Under the pieces are notes generated by a model, which was not told where the DNA came from, did no database searches, and saw only the letters and a program-made list of their open reading frames with translations. From positions 1 to 64,000 of the forward strand of contig JAABSX010000015.1 of assembly GCA_011390205.1 (NCBI GenBank): a stretch of DNA of 64,000 bases, given 5' to 3'. The position numbers were made by a program, and so were the translations under genes. Source of the stretch: Microscillaceae bacterium (lineage in GTDB: Bacteria; Bacteroidota; Bacteroidia; Cytophagales; Microscillaceae). Positions 1 through 64,000 of this stretch are shown in pieces (within the stretch, counting starts at the first letter, position 1; each line of letters opens with the position of its first letter).

Positions 1-1361
1 AGCCCTTCACGGAAGCGATAGTTTTCTATAGCTTCACCTATTTTGGCAGGAAAGGCAGCGAGTTGCGCTATCAATTCTTGGTCTTCTTCTGTGAATGTGC
101 CTTGTGTAGGTACTTTGCCTCCGTAGTATTTTTGGCTAAGGGCAACAGGGCGGCGGACAAAATTACCTAGATTATCTGCCAATTCATTGTTGTTTTTACT
201 CTGAAAATCCTTCCAAGTAAATTCACTGTCTTTGGTCTCGGGGGCATTGCTCGTCAGCACATAACGCAGCACATCTTGCTTATCAGGAAATTCTTCCAAA
301 TATTCGTGCAGCCATACTGCCCAGTTTCGGGAAGTAGAGATTTTCTTTCCTTCTAAGTTCATAAATTCATTGGCAGGTACATTGTCAGGCACTACAAATT
401 CGCCGTGTGCGTGGAGCATAATCGGGAAGATAATGCAGTGAAATACAATGTTATCTTTGCCAATAAAATGGACGAGCTTGGTTTCAGGGTCTTGCCAATA
501 TTTTTTCCAAGCCTCAGGGCTTTCGCCTTTTTGTGCAAAATAGTCTTTGGTGGCAGAGATATAGCCAATCGGTGCATCAAACCAAACGTACAGTTTCTTG
601 CCTTTTGCTTCGGCTAGGGGTACATCTATGCCCCAAGTCAGGTCGCGCGTAACGGCACGTGGCTGCAAGCCTCCATCTATCCACGATTTACACTGCCCAT
701 AGACATTGGTTTTCCAGTCTTTTTGGTGCCCTTCGAGTATCCATTCTTTGAGCCAGCCTTCGTACTCATCAAGGGGCAAATACCAATGGGAGGTTTCTTT
801 TTTGACCAAAGGCGAATTACTAATCGTAGAGCGAGGATTTATCAGTTCATCGGGGCTAAGGGTAGAGCCACAGTTTTCGCATTGGTCGCCATAAGCGTCA
901 GGGTGATTGCATTTGGGGCAAGTGCCTTGTATAAGCCTGTCTGCCAAGAACATTTGAGCTTTTTCATCAAAAAACTGCTCAGTAGTTTTGGTTTTAAGGA
1001 TTCCCTTATTGTTCAGTACTGTAAAGAAATCTTGGGCGGTTTGGTGGTGTACAGGCTTAGAAGTACGAGAATAGATGTCGAAAGTCAGCCCAAAATCTTC
1101 AAAAGATTTTCTGATAATACCATCATACTTATCTACTACTTCTTGCACGCTGATGCCTTCTAACTCTGCACGCAGCGTAACTGCCACGCCATGCTCATCA
1201 GAGCCACAGACAAAGAGAACCTCTTCTCCTTTGAGGCGGAGATAGCGTGCATAAATATCTGCGGGTACATATACCCCGGCAAGGTGTCCGATGTGCAGAG
1301 GTCCATTGGCGTAGGGCAGGGCAGCCGTGATGGTATGTCTTTTATAATTCTTTGATTGCAT
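1..1361 (-). CDS. metG: Methionyl-tRNA synthetase, N-terminal part (runs off the window)
   Basis: Charges tRNA-Met with methionine in the cytoplasm. About 453 codons are in the window and the 3' end lies beyond position 1. The class I HIGH motif is HIGH at residues 23-26, in the context [10 protein letters not shown] zinc knuckle of paired Cys (CPKC...CENC) sits near residues 145-165. The KMSKS loop appears as KKISTS near residue 340, as in many MetRS of this type. The start is ATG at 1361, which places HIGH at the usual distance from the N-terminus. No other synthetase has this combination, so identity is firm. Whether the C-terminal tRNA-binding (EMAP-like) domain is present cannot be seen. 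Confidence 0.96.
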
Positions 1362-1689
1362 ATCTATGGTATCTATGGGTTTTATATCAAAAGCTTCAAC
1401 TACTTTTGTATTGTTCTGTTATTTTTTAATGCTCACAAAATTAAGATAAATTCTTTGGAATTGAAGATAGTATCTTAAAGTAGTTGTGCCTTTTGACACA
1501 CCTTCAGATTTTCACGAAGTGGCAGGAATTGTTTTGTCATGCTGAAAGCATCTGTTTGATGAGGTAGCCTTTTGAAATATCCTCTGACATTGCCTTTGTC
1601 CTCAAAAGCGGTTGTACTTAACTAACACATAAAAAAAACTCACTAAATGAAAGCATCTAGTGAGTTTTGGGAAGAAAAATCGTGCCTGC
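1362..1689. other. Intergenic region, no gene seen
   Basis: This 328-bp gap separates metG and the lytic transglycosylase, both on the minus strand. I see no coding frame with protein-like content. An 11-base direct repeat, TGAAAGCATCT, occurs at about 1541 and 1648; the second copy lies in the loop of the terminator described next. Confidence 0.5.
1631..1668 (-). terminator. Rho-independent terminator of the LysM transglycosylase gene
   Basis: Read on the minus strand, the arm AAAACTCACTA pairs with TAGTGAGTTTT and is followed by a run of T. It starts about 20 bases after the stop codon of the gene ending at 1690. The stem is perfect and the loop is about 12 bases. Confidence 0.85.
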
Positions 1690-3189
1690 TTAGTTGCTAA
1701 TCACTAGCTTTTGACCAGGCGAGAGCATGCTTTTGCTGTGTAGATTATTGAGTTGTTTGATTTTTTCTACAGTAAGTCCTTTGTATTTTTGGGCAATGTC
1801 CCAAAGGGTATCCCCTGATTTTACAATGTGATACTTGGCATTGGCAGAGGGAGTAATTACTTTGGTTTCAGTCTTTTGGGCTGTATTACTTGCTGTATTT
1901 TTAGGAAGTTCTTTCACCCAAATGGCTAATTTTTGGTTGGGATGAATCATATTAGACGAAAGACGATTCCATATTCTGATATTGCTTACAGTTACCCCAT
2001 ATTGCAGGGCAATGTAGCTTAGAGACTGTCCTGAGCTGACACTGTGTGTTACTTGCTGTTTGCCTTCGGTAGTGCTTGATACATCTGTAAGTCCCTCAGT
2101 ATAAGGCACTTCTCGGCGACTTGCTATGCTGCTTGTACGAAGAATCTCAGCACGGTTTTCAGCTACCATTTCACTTTTAGAAGCAGGGAAACGCAAAGGG
2201 TAATTCTTTTTATAAGCTGGAATGGCTTTTTTCTTTAAGTGAGGGTTGAGCAATTCCATATGCTCTACGGGCACATCTATTTGCTTGGCAAATTCTTCTA
2301 TGTTTAAGAATTGATTGATATGGATGGTATCTGAGGGGATAAACTCTTCTGGTTTACTTGGGCGTATGAAATGCTCTTCTGAGTAATTGAGGGCATAGCA
2401 GACACTGATAAAGGCAGGGACATAGGAGCGGGTTTCGCGGGGGAGATAATTGTATATTTTCCAGAAGTCTGCATTTTTCCCTCCTGCTTGTTTTACTGCC
2501 CAGTTTACCCTACCAGGGCCACAGTTATAAGCTGCTAGAGCCAACTGCCAGTCTCCGTGGTATTTGTATAAAAACTTAAGATAGCGGCAAGCGGCATCGG
2601 TAGATTTATAAATATCCATTCTTTCATCTATGAACCAATCTTGCTCTAAGCCATATTCTTTGCCTGTGGAGGGGATAAACTGCCAAAGCCCCACTGCTGC
2701 TGCCCATGATTGGGCTTTGGGCACGAGTGCAGACTCTACAATAGAAAGGTATTTGAGCTCATCGGGCATTTCGTGCCTTTTAAGGGCTTCTTCAAAGATA
2801 GGAAAATAAAAACTACTTCTATCCAGAATGCGTTGTGTCTGTGCTCTTTGCTTTATGGTATATAACTTTATCCAGCTAAGTACATCTTGATGATAGGTCA
2901 TCTTGATGGTAGTGTTCATGCAGGCGAGGCGGTCTTTGATGATTTCGGGGAATAGGCTAGGCACAAAGTTTTTAAGTTCATCATTGGCTATAGAGTCAAA
3001 TTTGGCTAGAATCGTTCTTGATACTCGTTCTATCTCTATAGAATCCGCAAAGCTAGGAGATTTAGAGGGGGTATCTACTTCTACCGAATCAGGTTTGATA
3101 AGTGCAAAGCTTGTAGAAATAGAGGTAAAGTTAAATAAAACAAATCCAATAAGCCATAGCTTTTTTTGGTTTTTTAAGATAGAATGCAT
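1690..3189 (-). CDS. MltD-like membrane-bound lytic murein transglycosylase with two LysM domains
   Basis: Cleaves peptidoglycan glycan strands in the periplasm. The 499-residue product starts with a signal peptide (hydrophobic residues 11-30). A GH23 SLT domain follows at about residues 135-270, with catalytic Glu152 in SIVESAL, then GLWQFIPSTG and AYNCGPGRVNWA. Two LysM repeats lie near the C-terminus (each with SG-S/T-L and a closing NQKL or GQKL) and bind peptidoglycan. Order SLT-LysM-LysM and length match the MltD family of Bacteroidota. It has its own terminator downstream and a gap of about 85 bp from gatA, so it may be a separate unit. Which MltD paralog this is cannot be told. Confidence 0.93.
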   Translation of the reverse strand: MHSILKNQKKLWLIGFVLFNFTSISTSFALIKPDSVEVDTPSKSPSFADSIEIERVSRTILAKFDSIANDELKNFVPSLFPEIIKDRLACMNTTIKMTYHQDVLSWIKLYTIKQRAQTQRILDRSSFYFPIFEEALKRHEMPDELKYLSIVESALVPKAQSWAAAVGLWQFIPSTGKEYGLEQDWFIDERMDIYKSTDAACRYLKFLYKYHGDWQLALAAYNCGPGRVNWAVKQAGGKNADFWKIYNYLPRETRSYVPAFISVCYALNYSEEHFIRPSKPEEFIPSDTIHINQFLNIEEFAKQIDVPVEHMELLNPHLKKKAIPAYKKNYPLRFPASKSEMVAENRAEILRTSSIASRREVPYTEGLTDVSSTTEGKQQVTHSVSSGQSLSYIALQYGVTVSNIRIWNRLSSNMIHPNQKLAIWVKELPKNTASNTAQKTETKVITPSANAKYHIVKSGDTLWDIAQKYKGLTVEKIKQLNNLHSKSMLSPGQKLVISN

Positions 3190-3274
3190 AGTAATTTTCC
3201 CGTTTAGTTTAGAGTTTTGAAGCTAAAAAATAGAATATTGCTTATTTCTCAAAAGCGAAAATAAGCAGTTTTTT

Positions 3275-4708
3275 TTATTTTCCAATTAGTTCTTGTAAAA
3301 AAGCCAAGAGTTTTGATTCTTCAAAATGATTCGCCATAAGTTGCATCCCGATAGGGAGCTTTTTTTGGTCAAAACCTACTTGATAAGAAACCGCAGGAAT
3401 GCCTGCTACATTGGCCTGCACAGTAAACAAATCTTCTAAATACATCTCCACAGGATTTTCTCTTGGCACGCCTATCTCAAAAGCCGTGGTAGGTGTAGTA
3501 GGAGACAAGATAAAATCGTATTCTTGGAAGATTTTTTGAGTGGACTCTGCGATGATTCGCCTTACTTTCTGGGCTTTGGCATAGTAAGCATCAAAATAAT
3601 CTGCACTTAGCACAAAAGTGCCAAGCATAATTCGTTTTTTTACTTCTTTCCCAAAACCTATAGTGCGGCTTTCTTTATACATTGCCTCTAAATTTTGTTT
3701 ACTCTCAGATTGAGAACTGCGAAAACCATACCGAACTCCGTCATAGCGAGAGAGGTTGGTACTTGCCTCGGCAGTGGTCAGGATGTAATAAACAGGCAAG
3801 ATATAAGATAACCAAGGGGCTTCGATAGGCACTACATCGTGTCCTTGCTGTCTGAGTTGAGTGATGGTACTCTCTAAATGTTCTCTGACTTCGGGCTGTA
3901 AAGCACTCTGAGGGGCAAGAATCTCTTCGTAATAAGCTATTTTTTGGGGAGCTAATGTTGAGAAAGCACCTGAGTAAGTTTCAACGGGTTTTTCTGAGAC
4001 CGTGCTGTCAAATTCATCTTTGCCTGCGATGGTTTCTAGCACAAGAGCAATGTCTTCGGGGTGTTTGGCTATCAGCCCAATACAATCAAAAGAAGAGGCG
4101 TAAGCAATCAAGCCATGCCTAGAGATACGTCCATAAGTGGGCTTAAAGCCCATCACACCACAAAAAGCTGCAGGCTGACGCACTGAGCCACCCGTATCTG
4201 AGCCTATGGAGAGTAGGCACATGTCTTTCTGGACAGCTACTGCAGATGCGCCTGAAGAGCCCCCAGGTACTCGGTCAGGGTCAAAAGGATTGCGTGTTAC
4301 GCCATAAGCTGAGTTTTCATTGGAAGACCCCATTGCAAATTCATCACAGTTTTGGCGACCAATGATGAGGGCATCTTCTGCAATGAGCCGCTCAATAACT
4401 GTAGCATTGTATTGAGCCTCAAAGCCTTCTAAGATGCGGCTTCCTGCGGTCAGTTGGTGGTCTTGGTAGCTAATGACATCTTTGATGCCTACTACAAGCC
4501 CTGCCAGCTTGCCCACCGTACCTGTTTTGATTCTTTGGTCAATGCGTGCTGCTTTGCGCAAGGCTTCATCCTCAAATACCTCTAAAAAAACATTGAGTGA
4601 GGCGTGCTCACGGATATTTTGGAGGTAATACCGAACCAAATCACCCAAGCTGTATTCGGAGGCAAGCAGGGCGATTTGGATTTCTTTAAGTGATTGATTT
4701 GAATGCAA
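3275..4708 (-). CDS. gatA: Amidase-signature protein, probable Asp/Glu-tRNA amidotransferase subunit A
   Basis: Part of GatCAB, which amidates mischarged Glu-tRNA(Gln) or Asp-tRNA(Asn). The 477-residue protein has the amidase signature throughout. The first catalytic Lys is in VGIKDVIS, the GGSSGAS loop is present, and the Ser-cisSer pair is in SDTGGSVRQPA, followed by GFKPTYGRISR, typical of GatA rather than other amidases. Its start lies 5 bp after the stop of tatA, so the two are probably co-transcribed. gatB and gatC are not in the window; in this phylum they are often unlinked. Confidence 0.94.
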   Translation of the reverse strand: MHSNQSLKEIQIALLASEYSLGDLVRYYLQNIREHASLNVFLEVFEDEALRKAARIDQRIKTGTVGKLAGLVVGIKDVISYQDHQLTAGSRILEGFEAQYNATVIERLIAEDALIIGRQNCDEFAMGSSNENSAYGVTRNPFDPDRVPGGSSGASAVAVQKDMCLLSIGSDTGGSVRQPAAFCGVMGFKPTYGRISRHGLIAYASSFDCIGLIAKHPEDIALVLETIAGKDEFDSTVSEKPVETYSGAFSTLAPQKIAYYEEILAPQSALQPEVREHLESTITQLRQQGHDVVPIEAPWLSYILPVYYILTTAEASTNLSRYDGVRYGFRSSQSESKQNLEAMYKESRTIGFGKEVKKRIMLGTFVLSADYFDAYYAKAQKVRRIIAESTQKIFQEYDFILSPTTPTTAFEIGVPRENPVEMYLEDLFTVQANVAGIPAVSYQVGFDQKKLPIGMQLMANHFEESKLLAFLQELIGK

Positions 4709-4713
4709 AACGT

Positions 4714-4929
4714 CTAGGCTTTCTTTTTCTTATCATCCTCTTTGATACCTTCTTCTAGGTGATCTTGCACCTCTTTGGTGGCATCTTTAAACTCACGAAT
4801 ACCACGCCCGAAGCCACGTGCCAATTCAGGAATTTTCTTTGCTCCAAAAAGTAAAAGGATTACAAACAAAATAATAAAAATCTCGGGACCACCGATGTTG
4901 AAAAATAAGAGCAAATTAAGGATATTCAT
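4714..4929 (-). CDS. tatA: Twin-arginine translocase subunit TatA/E
   Basis: A 71-residue pore-forming component of the Tat system that exports folded proteins. It has the expected plan: a short N-terminal membrane helix (about residues 4-25), the [20 protein letters not shown] hinge and amphipathic helix, then a charged tail ending in Lys. TatA, TatB and TatE are hard to separate at this length, but the FGxKKxPELxR motif is that of TatA/E. tatC is not nearby. The gene leads a probable tatA-gatA transcript. Confidence 0.93.
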
Positions 4930-4955
4930 ACCTATATTTTTTTAAATGATGACTG

Positions 4956-4963
4956 CAAATATA
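4956..4963 (-). promoter_or_regulatory. Candidate promoter -7 element for tatA-gatA
   Basis: On the minus strand the sequence is TATATTTG, an exact match to the Bacteroidota -7 consensus TAnnTTTG. It ends 27 bases before the tatA ATG, giving a predicted leader of about 20 nt. No well spaced TTG (-33) is present. Confidence 0.5.
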
Positions 4964-5335
4964 CAAATAATTTTGGGGCTTTATGCAAATTTCTGCCCTA
5001 AGAATTATGTAATGATAGACAATGAACCCACCCGAAAAGTTTAAAAACATTGGCTTGCTTTTCTTGGCAATTGCCAAAAAAAACCTTATGTTGTCATAAA
5101 TTTAAGAGTCAAAATGAACAAATTCCCCCAAGATTGAAGCCTTTTTTCTTAATTTTTTACAGCTTTGTCGGCGTTGGAGAAGCAAAGGCATGTAAAAGAG
5201 ATGTTAATCAGCCGCCCCCTGCTAACTCTCTTTCTAAGCTTGCGTAAAAATTTAAAAACAAACAATAACCCTTCAAAGCCTAAATGGGTTATTATTTTGA
5301 ATACTGATATCTATAATTATCCTTGAATACATACC
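4964..5335. other. Divergent intergenic region with a palindrome and a hairpin
   Basis: It lies between divergent tatA and lpoB-like genes. It holds a perfect 14-bp palindrome, TTGGCAATTGCCAA (5064-5077), with no T-run on either side, so it looks more like a protein-binding site than a terminator. It also holds a hairpin, AATAACCC/GGGTTATT (5264-5293), about 43 bp before the lpoB-like start. No convincing gene: a 65-codon frame at 5050-5247 has no protein-like features. Confidence 0.45.
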
Positions 5336-5926
5336 ATGAAAAATCTTAGAAATTTATTTACTGTCTTTCTTTTACTTAGTGTGGCAAGTGCCTGCACCAA
5401 AAATGTAACCCGCATAGAACCCAACGCAATCGTAGATTTGAGCGGAAGATGGAATGACACGGACTCTCGCCTCGTGGCAGAAGAAATGTCGCAAGATGCC
5501 CTCAGCAGCAACTGGCTCAGAAACCAAGAACTCAATGACATCAATGGCAAAAGACCTGTAGTCATCGTGGGTTTGGTCGCCAATAAAAGCCACGAACACA
5601 TAGACGCAGAGACCTTTATCAAAGACATAGAGCGTGAGTTTATCAAGTCTAACCGCATCAGGGTAGTCCAACACAAAGAATTTAGAGAAAAACTCCGAGA
5701 AGAACGTGCCGACCAGCAAGAGTTTGCTGCTCCTGAAACCCAAAAAAAATGGGGGCGTGAACTTGGTGCTGATTATATGATTTTTGGAAATATTAACTCC
5801 ATCGTGGACAAAGACGGCAAAAAAAGTGTCGTTTTTTATCAAGTAAACCTAGAACTGACCAATATAGAAACCAGCGAGGTAGTCTGGATTGGAGATAAAA
5901 AAATCAAAAAATATGTTCGAAAATAA
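5336..5926 (+). CDS. LpoB-family penicillin-binding-protein activator lipoprotein
   Basis: A 196-residue lipoprotein. The signal peptide ends in a lipobox, VASAC, with Cys20 as lipidation site. The rest matches the LpoB family: V-DLSGRWND near the N-terminus, the ..VVIVGLVANKSHEHID segment, LREERADQQ, then GADYMIFGNINSI with closing beta strands. In enterobacteria LpoB activates the peptidoglycan synthase PBP1b from the outer membrane; the role here is inferred. The next gene encodes a COG3014 lipoprotein, a neighbour often seen with LpoB homologs in other phyla. The start ATG is followed directly by the lipoprotein signal, so it is well placed. Confidence 0.85.
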   Translation: MKNLRNLFTVFLLLSVASACTKNVTRIEPNAIVDLSGRWNDTDSRLVAEEMSQDALSSNWLRNQELNDINGKRPVVIVGLVANKSHEHIDAETFIKDIEREFIKSNRIRVVQHKEFREKLREERADQQEFAAPETQKKWGRELGADYMIFGNINSIVDKDGKKSVVFYQVNLELTNIETSEVVWIGDKKIKKYVRK

Positions 5927-5957
5927 GCCATCTTTGCCGCCTTTCTGATTGATTTGG

Positions 5958-5987
5958 GCTACTTCTTAAAGCACACACAGAAGTAGC
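5958..5987 (+). other. Intergenic hairpin between the two lipoprotein genes
   Basis: Perfect 9-bp arms, GCTACTTCT and AGAAGTAGC, with a 12-base loop. No T-run follows, so it is not a classical terminator. It sits 29 bases before the next ATG and could modulate expression or mRNA stability within an operon. Confidence 0.4.
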
Positions 5988-6015
5988 TCAAAAAATTATC
6001 TCAAACCACCCCCCC

Positions 6016-7455
6016 ATGAAAAAAAATGAATCCAAATACATCTCTTTGTGCTTATCAGGAATCTTACTGCTGCTCCTGCCCTCCTGCCTGAGCCATTATC
6101 AGCAAAATATACAGTTTTATAAGCACTACGAAACAGGAAATTTTAAAGCAGCCGAAAAAGTACTTTTACACCAGAAAAAAGCCAGTCAAGGCAAAGACAA
6201 GCTCCTCTACCACCTCAACCTGGGCACAGTCTATGCGATGCAAGAAGCTTATGAAGCCTCTAACCAGCATTTTGAAGAGGCTTATATCTTGGGGGAAGAT
6301 TATCGTAAAAATTACCTCAATGAAGCTGCTTCTTTCTTGACCAACCCCACCGTAACAGAATACCAAGGAGAAGACTTAGAGCTGCTCATGATTCACTACT
6401 ACAAGGCGCTCAATTTCTTAAAAATGGGACAAAATCAAAAAGCCTTGGTAGAGTGCAAGCGCCTGCAAATCAAACTTAATGAACTCAGCGACAGATATAC
6501 TTCCGAAAATAAATACAACAGAGACGCTTTTATACATACCCTCATGGGTATTATCTATGATGCTAACCAAGATGCCAACAATGCCTTCATCGCTTACCGC
6601 AATGCCCTCAAAATCTACCAAGAAGATTACAAAGAAATGTTTGGGATAGAAGTGCCTGAGCAGCTCAAACAGGATGCAATGCGCACCGCACACCAAATGG
6701 GCTTCCAAGAAGAATTGGCACAACTTGAGAATGAATTTGGGCAAAAATACCAAGCCAACAGCCATGCAGGGGGCGATGTAGTGTTTTTGTGGCACAATGG
6801 GTTAGGGCCTATTAAATCTGAAATGGCTGTCAATTTTTTGATTAGCCGAAGAGGATCTAGAGTCTATTTTGCCAATGAAACGCACAAGTTAAGATTGGAC
6901 TTTTTATTGCCCCTCCGTAAAAATGAAAATGGTGATGAATATGACCCTCTTGGCAGCCTTTCTATGCTGCGAGTAGCTTTCCCTAGATACATAGAGCGGC
7001 CCACACTCTACCAAAAAGGCACAATCACTTGGCAAAACCAAAGCCAAAGCCTAGAAATGGTGGAGAATATAGATGCGATTGCACACAAAGTACTCAGAGA
7101 AAGATTTGTAAGAGAACTAGGCACAGGACTGCTACGCCTTGCCATCAAAAAATCACAAGAAGTAGCCTTGCGTCAGAATGATAAAAACAGACTGGCTTCT
7201 CTCCTAAGCCTGGTAAATGCTGCCACAGAAAAGGCGGATACCCGAGCTTGGCAGACACTCCCAAACCGCATTCATTATACAAGGCTTCGCTTGCCCGCAG
7301 GCACACAGACCATCAAAATGAGGGCAGAAGGATTCAGGAATAGCCGAGATTTTGAGTTTAATTTGAATATCCCCAAAGGAGCTACATTGTTTCATACCTT
7401 CCACTCACTAGAAATAGACCCTAGCTTCAGACATTATTCTATGAATCATAGATAA
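6016..7455 (+). CDS. COG3014-family lipoprotein with TPR-like repeats
   Basis: A 479-residue probable lipoprotein with a signal peptide ending LLLPSCLSH (Cys24). Residues about 35-235 are helical and TPR-like (repeated A--Y--AL/F patterns such as HQKKASQGKDKLLYHLNLG and AFIAYRNALKIYQEDY), typical of COG3014. A beta-rich C-terminal domain follows. The family has no established biochemical function; I recall it next to LpoB homologs in other bacteria, and here it follows an LpoB-like gene by 89 bp in the same direction. This suggests a joint role in cell-wall synthesis at the outer membrane. Confidence 0.8.
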   Translation: MKKNESKYISLCLSGILLLLLPSCLSHYQQNIQFYKHYETGNFKAAEKVLLHQKKASQGKDKLLYHLNLGTVYAMQEAYEASNQHFEEAYILGEDYRKNYLNEAASFLTNPTVTEYQGEDLELLMIHYYKALNFLKMGQNQKALVECKRLQIKLNELSDRYTSENKYNRDAFIHTLMGIIYDANQDANNAFIAYRNALKIYQEDYKEMFGIEVPEQLKQDAMRTAHQMGFQEELAQLENEFGQKYQANSHAGGDVVFLWHNGLGPIKSEMAVNFLISRRGSRVYFANETHKLRLDFLLPLRKNENGDEYDPLGSLSMLRVAFPRYIERPTLYQKGTITWQNQSQSLEMVENIDAIAHKVLRERFVRELGTGLLRLAIKKSQEVALRQNDKNRLASLLSLVNAATEKADTRAWQTLPNRIHYTRLRLPAGTQTIKMRAEGFRNSRDFEFNLNIPKGATLFHTFHSLEIDPSFRHYSMNHR

Positions 7456-7458
7456 AAA

Positions 7459-7490
7459 TTGCAATTTATTATCAAAAAAATTTATTTTTG
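7459..7490 (+). promoter_or_regulatory. Candidate promoter for the Cys-rich small protein
   Basis: TTG at 7459-7461, then 21 bases, then TATTTTTG (TAnnTTTG) at 7483-7490. The predicted transcription start is near 7497, downstream of an upstream GTG at 7493, which argues that translation starts at the ATG at 7526. Confidence 0.5.
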
Positions 7491-7525
7491 AAGTGTCAAG
7501 AACTAAAAACTTAATCATTCAAAAG

Positions 7526-7834
7526 ATGTACGATATTGCATTATGCAAAGGGGGCGAGTGCCCATTTAAAGAATACTGCTTCAGACATACCGCAGAGGTA
7601 CTGGGGCGCCAAGATTTTTTTGGAACCATCCCCTATCATTTTCCTAGCAGGTCTTGTGCGTATTTTTACGAAAATAAAGCCTTCAAACAACAAAGACAAA
7701 GCAAAGCATACCAAATCTGGCAAGCACAGGGATGTCCAGACGGACAAGACGAACAGCACTGGCTAGAAGCCAAGGAAATGCTTTTGTGTGAAGCTGCCCG
7801 TCAACAAAGCAATGCCTCATCAGACGTAGATTAG
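7526..7834 (+). CDS. Small protein: Cys-rich N-terminal domain joined to a DUF2934-like tail
   Basis: A 102-residue protein if it starts at ATG 7526. A GTG at 7493 would add 11 residues but lies upstream of the likely transcription start. The N-terminal part has Cys7, Cys12 and Cys18 (CKGGEC...YC) and a fourth Cys in SRSCAYF, a pattern that could bind a metal or Fe-S cluster; small stand-alone proteins of this look are common in Bacteroidota. The C-terminal part, AYQIWQAQGCPDGQDEQHWL, resembles DUF2934, a short helical motif of unknown role. I see no function for the combination. Confidence 0.75.
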   Translation: MYDIALCKGGECPFKEYCFRHTAEVLGRQDFFGTIPYHFPSRSCAYFYENKAFKQQRQSKAYQIWQAQGCPDGQDEQHWLEAKEMLLCEAARQQSNASSDVD

Positions 7835-7876
7835 CCAGAATAAACAAACTTAGGTTTATTTTATCAAATTTAATCT

Positions 7877-7884
7877 TATTTTTG
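7877..7884 (+). promoter_or_regulatory. Candidate promoter -7 element for the alpha/beta hydrolase
   Basis: TATTTTTG matches TAnnTTTG exactly and lies 36 bases before the ATG at 7920. There is no clear TTG at -33. Confidence 0.45.
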
Positions 7885-7919
7885 TGCAAAATCATCTTGA
7901 ATAAAATAAAAATATCTCT

Positions 7920-8765
7920 ATGAATTCCGATGCAATCACATATCAAAGCAATCATTTTAAATCAAAAAGCGAACTCATGCTTTTTGAGCAAGCTTGGATT
8001 CCGAGCAAAGCCAAAGCCAATGTCCTCATCGTGCATGGCTTAGGAGAGCACTCAAGCAGATACGCACACGTAGCCGATTTTTTGAATAAAAAAGGCTATG
8101 CTGTCTATGCCTATGACCAGCTCGGACACGGAAAATCTGAAGGAGTAAGGGCTTTTATACCCTCCATAGATTTGTATAGAGAAGATTTGATACAGATGAT
8201 TCATCAAATCAAACAAAAATCCGAAGACTTGCCTCTGTTCGTATTAGGGCATAGTATGGGCGGTGGGCTTTTGGCATATAGCCTTGCTACAGTTACTTTG
8301 GCTATCTCAGGAGCTATTAGCTCGTGTGCTGCCCTCAAGCCTGGAGATGATATCTCTCCGCTGCTGATAAAACTCTCTTCTTTTTTAGGATGGGCACTCC
8401 CAAAATTACCTACACTAAAACTAGAGCACGAATCTCTCAGCAGAGATGCAAAAGTAGTAGAGGCATATAATGAAGACCCGCTCGTATTTCATCAAAAAAT
8501 ACCCGCTCGCACAGGAGCGCAGCTAATGAAAGCCATGAAAACTGCCCAAAAAAATGCAGCCAATGTACATTTGCCCATACTTATGCTGCACGGCACCGAT
8601 GACCGCTTAACCAATGTAGAAGGAAGTAAAGAGTTTTTTGCACGTATCTCTTCTACTGATAAGCAACTCAAACTGTATGAAGGACTTTATCACGAGATTA
8701 TGAATGAACCAGAACAAATACAGGTGCTTACTGATATTGTGGAATGGCTCGACAAACACGTCTAA
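7920..8765 (+). CDS. Alpha/beta hydrolase, monoacylglycerol lipase-like
   Basis: A 281-residue cytoplasmic serine hydrolase (no signal peptide). It carries the Hydrolase_4 pattern: HGLGEHSSRY (oxyanion loop), YDQLGHGKSEG, and the nucleophile elbow LGHSMGGG with the catalytic Ser. Asp in HGTDDRLTN and His in LYHEIMNEPE complete the triad. This order and spacing are those of monoacylglycerol lipase / lysophospholipase family members. The substrate is probably a monoacylglycerol or lysophospholipid, but this is inferred from family only. A strong terminator lies downstream. Confidence 0.9.
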   Translation: MNSDAITYQSNHFKSKSELMLFEQAWIPSKAKANVLIVHGLGEHSSRYAHVADFLNKKGYAVYAYDQLGHGKSEGVRAFIPSIDLYREDLIQMIHQIKQKSEDLPLFVLGHSMGGGLLAYSLATVTLAISGAISSCAALKPGDDISPLLIKLSSFLGWALPKLPTLKLEHESLSRDAKVVEAYNEDPLVFHQKIPARTGAQLMKAMKTAQKNAANVHLPILMLHGTDDRLTNVEGSKEFFARISSTDKQLKLYEGLYHEIMNEPEQIQVLTDIVEWLDKHV

Positions 8766-8960
8766 ATAAAGTCTCCTAAAACGATTGGAAACTCAGAAAA
8801 AGTCTAAACCATAAAATACAACTAATTGATTACCAATATTTTATCCTTTAAACGGAGTTGGCTTTTTCTATTCCTATTTCTATAAAAGTGATGCCTCCAA
8901 GGCGTGCTCGTAGGCATTCGCCTGAGTATCTGATAACACTAGATTTCAAAAAAATACATC

Positions 8961-8993
8961 AAAAAAACCTCTTTACAAAGTAAAGAGGTTTTT
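8961..8993. terminator. Bidirectional terminator between convergent genes
   Basis: Perfect 9-bp stem, CCTCTTTAC / GTAAAGAGG, with loop AAA, flanked by A-run and T-run, so it can work on both strands. It serves the hydrolase (plus) and the lipoprotein gene ending at 9104 (minus). The rest of 8766-9103 shows no gene. Confidence 0.85.
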
Positions 8994-9103
8994 ATAGGTA
9001 AACAAAAACTCAAACAATCACTAAACAACTAATATTTAAAAAGACTCTCTCTGTAGACTAGTCTGTATTCTCTTGAATGATGGCAGGTAAAATCCTCTAT
9101 AAG

Positions 9104-9553
9104 TTAGGGAAGACTTGCTACAGGCTGTGGCGTAAATTTTTCGTATCGCTCTATGACTTTTATTATACCTCCCAATCCGTCAGGTTCTTCATAAGTAAGT
9201 TTAAGCACTTTGTCACTGACTTCTATAATTTTGCTTTCTATGCGGCTGCCATCTGGCAATATTTCTATGATTTTTTGTCCGTCCTTGCTGATTTCCCATC
9301 GGTTTTTTGTGAATAAATTTACTTTCTCTTTGTCTTCATAATAAATCAACTCCCCACTAGGTGCAAGCTCTATAATATTATCTCTTAATGATTCTGAGGG
9401 TAGATTTAGCCCCTCCTCAAATGTAAGCTGCCATTTGTGTGCTGTAAGTAATTCTGAAAGATTTTTAGGGGCTTGGGCTTGTTGATTACAAGAAAAAAGC
9501 CCTAAAATAATAAAAATACAAGAAATGGATAAGGTTGGAAGATAATATTTCAT
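9104..9553 (-). CDS. Lipocalin-like lipoprotein of unknown function
   Basis: A 149-residue lipoprotein with a signal peptide and lipobox LGLFSC (Cys22). The mature part starts with LLTAHKWQLTFEEG and continues as beta strands with W, NRWEISKDGQ and KLTYEEPDG. This resembles small lipocalin-like domains common among Bacteroidota lipoproteins, which open with a 'L-G-W' type strand. No catalytic residues can be named. It is flanked by its own terminator and a long upstream gap. Confidence 0.75.
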   Translation of the reverse strand: MKYYLPTLSISCIFIILGLFSCNQQAQAPKNLSELLTAHKWQLTFEEGLNLPSESLRDNIIELAPSGELIYYEDKEKVNLFTKNRWEISKDGQKIIEILPDGSRIESKIIEVSDKVLKLTYEEPDGLGGIIKVIERYEKFTPQPVASLP

Positions 9554-9931
9554 GTCAATTTTGGTTTTGATGTCATCAGAACAATTCTCGAATAACTTGC
9601 CATTTTTGTAATCAACTGATTTACAAGGTTTTATATTTTAAGATATTTACCCTCTACATCTCAATTTTGGAAATATTTCTACTAAATAGAAATTACTATT
9701 TTTTTGGGAATAAAGTACATTTGCAAGTTTTGAACAATATTTTACTGTATTCATTTCATGGAGAGAAGTCTTTAAGCACAAAATTGAACTATTTATTCAT
9801 AAAAGCCGTAGTAAGTGCGTTTTATTCGTTGCGGGCTTTTCACGCCAAAATATCTAATACTGCCAAGAGATAGGACTTCACAAGAAGGATTACTAATTTT
9901 GCAGGCTAAAATCACAAAACAATAAATTAAG
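9554..9931. other. Intergenic region with possible leader RNA upstream of panD
   Basis: A promoter-like TACATTTG (9716-9723) is followed by a hairpin with arms AAAAGCC (about 9798) and GGGCTTTT (ending about 9840), which could end a short transcript. The panD promoter lies after it. A 68-codon frame at 9667-9873 has no protein-like features and is not called. Confidence 0.3.
9894..9901 (+). promoter_or_regulatory. Candidate promoter -7 element for the panD operon
   Basis: TAATTTTG matches TAnnTTTG and ends 30 bases before the panD ATG. No clear -33 TTG. Confidence 0.5.
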
Positions 9932-10279
9932 ATGTTGGTAGAAGTTTTAAAATCTAAGATTCATAGAGTAAAAGTTACACAAGCCGAGCTGCACTATGTG
10001 GGGAGCATCACTGTAGATGAAGACCTACTAGAGGCAGCTGGGATGTTTGCCAATCAAAAAGTACAGATAGTCAATATCAACAATGGTGAGCGGCTAGAGA
10101 CTTACATCATCAAAGGCAAAAGGGGCACGGGTGAAATCTGCCTGAATGGCCCTGCTGCACGTAAAGTACAGGTGGGTGATGTCATTATTATCATTGCCTA
10201 TGCTTGGATGGAAGAAGAGAAAGCACGCATTTATGAGCCCAATGTAATTTTCCCTGATGAGCATAACCGCCCTATCTAA
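9932..10279 (+). CDS. panD: Aspartate 1-decarboxylase, pyruvoyl enzyme precursor
   Basis: Makes beta-alanine from aspartate for pantothenate and CoA. The 115-residue proenzyme has the self-cleavage site Gly24-Ser25 in HYVGSITVD, at the same position as in E. coli; Ser25 becomes the pyruvoyl group. Lys9 and Arg in KGKRGTG, both active-site residues, are kept, as is NGPAAR. Length is normal. It starts a plus-strand run with a UPF0104 membrane protein, rfaE2 and a Zn-peptidase, an order I associate with Cytophagia genomes; panC is not in the window. Confidence 0.95.
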
Positions 10280-10308
10280 GTACAGACTTTCTTATTTTTA
10301 GAGATATT

Positions 10309-11340
10309 ATGCAAAAAATTTTACGAAACGGCCTCAGATATGGGCTGCCCTTGGGGCTATCGGTGCTTTTACTTTTGTATGCTTTTCGTGGGCTTAATTG
10401 GGCAGATTTGCAGGCACAGTTTACAAGGGCGGATTATCGCTGGATATTTGCGATGGCAGTATTTGGGCTGTTAAGCCATGCTTCACGCTCGTATCGCTGG
10501 CAATTGCTTTTAGCACCTTTGGGCTACAAAACCCACTTCTCGAGTGCTTTTCACACTGTCATGTCTGCTTATTTTGTCAATCTTATTTTCCCGAGAGCTG
10601 GTGAGGTATCTAGGTGCGGGCTGATGCAAGAGCTAGATGATGTGCCCATGAGCATTGGTTTTGGCACGGTGGTCGTGGAGCGTGTGATAGACCTGCTGAT
10701 GTTATTGGGGCTAATTTTGGTGCTTTTGGTGGTAGAGTTTGAGCAATTAAGCCACACGATATTAGATTTTTTTGTGAGCAAAATCCCGACAATACAAGGC
10801 TTCTTGTTTTTTTCACTCAGCCTAGGTATAGGCATTGGGTTGGTGGCGTGGCTTTGGCTTCACTATAAAGCACGGCTGCTTCAATCTAAGGTGATACAAA
10901 AAGTAATTGCATTTCTACGCAATGTAGCCCAAGGGTTTTTAAGCATTCGGAGTGTAAGGAATAAGCCTGCTTTTGTCTTTCACACATTTTTTATTTGGCT
11001 GATGTACTACTGCATGTCCTCCATTTTATTTCTCTCTTTTCCTGAGACTGCACAGCTTGACTGGTGGTTTGGGTTCATTGTTTTGATTTTGGGGGGCTTG
11101 GGCATGGCTGCACCTGTGCAAGGGGGCATCGGCACGTATCACCTGCTCGTGGGAGGAGCTTTTGTGATGCGAGGCATGAGCCAAGAAGAGGGCATTATCA
11201 TGGCTACTTTTATGCACACAGCTCAGACAAGCCTTATTATTTTTGGAGGAGGATTTTCATTTCTTTGGTGTATGTTTTGGATTGGACAGAAAAAACTCAA
11301 AAAAAATATACCCTCTGTTAAAGAAGAAACCCCTCAATAA
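10309..11340 (+). CDS. Lysylphosphatidylglycerol synthase transmembrane (UPF0104 / flippase-like) protein
   Basis: A 343-residue inner-membrane protein with about eight hydrophobic helices. Family marks are [13 protein letters not shown] after the second or third helix, [13 protein letters not shown], and [24 protein letters not shown] near the C-terminus. These belong to the LPG_synthase_TM / UPF0104 group, the flippase half of MprF-like proteins without the aminoacyl-transferase domain. It may move a lipid or polyprenyl-linked substrate across the membrane; the substrate is unknown. It starts 29 bp after panD and ends 10 bp before rfaE2, so the three are likely one operon. Confidence 0.87.
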
Positions 11341-11350
11341 AACACAAACC

Positions 11351-11842
11351 ATGGACACAAAACTCAAAATATATCCTGATGCCGAGCAAGCGCATTTACA
11401 ACAACTCTTGGCGGCATGGCGTGCGGCTTCTCAAAAAATAGTATTCACCAATGGGTGTTTTGATATAGTGCATCTGGGGCACATAGATTACCTAGAAAAA
11501 GCCAAGCTCAAGGGTGATAAACTCGTGGTGGGGCTAAACTCAGACGCCTCTGTCAGAAGACTCAAGGGCGAAAGCCGCCCCATCATCTCAGAATACCCTC
11601 GGGCTAGAATGCTGGCTGCCTTCGTTTTCGTAGATGCAGTGATTATCTTTCAAGAAGATACGCCATTAAGTCTGATAAAAAGCATTCAACCTGACATTTT
11701 GACCAAAGGAGATGATTATACACCCGAAAATATCGTTGGTGCAGATTTTGTGATAGACAAAGGTGGAAAGGTAGAGACAATCGCACTCGTAAAAGGATAT
11801 GCTACCTCTCAAATAATTGCTAAAATCAAGGAACAAGGATAG
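11351..11842 (+). CDS. rfaE2: D-glycero-beta-D-manno-heptose 1-phosphate adenylyltransferase
   Basis: Adenylates heptose-1-phosphate on the route to ADP-heptose for lipopolysaccharide. The 163-residue protein has the cytidylyltransferase fold with [17 protein letters not shown] (HxGH motif) and [17 protein letters not shown], diagnostic for RfaE2 / HldE C-terminal domain; RFT-like [12 protein letters not shown] follows. The kinase half (RfaE1) is absent, as is usual in this phylum where the two are separate genes. I chose ATG 11351 because the frame upstream overlaps the previous gene and the normal length is reached from here. Confidence 0.92.
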
Positions 11843-11897
11843 AAAAATCTTTGTATATAGTAAAAATTTACATTCACTAAACTAAACACAAAACAGT

Positions 11898-12590
11898 ATG
11901 ATTTGGATAATTTTTGGCGTAACAATGATTGCTAGCCTCATCGCAAGTTGGTCATTAAAATCTAAATTTAAAAAGTACGCTCAAATCACTCTTAGCTCAA
12001 ACATGACTGGGCAAGAAATCGCAGAGAGAATGCTTAAAGACCATCAAATCTATGATGTGAGCGTTACCTGTGTAGGTGGGCAACTCACTGACCACTACAA
12101 CCCTGCCGACAAAACCGTCAATCTTAGCGAAGAAGTCTATTACGGACGCTCTGCTGCTGCTGCTGCCGTAGCTGCACATGAATGCGGGCATGCCGTACAG
12201 CATGCCACGGCCTACAGTATGCTTGAGTTCAGAAGTGCACTTGTGCCTTTGCAAGCCGTCAGTGGCACTGTCTTGAATGTCATTTTTATGGTCAGTATTT
12301 TTGGAAGTGTTTTCTTGACAAGCATGTTTCCCTTTCAGACAATGCTGCTAGTCATCATAGCTGCTTATGCAGTCATGACTACGTTTAGTTTCATCACGCT
12401 GCCCGTGGAGTATGACGCAAGCAAACGGGCTTTGGCTTGGATACAAAGCAATGGCATCGTCAATTCATCTGAATATGGCATGGCAAAAGACGCACTTAAC
12501 ACAGCAGCACTTACATATGTGATAGCTGCACTAGGCTCACTTGCTACTTTGCTCTACTATGTGTCTATGTTTCTTGGCTCAGATAGATAA
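11898..12590 (+). CDS. Membrane zinc metallopeptidase, Zn_peptidase_2 (YugP) family
   Basis: A 230-residue membrane protein. It has an N-terminal membrane helix, then the zinc-binding HEXXH-type motif AAHECGHAVQHA, then three more hydrophobic helices with FITLPVEYDASKRALAWI, where the Glu and Asp are conserved in the family. SNMTGQEIAERML and VTCVGGQLTDHYNP are also typical. The family is widespread but its substrates are not established. It follows rfaE2 by 55 bp in the same direction, and a strong terminator is found about 93 bp after the stop. Confidence 0.9.
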   Translation: MIWIIFGVTMIASLIASWSLKSKFKKYAQITLSSNMTGQEIAERMLKDHQIYDVSVTCVGGQLTDHYNPADKTVNLSEEVYYGRSAAAAAVAAHECGHAVQHATAYSMLEFRSALVPLQAVSGTVLNVIFMVSIFGSVFLTSMFPFQTMLLVIIAAYAVMTTFSFITLPVEYDASKRALAWIQSNGIVNSSEYGMAKDALNTAALTYVIAALGSLATLLYYVSMFLGSDR

Positions 12591-12683
12591 TTCAAAAAAG
12601 AGTAAAAATAGATGTTTTTCTAATAGTTTTTATGGTGAGTTTATAACTTAGCTCCCAGAACAATCTAAAGATTATTACACAAC

Positions 12684-12713
12684 AAAAAAAGGGGTAAGCT
12701 TACCCCTTTTTTT
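12684..12713. terminator. Strong palindromic terminator
   Basis: A perfect palindrome, GGGGTAAGCTTACCCC, flanked by seven A and seven T. It should end the panD-to-peptidase transcript on the plus strand and can also act on the minus strand. Confidence 0.85.
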
Positions 12714-13059
12714 ATGCTGATAGATGTGAAAAAGGGGTACAATCCCTCCCTACCCCCAAATTTATAGTAAATAAAACAGGCAACTGTTTTGTATAGACCA
12801 CCCTATCAAGCACAACTCCTCTCCCCTGCACAGAGCACTGTATTTTTAGTTTTATAAAAAAAAGAAACATCACAAAAAGTCAAGAGGATTTTACCCTATT
12901 TATGTGAGAAAAGTCAAGAATGAAGATACATATTTACATATTAAGATATAATAATATATTTATTATTAAAAATAATAACAATAAAACTAAACAAAATATC
13001 CCATAATCAAGATATACAATGTGTAAGTGTTAAAATTCACACTAAAATCTACCAAGCCC
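12714..13059. other. A+T-rich intergenic region
   Basis: About 345 bp without a convincing gene. The stretch 12930-13000 is nearly pure A/T with ATTAAAAATAATAAC-type runs. A GTG at 13027 is in frame with the next gene but has weak support. Confidence 0.5.
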
Positions 13060-13479
13060 ATGACAGTTTACGAAAGTGACTACATCATCATTCAATATTC
13101 AGAAGAGAAAAAGCTGCTAGAAAGACACTGGAAGCCTAACAGCTACCAGCTAAATGACGAGCAGTTTAAAAAAGAAATGCTGCACGTCTTAGAAGCAGTA
13201 AAAAAACACGCAGTACTGTCCGTACTAGGTGATACCAAAAACTTCCTGTATGTTATTTTGCCAGAGATGCAGATATGGCTAGACGAACACGTATATTCGC
13301 AGCTTGGCAAATATGGTGTACAAAAAATGGCATTTGTCAATAGTGAAGATTTTTATGCACAGCTCAGCGTAGAGCAGTCTATAGGAGAATCTACCAAAAA
13401 CTACCAAGTACAATATTTTGAGGGTGAAGAGGCTGCAAAAAACTGGCTTTTAGAAACAGAAAACGAGGTCAAGTCTTAG
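13060..13479 (+). CDS. Small STAS/SpoIIAA-like cytoplasmic protein, function unknown
   Basis: A 139-residue soluble protein if started at ATG 13060; a GTG at 13027 would add 11 residues. It opens with a strand ending in IIQYSEEKKLLERHWKPNS, then QFKKEMLHVLEAVKKH and VLSVLGDTKNFLYVI, and later YGVQKMAFVNSEDF. The alternating strands and helices, with the 'LGD' turn after a hydrophobic strand, recall single-domain STAS/SpoIIAA-like proteins common in Cytophagales. No catalytic residue is seen. It is monocistronic, with a terminator downstream. Confidence 0.7.
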   Translation: MTVYESDYIIIQYSEEKKLLERHWKPNSYQLNDEQFKKEMLHVLEAVKKHAVLSVLGDTKNFLYVILPEMQIWLDEHVYSQLGKYGVQKMAFVNSEDFYAQLSVEQSIGESTKNYQVQYFEGEEAAKNWLLETENEVKS

Positions 13480-13555
13480 CACGGCAAAGAAGCCAACACA
13501 TACACCTGAGCACCCAAAATGCAAAAGTACTCTCCCAGGAGTGCAGACATTTCAT

Positions 13556-13584
13556 AAGCCCATCATTTTTTATGGGCTTTTTTT
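13556..13584 (+). terminator. Rho-independent terminator
   Basis: Arms AAGCCCAT and ATGGGCTT with an 8-base loop, followed by a T-run, 76 bases after the stop of the STAS-like gene. Confidence 0.8.
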
Positions 13585-13768
13585 ATATATTTTTCTCATA
13601 TTTTGTATAATTTTGAGAGTAAAATCTAAAGACAGACCCACTTATTACTTTAATCTTCGATATTCTCAAAACCAACAGCTTGACAAAGAGGTAATTACTG
13701 GGTGAAGTTTGTTCTTTAAAAGAAGAAAATCGTAAATTATATTTAAAACATCATAATCCATTAATTGT

Positions 13769-14935
13769 ATGAATTTAAGTCTTGATACCATCCAAAGCTC
13801 CGACTTCTTGACCGAAGAGCAAATAGAAGTGCGTGATGCTGCCCGTGATTTTGCACAGCGTGAATTACTGCCTGGAGTCATAGAAAGAGATACCCATGAG
13901 AAATTTCCGCACGAACAGATGAAAATGATGGGAGAACTTGGCTTTTTAGGAATGATGGTGGATCCAAAATACGGCGGAAGCGGTATGGATACCGTATCTT
14001 ATGTACTTGCCATAGAAGAAATCTCTAAAATAGATGCCTCTGCAGGCGTGGCAATGTCTGTCAATAACTCACTCGTATGCTGGGGGCTAGAAAAATACGG
14101 CACAGAAGCACAAAAACAAAAATACCTTGTGCCACTTGCCAAAGGTGAAATACTAGGAGCATTCTGCCTCTCCGAACCCGAAGCAGGCTCTGATGCCACC
14201 TCACAACACACTACAGCAGAAGACAAAGGGGATTATTACCTCCTCAATGGTACTAAAAACTGGATTACGAATGGAGGCAATGCCTCTGTATATCTCGTAA
14301 TCGCACAAACTGACCCCGAGAAAAAACACAAAGGCATCAACTGCCTCATCGTAGAAAAGGGGCAAGAGGGCTTTGTGGTAGGCAAAAAAGAAGAAAAACT
14401 AGGCATACGTGGCTCAGACACACACTCTCTGATGTTTACAGATGTGAAAGTACCCAAAGAAAACAGAATAGGTGAAGATGGATTTGGATTTAGGCTCGCC
14501 ATGGAAACCCTTAATGGAGGGCGTATCGGCATTGCAGCACAGGCACTAGGCATCGCTGCTGGAGCATATGAGCTTTCCCTAAAATACTCCAAAGAGCGTA
14601 AAACCTTCGGAAAACCTATCTCCGAACACCAAGCCATTCAATTCAAATTGGCAGATATGATTACAAGCATCAATGCTGCAAGGCTGCTCACACTACAGGC
14701 TGCACGTGTCAAAGATGCTGGGCTTAACTATGTAAATGCCGCCGCACAAGCCAAGTTATTTGCCTCACAAGTAGCAATGGATACTACCATAGAAGCCGTA
14801 CAAGTGCACGGTGGATATGGCTATGTGAAAGAATACCACGTAGAGCGATTAATGAGAGATGCCAAGATTACACAAATCTATGAAGGCACTTCAGAAATCC
14901 ACAAAATCGTCATTGCCCGTGAAATCTTGAAATAA
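13769..14935 (+). CDS. Acyl-CoA dehydrogenase, short-chain/butyryl type
   Basis: FAD-dependent oxidation of acyl-CoA to trans-2-enoyl-CoA in fatty-acid degradation. The 388-residue protein has all three ACAD domains. The N-terminal helical part contains the segment ending IDASAGVAMSVNNSL. The middle domain carries CLSEPEAGSDA and NGTKNWITNGG, which contact FAD. The C-terminal part has YSKERKTFGKPISEHQ and the catalytic-base motif QIYEGTSEIHK. Length and motifs fit short-chain ACADs. It stands alone, with a possible weak -7 element TATATTTA at about 13737 and a terminator after the stop; an AraC regulator follows. Confidence 0.95.
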   Translation: MNLSLDTIQSSDFLTEEQIEVRDAARDFAQRELLPGVIERDTHEKFPHEQMKMMGELGFLGMMVDPKYGGSGMDTVSYVLAIEEISKIDASAGVAMSVNNSLVCWGLEKYGTEAQKQKYLVPLAKGEILGAFCLSEPEAGSDATSQHTTAEDKGDYYLLNGTKNWITNGGNASVYLVIAQTDPEKKHKGINCLIVEKGQEGFVVGKKEEKLGIRGSDTHSLMFTDVKVPKENRIGEDGFGFRLAMETLNGGRIGIAAQALGIAAGAYELSLKYSKERKTFGKPISEHQAIQFKLADMITSINAARLLTLQAARVKDAGLNYVNAAAQAKLFASQVAMDTTIEAVQVHGGYGYVKEYHVERLMRDAKITQIYEGTSEIHKIVIAREILK

Positions 14936-14975
14936 TTACATTCTTATTCGTTAAAAGTTTGGCTTTATCAAAAAT

Positions 14976-15009
14976 TGGATGTACTTTTGAAGTGCATCCA
15001 GTTTTTTTT
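14976..15009 (+). terminator. Rho-independent terminator of the acyl-CoA dehydrogenase gene
   Basis: Arms TGGATGTACT and AGTGCATCCA (one wobble) with a 5-base loop, followed by a run of eight T. Confidence 0.85.
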
Positions 15010-15084
15010 GCTAATTAGTTAAGTCCAATTCGAAACCTAATTAATCAGTTTAAAGAACTAATAAACTCATTAAACTTAAAAATC

Positions 15085-16011
15085 ATGGAAGACTACAACA
15101 AAATTATAGAATCTCTCTCCGTTAGGTTTCAGAAAGCAAGAAATATTAAAATTCTACAATCTATCACAGTAAGCAATCATTATGATGTAGAAAATTATAT
15201 CTTACTATTGCACGAAGGACAACTCTCCGTAGGTGATGGCACTCAAAAAGTAGAAAAAGGAGACATGCTATTCGTGCCGGGAGGCAAGCAAGTAGTGATG
15301 AGCTATGGCGAAGACGAACCCAAAAAAATAATAGACAACGAAGAATTTATTAGCAATAAAGACAAGTATTTTGTGGGTAATAAAGACATTAACCTCATCG
15401 GAAAAGAGCCCAACTCATTTAGCTACATCACTTGTGAAGCCAAAGTATTTGACTCTATCAACTTTTTTGCTTCTCTAGATATTCCGCCTTTTGTCATCAA
15501 AGACAACCCCGGCATGGCACGCCTTATCAAAGAAGTAGTGATAGAAAATGCTGCCGACCGTGCAGGCAAAAATAGGGTCGTAAAAATCAAAACAGAACAG
15601 GTCATCATTGAGATTATTAGGTATATCTTGTCCGAAGGTATGTTTGTAGAAAAACTCGCTACCAATAGCACTTACTTTAAAGACCCCCGCCTGATAGATA
15701 TTTTCAATTACATTCGCCAATACCTCGGAGGAGATTTATCCAATAAAAAACTGGCAGAAATAGCCAACGTATCCGAAGATTATGTAGGGCAGTATTTCAA
15801 GATGCTCACAGGCATTAACCCACAAGATTATATAGAATACCAAAGAATGGAAATGGCTATTCACCTCTTACGCACCACCAACAAAAGCATCCGTGAGATA
15901 GGGCAAGAGGTAGGATACAAAGATACGGCTTACTTTTGCCGCCGATTCAAAATGATGTTTGGAATACCCGCAGGAAAAATGCGCCGAAGAGATTCTCTGA
16001 TGAATGTCTAA
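15085..16011 (+). CDS. AraC-family transcriptional regulator
   Basis: A 308-residue regulator. The N-terminal half has a cupin-like sensor region (LLLHEGQLSVGDGTQKVEKG followed by MLFVPGG, which aligns with AraC-type ligand-binding beta barrels). The C-terminal 100 residues are an HTH_18 domain: LSNKKLAEIANVSEDYVGQY for the first helix-turn-helix, then SIREIGQEVGYKDTAYFCRR and FKMMFGIPAGKMRR for the second. The ligand is unknown. It follows the acyl-CoA dehydrogenase behind a terminator, so joint regulation is possible but not shown. Confidence 0.9.
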   Translation: MEDYNKIIESLSVRFQKARNIKILQSITVSNHYDVENYILLLHEGQLSVGDGTQKVEKGDMLFVPGGKQVVMSYGEDEPKKIIDNEEFISNKDKYFVGNKDINLIGKEPNSFSYITCEAKVFDSINFFASLDIPPFVIKDNPGMARLIKEVVIENAADRAGKNRVVKIKTEQVIIEIIRYILSEGMFVEKLATNSTYFKDPRLIDIFNYIRQYLGGDLSNKKLAEIANVSEDYVGQYFKMLTGINPQDYIEYQRMEMAIHLLRTTNKSIREIGQEVGYKDTAYFCRRFKMMFGIPAGKMRRRDSLMNV

Positions 16012-16038
16012 AATACACCATTCAAAAATAATTCTTAC

Positions 16039-16072
16039 AGCCGTATTTAGCACAAGCCAAGTACGGCTTTTT
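16039..16072 (+). terminator. Rho-independent terminator of the AraC gene
   Basis: Arms AGCCGTA and TACGGCT with a 16-base loop and a short T-run, 28 bases after the stop. Confidence 0.75.
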
Positions 16073-16252
16073 GATGTATAATGGCAGGATTTTAGGCATT
16101 TCTAAAAACAATATGCCAAAATGTCTTAATTTATACCAAACTATTCACTGACTTTATGAAAAAATGGCACTTATTCTTTGGTTCTTTCATTCGGTACAGG
16201 CTTTGACTATTGATTCTTAAATAAATTAATCATCATATAACTCCTTAAAATT

Positions 16253-16729
16253 ATGCGTTACAAAAATTGCGATACAGACCCTCAAAAAAATTGGTTTGAA
16301 TTTATAGATGAAGTCTTGGCAGGTGATATGAAAGATTTTGCCAAAAAATTCAAAAACTTTGGAGAAGAAGTCAAAGAAGCCGTAAACCGAGAATTTGCTG
16401 AAAATACACCCCTCATGAATGTCATAGAGTCTGAAAATGCCTACAAAATACAGATAGCAGCCCCAGGCTTGAGCAAAGAGGTCTTCAAAGTAAGGCTAGA
16501 AGAAAACAGACTGTACATCTCCGCAGACAGTGAACTCACACTGCCCGAAGGTGAATCTTACAAAAAAAGAGAGTTTAATTTTACCAAATTTGAGCGCAAA
16601 CTACAGCTGCCCGAAGAAGTAGAAACAGAGCAAATTCAGGCACGCTACGAGCACGGAATCCTACAGATTCATATCCCAAAGAAAAGCCCTGAAGCCAAAG
16701 ACAATGCAAGGGATATCAAAGTGGACTAA
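16253..16729 (+). CDS. Hsp20 / alpha-crystallin small heat-shock protein
   Basis: A 158-residue ATP-independent chaperone that holds unfolding proteins. The alpha-crystallin domain spans about residues 55-150: PLMNVIESENAYKIQIAAPG opens it, followed by LSKEVFKVRLEENRLYISA, and EHGILQIHIPKK closes it (the usual A-x-x-x-n-G-v-L motif appears as ARYEHGILQIHIPK). The N-terminal arm is long and charged and starts with a Cys-containing segment MRYKNCDTD. The C-terminal IxI anchor is weak (DIKVD). No CIRCE-like repeat was seen upstream. Confidence 0.9.
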   Translation: MRYKNCDTDPQKNWFEFIDEVLAGDMKDFAKKFKNFGEEVKEAVNREFAENTPLMNVIESENAYKIQIAAPGLSKEVFKVRLEENRLYISADSELTLPEGESYKKREFNFTKFERKLQLPEEVETEQIQARYEHGILQIHIPKKSPEAKDNARDIKVD

Positions 16730-16772
16730 ATAAGTGAAATCATAACTGTTTGGCTAGGAAGTTTTTTACAAA

Positions 16773-16792
16773 ACCGTAGGGGTGGAATCTTT
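16773..16792 (+). repeat. REP-like motif, copy 1
   Basis: ACCGTAGGGGTGGAATCTTT. It matches copy 3 (18159-18179) at 17 of 19 positions of the core ACCGTAGGTGTGAAATCTT. It resembles short palindromic repeats I associate with Bacteroidota intergenic regions. Confidence 0.5.
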
Positions 16793-16871
16793 GACATGAC
16801 CTCGAGACTAAACTGAAACACCTAAATACCTGCGTGAAATCAAAGAGTTTCTTAGTATCTGTTATTACCAG

Positions 16872-16908
16872 ACCTGATAAGCCGTTTGTGCTCATCAGGT
16901 TTTTTTTG
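16872..16908 (+). terminator. Hairpin with T-run
   Basis: Arms ACCTGAT and ATCAGGT separated by 15 bases, then a run of T. It could end the hsp20 transcript after a 140-nt 3' tail. Confidence 0.65.
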
Positions 16909-17151
16909 CCATCACCCTCCCATCAAAGCAGAACCATCTTTATACCTATGCAGTGATTTTAAATCCATTATTTTAGCAAATTGTCAGAAAACATTGTACT
17001 TTCAAATCATCATTGCACTGATTAAACATTTAGACCACAAAAAACCTTTAGATAAAGTGTGACCGATTCACCTGTGAAAAGTCTTTATAGTATTCTAAAA
17101 CTTTTGTAACTTCACCAAAATTTATATCTCTATATTTTAAATATCACCCTT

Positions 17152-17895
17152 ATGAAAAATACCTCATTTATCTTCACAATCTTATTTGGGTTTATGATAA
17201 GCCCCTCACTATCAGCACAAGACTTTAGCATTACCGAAAGAAAAATGTCTTTCGGAAGTGAAGCCTACGAATCTCTAGTGGTCAATATCACCAACCCCGA
17301 CGAGGCAAAAGCAAGTGTAGAAAAATACGCCAAAGACAAACTCGGGCTAAAACTCAAAAAAGATGGCCGTGATGTGCTCATGGCAGACAAAATATCTCTC
17401 CCTACCATCATCCCCTCTAAAAGAGGTGATCTCTTGGTCGCCTTTACCGATGCACAGATGTCATTCGCTTTCCGAATGGGCTATGATTTTATCTTGAATG
17501 GACAAGAATATGAAGATGAAATGTATAGGTTCAAGCAGCTCGTCAATGATGTCTTGTTTCACTACTACTCTGACGGGCTGAATGCTCAAATAGAAAAAAA
17601 AGAAAGACAAATCAAAGATTTTGAAAAAGAGATCAGCAAAAACACCCGTGAAAGTGAAAAACTAGGCAGAGACATCCAAAAAAATAATAAAAAAATAGGC
17701 AAAGCCGATGAATCAGACAGGATAGGAATGGAAAATGAAAGCATCGATGCACAAAACCGACAAGCTGCCATTGCAGACATCAACGCCAACCTCCAAAATG
17801 AAATCAGAAAACTGACAGATGAGATTAACACCATACGCCAAAGCATCAATACCTTATCTCAAAAAGCATCTGATAACATCACTCCCAAAAAATAA
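17152..17895 (+). CDS. Secreted coiled-coil protein of unknown function
   Basis: A 247-residue protein with a signal peptide cleaved after SLSAQ. The N-terminal half (residues 23-135) is mixed alpha/beta with two segments, VVNITNPDEAKASVEKYAKD and DLLVAFTDAQMSFAFRMGYD. The C-terminal half (about 140-240) is a strongly charged coiled coil rich in K, E, N and Q, with heptad-like I/L spacing (IEKKERQIKDFEKEISKNTR and further). I do not recognise a named family. It is monocistronic with a good terminator. A periplasmic structural or envelope role is a guess only. Confidence 0.75.
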   Translation: MKNTSFIFTILFGFMISPSLSAQDFSITERKMSFGSEAYESLVVNITNPDEAKASVEKYAKDKLGLKLKKDGRDVLMADKISLPTIIPSKRGDLLVAFTDAQMSFAFRMGYDFILNGQEYEDEMYRFKQLVNDVLFHYYSDGLNAQIEKKERQIKDFEKEISKNTRESEKLGRDIQKNNKKIGKADESDRIGMENESIDAQNRQAAIADINANLQNEIRKLTDEINTIRQSINTLSQKASDNITPKK

Positions 17896-17944
17896 TACAC
17901 AAACCTAAATCTTAGGCACAAAATAAAGCCCAAACGCTCAAACT

Positions 17945-17976
17945 AAAAAACCTACTCTGAAAGAGTGGGTTTTTTT
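17945..17976 (+). terminator. Rho-independent terminator of the coiled-coil gene
   Basis: Arms CCTACTCT and AGAGTGGG (one wobble) with loop GAA, flanked by A-run and T-run. Confidence 0.85.
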
Positions 17977-17990
17977 GGCTTTGATCCCTC
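17976..17990 (+). repeat. Left direct repeat flanking the small inverted-repeat element
   Basis: TGGCTTTGATCCCTC. It is repeated at 18230-18244 as TGGCTTTGATAGCTC (13 of 15 identical, first ten exact), abutting both ends of the element. This is what a target-site duplication would look like. Confidence 0.5.
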
Positions 17991-18108
17991 CTTCCGCACC
18001 CTTTCTTAACTATTCCTTGATTTAGGTCAAAGATACCACACCTAAAAGTGGTGGACATATTTTTTGCTCTCTTAAGCTACAAAGATGACAAGTCTACGGC
18101 TTTTTTAA

Positions 18109-18130
18109 GTCCGTTAGGACTGAAATCTTT
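18109..18130 (+). repeat. REP-like motif, copy 2
   Basis: A perfect small hairpin, GTCC-GTTA-GGAC, followed by TGAAATCTTT. Compared with copy 3 the arm bases differ but still pair, which points to selection for the hairpin. Confidence 0.5.
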
Positions 18131-18158
18131 GTAGAAAATGTCATGTCAAGAAACAGAA

Positions 18159-18179
18159 ACACCGTAGGTGTGAAATCTT
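18159..18179 (+). repeat. REP-like motif, copy 3
   Basis: Hairpin ACACC-GTA-GGTGT followed by GAAATCTT. It shares the tail and central GTA with copies 1 and 2. Confidence 0.5.
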
Positions 18180-18229
18180 ATATCGTTTTACTTGTAAATC
18201 ATTCATTCATAAAAAGAGGGTGCGGAAAG

Positions 18230-18550
18230 TGGCTTTGATAGCTCTGTATTTATTTTTTATCGGGGATACCTGAACTTGCTTAAATGCTTTCTGAACCCAA
18301 ATTTAAAAATATGGATAGACAATGTCTGTGAGAAATAAAGGGTTTGTTTGAGTACAAATTTTTAGGATTGCCCTAAAAAAGATAAAGGAGGTATGAGCGG
18401 GGATGCTCATTTAACCTCCAATATCCTTCAACCAGCTATGGACTACAAAATTACGGAACTATTTCTAATAAACAAACTTTTAGTAAAAAAAATAAGAAAT
18501 ATTTTCCGAAAAAAGTTAGACTTATTTATAAAATATTGATTATCAAATTG
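18230..18550. other. Right direct repeat and intergenic region with hairpins
   Basis: It begins with the right direct repeat TGGCTTTGATAGCTC (18230-18244). Further on are two inverted repeats: TTTAGG/CCTAAA at 18361-18377, and GGAGGTATGAGC / GCTCAT-tta-ACCTCC at 18387-18419. Either may end the minus-strand transcript of the desaturase gene at 18551, though T-runs are weak. No gene is seen. Confidence 0.4.
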
Positions 18551-19786
18551 TTATGCTTCGCTAAGACTCATTTCAGGCTTCTCTAAAAAAGCGTTTCTGC
18601 TGCTGTATAGCCATACAAAGCTAATGAATAAAACAGCGGACAACAGCACATTTAGGTAAAAAGAAAATGCCAAGCCCTGTGTGGTGTAGGCGATAAACAA
18701 AATACTCAAAATCATCCGTAGATAATCTGCATAATATACCCAGCTTTTGCGCTCAAACAATGCCCCATTGTGCAGCACTGCCCACATAATCAGCCCTGCT
18801 GCAGTGAGTTTTTCTGGCATAGCCATTTGAGCATACTGTAGCATAAATGCCAAAACACCTGCCGTAATCAATATATACTGAAAAAAAGCATAGGTATTAA
18901 CGACAAAAGGCACTTGAATATCATACTTTTGATAGGCTTCTCGGCTTACATCAGGGATGGGCATCATCCCCCCCTGCTCGGCAGGTCTCCAGCCTGGCTT
19001 ATAAAAAAGCACTTTCAATTTATCACTCCATTTGGGGGTAGTCTTTAACTGCTCATATATGGTATAAAAGTTAGAAAAATTAGCCCAGATGGGGTTCCAG
19101 CTATTCAGTGGCTTGGTGATGCCATAGACGGGACGCTCTTCTTCCCATTTGAAAGTACCAAACAACATATCCCAAACAATAAATACGCCTGCATAGTTTT
19201 TATCTATGTATTTGGGGTTACGCCCATGGTGCACTCTGTGGTGAGAGGGCGTATTCAAGACATACTCCAGCACACCCATTTTATTGACCAGCTCTGTGTG
19301 TATCCAGAATTGATAGGTCAGGTTCAGGGCACTGACCCAAGCAAGCATAAAAGTATCAAAACCTAGCAATGCCAAAGGAATATATAGCCAAAAAGTAAAT
19401 AAAGACTGTAACCAGCTCTGACGGAGTGCCACCGAAAGATTGTACTCTTCACTCTGATGATGCACCACGTGTCCACTCCAGAGAAGGTTAATCTCGTGGC
19501 TGACTCTGTGTGCCCAGTAATAACACAAATCATACAATATAAATAAAATCACGAAGCTCCATAGGCTGTATTCTATCTGAAAGAAAGCAAAGTTGTGATA
19601 CACTAGCTCATAAAAGCCCAGCTTCACGATGATTCCGAATACCTGCTGACTTGAGCCAGCATTGATGTTGGTGATAGCATCATTGAGGCGGTAAAGCCCC
19701 GTTTTACGAATATTATCAACCAATAATTCTATCCCTATCAAGAAAAAAAATAGGGGAATAGAAAAGATGATGGGGTTCATATCCAT
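18551..19786 (-). CDS. Sterol desaturase / fatty acid hydroxylase family membrane enzyme
   Basis: A 411-residue integral membrane di-iron enzyme. The histidine clusters of the superfamily are present: WAHRVSHE, then GHVVHHQSEE, and later NTPSHHRVHHGRNPKYIDKN. The N-terminal half with four to five hydrophobic helices is the FA_hydroxylase domain; residues about 290-400 add further hydrophobic helices not seen in the shorter paralog at 47406-48368. Reaction: hydroxylation or desaturation of a lipid at C-H bonds; the substrate is unknown. The -7 element TATTTTTG is 43-50 bases before the start. Alternatives such as alkylglycerol monooxygenase-like activity are possible because of the extra C-terminal helices. 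Confidence 0.88.
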   Translation of the reverse strand: MDMNPIIFSIPLFFFLIGIELLVDNIRKTGLYRLNDAITNINAGSSQQVFGIIVKLGFYELVYHNFAFFQIEYSLWSFVILFILYDLCYYWAHRVSHEINLLWSGHVVHHQSEEYNLSVALRQSWLQSLFTFWLYIPLALLGFDTFMLAWVSALNLTYQFWIHTELVNKMGVLEYVLNTPSHHRVHHGRNPKYIDKNYAGVFIVWDMLFGTFKWEEERPVYGITKPLNSWNPIWANFSNFYTIYEQLKTTPKWSDKLKVLFYKPGWRPAEQGGMMPIPDVSREAYQKYDIQVPFVVNTYAFFQYILITAGVLAFMLQYAQMAMPEKLTAAGLIMWAVLHNGALFERKSWVYYADYLRMILSILFIAYTTQGLAFSFYLNVLLSAVLFISFVWLYSSRNAFLEKPEMSLSEA

Positions 19787-19828
19787 ATGAGAATATTAAT
19801 TAAGGGTTTTGCAATATCTATTTTCTCG

Positions 19829-19836
19829 CAAAAATA
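19829..19836 (-). promoter_or_regulatory. Candidate promoter -7 element for the desaturase gene
   Basis: TATTTTTG on the minus strand, an exact TAnnTTTG match, about 43 bases before the ATG at 19786. Confidence 0.45.
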
Positions 19837-19901
19837 CAAAATAATCTCATCATATACATACATTTTTTTAACATAGCATCAACGATAGGAAGCCCTGTAT
19901 T

Positions 19902-21224
19902 TTATTCAATATTCAGAATCTCTACTTCATAAGCAAGGTAATCAGATAGTTTGTAAGGGATGATAAATTGCTCTTGGGCAAGCCTTCTTTGTTTGGTAAG
20001 CAGGGCGGGGTCGGTGAGGTTGAGCAAGTCTAGCCTTACGGTGTGTATCAGCTGGAGTTCTTTGTTGAGCCACCTTACTTGAATGCCTAGTTTTTTGATG
20101 GGTTTTTGCCCTGTGTTGGTGTAGCTGAGTGTGATTTGCTGCGTAAAAGACTCAGGTTCAGCACTGATGACCTGCCCTCTTTCTGCTATATTGACATCTA
20201 AATTTTTTGGTTTGCTTTGTGCCCAAATAACAGGGATTTGTGTATCAGGTGCTATTTCTTCTTCTACCTTGTAGCGTTTGATTTGATATACCTTAAGCGT
20301 AGCTTCTTTGAGTGTGGGGCTGAGGCTAGATTCTCTGAGCAAGATTTTGAGTGCTGCGGCATCTCCAGGCTGCAAGATAGGTTTTGTATCATCCCACAAG
20401 GGTATGAGCTCTACTACATTTACGTTTTGCTTCTCATCTTTGAGCTCGAGCTGTAGTATAAGTGTTTCTATCTCAAATTTTTGGATAATGATAGCCCCCG
20501 TCAGTTCGTAGGCATAGCCTTCGGAGGTACTTTTGAGCAAAGAGGTTTCTGTCTGTAAGGATAGCCCCCGTGCATTTTCTTCTTGAAAAATACCTGCTTT
20601 CAGATTCAAGTCTTTAAGATGGGTAATGGAGGTATTTTGTGAGTTGGCTGCCTCCTCTAGGGGCTGTTTTCCTGTATTTTCTTTTTTGCCAAAGGGATTG
20701 ATGATAAATAACAAAAGTGCAATCAAAGCAATGACACAAAAAGAGGTAAAGCCAAGAATGACCCATCGGATGGTTTTTGCTCTTTTTTTGCGTACTGGCA
20801 GATTTCTGTTGAGCCTCCCGATGAGCAGAAAAGCACCTTCGTGCCGTGCATCTGTTTCCAGACACCTTTCGGCATAGTGCAGTGCGGCTGCTTTGTCAGA
20901 CTTCTTGCCATGGGCTTGCCATCTAAATAAATAAGCCTCTGCCAGCCCAAAGAGTGACTCAATATGCAAAGGCTTTATCATCAAGCCCTGTGAGAGTTCT
21001 TCTATGGCTTTATCCCAGTTTTGGTGGCGCAGGTAGCCCTTGCCCCTGTAGAAATAGTCTTGGAATTTTTGGTCAATAAAATCTAAATCCGAAGCACTCA
21101 AGCCCAGTTGTGCAGCTATTCGGTTAAGCTCCTCTACTTTGAGCGGCACTTGCTGATGCTCTTCTTGTAGCTTTAAGACCTGCTGTATGTAGTCTTCTAA
21201 GATTTTATCATTGGGTTCATTCAT
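19902..21224 (-). CDS. TPR-containing single-pass membrane protein, unknown function
   Basis: A 440-residue protein. Residues 1-150 are cytoplasmic and helical with TPR units (YYRGKGYLRHQNWDKAIEEL and LFGLAEAYLFRWQAHGKK). A single membrane helix follows at about residues 167-190 (VILGFTSFCVIALIALLLFI), preceded by the basic stretch RKKRAKTIR. The C-terminal 250 residues, predicted outside, form a beta-rich domain with segments such as ALKILLRESSLSPTLKEATL and ITLSYTNTGQKPIKKLGIQV. I do not recognise the C-terminal domain. The topology suggests an envelope scaffold. It is 58 bp downstream of the DUF5103 gene on the same strand and may be co-transcribed with it. Confidence 0.75.
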   Translation of the reverse strand: MNEPNDKILEDYIQQVLKLQEEHQQVPLKVEELNRIAAQLGLSASDLDFIDQKFQDYFYRGKGYLRHQNWDKAIEELSQGLMIKPLHIESLFGLAEAYLFRWQAHGKKSDKAAALHYAERCLETDARHEGAFLLIGRLNRNLPVRKKRAKTIRWVILGFTSFCVIALIALLLFIINPFGKKENTGKQPLEEAANSQNTSITHLKDLNLKAGIFQEENARGLSLQTETSLLKSTSEGYAYELTGAIIIQKFEIETLILQLELKDEKQNVNVVELIPLWDDTKPILQPGDAAALKILLRESSLSPTLKEATLKVYQIKRYKVEEEIAPDTQIPVIWAQSKPKNLDVNIAERGQVISAEPESFTQQITLSYTNTGQKPIKKLGIQVRWLNKELQLIHTVRLDLLNLTDPALLTKQRRLAQEQFIIPYKLSDYLAYEVEILNIE

Positions 21225-21281
21225 AAAAAAATACTTCTCTCATACTTACCTTACAATCAATACAAAAAAATCAACAATAAA

Positions 21282-22655
21282 TCAGGGCATAGAGCTAAAA
21301 CTATGATAACCTATCACTTGCTCATAACGTTGGCCAGGGGGCTGATAATAAATGAGAATATCATAAAGATTTTCTGTTTCTCTAAAATTACCTTCAAAAG
21401 TACTCAAACTTGCTTTTTGTGCTGTGTCTAGTGTCGCCAATAAATAATTATACTCTCCTTGTTTGAGTGGTATCTCGGCCTGATATTCACCTATGTCTTG
21501 CAGATATTTCATCTCATTTTGAGTGCTGAAAGTCCAGAGATTAAATGCGCCCAAGACATAGACCTTCTGTGTAGCTCCTAAGAAATCACTTTTAAGCCTG
21601 AAAGTTACTTGCACATAATCTGCTTCTATCTCGCTTTGAGACTGACTTTCATAGCGTTCTATTTGATAAAACCCATTAAAATCGGGGCGTTTGACGTAGG
21701 GGCGGCTGGCACGGCTTTCGTCTAGCTCTAGCCTTGCCACGTTGTTGGTGTCTGTGGATCGGATACTACTCACGCCAAGCCCCAAGAATCTTGTACTTTT
21801 AATCTGAAATCTTCTAAATTCATTTCCCCCCAAGAAAGTATTCTGACCGTCAAAAGCACGGTACTCTATTTTTTTATTCAGCTCACGCACATTGAGAGGG
21901 GGCAAATCACGGATGGCATTGTCCCAGCGGTAGTTTTGTCGCAATACGGCTTTAATCTCTTGCTGAGGGTTGAGAATCTGGAAGCCCTGATAATCTAGCT
22001 GAAACTCAATCTGCTGGCTTTGGTCTCTCTCTTCCAAAAAATCAGATGCTACTACTTTAGGTTTTAGACTGACGAGGTTTTCAAACACCACAAGCCTGTA
22101 AGTCAGCAGCAAATCCTGCTCATCACTGCCTCTATAGATTTTAAGAAGATAATTACCACTTACCTTCACCTTGGGTAGCTGCCATTGATAGTGTATGTAA
22201 GGGACTCTAGTATTAAAAGAAGATTGGTAATCTTGAATATAAAATTCATTGAAATCATTGAGATATTCTATCACATTGAGAGAAGATGGTTTCCAATCTC
22301 GGTTACAATGTATTACTTTTGCTCTGAATTCTTCTCTATCATTGCCCAGAACGTCAAAGCGCAAGACCACAGGAGTAGTCTGCTGCAGCGAAACTGCAGA
22401 TGCCTGTAGCACGTTTGTGTTTGAAGATAGGAGCTGTATTGTATGAATATTGGGTTCATAGACATAATTCTCAAATCGCAATATTTTTTGCTCGCCTGCG
22501 GGCTGTTTATCATCTGGATAGCGTTCAGTAAGCACAGGAAGGCAAGAAGGCAGCACCAGCAAGATGCTCAGGGCCAGTGTGAGTGAAAATGCCAAGGAAC
22601 AGCGGGCTTGTTTATTTTTTTTGGTAGTATTCATCATCATAAAAAAGATTTTCAT
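21282..22655 (-). CDS. DUF5103 lipoprotein, type IX secretion plug-protein family
   Basis: A 457-residue lipoprotein; the signal ends LLVLPSC with Cys38 as lipid anchor if the first ATG is used. A later ATG at 22634 (MNTTKKNK) gives a more normal signal peptide and may be the true start. The body matches DUF5103: FENYVYEPNIHTIQLL, RFDVLGNDREEFRAKVIHCN, YQGFQILNPQQEIKAVLRQN and the ADYVQVTFRLKSD and YVLGAFNLW segments near the end. DUF5103 proteins are known in Bacteroidota as the Plug component of the type IX secretion translocon. Paralogs exist that may do other work, so the role is inferred. Confidence 0.85.
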   Translation of the reverse strand: MKIFFMMMNTTKKNKQARCSLAFSLTLALSILLVLPSCLPVLTERYPDDKQPAGEQKILRFENYVYEPNIHTIQLLSSNTNVLQASAVSLQQTTPVVLRFDVLGNDREEFRAKVIHCNRDWKPSSLNVIEYLNDFNEFYIQDYQSSFNTRVPYIHYQWQLPKVKVSGNYLLKIYRGSDEQDLLLTYRLVVFENLVSLKPKVVASDFLEERDQSQQIEFQLDYQGFQILNPQQEIKAVLRQNYRWDNAIRDLPPLNVRELNKKIEYRAFDGQNTFLGGNEFRRFQIKSTRFLGLGVSSIRSTDTNNVARLELDESRASRPYVKRPDFNGFYQIERYESQSQSEIEADYVQVTFRLKSDFLGATQKVYVLGAFNLWTFSTQNEMKYLQDIGEYQAEIPLKQGEYNYLLATLDTAQKASLSTFEGNFRETENLYDILIYYQPPGQRYEQVIGYHSFSSMP

Positions 22656-22749
22656 GTGTTTTGTCTAAAACATTTTGCAATTTAGAGGAAAATTTATTTT
22701 TATGAGCAAATAAATTATTTTAAACTGTGATTATAAAAGAGTCCTTAAT

Positions 22750-23136
22750 ATGCAAAACATCCGTCTAAAACGTACTGAAAACACACCAGAGATTAATTTT
22801 GATTTTCAAAAAGGAGTATTTGAAATCATGGGAGTCTCCTATCCTGAATATGCCCGCGAATTTTATGAGCCAGTGCTCGAGAACTTAGAGAAATATGCTG
22901 CCAACCCACCTACCCAAAAGACACGCATGATGTTTAAGTTTACTTATTTTAATACAGGCACCAACACCCTCATTACGGGCATTTTACAATCTTTGGAGGC
23001 ACTCCACGAAAAAGGACACGAGATACATCTTCAGTGGTATTATGAAGAAGACGATGAAGATATGAAAGAGCTAGGAGAGTATTTTACGACACTTACTGTG
23101 CTGCCAGTAGAGTTTGTGCCTTGCGAAGAAATTTAA
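22750..23136 (+). CDS. siaC: SiaC-family (DUF1987) regulatory phosphoprotein
   Basis: A 128-residue soluble protein. It matches SiaC/DUF1987: the start RLKRTENTPEINFD, GVSYPEYAREFYEPVL in the first helix, and the strand FKFTYFNTGTNT before a long helix, then HEIHLQWYYEEDDEDMKELG. In Pseudomonas SiaC is phosphorylated on a Thr in the 'YxNS/T' segment; here Thr69, Thr71 or Thr73 are candidates. The known partners are a kinase (SiaB) and a PP2C phosphatase (SiaA); family members of both are in this window at 36691-37374 and 53398-55500. The next gene, a MerR regulator, follows in the same direction by 65 bp. No diguanylate cyclase (SiaD) is in view. Confidence 0.87.
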   Translation: MQNIRLKRTENTPEINFDFQKGVFEIMGVSYPEYAREFYEPVLENLEKYAANPPTQKTRMMFKFTYFNTGTNTLITGILQSLEALHEKGHEIHLQWYYEEDDEDMKELGEYFTTLTVLPVEFVPCEEI

Positions 23137-23201
23137 AATATTTATCAAAGATGCAATAAATTTATTTTTTGGCAAGCCTTTCGATGCCATAAGAAATTAC
23201 T

Positions 23202-23537
23202 ATGAGCCACGAGCCTAATTATATTCATAAAGTTTATTATAGCATCTCAGAAGTAGCAGAGATGTTTAAAGTCAATACTTCTTTGATTAGGTTTTGGGAG
23301 TCCGAATTTGAAATACTCAAACCTAAAAAAAATAAAAAAGGAGAAAGGCGTTTTACAAAACAAGACATCCAAAACTTCAAACTCATTTACTACCTCGTCA
23401 AAGAGCAAGGCTATACCCTTGAAGGAGCCAAAGAGCATATCCGAAAAGGCATAAAAGAGACCCAAGATACCCTAGGTATTATTGACACACTCAAAAATCT
23501 TAAAGAAATGCTGCTCGTGCTCAGAAACCAGCTCTAG
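23202..23537 (+). CDS. MerR-family transcriptional regulator
   Basis: A 111-residue single-domain regulator. The HTH is YYSISEVAEMFKVNTSLIRF followed by WESEFEILKPKKNKKGERRF, where WE and the GERRFT wing are typical. A short helical dimerisation part follows. There are no Cys or other metal ligands, so the effector is not a metal of the usual kind. It lies between the siaC-like gene and an unknown gene, all in the same direction. Confidence 0.9.
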   Translation: MSHEPNYIHKVYYSISEVAEMFKVNTSLIRFWESEFEILKPKKNKKGERRFTKQDIQNFKLIYYLVKEQGYTLEGAKEHIRKGIKETQDTLGIIDTLKNLKEMLLVLRNQL

Positions 23538-23568
23538 CAAAAAAATTAATGCATACACACATATTACT

Positions 23569-24102
23569 ATGAGTAAAATTATATTTCACCCCGACTCTAT
23601 AGAAATCAAACAATATGAATTTCAGGTAAGTAACATCCGTAGCTCACCTGTTATCCCCATTGACCAGATTAATGAAGTAAATCTCAATACATTTCCGCCC
23701 TCTATCGTGATTAACCACAATGAAGTGATTTTTATCGAGACGCGATACAAGGTAGATTTTATCAAATATGTAAAAGATAAAAAACTAAAAGTAAACAACC
23801 GTTTTGATATATGGGGGGCTATCAATGAAGATTTTCTCGATACTGAATTTACGGCACAGCATAAAAAACGCACCCTCAATAACTTAGAGGTCAACGGAAT
23901 CCAGAGAGAAGAGGTAGAAGACATCCGCAAAGAGGTAGAAGACATCATGCAGGGCTGGGCTGCCATTGCTTGGGAATGGAATTATCTAGGGCATTATGAT
24001 TTATTACTCAATAAAAAACAGTCCTTTTTATTGCTTTTTCCAAGAGAGTTTTATTGGTGGTCTATGGAAATCGCCCTGCGCAACTACCAAGCCGTAGAAT
24101 AA
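23569..24102 (+). CDS. Conserved-looking hypothetical protein
   Basis: A 177-residue protein started at ATG 23569, just after the MerR gene. The frame is open further upstream but would overlap MerR. The first 70 residues are beta-rich (MSKIIFHPDSIEIKQYEFQV and later INHNEVIFIETRYKVDFIKY). The middle is a charged helix with a direct repeat VEDIRKE-VEDIMQG. The C-terminal part is aromatic-rich (WAAIAWEWNYLGHYDLLL and FPREFYWWSMEIAL). I do not recognise a family. It is likely the last gene of a siaC-MerR-unknown run. Confidence 0.7.
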   Translation: MSKIIFHPDSIEIKQYEFQVSNIRSSPVIPIDQINEVNLNTFPPSIVINHNEVIFIETRYKVDFIKYVKDKKLKVNNRFDIWGAINEDFLDTEFTAQHKKRTLNNLEVNGIQREEVEDIRKEVEDIMQGWAAIAWEWNYLGHYDLLLNKKQSFLLLFPREFYWWSMEIALRNYQAVE

Positions 24103-24132
24103 ATTTCTTTCTGATACAGGGCAGGTTATTTT

Positions 24133-24161
24133 TTGATTTGATGCTTATTTAGCTACTTTTG
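24133..24161 (+). promoter_or_regulatory. Full Bacteroidota-type promoter for ctlX
   Basis: TTG (24133-24135), 18 bases, then TACTTTTG (24154-24161). This is the best-spaced TTG-N17..20-TAnnTTTG in the window. The predicted start near 24167 leaves about 30 nt of leader and rules out a TTG codon at 24159 as translation start. Confidence 0.6.
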
Positions 24162-24197
24162 CGTCCAATCAATTTTACCCTTAAAAAAATTAAAAAT

Positions 24198-25133
24198 ATG
24201 GCAAAACAAATCACCTCTCATTTGATGATGATACGCCCTGTAGCTTTTGATTTTAACACCCAAACAGCTAAAAATAATGCCTTCCAAGACCCCGATGCCA
24301 AAGAAATCCCTGCAAAAATCACTCAGGCAGATGCACTGACAGAGTTTGATGACTTCGTGGCGGTCCTCCTAGAAGCACAGGTAGAGGTTACGGTCATAGA
24401 AGATACACCCACACCTCACAAGCCTGACTCGATATTCCCCAACAACTGGGTGTCTTTTCACGAAGATGGAAGGGTGATTTTATACCCAATCTTTGCCGAA
24501 AACCGCCGACACGAACGAAGAATGGACATCCTAGAAACCCTCAAAAAACAGTTTTTGGTCAAAGAAGTCATAGATTTATCTGCTTATGAGTCGGAAGGGA
24601 AATTTTTAGAAAGTACGGGAAGTATGATTTTTGACCGCCCCAATAACACTGCCTACGCTTGCTACTCCCCCCGCACACATGTGGAGGTCTTAGAAGATTT
24701 TGCAGCAAAATTAGGCATCAAACTGGTCGCTTTTAGGGCCACAGATGCAGAAGGACAAGAGATTTATCATACCAATGTGATGATGAGTATCGGAGATACT
24801 TTTGCGGTCATTTGTGTAGAGTCCATAGCGTCATCAGAGCGCGATGAAGTCTTGGCATCCCTCAAAAATGCGGGCAAAGAAATCATAGAAATTAGTTTTG
24901 AGCAAATGGGCAGTTTCGCTGGCAATATGCTCGCCATAGAAAACAAGCAAGGAGAAAAGCTACTCGTGATGTCTGAGCAAGCTTTCCTCTCTCTGCAAAC
25001 TGCACAAATAGAAAACTTAGAAAAACACGTAAGACTGGTACACTCGCCACTTTATACCATTGAGAAAAACGGAGGTGGCAGTGCAAGGTGTATGTTGGCA
25101 GAGATTTTTTTGCCTGAGTTGGTGAATATATAA
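24198..25133 (+). CDS. ctlX: Citrulline-utilisation hydrolase CtlX, amidinotransferase superfamily
   Basis: A 311-residue enzyme of the arginine deiminase / amidinotransferase fold, started at ATG 24198. Motifs: MIRPVAFDFN at the N-terminus, KPDSIFPNNWVSFHEDGRVI with Asp of the active site, ENRRHERR, then YHTNVMMSIGDTFAVIC with the catalytic His, and the nucleophile Cys in GGSARCMLAEIF. This arrangement matches CtlX, proposed to hydrolyse citrulline. The rest of a citrulline or arginine pathway is not nearby. A promoter precedes it and a shared hairpin terminator follows. Confidence 0.88.
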   Translation: MAKQITSHLMMIRPVAFDFNTQTAKNNAFQDPDAKEIPAKITQADALTEFDDFVAVLLEAQVEVTVIEDTPTPHKPDSIFPNNWVSFHEDGRVILYPIFAENRRHERRMDILETLKKQFLVKEVIDLSAYESEGKFLESTGSMIFDRPNNTAYACYSPRTHVEVLEDFAAKLGIKLVAFRATDAEGQEIYHTNVMMSIGDTFAVICVESIASSERDEVLASLKNAGKEIIEISFEQMGSFAGNMLAIENKQGEKLLVMSEQAFLSLQTAQIENLEKHVRLVHSPLYTIEKNGGGSARCMLAEIFLPELVNI

Positions 25134-25148
25134 TTTTTTAGTCCATTC

Positions 25149-25181
25149 AACTCTTCAAGGATTTTAGTGCCTTGAAGAGTT
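25149..25181. terminator. Hairpin between convergent ctlX and globin genes
   Basis: Perfect 12-bp arms, AACTCTTCAAGG and CCTTGAAGAGTT, with a 9-base loop. T-runs are short on both sides, but its place 16 bp after ctlX and 37 bp after the globin stop fits a shared terminator. Confidence 0.65.
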
Positions 25182-25217
25182 AGATAAATAGTCCTACTAC
25201 TGATTAAAGCCCCTTTT

Positions 25218-25649
25218 TTAGCCTGCATTTTTGACTTTTTCCATTTCTTCGGTCATTGCTACAGAGATAAAAGTATACATCAGAGTCCAAGCTTCTTTGG
25301 TTTCTTCATCCCAAGCATCTTCTAAGATACTCTCAAGCATAAGCAAAAGTGCTTTTCCGAAGATAGGAAAATGCTGTGTAGGCACACCATACTTTACGTG
25401 ACGCTTTGCCAAAGCCCTGACCTCTTCATTGAGGTTATCGAGCTTGTTAAGCTTTGTAACGATGACTGTAATGGCAGAGAGTAGCTTTTGGTCTTGTTTT
25501 TTGATGTTTTCCTTAAACAAATCACTCAATGAAGGTGCTAAATCAAATAAAACAGTGTAGAAAACTTCTCCTGCTTTGTGGGAGTGTGTGATTACCTGTC
25601 CCCAAGTATCACGGATTCTTTTCAAATGAGCATCTGATAGTGTGGGCAT
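25218..25649 (-). CDS. Single-domain globin
   Basis: A 143-residue haem protein of the flavohaemoglobin-type (myoglobin-fold) globins: LSDAHLKRIRDTWGQVI (A helix), EVFYTVLFDLAPSLSDLF (B to C with Tyr and Phe), the distal region around IKKQDQKLLSAITVIV, and the proximal His in the F helix of LAKRHVKYGVPTQHFPIFGK. There is no reductase domain. It may bind O2 or NO and fits with the cbb3 oxidase as part of low-oxygen physiology, but this is inference. The 5' leader can fold (25688-25751). Confidence 0.9.
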   Translation of the reverse strand: MPTLSDAHLKRIRDTWGQVITHSHKAGEVFYTVLFDLAPSLSDLFKENIKKQDQKLLSAITVIVTKLNKLDNLNEEVRALAKRHVKYGVPTQHFPIFGKALLLMLESILEDAWDEETKEAWTLMYTFISVAMTEEMEKVKNAG

Positions 25650-25687
25650 AGTTAATTATATTTAAGTGAATAAATTTAACTTCAGGG

Positions 25688-25751
25688 TGTAAATCTACTA
25701 AAAAAGCAAAGAAAGAGATTTTTGCTTTGGTCTTTCTTAACTTGATTTACA
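25688..25751 (-). other. Possible structured leader of the globin gene
   Basis: Outer arms TGTAAATC (25688-25695) and GATTTACA (25744-25751) enclose AAGAAAGA (25709-25716) and TCTTTCTT (25731-25738), giving nested perfect 8-bp stems. It lies 39-102 bp upstream of the globin ATG. Confidence 0.3.
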
Positions 25752-25834
25752 AGTAAGGTAAGTATTTTGTTTATTTACTATCTTTTTTCACCCTCGGCTC
25801 ATCTCTTCAACAAGCAAAAGATTTGTATGAAAAT

Positions 25835-25980
25835 GTGCTGTGAAATATGATGACAAACCACAGCACGGCCCTTTGGAAACTAAGAGGCTGAAAAATTTGG
25901 ATAACTAATTAAACTTTTCTCTCTTTCTGGATAGGTTTGGCTATACTGGTGAGGGAGATTCACCTAGTTATACTTTTTTA
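25835..25980 (+). ncRNA. Possible small RNA ending at a terminator-like hairpin
   Basis: A hairpin GTGCTGTG/CACAGCAC (25835-25866) is followed after 75 bases by a second stem around GGTGA/TCACC extended by ACT/AGT and TAT/ATA (25942-25972), then CTTTTTT. No protein-coding frame on the plus strand ends here, so a terminator without a gene suggests an RNA. A loose -7 element (TATTTTG, about 25763) lies upstream. Weak evidence. Confidence 0.25.
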
Positions 25981-26054
25981 TAACATCCATATCAAAACTG
26001 AATTGAGATTTCAAGAAATCTACAAGAATACTATGAGAGAAGGTAAGAATTATG

Positions 26055-26062
26055 TATATTTG
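26055..26062 (+). promoter_or_regulatory. Candidate promoter -7 element for the lipoprotein gene
   Basis: TATATTTG, exact TAnnTTTG, 26 bases before the ATG at 26088. Confidence 0.5.
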
Positions 26063-26087
26063 GCTAAACTGAAATAATCAACTGAAA

Positions 26088-26837
26088 ATGAAAAAAACAA
26101 CCATTTATTCCCTGTGCTTCTTACTCTTTATGGCTATGCTTTGGTCTTGTAAGCAATCAGCACAACACACCCCCAAAAGAGAATCTAATGATGACCTTAC
26201 GGAAGCCAACACACTCGGTTTCAAGAATGACTCTTTGAATCTGACAATGACCGAGGTTCAAAAAGAAAGCTCAGAAAGCGGCAGCTCATCAGGAGAAAGA
26301 CTCATTCAATACAAAAATCAATCGCTCAAAAAAATTATACAAGATTTGGGGGCAGGCAAAAACTTGCAAGTAGAAATACCTGATGGTTACAACAAAATGT
26401 ATCATTTTGAGCTAAAATTGAGTGAAAATATATCTCCTGATACAGACATTCGCCAAGTTGCACTTGAAGGAATTGTCCAACTCCTAGAACTCAAAAAAGA
26501 GGTTAGGCAAGTAAACCAAGAAGTTTGGATGCTCACAGTAGCCCAACCTAACCTACTGAAAATAACCGAAGAAAAAGATACTCAGAATAGCTACACAGGA
26601 ATCAGCAATCAGCAACTGACCCTAAGCAATCAGCCTTTATCTGGGCTTTGCAAGGTACTGGCAAAGCAGTATGAAGATATTTTTGTGTTTGAGGGAGAAG
26701 ATAATACACACTATGATTTTAAGCAGGTGCCGCTAGGAAATATTGCATCACTTCAGAAAGAATTGAAAGAAACCTACGGCATGGAGCTTATCAAGACCTC
26801 CAAAAACGTATCACAAATTGTTTTGAAGAAGTCATAA
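26088..26837 (+). CDS. Lipoprotein with two STN/secretin-N-like halves
   Basis: A 249-residue lipoprotein, signal ending MLWSC (Cys21). After a Ser-rich linker the protein seems to consist of two related units of about 75 residues: one around IQYKNQSLKKIIQDL to EVWMLTV (residues about 75-165), the other around NQQLTLSNQPLSGLCKVLAK to VSQIVL (about 180-247). Each starts with a strand and 'PL/SL' then a helix and ends in strand-turn-strand, which recalls STN or DUF3738-type domains. I cannot name a function. It is monocistronic. Confidence 0.7.
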   Translation: MKKTTIYSLCFLLFMAMLWSCKQSAQHTPKRESNDDLTEANTLGFKNDSLNLTMTEVQKESSESGSSSGERLIQYKNQSLKKIIQDLGAGKNLQVEIPDGYNKMYHFELKLSENISPDTDIRQVALEGIVQLLELKKEVRQVNQEVWMLTVAQPNLLKITEEKDTQNSYTGISNQQLTLSNQPLSGLCKVLAKQYEDIFVFEGEDNTHYDFKQVPLGNIASLQKELKETYGMELIKTSKNVSQIVLKKS

Positions 26838-26860
26838 AGAGAAATTACTGTGCTTTTTGC

Positions 26861-26980
26861 TCAAAAGCCCTTTTGTAGAATTTCGGCATGTGCTTTCTCC
26901 ACAATGTGCACAAGTTCTTCGAAAGGACTTTCTCTGATATTTTTGACACTTCTGAAGTGCTTCAAAAGCTGAGTGGTTTT
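26861..26980 (-). pseudogene. 3' remnant of uvrC
   Basis: On the minus strand an open stretch of 39 codons ends in a normal stop at 26861 and reads KTTQLLKHFRSVKNIRES, PFEELVHIVEKAHAEILQ, KGF. This is the C-terminal helix-hairpin-helix of UvrC, the nucleotide-excision repair endonuclease subunit (family pattern: GxKT..LLKHF.SVK.I.EAS.EEL..IVGKAKA). In-frame stops stand just upstream, there is no start, and the rest of the roughly 600-residue protein is missing. It is a dead fragment, probably left by a duplication or rearrangement; an intact uvrC is expected elsewhere. Confidence 0.6.
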
Positions 26981-27243
26981 TTATTAGGATTGTTTCTTAC
27001 CCTCTTTTCGGAGGCAAAACTTTTTTATTTCTTTCTTAGATATAAAAGGCGGGGACAAGGTGCAGAAAACAAGCTGGCCTATTCCATTGAAAAATCTGGA
27101 CAATGTCCGTACATTTGAGCAAGTATATCAAAGCGACTTTTTGCCACATCATTTTTCGGTGAGTTGTTTGATAAGTTTTAAAAAGCATGCTTATTCTCCA
27201 TCTTTTTGCCTACTTCGTATCTCAAGGCTTCGGCTTCGGGCAT
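26981..27243. other. Non-coding gap, possibly decayed sequence
   Basis: Between the uvrC remnant and the terminator of the cco operon. Frames of 60-76 codons on the plus strand (for example 26888-27118) run antisense to the uvrC remnant and look accidental. It may hold more decayed coding sequence, but I cannot align it by eye. Confidence 0.4.
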
Positions 27244-27275
27244 AAAAAAAAGAAAGGCAATTACTTGCCCTTCTT
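27244..27275 (-). terminator. Terminator of the cco operon
   Basis: On the minus strand, AAGAAGGGCAA-gtaa-TTGCCTTTCTT followed by seven T, 30 bases after the ccoP stop. The stem has a single mismatch. Confidence 0.8.
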
Positions 27276-27304
27276 GTGTAGTTATAATATAGGTATAAGT
27301 TAAG

Positions 27305-28222
27305 TTATTTTTTCTTTGCAGAGCCATCTTCGCTCATTTCATATTCATCCCCTTGTGGCTCTTTAGCGTTGAGAGGTTTTGTGCCTTGCAGTGTGAGTAT
27401 GTATGTAGATATATTTTGCATTTCGTCTGGTTTGAGTTTTTTCTCCCAGGCAATCATTCCTTTTTGAGCTACCCCATATTTGATGGTTTTAAAGACAGAC
27501 TGAATGTCTCCCCCGTGTATCCAGTAGGCATCAGTAAGGTTAGGGCCTGTGCCACCTTCTAGGTTTTGACCGTGGCAAGCCACACAGTTTTCTACATAAA
27601 GTGCTTTTCCTGATTCTATGGCAGCTTTGTCATCTTTCACAAATGCCACATTGCTTTCGTCTATGTTATTTGCCTGTGTCTTTTTATAAGCAGCTACTTG
27701 TATGGCAGCAGTCTGCATAGATTGCTCGTACTCTTCTATGGAAAGTGGTGCTATATTCAAGACATGGTAGTTAAACATATACACTATCGCAAAGACTACT
27801 GTACCGTAGAAGAGGTACACCCACCACGGTGGCAAGTGATTATCAAGCTCACGGATACCGTCATAGTTATGGTCAAGCAGGATATCTTTTTCTTGCTCGA
27901 TAGGTACTGCTTTGGTAAGTACATTTTTATCTAAACTTGCCCAGATACCTTCTAACTCTTCGCCTTGTATTTCTTTAAAAACCACTTGGCGTACTACTAC
28001 AAGGGTGTACATCACCGTAATTAAGACCAGTATAGTCAAGAAAATCACAGCACTGATGAGTGTCAATAAAATGATTTCTTCTTGAGACATGCTTGCTGCT
28101 CTAGGGGTGGCGGCTTCTACGTCTTGTGCAAAAAGATTCGTGCCTGTTCCTAGCCATAGTATTAACCCCCAAAGCCCCATACGCAGGCTTTTTTGTAATA
28201 TAGATTTTAGGTTTAATTTCAT
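27305..28222 (-). CDS. ccoP: cbb3-type cytochrome c oxidase subunit III, mono-haem CcoP
   Basis: Passes electrons to the CcoN active site. The 305-residue protein has an N-terminal hydrophobic segment, a second helix, and the FixP_N signature YDGIRELDNHLPPWWVYLFY before a third helix. It then has only one haem-c site, CVACH, followed by a Met ligand region (GMIAWEKKL). Proteobacterial CcoP usually carries two CxxCH motifs, so this version lacks one cytochrome domain; shortened forms are known in Bacteroidota. The tail is charged (KKK). It is 4 bp after the ccoQ stop. Confidence 0.92.
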   Translation of the reverse strand: MKLNLKSILQKSLRMGLWGLILWLGTGTNLFAQDVEAATPRAASMSQEEIILLTLISAVIFLTILVLITVMYTLVVVRQVVFKEIQGEELEGIWASLDKNVLTKAVPIEQEKDILLDHNYDGIRELDNHLPPWWVYLFYGTVVFAIVYMFNYHVLNIAPLSIEEYEQSMQTAAIQVAAYKKTQANNIDESNVAFVKDDKAAIESGKALYVENCVACHGQNLEGGTGPNLTDAYWIHGGDIQSVFKTIKYGVAQKGMIAWEKKLKPDEMQNISTYILTLQGTKPLNAKEPQGDEYEMSEDGSAKKK

Positions 28223-28226
28223 ATTA

Positions 28227-28445
28227 TTAGTTTTTAGATGCGTTTTGTTCCTCTATTTCTTTATTGATATTTGTTACTACTTCTTCATCATCTTCTAGGG
28301 GAAGGTTTTTCATATCTTGAATGTGCTTTTTGCTCAAACCCGAAATCCAGAAAAACAGCCCTACAAAGAAGGAAAAGAAGATAAGCAATGAGATAATCGG
28401 ATAGACTTCTATATTTTGGATACCTTCGAAATAATGCTTAAACAT
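28227..28445 (-). CDS. ccoQ: cbb3 oxidase small subunit, CcoQ-like
   Basis: A 72-residue protein with one membrane helix (about residues 16-36, YPIISLLIFFSFFVGLFFWI) followed by an acidic tail, in the position of CcoQ between ccoNO and ccoP. Sequence similarity to CcoQ is low, so the call depends on size, topology and place. I chose ATG 28445 because the frame upstream contains a Lys-rich non-membrane stretch that overlaps the ccoNO-ccoQ spacer. It is 64 bp downstream of ccoNO. Confidence 0.8.
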   Translation of the reverse strand: MFKHYFEGIQNIEVYPIISLLIFFSFFVGLFFWISGLSKKHIQDMKNLPLEDDEEVVTNINKEIEEQNASKN

Positions 28446-28508
28446 ATTGATTTTAATTTTATCCAGCCCTTGAAGTGAGGGTTTTTCTCCCTTCAAGGGC
28501 TGGGGCTG

Positions 28509-30674
28509 TTATTCAGTTTTTACTTTTATATCAGTGCCTAGGCGCTGTAGATAGGCAATCAATGCAATGATTTCTTTGTCTCCAGAGGTCTTTACTTTGG
28601 CTTCTTCTTTTAGACGTGTTACGATGCCTGCCGCCTGCATTTTCACATCTTCTTCTACCTTGTCTTCATAGCCCTCTGGATAAGGCACACCTAACTGGCG
28701 CATTGCTGTGATTTTTTTCTTGATGCCCTCTGCATCATAGCTATCTTCAAGCATCCAAGAGTAAGCGGGCATAATAGACCCTGGCGACATCTGCTGCGGC
28801 TCTAGCATGTGGAAGTAATGCCAGCTATCACTTCTCAAACCTCCCTCGCGGTGCAGGTCTGGGCCTGTACGCTTAGAACCCCACAAGAATGGGTGATCAT
28901 ACACAAACTCACCTGCTTTGGAGTATTCTCCGTAGCGTTCGGTTTCATCTCTAAATGGGCGAACCATCTGAGAGTGACAGCCTACACAACCTTCACGGAT
29001 GTATAAATCTCTTCCTTCAAGCTCGAGAGGTGTGTAAGGCATCACTGAAGCAATAGAGGGAACATTGGATTGAATCATCATTGTGGGCACTATCTCTAAA
29101 ATCCCTCCAATAGATATGGCGATAAAAGTCAAGACGCTAAACAGAATCGCTCTACGCTCCAAGCCATGGTGCCAGCCTTCATTGGGTTTAGCTTCATATT
29201 TCTTAGGCAATGCAGGTGCTTCGGCGGCTTCGTTGCGGATAAACTTGCCTGCTGCTGCAGTTTTCATCAGGTTATAGACCATCAAGAATACACCTATCAA
29301 ATACAGCGCACCGCCCACGATACGCAAGGCATACATTGGCAAAATCTGTGTAACTGTCTGTAAAAAATTACTATACACTAAGAAACCATCAGGGGTAAAC
29401 TGCTTCCACATCAAACTTTGTGTAAAACCAGCTACATATAATGGCAAGGCATAAAAAATAATACCCAGTGTGCCTAGCCAAAAGTGTGTGTTGGCGAGCT
29501 TGGTAGAGTGTAGTTTGATATCCCACATCTTAGGCACAAGCCAATACATAATTCCGAAAATCATAAATCCATTCCAGCCTAGGCCTGCCACGTGCACGTG
29601 TGCTATCGTCCAGTCTGTATAATGCGAAATCCAGTTTACATTTTTAAGAGAAAGCATAGGACCCTCAAAAGTAGCCATACCATACGCAGTAACAGCCACT
29701 ACCAAAAACTTCAACACAGGGTCTTCACGTACCCTATCCCAAGCACCACGCAGGGTCAGAAGTCCGTTGAGCATCCCACCCCAAGAAGGCGCAATGAGCA
29801 TAATAGAGAAAACTGTCCCCAAACTCTGAGCCCAATCAGGCAATGAAGTATAAAGCAAATGGTGAGGGCCAGCCCAGATATAGATAAATATCAATGACCA
29901 AAAGTGAATGATAGATAATTTGTAAGAAAATACAGGACGATTGGCTGCCTTGGGCAAGTAATAATACATCAGGCCTAAGAAAGGCGTAGTCAAGAAAAAT
30001 GCCACTGCATTGTGCCCATACCACCACTGTACGAGGGCATCTTGCACACCTGCAAATACATAATAACTCTTAAACCAACTGATAGGCAACTGAATAGAAT
30101 TAAAAATATGCAGCACAGCTACTGTGATAAATGTAGCCAAATAAAACCAAATGGCCACATACATATGTCGCTCACGGCGTTTTAGGATAGTGCCTATCAT
30201 ATTGATGCCAAAAATCACCCATATCACCGCAATGGCAATATCAATGGGCCACTCTAGCTCGGCATACTCATGGCTTGTAGAGTAGCCCAGAGGAAGCGTG
30301 ATGGCTGCTGCAAGAATAATCGCCTGCCAGCCCCAAAAGTGAATATAACTCAGGGTATCACTAAAAAGCCTTGCCTTGAGAAGGCGCTGCATAGAGTAAT
30401 AAATACCCATAAACATCGCATTGCCCACAAAAGCAAAAATGATGGCATTGGTGTGCAAAGGTCTGATACGGCCAAAGGATGTGTAAGGAATGCCAAGATT
30501 GGCTGCTGGAAACACAAGCTGTGTAGCTGCCAACAAACCGACTGTCATCCCTACTACGCCAAATACCACACAGGCAATCATAAACAAACGTACAATCTGA
30601 TTGTCATACGCAAACTTCTCAATCTTCAGGCTATCAGCCTGTTTTTCAGTGAGTATGTTTTTATCTTCTATCAT
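28509..30674 (-). CDS. ccoN: cbb3-type cytochrome c oxidase, fused subunits I and II (CcoNO)
   Basis: Terminal oxidase for low-oxygen respiration. In 721 residues two subunits are joined. Residues 1 to about 475 are CcoN: about 13 hydrophobic helices, low-spin haem His in RPLHTNAIIFAFVGN, CuB/haem ligands in WYGHNAVAFF and AGPHHLLYTSLPD, and DWTIAHVHVAGLGWNGFM. Residues from about 483 are CcoO: one membrane helix, then CVGCHSQMVRP (haem-c Cys563-His567), YGEYSKAGEFVYDHPFLWGS and the MPAYSWML Met region. The fusion is a known arrangement in Bacteroidota. It leads a ccoNO-ccoQ-ccoP operon. Assembly genes (ccoG, ccoI, ccoS) are not adjacent. Confidence 0.95.
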   Translation of the reverse strand: MIEDKNILTEKQADSLKIEKFAYDNQIVRLFMIACVVFGVVGMTVGLLAATQLVFPAANLGIPYTSFGRIRPLHTNAIIFAFVGNAMFMGIYYSMQRLLKARLFSDTLSYIHFWGWQAIILAAAITLPLGYSTSHEYAELEWPIDIAIAVIWVIFGINMIGTILKRRERHMYVAIWFYLATFITVAVLHIFNSIQLPISWFKSYYVFAGVQDALVQWWYGHNAVAFFLTTPFLGLMYYYLPKAANRPVFSYKLSIIHFWSLIFIYIWAGPHHLLYTSLPDWAQSLGTVFSIMLIAPSWGGMLNGLLTLRGAWDRVREDPVLKFLVVAVTAYGMATFEGPMLSLKNVNWISHYTDWTIAHVHVAGLGWNGFMIFGIMYWLVPKMWDIKLHSTKLANTHFWLGTLGIIFYALPLYVAGFTQSLMWKQFTPDGFLVYSNFLQTVTQILPMYALRIVGGALYLIGVFLMVYNLMKTAAAGKFIRNEAAEAPALPKKYEAKPNEGWHHGLERRAILFSVLTFIAISIGGILEIVPTMMIQSNVPSIASVMPYTPLELEGRDLYIREGCVGCHSQMVRPFRDETERYGEYSKAGEFVYDHPFLWGSKRTGPDLHREGGLRSDSWHYFHMLEPQQMSPGSIMPAYSWMLEDSYDAEGIKKKITAMRQLGVPYPEGYEDKVEEDVKMQAAGIVTRLKEEAKVKTSGDKEIIALIAYLQRLGTDIKVKTE

Positions 30675-30738
30675 ACTTTTTTATATTTTGAACTTACTAA
30701 CACTAAGCTCTTGAAGGTAAACTTTAATTTCATTGCTC

Positions 30739-30746
30739 CAAAAGTA
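30739..30746 (-). promoter_or_regulatory. Candidate promoter -7 element for the cco operon
   Basis: TACTTTTG on the minus strand (TAnnTTTG), about 65 bases before the ccoNO ATG. There is no TTG at -33, as expected for an activator-dependent promoter. Confidence 0.5.
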
Positions 30747-30788
30747 AGCCTCAATCAGAAAGATTAATATGATATAGGTAGGAGAAAA

Positions 30789-30806
30789 AACTGACTTTTG
30801 TCAGTT
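30789..30806 (-). promoter_or_regulatory. Candidate Crp/Fnr-family box upstream of the cco operon
   Basis: A perfect inverted repeat, AACTGAC-TTTT-GTCAGTT. The half-site and 4-base spacing are like the Fnr consensus TTGAT-N4-ATCAA with TGAC/GTCA arms. Its centre lies about 64 bases upstream of the predicted transcription start, close to the -61.5 position of class I Crp/Fnr activators. The regulator is not in the window. Confidence 0.5.
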
Positions 30807-30934
30807 AAATAAATGAGGTAGGGTCTAAAGGCGGGCAAGCACAAAAAAGTGTATCAAGAAATAAGTATCTCACTCCTCAATGGCTTTATTTTATACAAAA
30901 AATCACCAAAATAATGATGCTCAAAGCGCCAACA

Positions 30935-31684
30935 TTAATCTGAGCCATAGGGATAATACTCATATTTGGCAGGCTTAGGAAATTGAAGGATTTCGGAGGT
31001 CTTCAATGGAATCAAAAAAGAAAAACGCATCCGAAGCAGATTGTCATTGCCTGTGCTGCTGCTCCAGGTCGAGATATTGTCCAAAAAATCAGTCTGCGTA
31101 TTCATAAAACCTACATAAGCCCCTAGCCCAAAACCATTTCTAAACAAATACATAGCACCCAAACCTGTGGGAAGCTGGAGGGTAAAATTACCATAACTCT
31201 CTCCAAAAGGGCGTGTTTCACTCAAATTAAGAAGGTCTGCACCCTCCTCATCTTCTACTGAAAAGCGACAAAGCCCTATGCCTTGGCTTAGATAAAGCCT
31301 AAAATTGCGCCTGTAAATCAAGTTATATTCTAGCTCATAAGTAAGTGAAAACATCCTTGTCTTAAAAAAAAGATTCGGGCTAGTGAGGTTTCCCTCAGTA
31401 TCTCTAAAACGGTAAAAACGATTACTTCCTGTAATAAAACCACTTGCAATGCCCAAACGATGATTGACACGCCTCTCTTGATTGAAGCGGATGGCAGCAT
31501 GAAAAAAAGAACTCAAGCTTTCATAAGTACTCAAATCACCTTTGTAGCTGTTGGCACTCACACTCAGCTCTAAAAGTCTGGGAACTACTGGGTGAGAGCG
31601 GTTAATCAGTGTGTCCGTCTGCTGCTGTTGTGCAGAGAGGGCAGTGCTTAACAAAAAGCAGAAACCTAGCAAGATATTTTTCAT
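30935..31684 (-). CDS. Secreted outer-membrane beta-barrel-like protein
   Basis: A 249-residue protein with a signal peptide cleaved near TALSAQ. The rest is built of alternating amphipathic strands with aromatic ends (LLELSVSANSYKGDL, FFHAAIRFNQERRVNHRLGI, YELEYNLIYRRNFRLYLSQG), typical of eight- to ten-strand outer-membrane barrels (OmpA-like barrel/DUF6089-type). No POTRA, OmpA or TonB box. No function can be given. Its stop lies about 130 bp from the cco control region, and a 215-bp gap separates it from lptF/G. Confidence 0.7.
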   Translation of the reverse strand: MKNILLGFCFLLSTALSAQQQQTDTLINRSHPVVPRLLELSVSANSYKGDLSTYESLSSFFHAAIRFNQERRVNHRLGIASGFITGSNRFYRFRDTEGNLTSPNLFFKTRMFSLTYELEYNLIYRRNFRLYLSQGIGLCRFSVEDEEGADLLNLSETRPFGESYGNFTLQLPTGLGAMYLFRNGFGLGAYVGFMNTQTDFLDNISTWSSSTGNDNLLRMRFSFLIPLKTSEILQFPKPAKYEYYPYGSD

Positions 31685-31899
31685 GTGGGGTAGTTTTTAA
31701 AATACAACGAAGCTTTTGCAGTTTTTTAGTTTAGACATATAAGCATCTATAATTAATGATACCGGCACATTTTCTCAAATCCGAGCAACTTATCAGCATC
31801 TTTTATACAACAACAAATGGGTACATTTACTTAGAATTATTTGCTTCAAATTTATAGAATAAATCGTTAAAACATCCTATCTACAAGGGCTTAAATACA

Positions 31900-32979
31900 T
31901 CACTTCGGCACTCTTCTAAACATAATCAGCCCTATCACACAAAAAATAATGTTGGGCACCCAAGCCGAAAGCTGTGGTGGAATCCCTCCTTGGTACGCAA
32001 AACTACGGCTAATCACTATCAACAAAATATACACAAATGCCAATACAAAACCAAAAGCAATCTGAAAGCCCTGTCCTTCTCTTGTTTTTCTGGCTGAGAC
32101 AATCACGCCAATAATCGCCAAAATCAAAATAGCAAATGGATAAGTGATGCGTTCGTATTTTTCTACCAGATAGACTTCCACATCATCTGCTCCTCTGAGC
32201 TTGAGCAAGGCAATGTGTGCATTGAGCTCGGGCAGGGTGAGTTTTTCGTGTAGGCGGTGCTGGCTCTCAAAATCTTTGGGGCTCATCTTGATGAGGGTAT
32301 CCATGGCTGCACCATTGCTGATTTCTTCTCCTTTGTCTTTAAATTTTCGGAGGGTGTAGATATCTATTTTCCATTTCCTGCGTCTTTCATCCCAAGTGAT
32401 ACGGGGGGCTTCTAGTTTGGAGACGAGTTCTCGGTCTTTGACGGTTTCCATCGTGAAGTTATAACCCACATTGGCACGGTTGTCATAGCTTTGGAGATAT
32501 ACATACGTGCTAGGTGCTACCTTTAAGTGCACGTCTCTTTCTGTAAAATAGTATTCAGCCCTGACATAGTTATCTTCAAAATTATTGCGTGCACGGTTGG
32601 CTATAGGATTGATATAATTAATCAAGAAAAAAATAAGGACGGCAATCATGACAGCCCCTATAAAATAAGGCACAAGGATACGCCTGAGGCTAATCCCTGA
32701 ACTGAGCATGGCCACTATCTCAGTGTGTGTCGCCATTTTGGAGGTTACGAATACAGCCGAGATAAACACAATCAGTGGGCTGAGCATATTGGCATAATAA
32801 GGGATAAAATTGAGGTAATACTCCGTAATGATTCGCCAGACAGTGAGGTCAGGGTGTGTGAAGTTATCTATTTTTTCTGTGATGTCTATGACCATCAGCA
32901 CAGCCACTAGCATCAGCACCGTGAAGACATAAGTTACCAAAAAACGGCGTAAAATATACCAATCTAATATTTTCATCAT
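31900..32979 (-). CDS. LptF/LptG-family lipopolysaccharide transport permease
   Basis: Inner-membrane part of the LptB2FG ABC transporter that extracts LPS to the Lpt bridge. The 359-residue protein has the YjgP/YjgQ plan: two N-terminal helices starting MKILDWYILRRFLVTYVFTV, HTEIVAMLSSGISLRRILVP in the coupling region, a periplasmic beta-jellyroll (about residues 130-260) and three C-terminal helices. LptF or LptG cannot be told apart with confidence. It starts 13 bp after the tgt stop, so tgt-lptF/G is probably one operon. Confidence 0.9.
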   Translation of the reverse strand: MMKILDWYILRRFLVTYVFTVLMLVAVLMVIDITEKIDNFTHPDLTVWRIITEYYLNFIPYYANMLSPLIVFISAVFVTSKMATHTEIVAMLSSGISLRRILVPYFIGAVMIAVLIFFLINYINPIANRARNNFEDNYVRAEYYFTERDVHLKVAPSTYVYLQSYDNRANVGYNFTMETVKDRELVSKLEAPRITWDERRRKWKIDIYTLRKFKDKGEEISNGAAMDTLIKMSPKDFESQHRLHEKLTLPELNAHIALLKLRGADDVEVYLVEKYERITYPFAILILAIIGVIVSARKTREGQGFQIAFGFVLAFVYILLIVISRSFAYQGGIPPQLSAWVPNIIFCVIGLIMFRRVPK

Positions 32980-32992
32980 TTGTCATCACTTC

Positions 32993-34132
32993 TTAAAGCC
33001 TTCTGGTGATTTTTTCTAAAATTTCTTTTTTCCAATTTACAAAATTTCCTGCCTTGATTTGTAGCCTTGCCTCTCTGACCAGCCAGAGGTAAAAAGTAAG
33101 GTTGTGTATGCTTGCTATCTGCGGGCCTAGCAGCTCCTTGCTATGAATCAAATGTCTGAGGTAGCCCTTAGAGTATTGTGTGCTGACATAGCCGCCTAGC
33201 TCTGCATCTATCGGGCTTGGGTCTTTTTCCCATCTTTTATTTTTGATATTCAGGATGCCCTCTGTGGTATAAAGCAAGCCATGCCGTGCGTTTCGGGTAG
33301 GCATCACACAGTCAAACATATCTACCCCTAGTGCGATACATTCTAGGATATTCTCGGGTGTGCCCACGCCCATAAGGTATCGTGGCTTTTCTTTGGGCAA
33401 AAACTGGCAAGTCCACTCAGTCATTTCATACATCATTTCTGCTGGTTCTCCTACGGATAGCCCACCGATAGCGTTGCCTGGCATGTCTGTAGAAGCGATA
33501 TATTCGGCAGATTGCTGGCGGAGGTCTTTGTATGTGCTGCCCTGCACGATAGGGAAGAGTGATTGAAAATAGCCATACTTTGGCTCGGTCTCTTTGAATC
33601 TTTGGATACAACGCTCTAGCCATCTGTGTGTCAGGTGCATAGAGTTTTGAGCATAGGCATAATCGCTTGGGTAAGGTGGGCATTCATCAAAAGCCATCAC
33701 AATATCAGCCCCTATGCTTCGCTGTGTATCCATGACATTTTCGGGGGTGAATACATGCCTAGAGCCGTCTATGTGAGATTGAAAAGTAACACCTTCTTCC
33801 GTAATTTTGCGTGTATTGGCAAGTGAATAGACTTGATACCCACCGCTATCGGTCAGTATAGGTTTTTGCCAAGCATTAAACTGATGTAATCCGCCCAGAT
33901 GCTCTAGCACCTCAAGCCCTGGCCTTAGATAAAGATGATAAGTGTTGCCCAAGATAATTTGGGCTTTGATGTCTTCTGATAGCTCACGTTGATGCACACC
34001 TTTGACAGAACCTACTGTGCCTACGGGCATAAAAATAGGGGTCTCAATCTCTCCGTGTGCCGTTTGGATTTTGCCTGCACGGGCTTGCGTGCTTGTGTCT
34101 TGTGTTTCTAGCGTAAAGGTCAATTGCTTCAT
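32993..34132 (-). CDS. tgt: Queuine tRNA-ribosyltransferase
   Basis: Exchanges guanine 34 for preQ1 in tRNAs with GUN anticodons. The 379-residue protein has the Tgt barrel: FMPVGTVGSVKGV, the nucleophile/base Asp motif LTDSGGYQVYSL, DIVMAFDECPPYP, GGLSVGEP and YLMGVGTPENILE. The zinc site CxCxxC is altered: the expected region reads YSKGYLRHLIHSKELLG without the usual Cys triad upstream (YVSTQYSKGYLRH in place of CxCxxCxxxSRAYLRH), worth noting. ATG 34132 gives the normal length; a TTG nine bases upstream is less likely. The promoter TATCTTTG ends only six bases before it. Confidence 0.93.
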   Translation of the reverse strand: MKQLTFTLETQDTSTQARAGKIQTAHGEIETPIFMPVGTVGSVKGVHQRELSEDIKAQIILGNTYHLYLRPGLEVLEHLGGLHQFNAWQKPILTDSGGYQVYSLANTRKITEEGVTFQSHIDGSRHVFTPENVMDTQRSIGADIVMAFDECPPYPSDYAYAQNSMHLTHRWLERCIQRFKETEPKYGYFQSLFPIVQGSTYKDLRQQSAEYIASTDMPGNAIGGLSVGEPAEMMYEMTEWTCQFLPKEKPRYLMGVGTPENILECIALGVDMFDCVMPTRNARHGLLYTTEGILNIKNKRWEKDPSPIDAELGGYVSTQYSKGYLRHLIHSKELLGPQIASIHNLTFYLWLVREARLQIKAGNFVNWKKEILEKITRRL

Positions 34133-34138
34133 AGCCCG

Positions 34139-34146
34139 CAAAGATA
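34139..34146 (-). promoter_or_regulatory. Candidate promoter -7 element of tgt; leaderless or nearly so
   Basis: TATCTTTG on the minus strand ends six bases before the tgt ATG. With transcription starting about 5-8 bases downstream of the element, the mRNA would begin at or next to the start codon. Confidence 0.5.
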
Positions 34147-34220
34147 CGCCTAAAATACTAAATTGTAAATCAAAATGTACGGCTGCTTGGCTCTAAAAAA
34201 AACAGCTTCATAGTTTGTTT

Positions 34221-34274
34221 ATCTCTTGCCAAGTAAAGCCCTGCTTACATGTTTTTTTAGGTTTGGCAAGAGAT
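34221..34274. repeat. Long inverted repeat between tgt and the small gene
   Basis: Perfect 12-bp arms ATCTCTTGCCAA (34221-34232) and TTGGCAAGAGAT (34263-34274) around a 30-base loop that itself holds a GTAA/TTAC stem. It could end the small-gene transcript or be a structured RNA; T-runs next to the stem are absent. Confidence 0.55.
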
Positions 34275-34290
34275 TTCAGAAAAGTCAGAC

Positions 34291-34452
34291 CTACCTGCTG
34301 TGCTGCCCTTCAAGGCTTTGATTAAAGCTAACCTGCTCGCGCCGTAGCTTAGAAAGTCCTTTGATAAACTCATACAATACCTCCTGAAACCTTCCTACCT
34401 GCTCTTGTACCTTTTCTGAGTTTATTTCTACTTTTTTATGATTGCTTTCCAT
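34291..34452 (-). CDS. Small 53-residue charged helical protein
   Basis: An open frame of 53 codons from ATG to TAG. The product opens MESNHKKVEINSEKVQEQ and continues GRFQEVLYEFIKGLSKLR to REQVSFNQSLEGQHSR. It reads as a single amphipathic helix with balanced charge, which fits a small coiled-coil or regulatory protein. No family is recognised. A 14-bp palindrome (34482-34495) lies 30 bp before the ATG and a long inverted repeat lies after the stop, so it sits in a compact unit of its own. Confidence 0.5.
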   Translation of the reverse strand: MESNHKKVEINSEKVQEQVGRFQEVLYEFIKGLSKLRREQVSFNQSLEGQHSR

Positions 34453-34481
34453 TTTTTATGAATTTTGTTTGTGTGTTAGAT

Positions 34482-34495
34482 TATAAACGTTTATA
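34482..34495. promoter_or_regulatory. Palindromic candidate operator before the small gene
   Basis: TATAAACGTTTATA, a perfect 14-bp palindrome, flanked by GTG and CAC. It lies between the small gene and the sppA terminator, a place for a dimeric repressor site. Confidence 0.4.
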
Positions 34496-34561
34496 CACAA
34501 AAATCAAGATATTTTACATAAAAAACTGATTATCAGCAACATAAAAAAAGGGCATAAAAGT

Positions 34562-34601
34562 AAAAACTCTCACTGAAAGATTTTTTTCTAAAAATGAGAG
34601 T
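34562..34601 (-). terminator. Terminator of sppA
   Basis: On the minus strand, arms ACTCTCA and TGAGAGT followed by TTTTTACTTTT, beginning 11 bases after the sppA stop. Confidence 0.7.
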
Positions 34602-34612
34602 ACTTAATCTGC

Positions 34613-36553
34613 TTATTTGATATAAATATCACAAGGTAATCTCATCTGTAACAAATCATAATATTTAATACGATAGAGCCAATACTCATTGCTAAAGAAA
34701 GCAGGCACCTCTCTCCAAACTCTAGCTAGAGGCTGCATCTGTGCCTGTGTATCTAGGCTTTTCATGATTTTTTCTAAGAAACTTTCTTTTTTAGGCAGAT
34801 AGACAAGCTCGTAATTCTCTAGATTTGCCCTTGCTGCGGCACGCTCTACAGCAAGCCCAAAGCCCCCAAGTGTATCTACTAGCCCACGGCTGCGGGCTTC
34901 TGCTCCAGACCAGACCCTGCCTTGGGCTACTTCTTTGAGGTCTTCTATAGACATGTTTCTTCCCTCTGCTGCCTTGCGGGTAAAAGTACGGTAGCCTTTT
35001 TCTACCATATTCTGAATCATTTGTTTTTCGGCTTCTTTGACAGGGCGGCTAGGGTTTCCTATGTCTGAGAATTGTCCTGTACCTACCCTGTCTGTGGTGA
35101 TTCCTAGCTTTTCTTTCAGAAATCCTTCCATATCTAATAGCATCCCGAATATACCGATAGAGCCCGTGATGGTGTTGGGCTGTGCCACTATTTCATCACA
35201 AGCCATGGCAAGATAATAGCCCCCTGATGCTGCCAAATCAGACATAGAAGCGACTACGGGCTTTACTTTTTTGGTAAGTTCTATCTCTCTCCAGATGATA
35301 TCAGAAGCAAGTGCACTTCCTCCAGGAGAGTTAATCCTGAGTACGATGGCTTTGTAGAGAGTGTCTTCTCTCACCTCACGCAGTAGCCTGATAATTTGCT
35401 CAGAACCGATGATGCCTTGCCGCTCTCCACTGCCCCCCATAATCTCCCCTTCTGCGATAATAAGGGCTATTTTATCATTGCTTTTTTCTCTGGTTGTAGT
35501 ATCTGTATCGGGGCTTTTTAGGTATTGTTTGTATGCTACTAAGTTGGCTTTTTGTTGCTTTTTAAGCTGAATTTTTTGGTCAATATATGTCATCATTTCA
35601 TCTTGGTAGCCTATGTGTGTGATAAGGTCAAACTCGAGGGCATCTTCAGGGGTTTGTATCAAAAATTCATCAGAAAGCCTTCTCAGCTCAGCTACTTCTA
35701 AGTTGCGGGCTTTGCCCACTTGTGCCAAATAATGATCGTAAATACTGTTGAGAAAAGAGGTGATTTGCGCACGGCTTTCCTCACTCATGTCTTCTCTTGT
35801 AAAAGGCTCTATGGCACTTTTGTAAGTACCTACCCTGAATATTTCTGCTTTGATGCCTAACTTGTCCATTGCTCCTTTAAAATATACCTGCTCAGAGACC
35901 AAGCCATTCAGCTCGAGGTTTCCAGAAGGATTCAAGAAAATAGCGTCTGCTATTGAAGCGAGATAGTAGGCATTTTCACTGAGATACTCTCCATAAGCGA
36001 AGATGGGTTTTTTGGTTTTTTTGAATTGGAGCAGTGCATTTCTGATTTCTTCTAGACTTGCAAAGCCTGCATTGACAGTGCCTAGGTCTAGGAGAATCCC
36101 TTTGATGTTGTCATCTGTTTGTGCTTTTTCAAGGGTTTTGACCAGCTCAAGCAAGCCTATATTTCCTTCTTGCCCCAGAAAAGGGACTGCTTCTTCTACG
36201 AAATCTTCCAGAGGATTGTCGCTGCCTTGCTCTGAAATAGGCTGCCGCAGGTTCAAGACCAAGATACTGTTGGGAGAAATGCTTACTTTCTGGCGATTGT
36301 CTGAGAATCCTTTGAGCAGCAAGGGCAATAAGTTTTGCAGCCTAAAATCACGTTTTGTTTGTGTATCAAAGTAGCTTGTTTGCCCACCTCCTAGCACTTG
36401 ATGCTGAGTTTCGGGGGGAGCTTGTGCTGAGGTACTTGCGTGCAGCTCCTCAGGGCTTTGTGATTGCCTTAGAGCATACTCGAGTGCCATCAGACAACAG
36501 AGTATGCCTAGCAATGGTCCGTATTTTCGGAAATAGATTGTGTGTTTTATCAT
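34613..36553 (-). CDS. sppA: Signal peptide peptidase SppA, 67K type
   Basis: A membrane-anchored serine protease that clears signal peptides. The 646-residue protein has two tandem SppA (S49) domains. The N-terminal one carries ILLDLGTVNAGFASLEEIRN and the Lys-containing GTYKSAIEPFTREDMSEESR; the C-terminal one carries LRINSPGGSALASDIIWREI and the nucleophile region MSDLAASGGYYLAMACD. So the catalytic Lys is in the first half and Ser in the second, as in E. coli SppA. I start at ATG 36553, directly before MIKHTIYFRKYG and the membrane helix; the frame is open 30 codons upstream but that part is not signal-like. Confidence 0.92.
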   Translation of the reverse strand: MIKHTIYFRKYGPLLGILCCLMALEYALRQSQSPEELHASTSAQAPPETQHQVLGGGQTSYFDTQTKRDFRLQNLLPLLLKGFSDNRQKVSISPNSILVLNLRQPISEQGSDNPLEDFVEEAVPFLGQEGNIGLLELVKTLEKAQTDDNIKGILLDLGTVNAGFASLEEIRNALLQFKKTKKPIFAYGEYLSENAYYLASIADAIFLNPSGNLELNGLVSEQVYFKGAMDKLGIKAEIFRVGTYKSAIEPFTREDMSEESRAQITSFLNSIYDHYLAQVGKARNLEVAELRRLSDEFLIQTPEDALEFDLITHIGYQDEMMTYIDQKIQLKKQQKANLVAYKQYLKSPDTDTTTREKSNDKIALIIAEGEIMGGSGERQGIIGSEQIIRLLREVREDTLYKAIVLRINSPGGSALASDIIWREIELTKKVKPVVASMSDLAASGGYYLAMACDEIVAQPNTITGSIGIFGMLLDMEGFLKEKLGITTDRVGTGQFSDIGNPSRPVKEAEKQMIQNMVEKGYRTFTRKAAEGRNMSIEDLKEVAQGRVWSGAEARSRGLVDTLGGFGLAVERAAARANLENYELVYLPKKESFLEKIMKSLDTQAQMQPLARVWREVPAFFSNEYWLYRIKYYDLLQMRLPCDIYIK

Positions 36554-36690
36554 AAGTAAGAGGTCTGCTAATTTGTAAATGTACTGATTATGCCATCCAC
36601 TTTGTATCTTCACAAATCTTAAAAGTGATTTGTAAAGACACAAGAAATGCTATAATGACACAAAACATAGTAGTACATCAGATGTTTTTG

Positions 36691-37374
36691 TTAGGCTGTG
36701 ATTCTGACAGACAGTGAGAAAAAGGAGTATTTTTCATCTACATATCTTGCCTCTACCCCCAAGGGATTGCCTGAGGTGAGTGCCACCTGAATCAGCCCAA
36801 TGCCAGCGCCTTTGCTTCTTTCTTTTTGGGGAGCGCTTCGGGTTTCTCTTTTGTATTCTCGGAGTTCGTCTCTGTTGAGGGAGTTTATTTTTTCGCAGCC
36901 CTCCACCAAGTCATCGATGTATTTATTTTGCACCAAGTTGCCACAAGAAAAAGTAAGGTATTTGCGGGTGCGGGTGATTAGAATCGTGCCGATGCTGTCG
37001 TTTCTGCTTCCAAACTGTACTTTTTCGGAGGAGTAATAAAGGATATTCTGGGCCAGCTCTACAAAGATAGAAAACAGTTTTTTGCTTGCCTTCGGATTTT
37101 CAGAAAATTTATCTCTGATGTCTCGGCTAATCTCTGCCAAAATCAAATCAGAAACGGGTCCTTTGTAAGAGATAAGCACATCATCTCTATTGGTGAGGGA
37201 GTAATAATCAAAAAGGCTAAATTCTGGCTCATCCTCTTCTGTGTCTGCCTGTGTTGTGTTGTTTTGCTCGTACTGCTTTGCCTGTTCTATGAGGGCATCG
37301 AGCATCATTTTTTGTGATTTGTACCAATTATTGAGTATTTCTCTCTGTGTTTCAAGTACTTCTTTAAAAAGCAT
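36691..37374 (-). CDS. siaB: SiaB-family protein kinase (DUF6272)
   Basis: A 227-residue cytoplasmic protein. After an N-terminal coiled-coil (residues 1-50) comes a GHKL-like ATP-binding domain: LFSIFVELAQNILYYSS is the N box, and SKGAGIGLIQVAL is the G2-like glycine loop. This is the layout of SiaB/DUF6272 kinases, which phosphorylate SiaC. In Pseudomonas siaB stands between siaA and siaC; here the putative target (22750-23136) and phosphatase (53398-55500) are distant. It is followed on its own strand by sppA 138 bp away and preceded 84 bp upstream by an ankyrin-like gene. Confidence 0.85.
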   Translation of the reverse strand: MLFKEVLETQREILNNWYKSQKMMLDALIEQAKQYEQNNTTQADTEEDEPEFSLFDYYSLTNRDDVLISYKGPVSDLILAEISRDIRDKFSENPKASKKLFSIFVELAQNILYYSSEKVQFGSRNDSIGTILITRTRKYLTFSCGNLVQNKYIDDLVEGCEKINSLNRDELREYKRETRSAPQKERSKGAGIGLIQVALTSGNPLGVEARYVDEKYSFFSLSVRITA

Positions 37375-37458
37375 AATTTTAATCTTTATAAGTAGATATT
37401 CAATTCTATGTAATGTCTAATTTTCTGTATATCAGCTACTTGCACCGCATGATTTGTT

Positions 37459-37926
37459 TTAATCTTCAAATCCTTGCAGTCCTTTCAATCCTTCAAAAGG
37501 AAAACTAAGCCCTGTCTCGTCTCTGATGCTGCCTTGTTTGTTGGTGAGGGCATCTTTGGAGGTAAGTAGGGGCAGCTCTGGAGAGGTTTTTCGCTCATAA
37601 ATGGGTCTTTCTTTTGATTTTAGCAAGTCTATGATTTGTTGGTTTTTTGTCATTTCTGCTTCCTCGATGGGTTTGTAAGGGATACAATCCCCCCAATTAC
37701 CTTTCTTTTTATCTACTCCGTGCTTAAGAAGTATTTTTACCCCCTCTGCAAGTTCTGCTCTGATACATTCCACAAGCAGCCCCCACCACTCGCCCCAAGT
37801 ATCTGTATAAAGTGAAGCATCATTGATTTGGGAGGCATCTATTTCTAGTAATTTATCCAATAAATCCCAGTTACAGGCATCTACTGCATTTTTAAGATGT
37901 GCACGGCTTACTTGTAAATTTTCCAT
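37459..37926 (-). CDS. Ankyrin-repeat-like small protein
   Basis: A 155-residue soluble protein. Residues about 8-105 look like two to three ankyrin-type helix pairs: LKNAVDACNWDLLDKLLEID, then LLVECIRAELAEGVKILLKH followed by GVDKKKG, then PYKPIEEAEMTKNQQIIDLL. The C-terminal 50 residues (PELPLLTSKDALTNK to FPFEGLKGLQGFED) are low in structure. It probably mediates a protein contact. It is upstream of the SiaB-like kinase in the same direction; whether it belongs to that pathway is unknown. Confidence 0.75.
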   Translation of the reverse strand: MENLQVSRAHLKNAVDACNWDLLDKLLEIDASQINDASLYTDTWGEWWGLLVECIRAELAEGVKILLKHGVDKKKGNWGDCIPYKPIEEAEMTKNQQIIDLLKSKERPIYERKTSPELPLLTSKDALTNKQGSIRDETGLSFPFEGLKGLQGFED

Positions 37927-38080
37927 ATTTTAAGGATTTAATTTTTGAACATCTCCCTTTACGGTCTGTAAATTAACTATTTTATCTAAAAAAACACAGT
38001 GCAAAGATAAAATTGCTTGGCTTGATTTTTTTGAGAGAACACGGCCAGAGCAAGCACTCAGAATACCAATAAACTAAAAG

Positions 38081-38088
38081 TACTTTTG
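38081..38088 (+). promoter_or_regulatory. Candidate promoter -7 element for the topoisomerase-like gene
   Basis: TACTTTTG, exact TAnnTTTG, 80 bases before the ATG at 38168. No clear -33 TTG. Confidence 0.45.
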
Positions 38089-38167
38089 GCAAAATAAGCG
38101 AAGTACTGTAAATTGTAACTTTTCAGTTATTCAGAAACAATCATTGATTTAGATTTACGTACAAAGA

Positions 38168-40549
38168 ATGTCAGATATTTTTTTTACACAGGCAGATTGG
38201 CAGCTCTTTACCAATCTTAATACACTCCCTCAGCAGGCAGGGGTTTCACGGCATCAGCTGCCTAAACTCGTGGCCAAAGAGCTGACAGACAATGCCTTAG
38301 ACACCAATAGCAAGGTGGAGATAACCCACCAAAACGATGGCTATTTTAAAGATACCATCACCGTCAGAGATTATGGAAGAGGACTCACAGGCAGCAATGA
38401 AGACATCGCCAATTTATTCTCTATGAATCGCCCCTTGACCAGCTCCAAGCGGCTCAGATTGCCCAGCCGAGGGGCTCTAGGCAATGGGCTTAGGGTCGTA
38501 ACTGCCACCGTATATTGCAGCAATGGCACACTAGAAGTAGCTACTCAAGGGCGAAGGCTCAGACTTATCCCCCAAGATGACGGCAGCACAGCCTGCGAAG
38601 AAATCGGCACTTTTGAGGGTACAGGCACAGAAGTCAAGGTGGAGATTCCTGATAATTTTTTTGGAGAAGATATTTTAGCTTGGGCAAACATCGCCTTGCA
38701 CGCACAGCAAGGTGGGGCTTTTAAAAAAGGGACATACCCGCACTGGTATGATTCTGATAGCTTTTATGGACTTTTGCTGGCAAGCCCACCCGACCTAAAA
38801 CTGGAAAATTTTTTACAATTATTTGATAAAATCTCTCCCAACAAAGCCAAAAAAATCATTAAAGAATTTACTGCACAGTTTTCTGAAGAAATAGAAAAAA
38901 CCCTGCATTGCCCCGAAATCAACCGTGCACAAGCAGAATGGCTTTTGGCAATGCTGCACCAGTCTGTCAAGCCTCTCTCAGCCCAGAAGCTGGGAGAAAT
39001 CGGTGCTCTAGAAGATTTTCCCATTTACCAAAAACAAAGCACTGAATTTACCCTCAAAACCTCCAAAGGTAATTTCCATGCCCAAATCCCTGCCTTGATT
39101 GAAGTATTTGCCCGCCCTGAATCTAGCAAAGAGGGCAATCAACTACTCGTCAATAAAACACCCATTGCGGGTGAGATAGACATCCAGGTTTACGAAAAAC
39201 GCCTCATGATGTATGGTTGTGGCATCAGTCAGCAGCTCGAAATCCCCAAAATCTCCCAAAATGCCCAGTTTTGGGTCAATATCATCACGCCTTACATGCC
39301 CATCGTAAGCAATGGCAAAGAGCCTGACCTCTCCGCATTGGCGAGCATCATAGGTGAGAATCTCCAAAAAGCAGCCCGACAACTCAAGCAGAAAACTACC
39401 TCACATTCTACCTCCGAACTTTCAGACACCAGCCCCAAACCTTCCCAAAAGCAAGCCCTGCTCGATGGGCTGAGCCAAGCCATTGACAAGGCATCAGGCG
39501 AGGGCAAGTACAGGTATTCTCTCAGGCAGCTTTACTACGCCCTCAGGCCACTCGTGATGCAAGCCACGGGCAAGGAGCTGAAGTATGCCAATTTTAACAA
39601 TATCATCACTGATTATGAATTCGATACAGGGGAAGACCTGCCTGGGGTATATAGAGATGAGCGTGGCACACTCTTGCACCCACACACGCACCAAGAAATC
39701 AAGCTGGGCACTAAAAACATAGAGCGATACCAGCGGCCTGTCTATAATTTTAATAAAATCTTGTATTCCGAAAAAGAAGGCTTCTTCGAAATCTTAAAAG
39801 ATGCCAAGTTCTGCGAGCAGCATGATTGTGCCTTGCTGACCTCCAAGGGCTTCGCCAGCCGAGCCGCCAGAGATGTGATAGACCTGCTGGCAGAAACCGA
39901 AGAAGAGCTACTGTTTTTTTGTATCCATGATGCAGACCTCTCAGGTTCACTTATTTACCAAGCACTTCAGGGAGCTACCAAAGCCCGCCCCGAGCGCAAA
40001 GTAAAAATCATTAATCTGGGCTTAGAGCCTTGGGAAGGGCTAGAAATGGGACTAGAAGTAGAAAACCTCGAAAAACGCTCCACCAAAAGTGCCGCACAAT
40101 ATGTAACAAGTTTTGATGATGACTGGCAAAACCCCAAACCTGTACAGTTTGAAGGCTACGAACGCTGGGCAACTTGGGGCGAATGGCTCAAATCTTTCAG
40201 AATAGAACTTAATGCGATGGATACGCCCACTTTCATAAATTGGTTACACAAAAAAATCAGCCAATACGACAATGGCAAAGTGCTTCCGCAAGAAGATTTC
40301 TTGAAAGCACAAGCCAAACAAAGCGTAGAACTTCAGCTCAAAGCACAAATCAGGGCTGAAATCTTGAAAAAACTAAATATAGAGCAACAAATCCAAGAGC
40401 AGTTTGTCAAAGATGGCCCCCGTATTCAGGCATTTATCCAAGAAAAAGACTGGCAAGAAAAAGTATTACAAACCCTCCAAGACCTGCCTCAGCAAAGCTG
40501 GAAAGAAGGGCTAGAAAGTCTGCTAGAAGAGATTATCAAGAAAATTTAA
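38168..40549 (+). CDS. Single-chain type IIB topoisomerase-like protein (Topo VI B-A fusion, Topo VIII-like)
   Basis: A 793-residue cytoplasmic protein. Residues 1 to about 270 form a GHKL ATPase like Topo VI B: N box ELTDNALD (38-45), VRDYGRG (66-72), SRGALGNG (100-107) and GTGTEV (151-156). Near 326-333, LLVNKTPI recalls the NRVP motif of the Topo VI B transducer. From about 425 comes a Topo VI A/Spo11-like part: YRYSLRQLYYALRP (448-461) with the YY pair, Tyr457 the likely nucleophile, then a TOPRIM domain with SEKEGFF (Glu535) and HDADLSG (Asp588, Asp590). A charged coiled coil ends the chain. ATP-driven double-strand passage is inferred. All key residues are present. Neighbours are unrelated housekeeping genes, and no mobile genes are near. 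Confidence 0.82.
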   Translation: MSDIFFTQADWQLFTNLNTLPQQAGVSRHQLPKLVAKELTDNALDTNSKVEITHQNDGYFKDTITVRDYGRGLTGSNEDIANLFSMNRPLTSSKRLRLPSRGALGNGLRVVTATVYCSNGTLEVATQGRRLRLIPQDDGSTACEEIGTFEGTGTEVKVEIPDNFFGEDILAWANIALHAQQGGAFKKGTYPHWYDSDSFYGLLLASPPDLKLENFLQLFDKISPNKAKKIIKEFTAQFSEEIEKTLHCPEINRAQAEWLLAMLHQSVKPLSAQKLGEIGALEDFPIYQKQSTEFTLKTSKGNFHAQIPALIEVFARPESSKEGNQLLVNKTPIAGEIDIQVYEKRLMMYGCGISQQLEIPKISQNAQFWVNIITPYMPIVSNGKEPDLSALASIIGENLQKAARQLKQKTTSHSTSELSDTSPKPSQKQALLDGLSQAIDKASGEGKYRYSLRQLYYALRPLVMQATGKELKYANFNNIITDYEFDTGEDLPGVYRDERGTLLHPHTHQEIKLGTKNIERYQRPVYNFNKILYSEKEGFFEILKDAKFCEQHDCALLTSKGFASRAARDVIDLLAETEEELLFFCIHDADLSGSLIYQALQGATKARPERKVKIINLGLEPWEGLEMGLEVENLEKRSTKSAAQYVTSFDDDWQNPKPVQFEGYERWATWGEWLKSFRIELNAMDTPTFINWLHKKISQYDNGKVLPQEDFLKAQAKQSVELQLKAQIRAEILKKLNIEQQIQEQFVKDGPRIQAFIQEKDWQEKVLQTLQDLPQQSWKEGLESLLEEIIKKI

Positions 40550-40551
40550 TG

Positions 40552-40559
40552 TATTTTTG
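40552..40559 (+). promoter_or_regulatory. Candidate promoter -7 element for the FKBP gene
   Basis: TATTTTTG, exact TAnnTTTG, just after the stop codon of the topoisomerase-like gene and 81 bases before the ATG at 40640. Confidence 0.45.
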
Positions 40560-40639
40560 TCATCTTAATACTTAATCTATGCCCATTCTCAGCGTTGAAA
40601 ATGTATAAAATGCTGATAAACAATTATTTACAAAAAATC

Positions 40640-41437
40640 ATGAAAAAATTAATTTATACCCTTCTAGCACTTAACATCTTATTCTTAAGTGCTTGCAAAA
40701 AAGAAGATGTAGAACCCACACTAGAAGAAAAAAACCAACAAATCTTGGCTTACATTGCCCAAAATAACCTTACTGCACAGCAGACTAGCTCAGGAATCTA
40801 CTATGTAAGCCTAGAAACAGGAGAAAGTACCAGAGGACCAGAAATAGGAGACCAACTGACACTCGCAGTAGAAGGAACTAACCTGAATGGGCAAGAACTC
40901 ACCCAAAACCCTAACCTAAAATTACCCTTTGGAGCGAATATACTGAACCAAGGACTAGAAGATGTCTTAGAACTGTTTAAAAAAGGGGATAAAGTCAAGG
41001 TGTTTCTTAGCAATGTGAACCCCGTGGCCGTCTATGATGTAACCCTGACCGATATCCGCTCAGAAGAGGAGCAAATCGAGGATTATATCACAGGCAATGA
41101 ACTCAGCACCAGCAGCACCGACTCGGGCATTGAGTACAGTATCGAGACACAGGGCACAGGCGAAGCACCAAGCCCCAATGACATCGTTTTGGTTATATAT
41201 GTATTGCGTGATTTGGAGGGCAATATCATAGACCAATCTTCTGCCAGTGGCACTAACTTTACCCTCAGCACCACGAGCTTGATTGCAGGGTTTTATGAAT
41301 CGGTATTATTGCTCAATGAGGGAGGCAAAGGTAAATTTATCATGCCCTCCTCACTTGCCTATGGTGTAACGGGTAACAGAAATATTCTGCCCTACACCCC
41401 GCTTGTGTTTGAGATAGAGCTTGTCAGCACAAACTAA
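40640..41437 (+). CDS. FKBP-type peptidyl-prolyl isomerase lipoprotein, two domains
   Basis: A 265-residue lipoprotein; the signal peptide ends FLSAC (Cys19). It has two FKBP-like domains. The first (about residues 40-145) has SSGIYYVSLETGESTRGPEI then GDQLTLAVEGTNLNGQEL and appears degenerate. The second (about 150-263) has DSGIEYSIETQGTGEAPSPN, VLLLNEGGKGKFIMPSSLAYG and the closing PLVFEIELV, the usual FKBP end. It should help fold periplasmic or outer-membrane proteins. I chose ATG 40640 because it gives a standard lipoprotein signal. Confidence 0.88.
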   Translation: MKKLIYTLLALNILFLSACKKEDVEPTLEEKNQQILAYIAQNNLTAQQTSSGIYYVSLETGESTRGPEIGDQLTLAVEGTNLNGQELTQNPNLKLPFGANILNQGLEDVLELFKKGDKVKVFLSNVNPVAVYDVTLTDIRSEEEQIEDYITGNELSTSSTDSGIEYSIETQGTGEAPSPNDIVLVIYVLRDLEGNIIDQSSASGTNFTLSTTSLIAGFYESVLLLNEGGKGKFIMPSSLAYGVTGNRNILPYTPLVFEIELVSTN

Positions 41438-41492
41438 GCCCTCTGCCCCACCTTCTCTCTGAGGGTGGGCTAATCACTTGATTTTTAATGAT

Positions 41493-42320
41493 TTAGATAG
41501 ATTCCTTGGGTAAAAAATAACCCAGACGGGCATCTTCAAAATAATAATTAAACTTGGGGCGGATGGGCTGAGAGAATAAATCTAGCTGTATGGGTATGCC
41601 TGATTTTTGGGGGTTAAAGTCTCGGTTTACCAGCTCTTCCAGAAAGCTTTGCTGGCAATCCATCAAGTAACTATAAAAAGGATTAGGGATAGATTCTGTC
41701 CTTTGGGTAAGCTTCTGAAGGTTACTGATGTCGTGTTTGGCATCTTGCTTTTGGGCAAAATCTAGCAAATCACTGAATATTTCTTGTTTTTCTTGAGAAG
41801 GAATATTCAAAAATTCAATCAAGGCAAAAAGATAAATATTATCATAATATTCAGATTCTATATTATGGTACGCATTTCTGATGAATAAATCTTTGAGAGA
41901 CACCCCCATGACCTCATTCTTAAAGTCCACATTTTTATTAAGATAAAACATCATCAGACGTGCACTGTAGGCACGCACACCTGCATTGCGGCTGCTCAGA
42001 AAACGTATAATCCTATGAAACCACTCATCTTCGTCTTGTGCAAAATCTGTAAATATTTTTTCTAGTATAATGATAGGTGCAAAATCATAGACCAGCAGCT
42101 TCCGTTCTTGATTTGCCCATAGTTTGTTGAGAGATTGCTCGTAAAGGCTGTGCACTTTGTGCTGCAGACTTTCATCAAAAAAATTAGAAAACGCTGCATG
42201 AAAAAGCAATGCTTTCTCGAGCTTTTCTGAATACACATCTGCACGATTGTGCAAAATGTAATTTCGCCACTCATTGAGGGTGTGAAGCAATGCCTCCCGA
42301 ACCAAACTACCTAAAACCAT
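41493..42320 (-). CDS. Hypothetical all-helical protein
   Basis: A 275-residue soluble protein with no signal peptide. It is helix-rich with HEAT-like periodicity (LEKALLFHAAFSNFFDESLQ, FHRIIRFLSSRNAGVRAYSA, RLMMFYLNKNV, EYYDNIYLFALIEFLNIPSQ). The C-terminus IQLDLFSQPIRPKFNYYFED is aromatic. I do not recognise a family. It is divergent from a sigma-factor gene across a 327-bp A+T-rich spacer and convergent with the FKBP gene. Confidence 0.7.
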   Translation of the reverse strand: MVLGSLVREALLHTLNEWRNYILHNRADVYSEKLEKALLFHAAFSNFFDESLQHKVHSLYEQSLNKLWANQERKLLVYDFAPIIILEKIFTDFAQDEDEWFHRIIRFLSSRNAGVRAYSARLMMFYLNKNVDFKNEVMGVSLKDLFIRNAYHNIESEYYDNIYLFALIEFLNIPSQEKQEIFSDLLDFAQKQDAKHDISNLQKLTQRTESIPNPFYSYLMDCQQSFLEELVNRDFNPQKSGIPIQLDLFSQPIRPKFNYYFEDARLGYFLPKESI

Positions 42321-42647
42321 AAAAAATAGACTTATTAAGTGGCAAAATTATCTGAAAATTTCTTTTTTATGGATAAAAACTCACTTATCCACAAAAAAAC
42401 TCGGCTTTTTCAATAAAACACATCCACAGAATAGCACTTATGTTTAAATAAAATCATTGATTAGATAAACACCCATACTGAAATCATATCCATTTTTAAG
42501 TGGTTTTAGATGAATTATAAGGCTTAAAACAGTTTAAAGCAGTTTTTTAGTGTTAAAATTATTATATTTTCAGAAATATTTGAAAATTAATTTTTTATTT
42601 TGTTTAGTTTTTATTATTTTTGCTTAAACAAAAAATAAAGGAAGATT
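42321..42647. other. A+T-rich divergent intergenic region with DnaA-box-like sites
   Basis: It contains TTATCCACA (42385-42393), a perfect DnaA-box sequence, with TATGGATAA (42368-42376, one mismatch to the reverse box) and ACATCCACA (42420-42428, two mismatches) nearby, and an A+T-rich stretch at 42541-42620. A -7 element TAATTTTG for the minus-strand gene lies at 42343-42350. Confidence 0.35.
42615..42622 (+). promoter_or_regulatory. Candidate promoter -7 element for the sigma-factor gene
   Basis: TATTTTTG, exact TAnnTTTG, 26 bases before the ATG at 42648. Confidence 0.45.
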
Positions 42648-43160
42648 ATGACAAGTACAGAAGTAAGCTCTCTATCACACATGTCTCAGTTTTTAAAGCC
42701 ATACGCTTTAAAACTTACTCAAGATGCACAAGATGCGAATGACTTAATTCAGGATACCCTCCTTAAAGCAATTACCAATATGGATAAATTTAAAGAAGGT
42801 ACTAACTTGAAAGCTTGGCTTTATACAATCATGAAAAATACATTTATCACCCGTACGCAGAGTGTGGCACGCCGCAGCACTTTTGTAGATACCACCGATA
42901 ACTTGCATTTTATCAATTCAAGTAATCATACTACAGAAAATCTAGCTTACTCTGATTTTGCGATGAAAGACATCAAAAGAGCCTTAGAAAGTTTAGACGA
43001 AATCTATCAAAAGCCTTTTATGATGCATTTCAGGGGCTTTAAATACACCGAAATCGCCACTCGCCTAGGGATGCCCCTCGGCACGGTCAAAAACCGTATA
43101 TTCATCGCAAGACAAGAACTGAAAGAGAAACTGCACCAATATGCTCCAAAAGAAGAGTAG
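42648..43160 (+). CDS. RNA polymerase sigma factor, ECF type
   Basis: A 170-residue sigma factor. Region 2 is LTQDAQDANDLIQDTLLKA and FKEGTNLKAWLYTIMKNTFI; region 4 is ALESLDEIYQKPFMMHFRGF then KYTEIATRLGMPLGTVKNRI. Region 1.1 and 3 are absent, as in ECF sigmas. No anti-sigma gene is adjacent, unlike the second ECF gene at 50791-51354. This type of solitary ECF is frequent in Bacteroidota. A strong terminator lies 60 bases after the stop. Confidence 0.93.
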   Translation: MTSTEVSSLSHMSQFLKPYALKLTQDAQDANDLIQDTLLKAITNMDKFKEGTNLKAWLYTIMKNTFITRTQSVARRSTFVDTTDNLHFINSSNHTTENLAYSDFAMKDIKRALESLDEIYQKPFMMHFRGFKYTEIATRLGMPLGTVKNRIFIARQELKEKLHQYAPKEE

Positions 43161-43221
43161 GTTTTGGAAAAAACAAAGAGCCTGCACCCTGAGCAAAAAT
43201 ATACACATTTTATCAAAATTT

Positions 43222-43258
43222 AAAAAAAAAGCTGTCGTGAAAGACAGCCTTTTTTTTG
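43222..43258. terminator. Bidirectional terminator
   Basis: Arms GCTGTC and GACAGC with a 6-base loop, flanked by nine A and nine T. It serves the sigma-factor gene and possibly the minus-strand kinase gene ending at 43353. Confidence 0.85.
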
Positions 43259-43352
43259 TTTATTAAGTGATTTCTACATTTTTTGTGAGCCCTCTGCTTC
43301 TATCAAAGGCTTAGAGGTCACTTAACCCTCCGCAGGCACGAAGCCCAGCAAG

Positions 43353-44420
43353 TTAAAAACCGCTCAATTTATTCTCTTCTATCACCCTGACAGACATCAA
43401 TGCACAATCTTTGGCAAGATGGATAAGCGGTGCGAATCGCTTATCTTTGGTAAAGCCCTGATGGTATCGGTAGTAAATCTGCTGCACGACCACCCCAAGT
43501 TTAAACAAGCCAAAAGCATAATAATAGACCAAATTAGGGGCTTTTTGCTGTGTAACCTCCTCATACAGTGCCACTACCTCTGCCCTAGAAAGGGCACCCT
43601 TAGGAAGCTGCATACTAAAATTTCGGAGGTAAGGCGGGTCACTTGGCTCTGAAGTATAGCTGAGCACAATGCCCAAATCAGTGAAAGGATCACCTACGGT
43701 GGACATCTCCCAGTCTAAGACAGCCTTGACCTGTGTAATGTCATCACTGTCTAAGATGACATTGTCAAACTTATAATCATTGTGCAAAAAAGTAGGGGGT
43801 GGGCTTTCGGGCATATTTTCTATCAACCAAGCGATGGCCTTTTCCATGTCAGGCACTTCTTCGGTTTTGGCATTTTGCCAGCGTTTTGCCCAGCCGTGCA
43901 CCTGCCTCGAGAGGTATCCTTCGGGCTTGCCTATCTCTATGAGTCCACTCTTTTGGATATCTATCTGATGCAGTTCCGCAAAATTTTTAATCAGGTTGGT
44001 ATTCATCTGCTGCATGGTCTTCTCATCAAAATCCATTTTATCACTTGCCCTGAGGATAATCCCCTTGACACGCTCCATGACATAAAAAGGAGCGCCGATG
44101 ATGTCCTTGTCTTCGGTATAGACCAGCGGCTTGGGTGCTTTGGGATAGACAGGATTCACTAGAGAAAGCACCTTGTATTCTCGCCCCATGTCATGCCCTT
44201 TGCTGATGTTCTCTGCCCCTACGGGTGGGCGGCGCAGCACCATTTCTTTGTCGCCTAATTTGATGAGGTAGGTCAGGTTAGAGTATCCGCTCGGAAACTG
44301 CTCTACACTGAGGCTTGCATCGGGCATGTCTAGGCTTGCCTGTAAAAATTTTTCTAAATTTTGAATGTTTAACTCTTCGCCCGCACGAACCTCACGGGCA
44401 GTATCCATTGAATGACTCAT
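43353..44420 (-). CDS. APH-family phosphotransferase, ACAD10-like
   Basis: A 355-residue kinase-fold protein. It has the N-lobe Lys in MVLRRPPVGAE, the Brenner-type catalytic motif FLHNDYKFDNVILD and the DWEMSTVGDPFTDLG metal motif. This is the pattern of the APH group linked to ACAD10/11, which in other species phosphorylates hydroxy-acyl-CoA before its dehydration. Such genes often sit near acyl-CoA dehydrogenases; here the only ACAD in view is 30 kb away. The substrate is inferred only. A role in antibiotic resistance is unlikely. Confidence 0.88.
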   Translation of the reverse strand: MSHSMDTAREVRAGEELNIQNLEKFLQASLDMPDASLSVEQFPSGYSNLTYLIKLGDKEMVLRRPPVGAENISKGHDMGREYKVLSLVNPVYPKAPKPLVYTEDKDIIGAPFYVMERVKGIILRASDKMDFDEKTMQQMNTNLIKNFAELHQIDIQKSGLIEIGKPEGYLSRQVHGWAKRWQNAKTEEVPDMEKAIAWLIENMPESPPPTFLHNDYKFDNVILDSDDITQVKAVLDWEMSTVGDPFTDLGIVLSYTSEPSDPPYLRNFSMQLPKGALSRAEVVALYEEVTQQKAPNLVYYYAFGLFKLGVVVQQIYYRYHQGFTKDKRFAPLIHLAKDCALMSVRVIEENKLSGF

Positions 44421-44720
44421 AATTAAGGAATTTTATAGTTTTTTTTAATTCTAAAAGCGAATGTAAAGAATTTAAGGCATTTTTGCATTCTTATCTTGTT
44501 TTGTAGTGCCAAAGCTTGTTATTTTTTTAGAAAATGCTGCTTTACAGAAGATAATCCAAAACATGGCACATATTTCGAATAGGTGTGTATAATGATACCT
44601 TCCCTTGCAGGCTGCTTGTTTTGAGTATAAATTACCTGCTTTCTCTAAAAATATTTGGAAAATCAAAAATCATCTACGAAATTGAACCTTCAGAAATTCA
44701 CATTTATCCCTAATCTAAGA

Positions 44721-45722
44721 ATGATTAAACCTGGAAGTATGCTTGTGCAACGTCCACGCCGCAACCGAAAATCAGCCGTCATCCGTGAGATGGTAGCTGA
44801 AAACAATGTAGGCGTTCAAGACCTTATTTTTCCTTTATTTATCATAGAAGGCGAAAACCAAAAAACCCCCATACAATCTATGCCTGGCATCTATAGGTAT
44901 AGCTTAGACCTTCTTCTTGAAGAGATAGCTGAGTGTGTGGAGCTAGGTATTCAGGCATTTGCTCCCTTTCCGAATATCTCCGAAAACCTCAAAGACAAGT
45001 ATGCCAGTGAGAGTTACCGAGAAGACAGCCTCTACCTCCACGCCATCCGCACCATCAAAGCACAGTTTGCTGATATTTGCCTCATCACTGATGTAGCAAT
45101 GGACCCCTACAGCTCGGCAGGGCATGATGGCATCGTGGAAGATGGCAAAATCCTCAATGATGAAACCCTAGAGATTCTCGGCAAAATGGCATTGGCTCAG
45201 GCAGAAGCAGGTGCAGACATCATTGCCCCTTCGGATATGATGGATGGGCGAGTGGGGCATATCCGCCGTGAGCTAGATGATGCTGGCTACACAGAGGTGT
45301 CTATCATGGCTTACACTGCCAAATATGCCAGTGCTTTTTATGGCCCATTCAGAGATGCCCTTGACTCTGCCCCTAAGTTTGGAGACAAAAAGACCTATCA
45401 GATGAACCCAGCCAACGGCAGCGAAGCCATATTAGAGGCACAGCTTGATTTTGAAGAAGGAGCTGATTTTTTGATGGTGAAGCCTGCCTTGCCTTACTTA
45501 GATGTCATCAAATCTCTCAAAGAAACTTTTCCGCTGCCTATAGCTGCCTACAATGTGAGTGGTGAATATGCGATGGTCAAAGCTGCCGCCATGCAAGGCT
45601 GGCTCAATGGTGAAAGTGCGATGCTGGAGACACTCCTGAGTATCAAAAGGGCAGGTGCAGATGTGATTCTGACATATTTTGCCAAAGAATTTGCTGAATT
45701 GCAGAAAAAAAATCAACGATAA
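44721..45722 (+). CDS. hemB: Porphobilinogen synthase (delta-aminolevulinate dehydratase)
   Basis: Joins two 5-aminolevulinate molecules in haem synthesis. The 333-residue protein has RPRRNRKSAVIREMV near the start, FPLFIIEGENQK, DPYSSAGHDGI, ADIIAPSDMMDGRVG and the Schiff-base segment LMVKPALPYLDVIK with active-site Lys; GDKKTYQMNPANGSEA and SGEYAMVKAAA are also typical. I start at ATG 44721 because the frame upstream begins with a TTG and adds residues not usual for HemB. It provides haem for the oxidases and globin in this window. Confidence 0.94.
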   Translation: MIKPGSMLVQRPRRNRKSAVIREMVAENNVGVQDLIFPLFIIEGENQKTPIQSMPGIYRYSLDLLLEEIAECVELGIQAFAPFPNISENLKDKYASESYREDSLYLHAIRTIKAQFADICLITDVAMDPYSSAGHDGIVEDGKILNDETLEILGKMALAQAEAGADIIAPSDMMDGRVGHIRRELDDAGYTEVSIMAYTAKYASAFYGPFRDALDSAPKFGDKKTYQMNPANGSEAILEAQLDFEEGADFLMVKPALPYLDVIKSLKETFPLPIAAYNVSGEYAMVKAAAMQGWLNGESAMLETLLSIKRAGADVILTYFAKEFAELQKKNQR

Positions 45723-45811
45723 ATCGGCACTATTTATAGAGATGCTGGCTTCTTAGAAAAGGGCATACTGCCCCATCACTAGACAAAACAACGTAAAACC
45801 ATAACTCACTT

Positions 45812-46483
45812 ATGCAAGGCCTAGAATATACCGTAGATATAGTAATGTGCATAGATGCCACAGGCAGCATGGCACCCATCATAGAGCGTGTCAAAGACAA
45901 TGCCCAACGCTTCTATGAAGACCTCATGGAGGTGATGGCACACAAAGATAAATCCATTGATACACTCCGTGTCAAGGTCATTGTCTATCGTGATTATTAT
46001 TATGATGGGGAAGAATCTATGTTATCCTCAGATTTTTTTACACTTCCAGCCCAAAAAGATGCCTTTAGAGATTTTATCTCTCATATCAAAGCAGAGGGCG
46101 GAGGCTATGAGCCTGAATGTGGTCTGGAAGCCATTGCACTCGCCATTCGCTCTGATTGGAATAAATCAGGAGATAAAAAACGCCAAATCATCATCGTCTG
46201 GACAGATGCAAGCACACACCCTTTAGAGAAAGATGAAGGCAAAAAACCTGGCAATTACCCTACGAATATTCCCACTAATTTTGATGAGCTGACAGACCTC
46301 TGGGATGGGCAGTTTATGGGGCATGCTGCCAAAAGACTCATTATTTATTCTCCTGATGCCTATGCCTGGACAGACATCGCCAATCACTGGGACAATACCA
46401 TTCAATATCCGTCTAAGGCAGGTGAAGGACTCAATGAAGTAGATTATCACACCATCTTAGATGCAATAGCAAGCAGTGTATAA
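45812..46483 (+). CDS. VWA-domain protein
   Basis: A 223-residue soluble protein that is essentially one von Willebrand A domain. The MIDAS site appears as VMCIDATGSM in place of DxSxS (Asp, then T-G-S), with the second strand VIVYRDYYYDGEE carrying the conserved Asp and a further Thr/Asp in IIIVWTDASTHPL. It has no signal peptide or membrane helix, so it acts in the cytoplasm. Related VWA proteins accompany TerB/TerD-type systems; a TerB-like gene is the next one, 273 bp downstream. Function unknown. Confidence 0.82.
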   Translation: MQGLEYTVDIVMCIDATGSMAPIIERVKDNAQRFYEDLMEVMAHKDKSIDTLRVKVIVYRDYYYDGEESMLSSDFFTLPAQKDAFRDFISHIKAEGGGYEPECGLEAIALAIRSDWNKSGDKKRQIIIVWTDASTHPLEKDEGKKPGNYPTNIPTNFDELTDLWDGQFMGHAAKRLIIYSPDAYAWTDIANHWDNTIQYPSKAGEGLNEVDYHTILDAIASSV

Positions 46484-46529
46484 AAACACAGGTTACAAGT
46501 AATTTTTAGGTTCATTTGGTGGTTTTATA

Positions 46530-46665
46530 TTTAGACTGTCTGGCATCAGGCTCTTGGCCAAAGACAGGCAATGATGGAGTGAATGTACTCATTTATTGAT
46601 TGGTCTTGTGCACATCATCAGCACACTGTACGGAGTGCAATACGACACTAAGTACATTCAGCTTA
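46530..46665. repeat. Nested inverted repeats between the VWA and TerB-like genes
   Basis: TGAATGTACT (46580-46589) is perfectly inverted as AGTACATTCA (46651-46660). Inside lies an imperfect palindrome around GCACACTGTACGGAGTGC, and just before it a CTGTCT/AGACAG hairpin (about 46535-46566). No frame in the region looks coding. Confidence 0.35.
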
Positions 46666-46756
46666 TCAATTTAAAATTGTCTTTACTTACATTCTTCTCT
46701 GTATCTTGGCAAGCATACTCTACAAGCAAAAATATAATCTCTAACAATGACTGATT

Positions 46757-47107
46757 ATGGTACATCATCAGAAAGCACTTAACTACTTCAAAAACCTCTA
46801 CTTAACAGCTATAGCAGATAGCAAACTTGCTTACGAAGAGACTGCCTTCTTGGTGCAAGTGGCCAAACACATGGGCATCAGCTCAAGAGAAGCCTCCGAT
46901 ATTATGTTTGGGACAGATACACACGAGATTAGCATCCCCGACACCGAGCAAGAAAAAATGACCCAGCTGGAAGACATCGTGATGATGATGATGATAGACC
47001 GCAAGATACACGAAAGAGAATACGATTTATGCCTTAGCTTTGCAAAGGCAATAGGTGTGAATCAGCCTGATTTAGACCGCCTTATCCTGAAAATCATCAA
47101 AGATTAG
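46757..47107 (+). CDS. TerB-like small protein
   Basis: A 116-residue all-helical protein: NLYLTAIADSKLAYEETAFL, QVAKHMGISSREASDIMFG, and EDIVMMMMIDRKIHEREYDL. The 'aDg.i...E..fl..ia..lgi' pattern with an acidic pair after each first helix is that of TerB-like domains (tellurite resistance TerB superfamily), thought to bind divalent metal and take part in membrane-linked complexes. It follows a VWA gene in the same direction. Confidence 0.75.
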   Translation: MVHHQKALNYFKNLYLTAIADSKLAYEETAFLVQVAKHMGISSREASDIMFGTDTHEISIPDTEQEKMTQLEDIVMMMMIDRKIHEREYDLCLSFAKAIGVNQPDLDRLILKIIKD

Positions 47108-47405
47108 GAAGATTTTATGAAAATGATGTGTGATTTATCATTGACTTCTTATCTTTAAATTTGCGATTTATCAAGCTGAAGTTTAATTTTGTATTGAGAG
47201 GTGTTTTGATTTGCTTTTTATAAAAGATAAATTTATATTCACTTCCTAAAAAAAGTATAGTTTAAAACTAAACCCCCAACACTTAGTTAGGTGCTAGTCA
47301 TTCTTCTAAAAAAGTATGCTACTTTCAGGTTTTATAGTCTATCATAAATATCTCATTGGCAAGATTCATTTTCATTCATTTAAAAATCATTAATTTCTCT
47401 GTAAT

Positions 47406-48368
47406 ATGGATATAACTAACCCTCTGGTGTATGGAGTACCTTTTTTTGTGGTTCTCATACTTTTAGAACTCGCCTACAGCAAATCTCACGACCACGACGA
47501 GCATCAAAAAAGTCTTTATGGCTGGAAAGATTTGGCATCTAGTGCCGCAATGGGTCTAGGCTCTGTCTTGATTGCTCCCTTTATCAAAGTGGTTTCTTCT
47601 ATCATTATATTCACTCTAGTCTATGAGCTCTGCAACCCTGTGGTCAATGGAGTTCATACCAATCTCTTAGGCTATGAAGCCTTTGGCTGGGCTTGGTACA
47701 CATGGCTTGCTTGCCAGTTTTTGGATGATTTTAGCTACTATTGGTTTCACCGAATCAATCACACTGTTCGTTTTTTCTGGGCGGCACACATCGTGCATCA
47801 CTCCTCAGACCATTACAACCTGAGCGTAGGCATCCGCAATGGCTGGTTTACGCTTCTCTACAAGCCTTTTTTCTATATGTGGCTTCCTGCTATTGGCTTT
47901 CACCCTGCGATGGTGGTGGTCTGTATGGGTATAGAAGCTTTGTGGCAGTTTCAGCTACACACTCAATATATCCCTAAGCTAGGCTTCTTAGAAAAATTCC
48001 TCAATACACACACACAACACCAAGTACATCACTCCCAAAACTTAGAATACTTAGACAAAAATCACGGAGGCTACCTCAATATTTTTGATAGAATCTTTGG
48101 TTCTTGGGCAGAATATGATGAAAATGTAGAAATAAAATACGGTGTAGTCCACGCACCCAATTCTCATAACCCCTTGGTAATCCTGACACATGAGTACAAA
48201 GATATTTGGAATGATATGAAAAAATCCAAGAACTGGTACCATAAGTTTATGTACGTCTTTGGCCCTCCAGGCTGGAGCCACGATGGCTCTACCCTCACCG
48301 TAAAGCAGATTCAGAGGCTGCACCGTGAGCAACAACAAGAAGAACAACAACTTGCCAAAGTAAATTAG
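47406..48368 (+). CDS. Sterol desaturase / fatty acid hydroxylase family protein
   Basis: A 320-residue integral membrane di-iron enzyme with the superfamily His clusters: WFHRINHT, AAHIVHHSSDHYNL and HTQHQVHHSQNLEYLDKN. Four hydrophobic helices precede or separate them. It matches the N-terminal domain of the 411-residue paralog at 18551-19786 (both have WAHIVHHS/GHVVHHQ and NxxYxDKN) but lacks that protein's C-terminal helices. The substrate is unknown. A 300-bp gap upstream contains a TAAATTTG element (47156-47163), too far to assign safely. A strong terminator follows. Confidence 0.9.
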   Translation: MDITNPLVYGVPFFVVLILLELAYSKSHDHDEHQKSLYGWKDLASSAAMGLGSVLIAPFIKVVSSIIIFTLVYELCNPVVNGVHTNLLGYEAFGWAWYTWLACQFLDDFSYYWFHRINHTVRFFWAAHIVHHSSDHYNLSVGIRNGWFTLLYKPFFYMWLPAIGFHPAMVVVCMGIEALWQFQLHTQYIPKLGFLEKFLNTHTQHQVHHSQNLEYLDKNHGGYLNIFDRIFGSWAEYDENVEIKYGVVHAPNSHNPLVILTHEYKDIWNDMKKSKNWYHKFMYVFGPPGWSHDGSTLTVKQIQRLHREQQQEEQQLAKVN

Positions 48369-48385
48369 TCTTTCAGCTAGCCATT

Positions 48386-48421
48386 AAAAAAAAGCCCCTA
48401 CACTGCGTAGGGGCTTTTTTT
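48386..48421 (+). terminator. Rho-independent terminator of the desaturase gene
   Basis: Perfect 10-bp arms AAGCCCCTAC and GTAGGGGCTT, 5-base loop, A-run before and T-run after. Confidence 0.9.
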
Positions 48422-48506
48422 ACCTATGGGTTTATCTGGGGAGAGTGGGATGCCATAACTTACTACAGCGTTTCAAACATTTCATAATATTATTATCTTA
48501 CTGCTT

Positions 48507-48578
48507 GGTTGGTGTTTTAGAAATGACGGTTCACCCAAATCTTTGTTTACATTTGATTGAGCCATTTCTACACCAACC
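48507..48578. repeat. Inverted repeat with 16-19-base arms
   Basis: GGTTGGTGTTTTAGAAATG (48507-48525) pairs with CATTTCTACACCAACC (48563-48578); the arms match fully except for a 3-base insertion in the left one. The 37-base middle holds the stop of the small minus-strand frame below. Confidence 0.45.
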
Positions 48579-48710
48579 AGCTGTGTTATAAGCCTTTACA
48601 TCTAACCTTTTCTTCAAATATAAAAAGAACTCACATTTACTTCCATATTTAAAGCGCAAGACTTTTCCTGAGTCTCCAAACATAATACACAACTCTTTTT
48701 TACTTATCAT
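48531..48710 (-). CDS. Possible small protein, 59 residues
   Basis: Open from ATG 48710 to TGA. It begins MISKKELCIMFGDSGKVLRF and has a basic, Cys-rich tail (GWCRNGSIKCKQRFG). The start resembles the first helix of a small HTH protein ('ISKKELC'), but the rest does not. Base composition and codons differ from the neighbours, with little G+C at wobble. It may be a remnant of an accessory gene. Low confidence. Confidence 0.25.
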   Translation of the reverse strand: MISKKELCIMFGDSGKVLRFKYGSKCEFFLYLKKRLDVKAYNTAGWCRNGSIKCKQRFG

Positions 48711-48792
48711 TTCAGTTAGCGTTTCAGTTAGTAAATACACGAAAAGAACATTAAAAAAGTGAGCAAACTATTAAATGAAAGCCTAACTGAAA
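48710..48792. repeat. TTTCAGTTAG motif: tandem pair plus inverted copy
   Basis: TTTCAGTTAG occurs twice in direct order with 12-bp period (48710-48719, 48722-48731) and once inverted as CTAACTGAAA (48783-48792). It lies at the 5' side of the small frame and may be a binding-site array. Confidence 0.35.
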
Positions 48793-48816
48793 AGAAGTAA
48801 AAAGAAAGATACATAA

Positions 48817-48957
48817 AAAAGATTCTATACTTCAAATAATGCAAAATATACAGCCTTGCAAGATATTGCCATTACAGAAAATTTAGGTATTTTCGAAGAG
48901 TCAAACATCTTAAAAAATATACTTACTTTCAAGAAAAAACTTGCAAAGCAAAAATGA
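48817..48957 (+). pseudogene. Orphan open stretch, possible gene remnant
   Basis: A 46-codon stretch without a start codon that reads like protein (LQDIAITENLGIFEESNI, LKNILTFKKKLAKQK) and ends in TGA. An in-frame stop lies directly upstream. It may be the tail of a lost gene. I do not recognise the family. Confidence 0.25.
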
Positions 48958-49019
48958 GGTTACATAAGGTGTGTACTTTATCAGATTGACACTCTTAGTA
49001 CCTCATTTTGAGCAGCTAC

Positions 49020-49976
49020 TTATAACCTGATACCAAAAGCGAAGGCATTTAAGTCGGGGCCACGCTCAGGCACAAACAAGGGGTTCAAGTCATATTTAAA
49101 AAACAAAAGTACGCCATTGAATCCTAGATGACCTTCTAGCCCATATCTCCAGTTATTTAAGAAGAAGTTATCTCGGTCTTTGGTTCTGTTGCGTGAGCCA
49201 TCTTCTCTGACTTTGGTGTAAGCACCCAGCCTTACGCCTGCATAGCCTCCTACGCCGAGGTTAATGGTGCGTCTGCCAGATTTATCACGAAACCGTGCAT
49301 TGAGTGTGAGCGGAATATTAAAGTAATACGCAGTAAGTTTATTTTTTCGGAGAGATTTTCCAAAATCATCTTGGTAATTTCTGAATTCCAGCCCCTCTTC
49401 ACCTCTTATCAGGTAATTATCATTCTCAAACATAAAGTTGTACCAGCTAAATTCTAACCCCATTTGTAAGCTAAAAGGGCTTTTTTGACCTCCTATGCGC
49501 ATTCTTTCATAAGTGCCTATACTCACAAAACGAGAGCCTCCTATTCTCAATCCGTAGGCTTGGTTATTGGCATCAGGAAAACTTCCGTTTTCTAGGTAGT
49601 TATTCAGCCCCAAATCTACTGCCCAGAAGTTTCGGAATCGGGGGCTTTTATACACCCTTTTGCTTGTCTTCGGGATACTGTCATTAGATTGGCTCAATAG
49701 AGTCATTTCGTCTTCTTCAAAGTTAAGTTCATACTCATAGGTTTTTACTTCGCTTTGTTTATTGGCATTGCTTGTGTCTAAGCCTGCGGTTACATCACGG
49801 ATAATCTGGTTAATATCTAACTGACGCAGCCTGGCAAGTGAGGCACGGTCTTGGGCATAAATCACGATTTTGGTTTTGCTGTTCAGCTCCACAGTAATCG
49901 TGTCTTGAGCTTTAGATTGGGTAGGTATCAGGCAAAAAACACCTATCAGTAGGGCGAGTACTTGTATTATTTTCAT
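49020..49976 (-). CDS. Outer-membrane beta-barrel protein of a sigma/anti-sigma operon
   Basis: A 318-residue protein with a signal peptide ending QSKAQD. Residues about 22-110 form a soluble, acidic segment (with TITVELNSKTKIVIYAQDRA). The rest is a porin-like barrel of paired strands (RFRNFWAVDLGLNNYLENGS, AYYFNIPLTLNARFRDKSGR, TINLGVGGYAGVRLGAYTKV) ending in Leu after FAFGIRL. It is the last gene of a set with an ECF sigma factor and an anti-sigma-like protein, 42 bp downstream of the latter, and is probably its main envelope product or sensor. Confidence 0.78.
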   Translation of the reverse strand: MKIIQVLALLIGVFCLIPTQSKAQDTITVELNSKTKIVIYAQDRASLARLRQLDINQIIRDVTAGLDTSNANKQSEVKTYEYELNFEEDEMTLLSQSNDSIPKTSKRVYKSPRFRNFWAVDLGLNNYLENGSFPDANNQAYGLRIGGSRFVSIGTYERMRIGGQKSPFSLQMGLEFSWYNFMFENDNYLIRGEEGLEFRNYQDDFGKSLRKNKLTAYYFNIPLTLNARFRDKSGRRTINLGVGGYAGVRLGAYTKVREDGSRNRTKDRDNFFLNNWRYGLEGHLGFNGVLLFFKYDLNPLFVPERGPDLNAFAFGIRL

Positions 49977-50018
49977 CTTTTTATGGGTTATATGGTTTGG
50001 TTTTAATTCGGGTTTGGT

Positions 50019-50798
50019 TTATTTTTTTCCGATGGATGCCCAGAGGCGTTCATCATTGATGTCTAGGCTATCTTTCTGATAATCAGCACCTTCTTTAAAA
50101 TCTTTGATGGCATTGAATACTTTATTAAGCTTGCTTTTAGATTTTTTATTGGTTTTGTTGCTTGCTATTTGTGTATTTTGTTTGCTTTCTTTGGAGAGGC
50201 TCACCCTGACCACGACTCTGAATACTTCTTCTTTGTCATTGTTTGGTGCGTCATTGTTTGCCAGCATTGTTTTATCCTCTTTTTGAGGTGATGCGGGTGC
50301 AAGCTCCTCAAGTTCTTTTGGTTTTTGCTCTTGAATTGGTTTCTTTGACTTATTTTTATCTATTAGATTTTTGCCCTTGTCAGTTGCTTTGCTGTCTTTC
50401 AGAGATTTTTTTTCTGACCCCGAAAGTTGCTCCGATGTTTCTGTCTGTAGGTCTTGGTCCTCTATATTTTCTTCCTGTGCCATTTGAGTGTTTGTGTCTT
50501 CTTCATTTTTCAATAGTTTTTGTTTTCTGTTTTTTTGCAGAGAATCAGCTTCGGTATTGGCGAAGTCATTGCCACCTTGTATGCCACTTTGGTTTTGTAG
50601 CCAATAGCCTCCTACGCTCAGCATCAAAAAGAAGGTAGCTGCCACGGACACAGTCGATATCCAAAACATCTTTCGTGAGGCTCCTTTTTCGTCTTCTAAA
50701 TTCGCCGAGAGTTTGTCCCAAGCTTCTGGGCGAGGGTTTCGGCTATGTGCGTCTAGCTTTGATTTGAATAGTTTGTCTATATTTTTTTTATCAGCCAT
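50019..50798 (-). CDS. Anti-sigma-like single-pass membrane protein
   Basis: A 259-residue protein. The N-terminal cytoplasmic part, LFKSKLDAHSRNPRPEAWDK, is the short segment seen in front of many Bacteroidota anti-sigma-like proteins. One membrane helix follows (about residues 44-66, FWISTVSVAATFFLMLSVGG). The outer part is long, Lys/Glu/Gln-rich and repetitive. Its start overlaps the 3' end of the ECF sigma gene by 8 bases, so the two are translationally coupled and probably a sigma/anti-sigma pair. Confidence 0.78.
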   Translation of the reverse strand: MADKKNIDKLFKSKLDAHSRNPRPEAWDKLSANLEDEKGASRKMFWISTVSVAATFFLMLSVGGYWLQNQSGIQGGNDFANTEADSLQKNRKQKLLKNEEDTNTQMAQEENIEDQDLQTETSEQLSGSEKKSLKDSKATDKGKNLIDKNKSKKPIQEQKPKELEELAPASPQKEDKTMLANNDAPNNDKEEVFRVVVRVSLSKESKQNTQIASNKTNKKSKSKLNKVFNAIKDFKEGADYQKDSLDINDERLWASIGKK

Positions 50799-51354
50799 GT
50801 TTGATTTTGTTAAGTTTTTGCTGGTGTTCTTCCAGTGTTTTTTGTAATAAAGCCCTTGCCCTCGATAATTGAGATTTAGAAGTACTTTCTGTGATGTTTA
50901 GCTGTTCGGCTATTTCTTTGTGCGAAAACCCCTCAATGGCATACAGGTTAAAAACTGTTCGGTAGCCTTGTGGGAGTGCTTGCACGAAGCCAAGCAGCTC
51001 GTCTGCCTGTGCTTCTTGTTCATATTCATTAAACTCTAGGGCATCCTTGAGTTCTTCTACATCTGAGTGGGCATAAAGCCATCGGTGCTTTCGGAGATAG
51101 TTCAGGCATTCATTGACTATGATGCGTCTAATCCATCCCTCAAAACTACCCTCTGACTTGAATTGGTCTATTTTCTGAAAAACCTTCAAAAAACCGCCAA
51201 TCATCAAGTCTTCTGCCTCTAACTCTTGTGGCACATAACGCAGGCAAATGGCAAACATCTTGGGAGAAAACCGCTCATAAACGGCTTTCTGCCCTTTTGG
51301 GCTCTGTTTTTGGCACTGCCTGATGAGTGCATCTTCTGAGTAGAGTTTAGACAT
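50791..51354 (-). CDS. ECF sigma factor
   Basis: A 187-residue sigma factor. Region 2: FSPKMFAICLRYVPQELEAE followed by DLMIGGFLKVFQKIDQFKSE, and GSFEGWIRRIIVNECLNYLR. Region 4: ALPQGYRTVFNLYAIEGFSH then KEIAEQLNITESTSKSQLSR. It leads an operon with an anti-sigma-like gene (8-bp overlap) and an outer-membrane protein gene, which suggests an envelope-response circuit that may control itself. Confidence 0.93.
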   Translation of the reverse strand: MSKLYSEDALIRQCQKQSPKGQKAVYERFSPKMFAICLRYVPQELEAEDLMIGGFLKVFQKIDQFKSEGSFEGWIRRIIVNECLNYLRKHRWLYAHSDVEELKDALEFNEYEQEAQADELLGFVQALPQGYRTVFNLYAIEGFSHKEIAEQLNITESTSKSQLSRARALLQKTLEEHQQKLNKIKHG

Positions 51355-51746
51355 ATCTTAGTTTAAAAATAGAAGACTGTTTCTTTTGTGTCTGTTCAAT
51401 AGGGAGATGCACTAGGGGTTTGAAAGGTTGCTTCAGGATAAAATATTTTCTAAAAAAATGTGGGTTTAGTGCTTTTGGGGTGAAAGACATCGTTTCATTG
51501 AATTGTCTGACAGTTTTTATACAGCCTGTAATGCCAGACCTTGGTCTCTGAATTTAGCCTCCAAAACAGACAGAAGATTGTGCTACAGCTTTGCGCTCAC
51601 AAAATTATCAAAAAAACCGTTTTTTCTACTAAAACAAAACCCATCCCCCATCCCAATCAGAGCATCTTGGAAAAGAACTTTCTAAGCAATTAATTAGTTG
51701 TATATACAATTAATGTAAATGCAATTTAACTGAATTTATATAATAT
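51355..51746. other. Divergent intergenic region
   Basis: No gene is supported; a 60-codon frame at 51503-51685 has no family features. The palindrome TTGTATATACAA (51698-51709) lies 37 bases before the next gene. Confidence 0.5.
51698..51709. promoter_or_regulatory. Candidate MarR-type operator upstream of the mhqO-like gene
   Basis: TTGTATATACAA, a perfect 12-bp palindrome with ATTA/TTAAT flanks, in the promoter region of the mhqO-mhqD-like pair. MarR-family quinone sensors of other bacteria bind similar GTATA/TATAC sites. The regulator gene is not in the window. Confidence 0.45.
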
Positions 51747-52715
51747 ATGAATACATCACTCATCACAGGGCTGCACCATGTAACCTCTATGGCATCTGCT
51801 CCACAAAAGAATGTAGATTTTTATGCAGGCATTTTGGGCTTAAGACTCCTCAAAAAAACCATTAACTTTGATGCACCAGATATTTACCATTTGTATTATG
51901 GAGATGAATCAGGCACACCAGGCAGCCTGATGACTTTTTTTCCTTTTAATGGAATCAGTGCAGGGCGGCAGGGCAAAGGGCAGGCAGTCAGCACTACTTT
52001 TTCAATCCCTGTGCAGTCCGTAGAGTACTGGGTCAGGCGGCTTGAGCAGTTTGAGGTCAGGCACAAAGAGCCTCAAGAGCGTTTTGGGGAGGTAGTGATT
52101 TATTTTGAAGATTATGACGGGCTTGGGCTAGAGCTCATCGCCAATGATGATGATGATAGAGAGGCTTTTACCTATGGGCACATCCCCAAAGAGCACAGCA
52201 TTCGTGGGTTTTATAGCATAGAACTCTGGGAAGATACCTACGAAAAAACAGAATCTGTACTGGTCAATCAGCTCAACCACCAATTCATAAAAGAAAGCGG
52301 CTCAAGAAGAAGATATGCCCCCCTCAATGCCAAGCCTGGGCAGATTATCGACATCGTATGGGCTCCTGAGAACAGATACGGCGTAGGCGGAAGTGGCACG
52401 GTGCATCACATTGCCTTTGATACTCCTTCTCTGGAGACACAACTAGAGGTCCGTGAAAAAATCCATCAAATAGGACTCTCTCCTACTCCTGTGATAGACA
52501 GGCAGTACTTTGATGCCATTTATTTTCGTGAGCCAGGTGGTGTACTTTTTGAAGTTTCTACCAACAAGCCCAAAGGATTTATGACAGATGAAGAATTTGC
52601 ACATCTCGGAACGCATTTAATGCTGCCTTCTTGGCTAGAAGGACGCAGAACATACATTGAAAAATTATTAGAACCCATTACTTTAAACCCCGAAAAATAT
52701 GCATCAACATACTAA
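51747..52715 (+). CDS. mhqO: Ring-cleaving dioxygenase, MhqO-like (two VOC domains)
   Basis: A 322-residue protein of two glyoxalase/extradiol-dioxygenase (VOC) domains. The first starts GLHHVTSMASAPQKNVDFYA; the second has GTVHHIAFDTPSLE and ends FREPGGVLFEVSTNKPKG. Metal ligands are the His in LHHVTS, the His in VHHIAF and the Glu in LFEVST. The match is to MhqO-type proteins, which handle hydroquinone or catechol derivatives. A gene for an MhqD-like esterase follows with a 17-base overlap, the same pairing as in the Bacillus MhqR regulon. Confidence 0.9.
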   Translation: MNTSLITGLHHVTSMASAPQKNVDFYAGILGLRLLKKTINFDAPDIYHLYYGDESGTPGSLMTFFPFNGISAGRQGKGQAVSTTFSIPVQSVEYWVRRLEQFEVRHKEPQERFGEVVIYFEDYDGLGLELIANDDDDREAFTYGHIPKEHSIRGFYSIELWEDTYEKTESVLVNQLNHQFIKESGSRRRYAPLNAKPGQIIDIVWAPENRYGVGGSGTVHHIAFDTPSLETQLEVREKIHQIGLSPTPVIDRQYFDAIYFREPGGVLFEVSTNKPKGFMTDEEFAHLGTHLMLPSWLEGRRTYIEKLLEPITLNPEKYASTY

Positions 52716-53328
52716 GAATATCTCATACACAGGCAAAACGCTCTCAGAAGCCTCCAAAGCCATGGTCATGATACACGGCAGAGGAGCAAGTGCAGAAAGT
52801 ATTTTAGGGCTTGCCGAAGAGCTGGAAGTCAAGAATTTTGCCCTTTTGGCACCTCAAGCCACCCAAAACACATGGTATCCTTACAGTTTTATGGCGGCAA
52901 AGACCCAAAATGAACCAGGACTCTCAAGTGCCTTGTCTATGCTAGGAGAACTCTTAGAGGAGGTGAAGGCGGCAGGCATCAAGACCGAAAATATTTATTT
53001 CGTAGGGTTTTCTCAGGGGGCTTGCCTTGCGGCAGAGTTTACTGCCAGAAATGCCGAGCGCTACGGAGGCGTATTCATCCTGAGTGGCGGGCTGATAGGT
53101 GATTCTCTGGAGAAAAACTTGTACCAAGGTGATTTTAAAGGGACGCCCATTCTCTTGGGCTGTAGTGATGTAGATGCACACGTGCCTTTGGCAAGAGTAC
53201 AGGAAAGCACGGCAATGTTTAAGGCTATGGGTGCAAATGTTACAGAAAGGATTTATCCCAATGCACCACACACTGTTTTTGAAGATGAAATACGGCTCAT
53301 GAATGAAATTTTGCTGATGAACTCCTAG
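52699..53328 (+). CDS. mhqD: Phospholipase/carboxylesterase, MhqD-like
   Basis: A 209-residue alpha/beta hydrolase. The catalytic triad is Ser in VGFSQGACLA, Asp in GCSDVDAHVPL and His in YPNAPHTVFEDE; the oxyanion loop is IHGRGASAESI. It belongs to the abhydrolase_2 (carboxylesterase/phospholipase) group, with MhqD the nearest named type given the mhqO overlap. The frame starts inside the mhqO end (ATG 52699), which indicates translational coupling. Substrate unknown. Confidence 0.88.
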   Translation: MHQHTKNISYTGKTLSEASKAMVMIHGRGASAESILGLAEELEVKNFALLAPQATQNTWYPYSFMAAKTQNEPGLSSALSMLGELLEEVKAAGIKTENIYFVGFSQGACLAAEFTARNAERYGGVFILSGGLIGDSLEKNLYQGDFKGTPILLGCSDVDAHVPLARVQESTAMFKAMGANVTERIYPNAPHTVFEDEIRLMNEILLMNS

Positions 53329-53397
53329 AATCAAAAAAATAGCTGCACTAGATTGCCTCACTCTTTTAGGAAATAGATGGGTGGGGCTTTTGCTGGT

Positions 53398-55500
53398 CTA
53401 AATACAAATTTTTGCCCCCAAAACAAGGACATCATCTAGTTGCTTTTGGTCTTTTGACCAGTCATCAAATGTCTGTCTGAGCACCTTGTGCTGCGCTTCC
53501 ATAGATTTTTGGTGAATGTCATACAATAAATTCCTGAATCTTTTGCCTAAGAATTTCCTGCCTATCTCTCCTCCAAACTGGTCTTGAAAACCATCCGAAT
53601 ACATATACACGGTCGTATCAGTGAGCAGTGGAAAAATATGCTTTTCAAAAATCCTTTCTTTTTCTCTTTGCACGCCACCTATGCCCATTTTACTTCCTTT
53701 TATATAATAGTGTCTGTCTTCTTGTATCAAAATCATAGAACTCTGTGCCCCTGCGAAGTGCAGTGACTTATCTTTGAGGTCTAGCTTGATGATAGAAATA
53801 TCCATGCCATCTCTGCTGCCTGTTTCTTTTTGGCGTAGGGAAGTCCTGACTCCTTGGTGCAAGTGGTTGAGGATGGTATCTACTTCTGTGCATTGGTCTT
53901 GTATGATGATGCTATTCAAGATGTCATTGCCAAGGATACTCATAAAAGCACCAGGCACTCCATGCCCTGTACAATCTCCTACTGCCAAAATCCCCTCATG
54001 TGCACTCACTTGATGAAACCAATAAAAATCTCCCGACACAACATCACGAGGCATCAGCATCACAAAAAAATCAGTGAACAACTGCCTTATTTTTTCATCA
54101 GAAGGCAAGTAAGCCTCCTGAATACGCTTGGCATAGTTGAGGCTTGCGAGCATATTTTCACTATTTTTTTCAATTTCTGCCTTTTGTCGGTTCACAAAAT
54201 CAAGTGTAGTGCTTAGTTCTTCATTGGATTGGTTAATTTCTTCATTCATGGCTTGCAGCTCTTCAGTGCGTTCTGCCACTTTTTCCTCTAAGTTTTGGGC
54301 ATAGTCTTGGAGTGAATCCCTGGATTCTTTGAGATTCTTCACCATAAGGTTGAAGGCAGAGGCAAGTTCTCCGATTTCATTTTCAGATTTAATCTTCACA
54401 GATTCATCTAGTTTTCCAGCAGCTACTTGGCGTGCAAAAGCTGTAAGTTGTCGGATAGGTTTGCTAAAAGAACTTGCTATCGAGAAGGCTGCCAGCACTA
54501 CAAGTGTAAGCGTAATAAGGACAATCACCCCCAAAATATCTCTCAGCACCTGCACTGCTGCGAATGCCTCCGAAGTATCTAACTTAACGATGAGCGCACT
54601 TCTGAGTGAAGGCACATATACCCAGCGTGCAAAGACCTCTTTATCTCTATAATCTTGAATAATGCCACTGCCGCTTTTGCCTTGCAGGGCTTGAGCAATG
54701 CCTTGCTGATTTTTATTGGCCAGTGAAATGTTCTTTTTGAAAGCTGCTTTGGTTGCGTGTCTTGTATTGTTGGCAAATATAGATTCCTTCGGATTGATTT
54801 TGGTGATGAGTAAACTTTCTCCCGTTTTGCCAAGCCCTGTATAATCATTCATGACCTGCTCTATGACCAACCTATCAAGGGCCACCATCAGCACCCCTAC
54901 GAATCTTTTTTGTGTGTTTCGGATGGGTGTAGCGATGTATAATTCCCCTTTGGAGGCATTTCTCATTGAGAAGTCAGAGAAATCAGCTTGTAAGAGGATA
55001 TTTGCTCGCTCAAACACCCTCCCGATGGCAGTATTTTTCCATTGCTCGTGCTTAAGTATTTGCCCTTGCATAGATGAATCAGAGGCAGTAAGGGCTATTT
55101 TTCCCTGTGGCATCACAATCCAGACATCCTTAAAACCAAAACTTTCCCTGTATTTTTGGAGCAGTTTGCGCTGAGTAGAATCAGTGAGGGAGTCTTCTCG
55201 AAGTGCTTCTGTGGTCTGGTGAATATCAGGGATGGTCGCCAAGAGTTCCGCATCTTTCAGGTTCTGCTGAAAAAATGTATTAATTGCCTGCACTTGTCTT
55301 TCGGCAATGGCAGAGAGGTTATTGATGGCATCTTCTTGAATGATATTTTTTGCATTTTGGTAGCTGACATAGACCAGCACTACTTGTACGGGAAACTCAA
55401 TCACCAAAAACCAAAAAAGTAACTGGAATGCAATCCGTTTGCGGATATTTATAAAAAAGGAAGTTTTTTCTCTGTTTTTCACTTTCCTAGGTTTGCCCAT
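53398..55500 (-). CDS. SiaA-like sensor phosphatase: Cache - HAMP - coiled coil - SpoIIE/PP2C
   Basis: A 700-residue membrane protein if started at ATG 55500 (a start at 55545 would add 15 residues). Order: membrane helix (about 18-40), periplasmic dCache-like sensor (about 45-310, with ELYIATPIRNTQKRFVGVLM), second helix, HAMP (IASSFSKPIRQLTAFARQVA, ENEIGELASAFNLMVKNLKE), a coiled coil of about 70 residues, then the PP2C/SpoIIE domain with VVSGDFYWFH, VGDCTGHGVPGAFMS, DGMDISI and MYSDGFQDQFGG, all metal-binding Asp kept. SiaA of Pseudomonas has this plan and dephosphorylates SiaC. The gene overlaps the upstream UrtA-like gene by 22 bases. Confidence 0.9.
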   Translation of the reverse strand: MGKPRKVKNREKTSFFINIRKRIAFQLLFWFLVIEFPVQVVLVYVSYQNAKNIIQEDAINNLSAIAERQVQAINTFFQQNLKDAELLATIPDIHQTTEALREDSLTDSTQRKLLQKYRESFGFKDVWIVMPQGKIALTASDSSMQGQILKHEQWKNTAIGRVFERANILLQADFSDFSMRNASKGELYIATPIRNTQKRFVGVLMVALDRLVIEQVMNDYTGLGKTGESLLITKINPKESIFANNTRHATKAAFKKNISLANKNQQGIAQALQGKSGSGIIQDYRDKEVFARWVYVPSLRSALIVKLDTSEAFAAVQVLRDILGVIVLITLTLVVLAAFSIASSFSKPIRQLTAFARQVAAGKLDESVKIKSENEIGELASAFNLMVKNLKESRDSLQDYAQNLEEKVAERTEELQAMNEEINQSNEELSTTLDFVNRQKAEIEKNSENMLASLNYAKRIQEAYLPSDEKIRQLFTDFFVMLMPRDVVSGDFYWFHQVSAHEGILAVGDCTGHGVPGAFMSILGNDILNSIIIQDQCTEVDTILNHLHQGVRTSLRQKETGSRDGMDISIIKLDLKDKSLHFAGAQSSMILIQEDRHYYIKGSKMGIGGVQREKERIFEKHIFPLLTDTTVYMYSDGFQDQFGGEIGRKFLGKRFRNLLYDIHQKSMEAQHKVLRQTFDDWSKDQKQLDDVLVLGAKICI

Positions 55501-56720
55501 TGTTGATTCCAGTTTAAGTAAAGTGTGTTCAAGAAGTGTTCCCATTCTTGTTTTGAGCGGCTGGTAGGAAAAGGATTGGGTCTGATGGGTTTGTGTGAAC
55601 TCCAGATAATCTCAATCTGTGCATCCTCCTGAATCTTGCCAATATGGACAGTCTTCCAAGTATGCTGGGTTGCGGCATCTATATATACCAGCCCTCCTGG
55701 CGCCTGAAAACTTCCATTGGGAAGTTGGTTTTTTACTTCGGTGATGTCTGTAGTGCCTGCCTCTCTGACTGCCTCTGCCCATAGATATACACTGATGTAG
55801 CCTGCTTCTATGGGGTCATCGGTTACTCGGTCTTCGCCATATTTTGCTTTGTAATCTTTCACGAATCGTTCATTTTCAGGGCTTGATACGCTTTGAAAAT
55901 AATTCCAAGCCAAATAATCACCCAGCATCTGGCTTACCTCCAAGCTTCTGAGCTCATCTTCGGCAATGCTAAACGAAAAAACGGGAATGTCCTCAGAGCG
56001 GATGCCTGCTTGCCGCAAGGCTTTAAAAAATGCAATGTTTGAATCTCCATTGATATTATTTAGAATTACATCGGGCTTAGATGCCACGATTTTATCTATC
56101 ATCGGTTTGACATCTTTGCTGCCCAACAAAATGTATTCATCTCCTACTACTTCGGCTCCTAACTCCGTGAGAAGGTCTTTGATAATGGCAGAAGCCGTGC
56201 GAGGAAATACATAATCAGAGCCTACTATAAAAAAACGCTTGCCCAGATGGTCAAAGGCCCATTTGGTGGCAGGGATAATCTGCTGATTGGGGGCAGCACC
56301 TGTATAGACAATGTTAGGAGACTGCTCCAGCCCTTCATACTGAATGGGGTAAAATAAAAGATGTTTGTGTTTTTCAAATACAGGTTTGACGGTCTTGCGA
56401 CTTGCAGAGGTCCAGCAACCAAAGACGACCTCTACTTTTTCTTGGCTGATGAGCTTCTCGGCTTGTGCCGCAAAATAGCTTGCATCTGACCTGCCATCAT
56501 AGATGACAGGCACTATTTTCTTGCCTAGTAAGCCTCCTTTTGCATTGATTTCTTCTATTGCCATCAAGGTAGCATCTGCCACAGCTTTTTCACTGATGGC
56601 CATTGTACCGCTTAAAGAGTGTAATACGCCTACCTTGATGATTTCTTGTTTTTGCTGGCAACCCACAAGAAACCCAAGTATGATGACACAATATACATAT
56701 TCAATGTATTTTTTTTTCAT
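55479..56720 (-). CDS. UrtA/AmiC-like periplasmic binding lipoprotein, probably a sensor
   Basis: A 413-residue lipoprotein, signal ending LGFLVGC (Cys21). The rest is a type I periplasmic binding fold of the urea/amide group: GVLHSLSGTMAISEKAVADA, VFGCWTSASRKTVKPVFEKH, LLFYPIQYEGLEQSPNIVYT, RFFIVGSDYVFPRTAS and DDPIEAGYISVYLWAEAV are all UrtA/AmiC marks. A full urea transporter needs UrtBCDE, but no permease or ATPase gene is near. Instead the gene overlaps a Cache/HAMP/SpoIIE phosphatase gene, so I infer that it reports a ligand (urea, amide or related) to that phosphatase. Confidence 0.88.
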   Translation of the reverse strand: MKKKYIEYVYCVIILGFLVGCQQKQEIIKVGVLHSLSGTMAISEKAVADATLMAIEEINAKGGLLGKKIVPVIYDGRSDASYFAAQAEKLISQEKVEVVFGCWTSASRKTVKPVFEKHKHLLFYPIQYEGLEQSPNIVYTGAAPNQQIIPATKWAFDHLGKRFFIVGSDYVFPRTASAIIKDLLTELGAEVVGDEYILLGSKDVKPMIDKIVASKPDVILNNINGDSNIAFFKALRQAGIRSEDIPVFSFSIAEDELRSLEVSQMLGDYLAWNYFQSVSSPENERFVKDYKAKYGEDRVTDDPIEAGYISVYLWAEAVREAGTTDITEVKNQLPNGSFQAPGGLVYIDAATQHTWKTVHIGKIQEDAQIEIIWSSHKPIRPNPFPTSRSKQEWEHFLNTLYLNWNQQWANLGK

Positions 56721-56757
56721 TTTATATCCAATAGGAATGATTTTGTGCTAATTCTAT

Positions 56758-56777
56758 CAAAGATATTACCAAAAATA
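56758..56777 (-). promoter_or_regulatory. Two candidate -7 elements for the UrtA-like/phosphatase operon
   Basis: On the minus strand, TATCTTTG (56758-56765) and TATTTTTG (56770-56777), both exact TAnnTTTG matches, 37 and 49 bases before the ATG at 56720. Confidence 0.45.
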
Positions 56778-57263
56778 AACAACACGCTGCACTAAACCTT
56801 TTAGTCAAACTATTGGCTGGTTTTAAACACTTCATTGCAAATCTATTACAAAAAATTATTTTAAAACAAAAACATAAAACACTTTTCGGAATAAATCACG
56901 CATTTTCAAAGATAAAAAACATACGTACACACTTTTACAAAAAAGAAAATACGGTTCTGATGTATTTACCAAAAAAACAGGCGCTTCCTCTGAATGCTAT
57001 TGGGAGCATTCTACCAAAAATACAGCAGTGCATCTGTTAATAGACAGAATAAAAACAGCAGCCAAGCAACCCTCGGCAGTAATAACACATCTTTACAATA
57101 AAAATATTTGTTTTATTCAGAATAATTTTAGTACTTTGCATTACACACTACTAGGTTTAATAAATCATGTAGTGATAGATTTCTTTGTTTTAGTAGATTA
57201 TATCTTGCATTTTTGAATTTTAAAAATACTCAAACCAAATAACCTTTTTTACTTTTATCATTT
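56778..57263. other. A+T-rich divergent intergenic region
   Basis: About 485 bp with short hairpins (GAATGCT/AGCATTC at 56992-57011; CACTAC/GTAGTG at about 57147-57175) and A-runs. A near-match -7 element TACTTTTA (57250-57257) sits just before the TolC-like gene. Frames of 62-75 codons here lack protein-like features. Confidence 0.45.
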
Positions 57264-58628
57264 ATGAAAGCATTAAAATTTCTCAGTGTCTGTCTGATTG
57301 CCTTTATTTTGTGCCTGCACGCACATTCTGCACAAGCACAAGACCAGCCTACGGCAAAAAATTGGGGCTTGCAAGATTGTATTGACTATGCCATCAAGCA
57401 AAACATTACCATTCAGCAGAGTGATTTACAGATTCAAGTAGATGAAAATAATTATCTGCAATCTAAGGCAAGCCGCTACCCTGATTTGAATGGCTTTGCC
57501 AACCAGCAGTTTAACTCTGGACGTTCTATTGACCCATTTAGCAATCAGTTCGTTACCAAGACGATTAACTCAAACAATTTTAGTCTAAACACATCCATTA
57601 CCCTCTTCAATGGCTTCAGGATTGACAATACCATCAAACGAAACCAAATCAATGTCAATCTGAGCCGCCTATCTGCTGAGCAGGCACGCTATGATGTCTC
57701 TCTAAACATTGCCTTGGCGTATCTCAATATTTTGCTTAACCAAGAGCTACTCTCTGTAACACGGCAAAATGTACTCTCTACGCAGACACAACTAGACAGG
57801 ACACAAAAGCTATTTGATGCAGGGGCTGTTGCCGAGAATGACCTCATAGACCTTAAAGCCACACTTGCCAACAATGAGCTTGCTGTGGTAAATGCCGAAA
57901 ACAGCATTATGATTTCTAGCCTCAACTTGCAGCAACTAATGAACCTAGAAGTCAGCCCTGATTTTGAGATAGTGCCCGTAGAGATTGATGCCCTAGAGGT
58001 CAATGATTTTAATGAGACTTCTCAGCAAATTTACCAAACCGCCGAGGGCTTTTTGCCCAGTATCCGTCAGGCAGAGCTTGCCGTTGAGAGAGATGAATAC
58101 AACATAGAAATCGCAAAAGCTGGACGCTACCCTACACTGACCGCAAGCGGAAGTATTTTTACGGGTTTTTCAAGTGCTACTTCAGATTTTGACCCTACCA
58201 AGACTTTTTTTCCGCAACTAGGAGATAACCTCCGACAGCAATTAAGCCTAGGCTTAAGTATTCCTATTTTTAACCGTTGGCAGACCAAGACGCAGATTAA
58301 TAACTCGCTTATCAACAAAACATCTACTGAACTGACTGCCCGAAATACCCGCATACAGCTTCGCCAAACTATAGAGCAGGCTTATGTAGATGCCAAATCT
58401 GCCCTCAATACTTACAGAGCGCGTGAGCAGCAGGTAAGGGCTTTGAGCCTGACTTATGACAATACCAAAATCAGGTATGAGGCAGGAGCTGCCAATGTGG
58501 TAGATTTTAACCTCGCAAAAATCACCCTTGACAATGCCAAATCTGACCTTGTGAGGGCAAAATATGATTATTTGTTCCGCCAAAAAGTATTGGATTTTTA
58601 CCAAAACAAGCCTTTGAGCTTCGATTAA
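57264..58628 (+). CDS. TolC-family outer-membrane efflux protein
   Basis: A 454-residue outer-membrane channel with a signal peptide ending HSAQAQD. It has two OEP repeats: the first starts NWGLQDCIDYAIKQNITIQQ with SRYPDLNGFANQQFNSGRSI and the second begins near QIYQTAEGFLPSIRQAELAV with GRYPTLTASGSI. Each contains long helices and the usual 'LFNGF' and 'IFNRW' turns. It likely works with an RND or ABC pump encoded elsewhere; no membrane-fusion or inner-membrane partner follows, which is unusual, as a terminator comes right after it. Confidence 0.93.
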   Translation: MKALKFLSVCLIAFILCLHAHSAQAQDQPTAKNWGLQDCIDYAIKQNITIQQSDLQIQVDENNYLQSKASRYPDLNGFANQQFNSGRSIDPFSNQFVTKTINSNNFSLNTSITLFNGFRIDNTIKRNQINVNLSRLSAEQARYDVSLNIALAYLNILLNQELLSVTRQNVLSTQTQLDRTQKLFDAGAVAENDLIDLKATLANNELAVVNAENSIMISSLNLQQLMNLEVSPDFEIVPVEIDALEVNDFNETSQQIYQTAEGFLPSIRQAELAVERDEYNIEIAKAGRYPTLTASGSIFTGFSSATSDFDPTKTFFPQLGDNLRQQLSLGLSIPIFNRWQTKTQINNSLINKTSTELTARNTRIQLRQTIEQAYVDAKSALNTYRAREQQVRALSLTYDNTKIRYEAGAANVVDFNLAKITLDNAKSDLVRAKYDYLFRQKVLDFYQNKPLSFD

Positions 58629-58644
58629 GCTGCAGGCATTTGAG

Positions 58645-58695
58645 AAAAAAAGACCTACATGCCTTGGATGCGTCCAGGGTCTGTGGGTCTTTTTT
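58645..58695 (+). terminator. Terminator after the TolC-like gene
   Basis: Arms GACCTACA and TGTGGGTC (wobble pairs) with a 22-base loop, flanked by A-run and T-run. It also faces the minus-strand LRR gene ending at 58714. Confidence 0.75.
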
Positions 58696-58713
58696 CTTTT
58701 TTCAGTTGAATTT

Positions 58714-60114
58714 TTAATACAGAATAGATACTTTTTCTAGCCAATCATTCAGCCTTCGTTTTTGCTCCTCCGAGATGGGGTTCTCTTGAAGATTGATTTC
58801 TTCTAAAAATGTGCATTTCGCAAATTCTACAGGGATAAGCTCTATAAAATTTTTACTCATATTCACCTTGCGTAGCTCGGTCATTTGTGCCATTTTTGGG
58901 TTAATCGCCTTGATGGCATTCTGGCTAATGTTGAGGTATTTTAAAAAACGAAGTTCTTTGAGCTCATCAGGGATAAAAGGCATCCGAGTGGCAGAAATGT
59001 CTAAATCTACGAGGTGCATCAGCTCACTCAATGATATGATTACTTTTTCAACATTGAGGAGTGGGTTATGCCCTAGGTCTATTTTTTGAAGCCTAATCAG
59101 CCTGTCAAAGTCATCAGGTAGGGCTTTTATGAGGTTATTGGCAAGGGAAAGCACCCTTAGTTTTTCTAGTTTACATACCTCATTCGGGATTTCTTTGAGG
59201 GCATTGCGGTCTAGGTAAAGCTCCTGAAGGTTGTCAAGTAATTCAATCTTGTGAGATACTTTGCTCATGTCATTGTTGGCAAGATTTAAGACCTTTAGCT
59301 GTGCCAGTTTGCCCAGTATTTCAAAAGTTTCATCATATTCTATGATAGGGTTCATGCCTAGGTACAGGTACTGTAGCTGCTCTAATTTTGCAAAATTAAG
59401 GGGCAGGTGTGTGATGGCATTGTGCCCTATATTGAGTATTCTGAGAGATTTGAGAGAAGAAAAGCCCTCAGGGAGGCTGCGTACTCTGTTAAAAAATAAA
59501 TCTATAATCTTAAGATTCTGTAGTGCCCCGATGCTTGTGGGCAGCTCCTGTAGCTGGTTAGACTGCAAGTACAGTTCTTCTAAATAAACCAATGAGGTGA
59601 TTTCTTCGGGAAGGCTTTCCAGATTGTTCATGTAAAGATTTAGAAAACTGATATTTTTGAGCAGTGAGATTTCTTCGGGAACTTGCTGGATTTGGTTATT
59701 GGTAAGGCTAATTTTTTTGAGAGTGGGCAATGCTTGTAGTAGGGTGAAGGCTTGCTTAAAGTCTAGCTGCGGATTATAATCTAGCTCAATAGACTCTAAT
59801 TTTTGGAGGGTTTTTATTTCTTGGGGAAGTAGCCCAAATTTATTTTTATTGATTTTTAAAATTTTAAGCTCGGTCAGTTGAGAGATTTTTGGAGAAATCA
59901 CCTCCAAATCTTGGTTGCTCAAGTCAAGGTAGAGCACTTGTGTAGGGTTTTTGAGTGCTTCTTCTAAAGATGTATAAAAATCATTAGAGGTTAGATAGGC
60001 ATCGGGGCGTGTCAGGATGGTGTTGGTAGTAGTTTGCCCCTTTGATGTCAAAGGGTAAGCCAGACACAGAACAACCAGTAGCAAAAATGGTTGTTGGTGA
60101 ATGTATTTTTTCAT
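58714..60114 (-). CDS. Secreted leucine-rich-repeat protein
   Basis: A 466-residue protein with a signal peptide ending PLTSKGQ. Residues about 55-460 hold some 16 LRR units of about 23 residues with the LxxLxLxxNxLxxLP core (LTELKILKINKNKFGLLPQE, LKNISFLNLYMNNLESLPEE, LVYLEELYLQSNQLQELPTS). The pattern is the plant/bacterial 'small' LRR with Pro after the Leu. Such proteins bind other proteins at the cell surface. There is no C-terminal sorting domain of the type IX kind that I can see. Confidence 0.9.
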   Translation of the reverse strand: MKKYIHQQPFLLLVVLCLAYPLTSKGQTTTNTILTRPDAYLTSNDFYTSLEEALKNPTQVLYLDLSNQDLEVISPKISQLTELKILKINKNKFGLLPQEIKTLQKLESIELDYNPQLDFKQAFTLLQALPTLKKISLTNNQIQQVPEEISLLKNISFLNLYMNNLESLPEEITSLVYLEELYLQSNQLQELPTSIGALQNLKIIDLFFNRVRSLPEGFSSLKSLRILNIGHNAITHLPLNFAKLEQLQYLYLGMNPIIEYDETFEILGKLAQLKVLNLANNDMSKVSHKIELLDNLQELYLDRNALKEIPNEVCKLEKLRVLSLANNLIKALPDDFDRLIRLQKIDLGHNPLLNVEKVIISLSELMHLVDLDISATRMPFIPDELKELRFLKYLNISQNAIKAINPKMAQMTELRKVNMSKNFIELIPVEFAKCTFLEEINLQENPISEEQKRRLNDWLEKVSILY

Positions 60115-60358
60115 GATTTTGGTGAAATTTTGTAATTTTTATTTTGCTTTATATACGGTAAAGTATCTGAAAGTAATCGTAAAAATTAGATTTATTTGCT
60201 TTTGGGTATATTTTGCTGCAATATACGAAAAACACAATATTAAAATTGGCTTAATTTCTTTATTTCTTACTTTGGTCAAGTTTAAACACAAAAAACAGAA
60301 AGACAGGTATAAGAGAGTGCACACAAAAGAACGTAGGCCGCAGGCATAAAGCCTGAAT
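60115..60358. other. Intergenic gap with a hairpin
   Basis: CAGGCATAAAGCCTG (60341-60355) forms a 5-bp hairpin just downstream of the oxidase subunit gene on the minus strand. No T-run follows. No gene is seen. Confidence 0.4.
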
Positions 60359-60976
60359 TTAGGTGTGTTGGAATAAAAAAAAGCAAAATAGATAAATCCA
60401 TAAAATATCTACAAAATGCCAATAGCGTGTGATAAGTTTAAGCCGGAGCTGGTTGGGCGGATTTACACTGTATATGAAAGAATCTAAGTATTGACGGTAT
60501 CTGAGGGCTTCTATAAGTGCATACCCCAAGAAAAGCATCCCCCCGAGAAGGTGTGCTAAATGCAGCCCCGAGATAAGATACAAAAATGCCCCCGAAGGAC
60601 TTCCATTTAAAAATATACCCACCCGCTGTAGGTCTGCCCAGCCCTGCCACTGCAAAAGCCCAAATACCAAACCAAGCGTAAAAGTGCTTGAGATGAGCCA
60701 CCTGTATCGCAAAAATTTTTCTTCTTCTATGGCACTATTGGCAAAATGCAATGTAAGGCTACTTAATACTATGGCGATGGTACTGTACCAAAATGCAAGT
60801 GGCAACGGAAAATTCACCCAGTCAGCATCATCTCGCCGTGTGCTGTAGATGAAGGTAAGAATAAAGAACATCAGCGCCATCCCGAATATGCCCAGCCAGA
60901 GCATAAATTTGAAAGGTTCTCTTCGGCGAAGAAAGCGAATATCCTCGTCTGAATCTAAATCTTTTATATTTTTCAC
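60359..60976 (-). CDS. Haem-copper oxidase subunit III, stand-alone
   Basis: A 205-residue membrane protein with five hydrophobic helices and subunit III marks: EPFKFMLWLGIFGMALMFFI, WADLQRVGIFLNGSPSGAFL, YLISGLHLAHLLGGMLFLG and RYWHFVDILWIYLFCFFLFQ. It probably belongs to a caa3 or aa3 oxidase. No other oxidase subunit gene is adjacent, so it is an orphan here. Divergent from the gene at 61108 with a 131-bp spacer. Confidence 0.9.
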   Translation of the reverse strand: MKNIKDLDSDEDIRFLRRREPFKFMLWLGIFGMALMFFILTFIYSTRRDDADWVNFPLPLAFWYSTIAIVLSSLTLHFANSAIEEEKFLRYRWLISSTFTLGLVFGLLQWQGWADLQRVGIFLNGSPSGAFLYLISGLHLAHLLGGMLFLGYALIEALRYRQYLDSFIYSVNPPNQLRLKLITRYWHFVDILWIYLFCFFLFQHT

Positions 60977-61107
60977 GCCTAATTAACCCATCAAAATGGC
61001 ATTATGTTTTGAATAAATTTGAGCTTTTCTCTCATATTAAACTTGATTTTATAGCTTGTTTAACTTTTATGGTTTATTTTTCGCCAAAATCATAAAAACT
61101 ATAGTGT

Positions 61108-62271
61108 ATGCAGCAAATACTTCCTAAAAAGAATGTACCCTGGCACGAGCAGTCTTTGTATCTGTTTTTCAAGCACAAGTTTAAAAAACACGTTCCGCAA
61201 GGCAACAAACCCTATCACCTGATAGATGATGAGGAGGATATAGGCTTGCGTGCTTTGCAGTGGAAAGCCATTGTGATGACCTCCCTGACAGGAGTGATGG
61301 GGGTTTGTCTGCTTTATTTGCCTGGCATCGTCTTCCCAGATAGCTACTTGAGCCAGACCAAACACTTGCTTGAAATTTATCAGATGGAACTGCCCTTGCA
61401 GCCTTATTTTTTGGGTTATGGTGTTTTATTGGCTTTTTTAGAGATTGTAGTACTTACTTTTATTCATCTATGGGTAGTACGTAAAATAGCCCAAATCTGT
61501 GATTTTCCGCATCGGCAAGACCCACGCCGTGATGCACATATCCGTGTATTGTTTGAGGTGAGTTTAGAAAAAGAAGATAAAAGTTTGCTCCGTTTTAACC
61601 TTAATCCTTTGGCGGGCTTGTCTTACTGGAAAACCTTGGCTTATAACCTGCTAAATGTTTTAAAGGCTACTTTGAGTAATATTTTTATTAAATTGATATT
61701 GAGCCGTATTTTAGGGCGTTTTGTGTTGAGGGCTTTGATAGATTTGGTGGGCATTCCTGTATTTGCTTTCTGGAACGGAATGGCCACTTGGCGTGTCATC
61801 AGAGAGGCAAAGATAAGAATCATGGCACCGCCCTTGGTTCAGGATTTATGCAAAATCTTGGCAAAGGATTACCAAGGCAATGAAGCCTTTGAAGCACATT
61901 TGTATGATATGCTTCAGTGGATAGCCGTTACGAAACGTAATTTTCACCATAATCATTTACTTTTGGCGAGTCAGCTTCATGATACCTTTCAGTTTGCGTA
62001 TCAAGACAAGAAAGCCAAATCATTTGAAGAGATTTTGCCCATTCTTCAAAGACTTCCTGAAGAGGTAAGAGAAGGACTTTTAAAGGTTTTTTTATTTGGC
62101 TTGCTGATAGATGGGAGCATCTCAGCCGCAGAGGTCAGGTTTTTAAAGCAATTAGATACAAAATTACACATCAATAAAGCATTGCTTGCCAAACTAAGGC
62201 TGTGGGCAAAAGAGTTTGTAAATGGGCGGGGACTGGCATCATTTCTAACAAAAAAAATAATCGTGGCATAA
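61108..62271 (+). CDS. Membrane protein with C-terminal TerB-like domain (LBF_2804-like)
   Basis: A 387-residue protein. The first part (residues 1-50) is charged, followed by hydrophobic helices near 55-80 and 100-130 and a third pair near 190-215 (NIFIKLILSRILGRFVLRAL). Residues about 235-387 are soluble and end with LFGLLIDGSISAAEVRFLKQ, a TerB-like motif (D-G-x-I-x-x-x-E). I associate the layout with the LBF_2804 family, which has no known function. It is 50 bp upstream of the MFS gene in the same direction. Confidence 0.75.
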   Translation: MQQILPKKNVPWHEQSLYLFFKHKFKKHVPQGNKPYHLIDDEEDIGLRALQWKAIVMTSLTGVMGVCLLYLPGIVFPDSYLSQTKHLLEIYQMELPLQPYFLGYGVLLAFLEIVVLTFIHLWVVRKIAQICDFPHRQDPRRDAHIRVLFEVSLEKEDKSLLRFNLNPLAGLSYWKTLAYNLLNVLKATLSNIFIKLILSRILGRFVLRALIDLVGIPVFAFWNGMATWRVIREAKIRIMAPPLVQDLCKILAKDYQGNEAFEAHLYDMLQWIAVTKRNFHHNHLLLASQLHDTFQFAYQDKKAKSFEEILPILQRLPEEVREGLLKVFLFGLLIDGSISAAEVRFLKQLDTKLHINKALLAKLRLWAKEFVNGRGLASFLTKKIIVA

Positions 62272-62321
62272 AAAAAGTAGCTTGGATATGCCCTGCTGCT
62301 TGATAGATAAAAAAAATAAAT

Positions 62322-63602
62322 TTGGTAAATTTTAGTGCAACACTCCAAAACCGCAACTTCAGAATATTCTTCATAGGGCAGGGGCTGTCTAATGTAGGGA
62401 ATATGATGAAGCAAATCGCTATCGGCTGGCTTGCCTATAAGCTGACTGACTCTGCATTTTTGCTGGGGGTGGTCATGTTTACTAGAGAGTTATTTGCTTT
62501 TTTGATTTCTCCTTTTGCGGGTGTGGTGGCAGACCGCCTAAACAAGTACCAGCTTATTTTGTGGGCTAACTTGGCACTGCTTGTCAATACTGCATTGCTA
62601 GGCTGGCTGACTGTGGGTGCTGGTATTTCGCTGGAGCTGATGATTGTGATACAAGCTGTTTTTGGTCTAATCAGTGGTGTAGAGATTCCGACCCGCCAGG
62701 CATTCGTCAATGATTTGGTAGAAAAAAAAGAAAATTTAACCAATGCCATAGCACTTAACTCTACTTTGTTTAACTCTGCCCGCATTGTAGGCCCTTCTTT
62801 GGCAGGCATTTTAATTCCTTTTGTGGGCGAGGGTGGTTGTTTTTTGATTTACGCCTTTTTTTTGGTGATTATCCTAGTGATTTTCCAGTTTATCAAATAC
62901 AAAGCGCCCACCCCACAAAGCCGCAAATCATCTGTGGCTACAGAAATGAAAGAAGGCATGCAGTACGTATTCCAGCATCCTCCTTTGAGGGTTTTGTTTG
63001 TGATGGTGCTGTTGGTTACATTCTTTGGGATTTCTTATGAGATGCTGCTGCCTGTGATAGTCAGTGAGGTATTTGACAAAGGGCCTGCAGTATTTGGTTA
63101 TTTGACCAGTGCCATCGGGGCGGGGTCTATTGCAGGGGCATTGTTTCTTGCCAACCGCAAAGATTTAGGGGGGCTAGAGCAGATTTTGCAATGGGGCATA
63201 GCTGTCTTTGGTTTGGGGATTATACTTTTTGCACTCACCAGTCATCTCTTGCTTGCCTTGCTGATTCTTTTTGTGGCAGGCAGTGGCAGGGTGATGTTTT
63301 TTACTGCCAACAACACACTGCTGCAGAGTCTGGCAGAGCAAGACAAACGTGGAAGGGTCTTAAGTTTATATATCATGGTTTTTATGGGCAGCAAAACCTT
63401 GGGCAACCTCCTGATGGGTACATTGGCAGACTATGCTGGGGCTTCTTGGGCAATCGGCTTGGGCGGCTTGGGTTGCTGTGTTTCGGGGCTTTTGTTGGGG
63501 CCTTACCTAGTGCACGTGGGTGATGAAATCCGAAAATTAAAAATAGAAGCTGACAATGCCCGACTCTTAGAAATCCAAGAAGAAACAGATGCCATTCCCT
63601 AA
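62322..63602 (+). CDS. MFS transporter, EntS/MFS_3 type
   Basis: A 426-residue inner-membrane transporter with about 12 helices. N-terminal NRNFRIFFIGQGLSNVGNMM is the usual MFS_3 opening, then FAGVVADRLNKYQLI (loop 2-3 motif) and LMGTLADYAGASWA. To keep the first helix the start must be the TTG at 62322. A TAAATTTG element (62317-62324) overlaps that codon, so either the real promoter is upstream or that match is chance. The substrate is not clear. It leads to an SDR gene 14 bp downstream. Confidence 0.88.
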   Translation: MVNFSATLQNRNFRIFFIGQGLSNVGNMMKQIAIGWLAYKLTDSAFLLGVVMFTRELFAFLISPFAGVVADRLNKYQLILWANLALLVNTALLGWLTVGAGISLELMIVIQAVFGLISGVEIPTRQAFVNDLVEKKENLTNAIALNSTLFNSARIVGPSLAGILIPFVGEGGCFLIYAFFLVIILVIFQFIKYKAPTPQSRKSSVATEMKEGMQYVFQHPPLRVLFVMVLLVTFFGISYEMLLPVIVSEVFDKGPAVFGYLTSAIGAGSIAGALFLANRKDLGGLEQILQWGIAVFGLGIILFALTSHLLLALLILFVAGSGRVMFFTANNTLLQSLAEQDKRGRVLSLYIMVFMGSKTLGNLLMGTLADYAGASWAIGLGGLGCCVSGLLLGPYLVHVGDEIRKLKIEADNARLLEIQEETDAIP

Positions 63603-63616
63603 AAATCAAAAAAACG

Positions 63617-64000
63617 ATGAAATACTCCCAAACAGTCTTAATCACAGGAGGCTCGAGCGGCATAGGCTTTGAGCTATCAAAATATTTTGCCCGTGATGCC
63701 TATCACCTTGTCTGGGTGGCAGCTTATGAAGAAGAAATCACGGTGGCCAAACAAATCCTCCTCCAATCTTTTCCCGAAATACGGATAGACAGCCTTGCCA
63801 TAGACCTGAGTCAAAGCAATGCAGCACAAGCCGTCTATCAATGGACAAAACAAAAACAATGGACAATAGATGTATTGGTAAACAATGCAGGTTTCGGAAC
63901 TTATGGCTTTCTAGGAGATACTTCACTAGAAAAAGAACAGGCCATGATTCAGCTCAATGTCTATACAGTCTATACACTTACACACCTCTTTCTGAAAGAA
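63617..64000 (+). CDS. Short-chain dehydrogenase/reductase, N-terminal part (runs off the window)
   Basis: 128 codons are visible. The cofactor-binding motif is LITGGSSGIGFELSKYFAR (TGxxxGIG), then IDSLAIDLSQ and the structural motif VNNAGFGTYGF (NNAG). These are classical-SDR features; the catalytic Ser-Tyr-Lys region lies beyond the window. NADPH or NADH preference cannot be judged. It probably forms an operon with the MFS gene. Confidence 0.93.
   Translation, partial: MKYSQTVLITGGSSGIGFELSKYFARDAYHLVWVAAYEEEITVAKQILLQSFPEIRIDSLAIDLSQSNAAQAVYQWTKQKQWTIDVLVNNAGFGTYGFLGDTSLEKEQAMIQLNVYTVYTLTHLFLKE

Follow-up and report, generated by a model that had tools for sequence, protein, structure and literature searches.

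A single-chain topoisomerase VIII on the chromosome of a Microscillaceae bacterium, and an Asp/Asn split at its adenine-binding position

The window, i.e., the whole stretch of 64,000 nucleotides analysed here, carries a gene that full-length homology places in the topoisomerase VIII (Topo VIII) family. We consider it very probable that the product is a chromosomal Topo VIII, a type IIB enzyme with B-like and A-like parts in one chain. Agreement between gene and species trees, host-like composition and presence in the family with some losses lead us to conclude that Topo VIII is here an additional chromosomal topoisomerase of long standing, passed on vertically and dispensable. The usual picture of Topo VIII is of an enzyme that belongs to mobile elements, whose use is unknown and whose activity is weak and puzzling; a family in which strong selection has kept the gene chromosomal is a place to seek a cellular role. 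What this work contributes is the genomic context of an enzyme type already known, which has settled unusually well in a single family of bacteria.

Gene and domain layout

The frame is uninterrupted from ATG to stop and was divided as follows:

38168..40549, + strand: gene for a single-chain topoisomerase VIII of 793 aa (open frame; 38% identity to the Paenibacillus polymyxa enzyme by tblastn, 56–62% to same-family relatives)
38168..38662, + strand: GHKL ATPase domain, residues 1–165, with E38, N42 and the lid RGALGNG at 101–107 (Pfam HATPase_c; Topo VI B profile and fold)
38369..38371, + strand: D68, the Asp of DxGxG that binds adenine; five relatives have Asn here (17-homolog alignment)
38729..39007, + strand: H2TH-like segment, residues ~188–280 (HMM alignment with Topo VI B residues 230–332)
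39008..39412, + strand: transducer and stalk helix, residues ~281–415 (HMM alignment with Topo VI B; helix 389–415 in the model)
39317–39319, + strand: K384, most likely the switch lysine (SNGKEPDL aligned to SAGKES of Topo VI B; K384 invariant)
39437..39658, + strand: 5Y-CAP/winged-helix region, residues ~424–497, including R453 (invariant RQLxY; Foldseek to Top6A/Spo11)
39536–39538, + strand: predicted catalytic Y457, within the invariant RQLxY
39659..40273, + strand: TOPRIM and the rest of the Top6A-like core, residues 498–702, with E535, D588 and D590 (Pfam PF21180; Z 15.4 against Top6A; invariant residues)
40274..40546, + strand: C-terminal helical extension, residues 703–793 (past the Top6A match; helical in the model)

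A reading of this DNA from the sequence only had proposed a one-chain fusion of a Topo VI B-like and a Top6A/Spo11-like module, and frame, Pfam, profile and fold matches all bear it out. Pfam recognized TOP6A-Spo11_Toprim (PF21180) at residues 531–644 (E 1.5e-9) and HATPase_c at residues 33–161 (1.5e-5), the latter at 25.9 bits, slightly below the 26.4 cut-off. The profile check suggested by the same reading, carried out against the PDB with a family profile built from 12 relatives, matched both halves: Topo VI B (2zbk_B, E 1e-4, spanning the GHKL and H2TH/transducer parts) and Topo VI A (1d3y, E 3e-4). In the predicted models, which it had also called for, the nearest fold is Topo VI B for residues 1–416 (Foldseek 9e-14, Z about 13–14) and Top6A for residues 498–702 (Z 15.4, rmsd 3.3 across 187 residues), followed for the A-like half by Spo11 (Z 11.8) and the JetD and C. 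glutamicum nucleases (Z 11–12). Mean pLDDT was 64 for the full-length model (5 sequences) and 73 for the C-terminal half folded alone, and because these values are middling, the models were used for fold alone. The C-terminal half is thus similar to Top6A by Pfam, profile and fold.

Relation to known topoisomerases

By tblastn, the window gene matches the Topo VIII of the P. polymyxa M1 plasmid (pPPM1a, NC_017543) along 99% of the length at 38% identity (E 3e-156), and the Pseudomonas megaplasmid proteins and the P. polymyxa enzyme are 38–40% identical to it with 99% of the length aligned. Since this match to a known Topo VIII is full-length, the gene belongs to that family and the single-chain B-A architecture is already known, not new. 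Topo VIII enzymes are described as mostly homodimeric, chiefly encoded on mobile elements and provided with a short C-terminal extension (PMC8185306; PMC7614492). The window protein has B and A modules in one polypeptide, the catalytic tyrosine and TOPRIM acids and, compared with Topo VI, a short extension at the C terminus (residues 703–793).

The P. polymyxa enzyme shares with it the single-chain architecture, the catalytic residues and an intact DxGxG motif, but is plasmid-borne, whereas the window gene lies on the chromosome and has been passed on vertically in its family. Topo VI has the same GHKL, H2TH-like, transducer, 5Y-CAP and TOPRIM parts; however, it occurs mainly in archaea, is far removed in sequence (profile E about 1e-4) and is divided into separate A and B subunits, an arrangement absent from the single-chain window protein. 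Mini-A and Spo11 have a related A-type cleavage module without a fused ATPase half, while here the GHKL half is present. The Topo VIII of Microscilla marina, most likely represented by genome G006, belongs to the same family-level clade, has the same architecture and is 58% identical, but carries Asn in place of the adenine-binding Asp that the window enzyme retains and is reported to be ATP-independent (PMC7614492).

Catalytic residues and proposed mechanism

Every expected catalytic residue is present in the window copy, as the sequence-only reading had noticed, and Y457, E535, D588 and D590 are invariant in alignments of full-length plasmid, viral and chromosomal relatives. The spacing of R453 and Y457 fits that of R102 and Y106 in M. 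mazei Top6A (PMC13040014), and E680 is likely a clasp residue. A transducer is also present as first proposed, but the lysine that senses ATP is most likely not in the segment LLVNKTPI; it is most likely K384, which aligns with the SAGKES lysine of Topo VI. An H2TH-like segment was added to the layout. In Topo VI, each tyrosine acts with the TOPRIM of the partner subunit (PMC13040014), so a tyrosine far from the TOPRIM acids on a single chain, which had been suggested as grounds for refutation, is not a valid one.

The window enzyme most likely acts as a homodimer. ATP would be held by E38, N42, D68 and the lid, the N-terminal gate would close on the transported duplex, and K384 would sense the nucleotide. 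Closure would be relayed by the transducer and stalk to the cleavage half, where the gate duplex would be cut by two Y457 residues, each working with E535, D588 and D590 of the partner's TOPRIM; the other duplex would then pass and the break be resealed. Two type IIA A-subunit genes, of GyrA and ParC types, are also found in the window's genome, and the enzyme is probably an accessory one that relaxes or decatenates DNA alongside gyrase and topo IV. Assayed Topo VIII enzymes are weakly active (PMC7614492).

Distribution, inheritance and selection

One intact copy is found in 10 of the 15 genomes of the host's family, with no internal stops in any of them, and these copies are 51–95% identical to each other. 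A further 375 sampled genomes of the order yielded no Topo VIII, and neither did the phylum and class samples (395 and 295 genomes, partly overlapping). Since five family genomes, one of them 99% complete, are without it, the gene is not essential. No remnants were detected in these five at E up to 1, and at most four loss events in the species tree account for their absences, although an absence in a fragmented assembly may be a gap. Related sequences are found on a few viral contigs, two of them with a broken frame, and the phage records searched gave no match.

Family sequences form one clade (support 100/100), and the topology of a species tree built from rpoB and parC is compatible with the Topo VIII data, for which it is not rejected (AU p 0.30) and ranks in the top three of the 99 topologies tried. 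Of the random genus arrangements, the first few listed were 54–67 log units worse, and a few others, within 13–17, were also not rejected. Both GC3, which ranges from 0.20 to 0.59, and codon usage of the gene track each host. Pairwise dN/dS, by the simple Nei–Gojobori method, is 0.06 for the pair G006/G007 and 0.11–0.14 within the genus of G010–G012, with its minimum in the TOPRIM domain; the window copy has no relative near enough to be paired in this way. The option of a resident Topo VIII, raised from the sequence only, is the one that full-length homology, chromosomal location, vertical inheritance and purifying selection favor.

Genomic neighborhood

The neighbor genes examined are ordinary (DUF6272, FKBP, sigma-70, S49 peptidase), and among them the earlier impression of a common chromosomal setting without mobile genes holds. 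Gene order around Topo VIII is not conserved across genera, but this is no sign of mobility since the positions of gyrA and parC are hardly better conserved. Homologs of tatA-gatA-mltD adjoin Topo VIII in G006 and G007, and metG in G001, whereas in the window these genes sit about 33 kb away; in the other genomes neither gatA nor metG is in close linkage with Topo VIII. A conserved gene neighborhood therefore has little support: the survey in relatives proposed by the sequence-only reading gave no conserved partner genes, and no conserved neighbor ties Topo VIII to a process among the family genomes compared. Scans for sigma-70-like promoters and terminators found sites no more numerous than in shuffled sequences. 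The window protein has no PADLOC match at E up to 1, and this result and the lack of conserved partners oppose a defence system; the proposal of a novel family acting in defence is not supported, on these grounds and because the sequence groups with Topo VIII.

The Asp68/Asn68 split

In the GHKL superfamily, the Asp of the DxGxG motif contacts adenine. Asn at the equivalent Asp (D79N) leaves Hsp90 defective in nucleotide binding (PMC10148809). Our 17-homolog alignment has Asp at position 68 in 12 Topo VIIIs, from five family genomes and seven plasmid or viral homologs, and Asn in G006, G007, G001, G013 and G014; in two of these five the motif is damaged at additional positions. Among 137 sites invariant in ten other full-length sequences, only D68 is changed in all five Asn genomes. 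In the Topo VIII tree these five group as a single clade (93/97). The species tree, where G005, without a copy, lies at the base of the same group, is consistent with a single D68N event. The GHKL domain of the Asn68 pair G006/G007 has a dN/dS of 0.014. Canonical ATP binding has probably been lost in the Asn68 clade while the GHKL domain is still kept; this form might bind another nucleotide instead.

M. marina Topo VIII is reported to need no ATP for DNA relaxation, in contrast to the enzyme of P. polymyxa (PMC7614492), whose plasmid homolog has the DxGxG motif intact. An annexin-lipase fusion has been described for M. marina ATCC 23134 (PMC3894181). Within the family, an annexin occurs in G006 alone, seemingly as such a fusion, and for this reason we take this genome to be probably M. 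marina or a close relative. The frame concerned (L138:1390-2982) is read by us as annexin-lipase from its GHSLGG motif. With G006 standing in for the assayed sequence, Asn68 could explain the reported ATP-independent activity, and the window enzyme, with Asp68, is predicted to need ATP. We tentatively propose, with more doubt than confidence, that the family domesticated Topo VIII and that one branch dropped canonical ATP binding through a single D68N event while keeping the GHKL domain, giving ATP-dependent and ATP-independent forms. The window and Microscilla enzymes differ at the residue expected to decide the need for ATP, and the Asp/Asn split offers a direct test of that need in type IIB strand passage.

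Alternative explanations

A programmed double-strand-break enzyme, nearer to Spo11 or to the Gabija/Wadjet nucleases and cutting foreign or damaged DNA without strand passage, is an unlikely reading of the gene. It draws on the matches of the A-like half to Spo11 (Z 11.8), JetD and the C. glutamicum nucleases (Z 11–12) and on the Ammonifex Topo VIII, for which cleavage only is reported (PMC7614492); however, Top6A outscores all of these (Z 15.4), the entire B-like gate is under purifying selection, and neither a PADLOC match nor conserved partner genes were found.

Even less probable is a maintenance gene of a plasmid or phage that entered recently and remains selfish, outside host biology. 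Homologs do exist on plasmids and viral contigs, and reviews call Topo VIII mainly mobile-element-encoded (PMC8185306), but the single family clade (100/100) with a tree that matches the species tree, the base composition that follows the host across a wide GC3 range and the lack of a mobile gene among the neighbors examined all speak against it, and a position that is unconserved between genera says little when gyrA and parC fare hardly better. Codon usage, tree agreement and family restriction lead us to reject a recent mobile insertion. We find it very improbable that the gene is a decaying and inactive relic: many Topo VIII enzymes seem partly inactivated according to a review (PMC7614492) and five relatives miss the adenine-binding Asp, yet no family copy has a stop, all motifs are intact in the window copy, dN/dS is 0.06–0.14, and even the Asn68 pair has a value of 0.014 in its GHKL domain. 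A chromosomal Topo VIII remains the reading that we prefer.

Additional observations

GyrA inteins were seen in G001 (L116:7930-11736) and G004 (L118:461-4804, seemingly two) as Intein_splicing with LAGLIDADG_3 matches. They are probable in G005, G008, G009, G010 and G012 from split matches and frame length, and none was seen in the window's genome; their presence has no link with that of Topo VIII. Among the Topo VIII homologs of viral contigs, L136:5980-8180 and L137:2394-4855 are frame-broken and those of L133–L135 are intact. In L133:8482-13245, the Topo VIII is followed by frames that, by eye, resemble a DNA methyltransferase, an integrase-type recombinase and a terminase.
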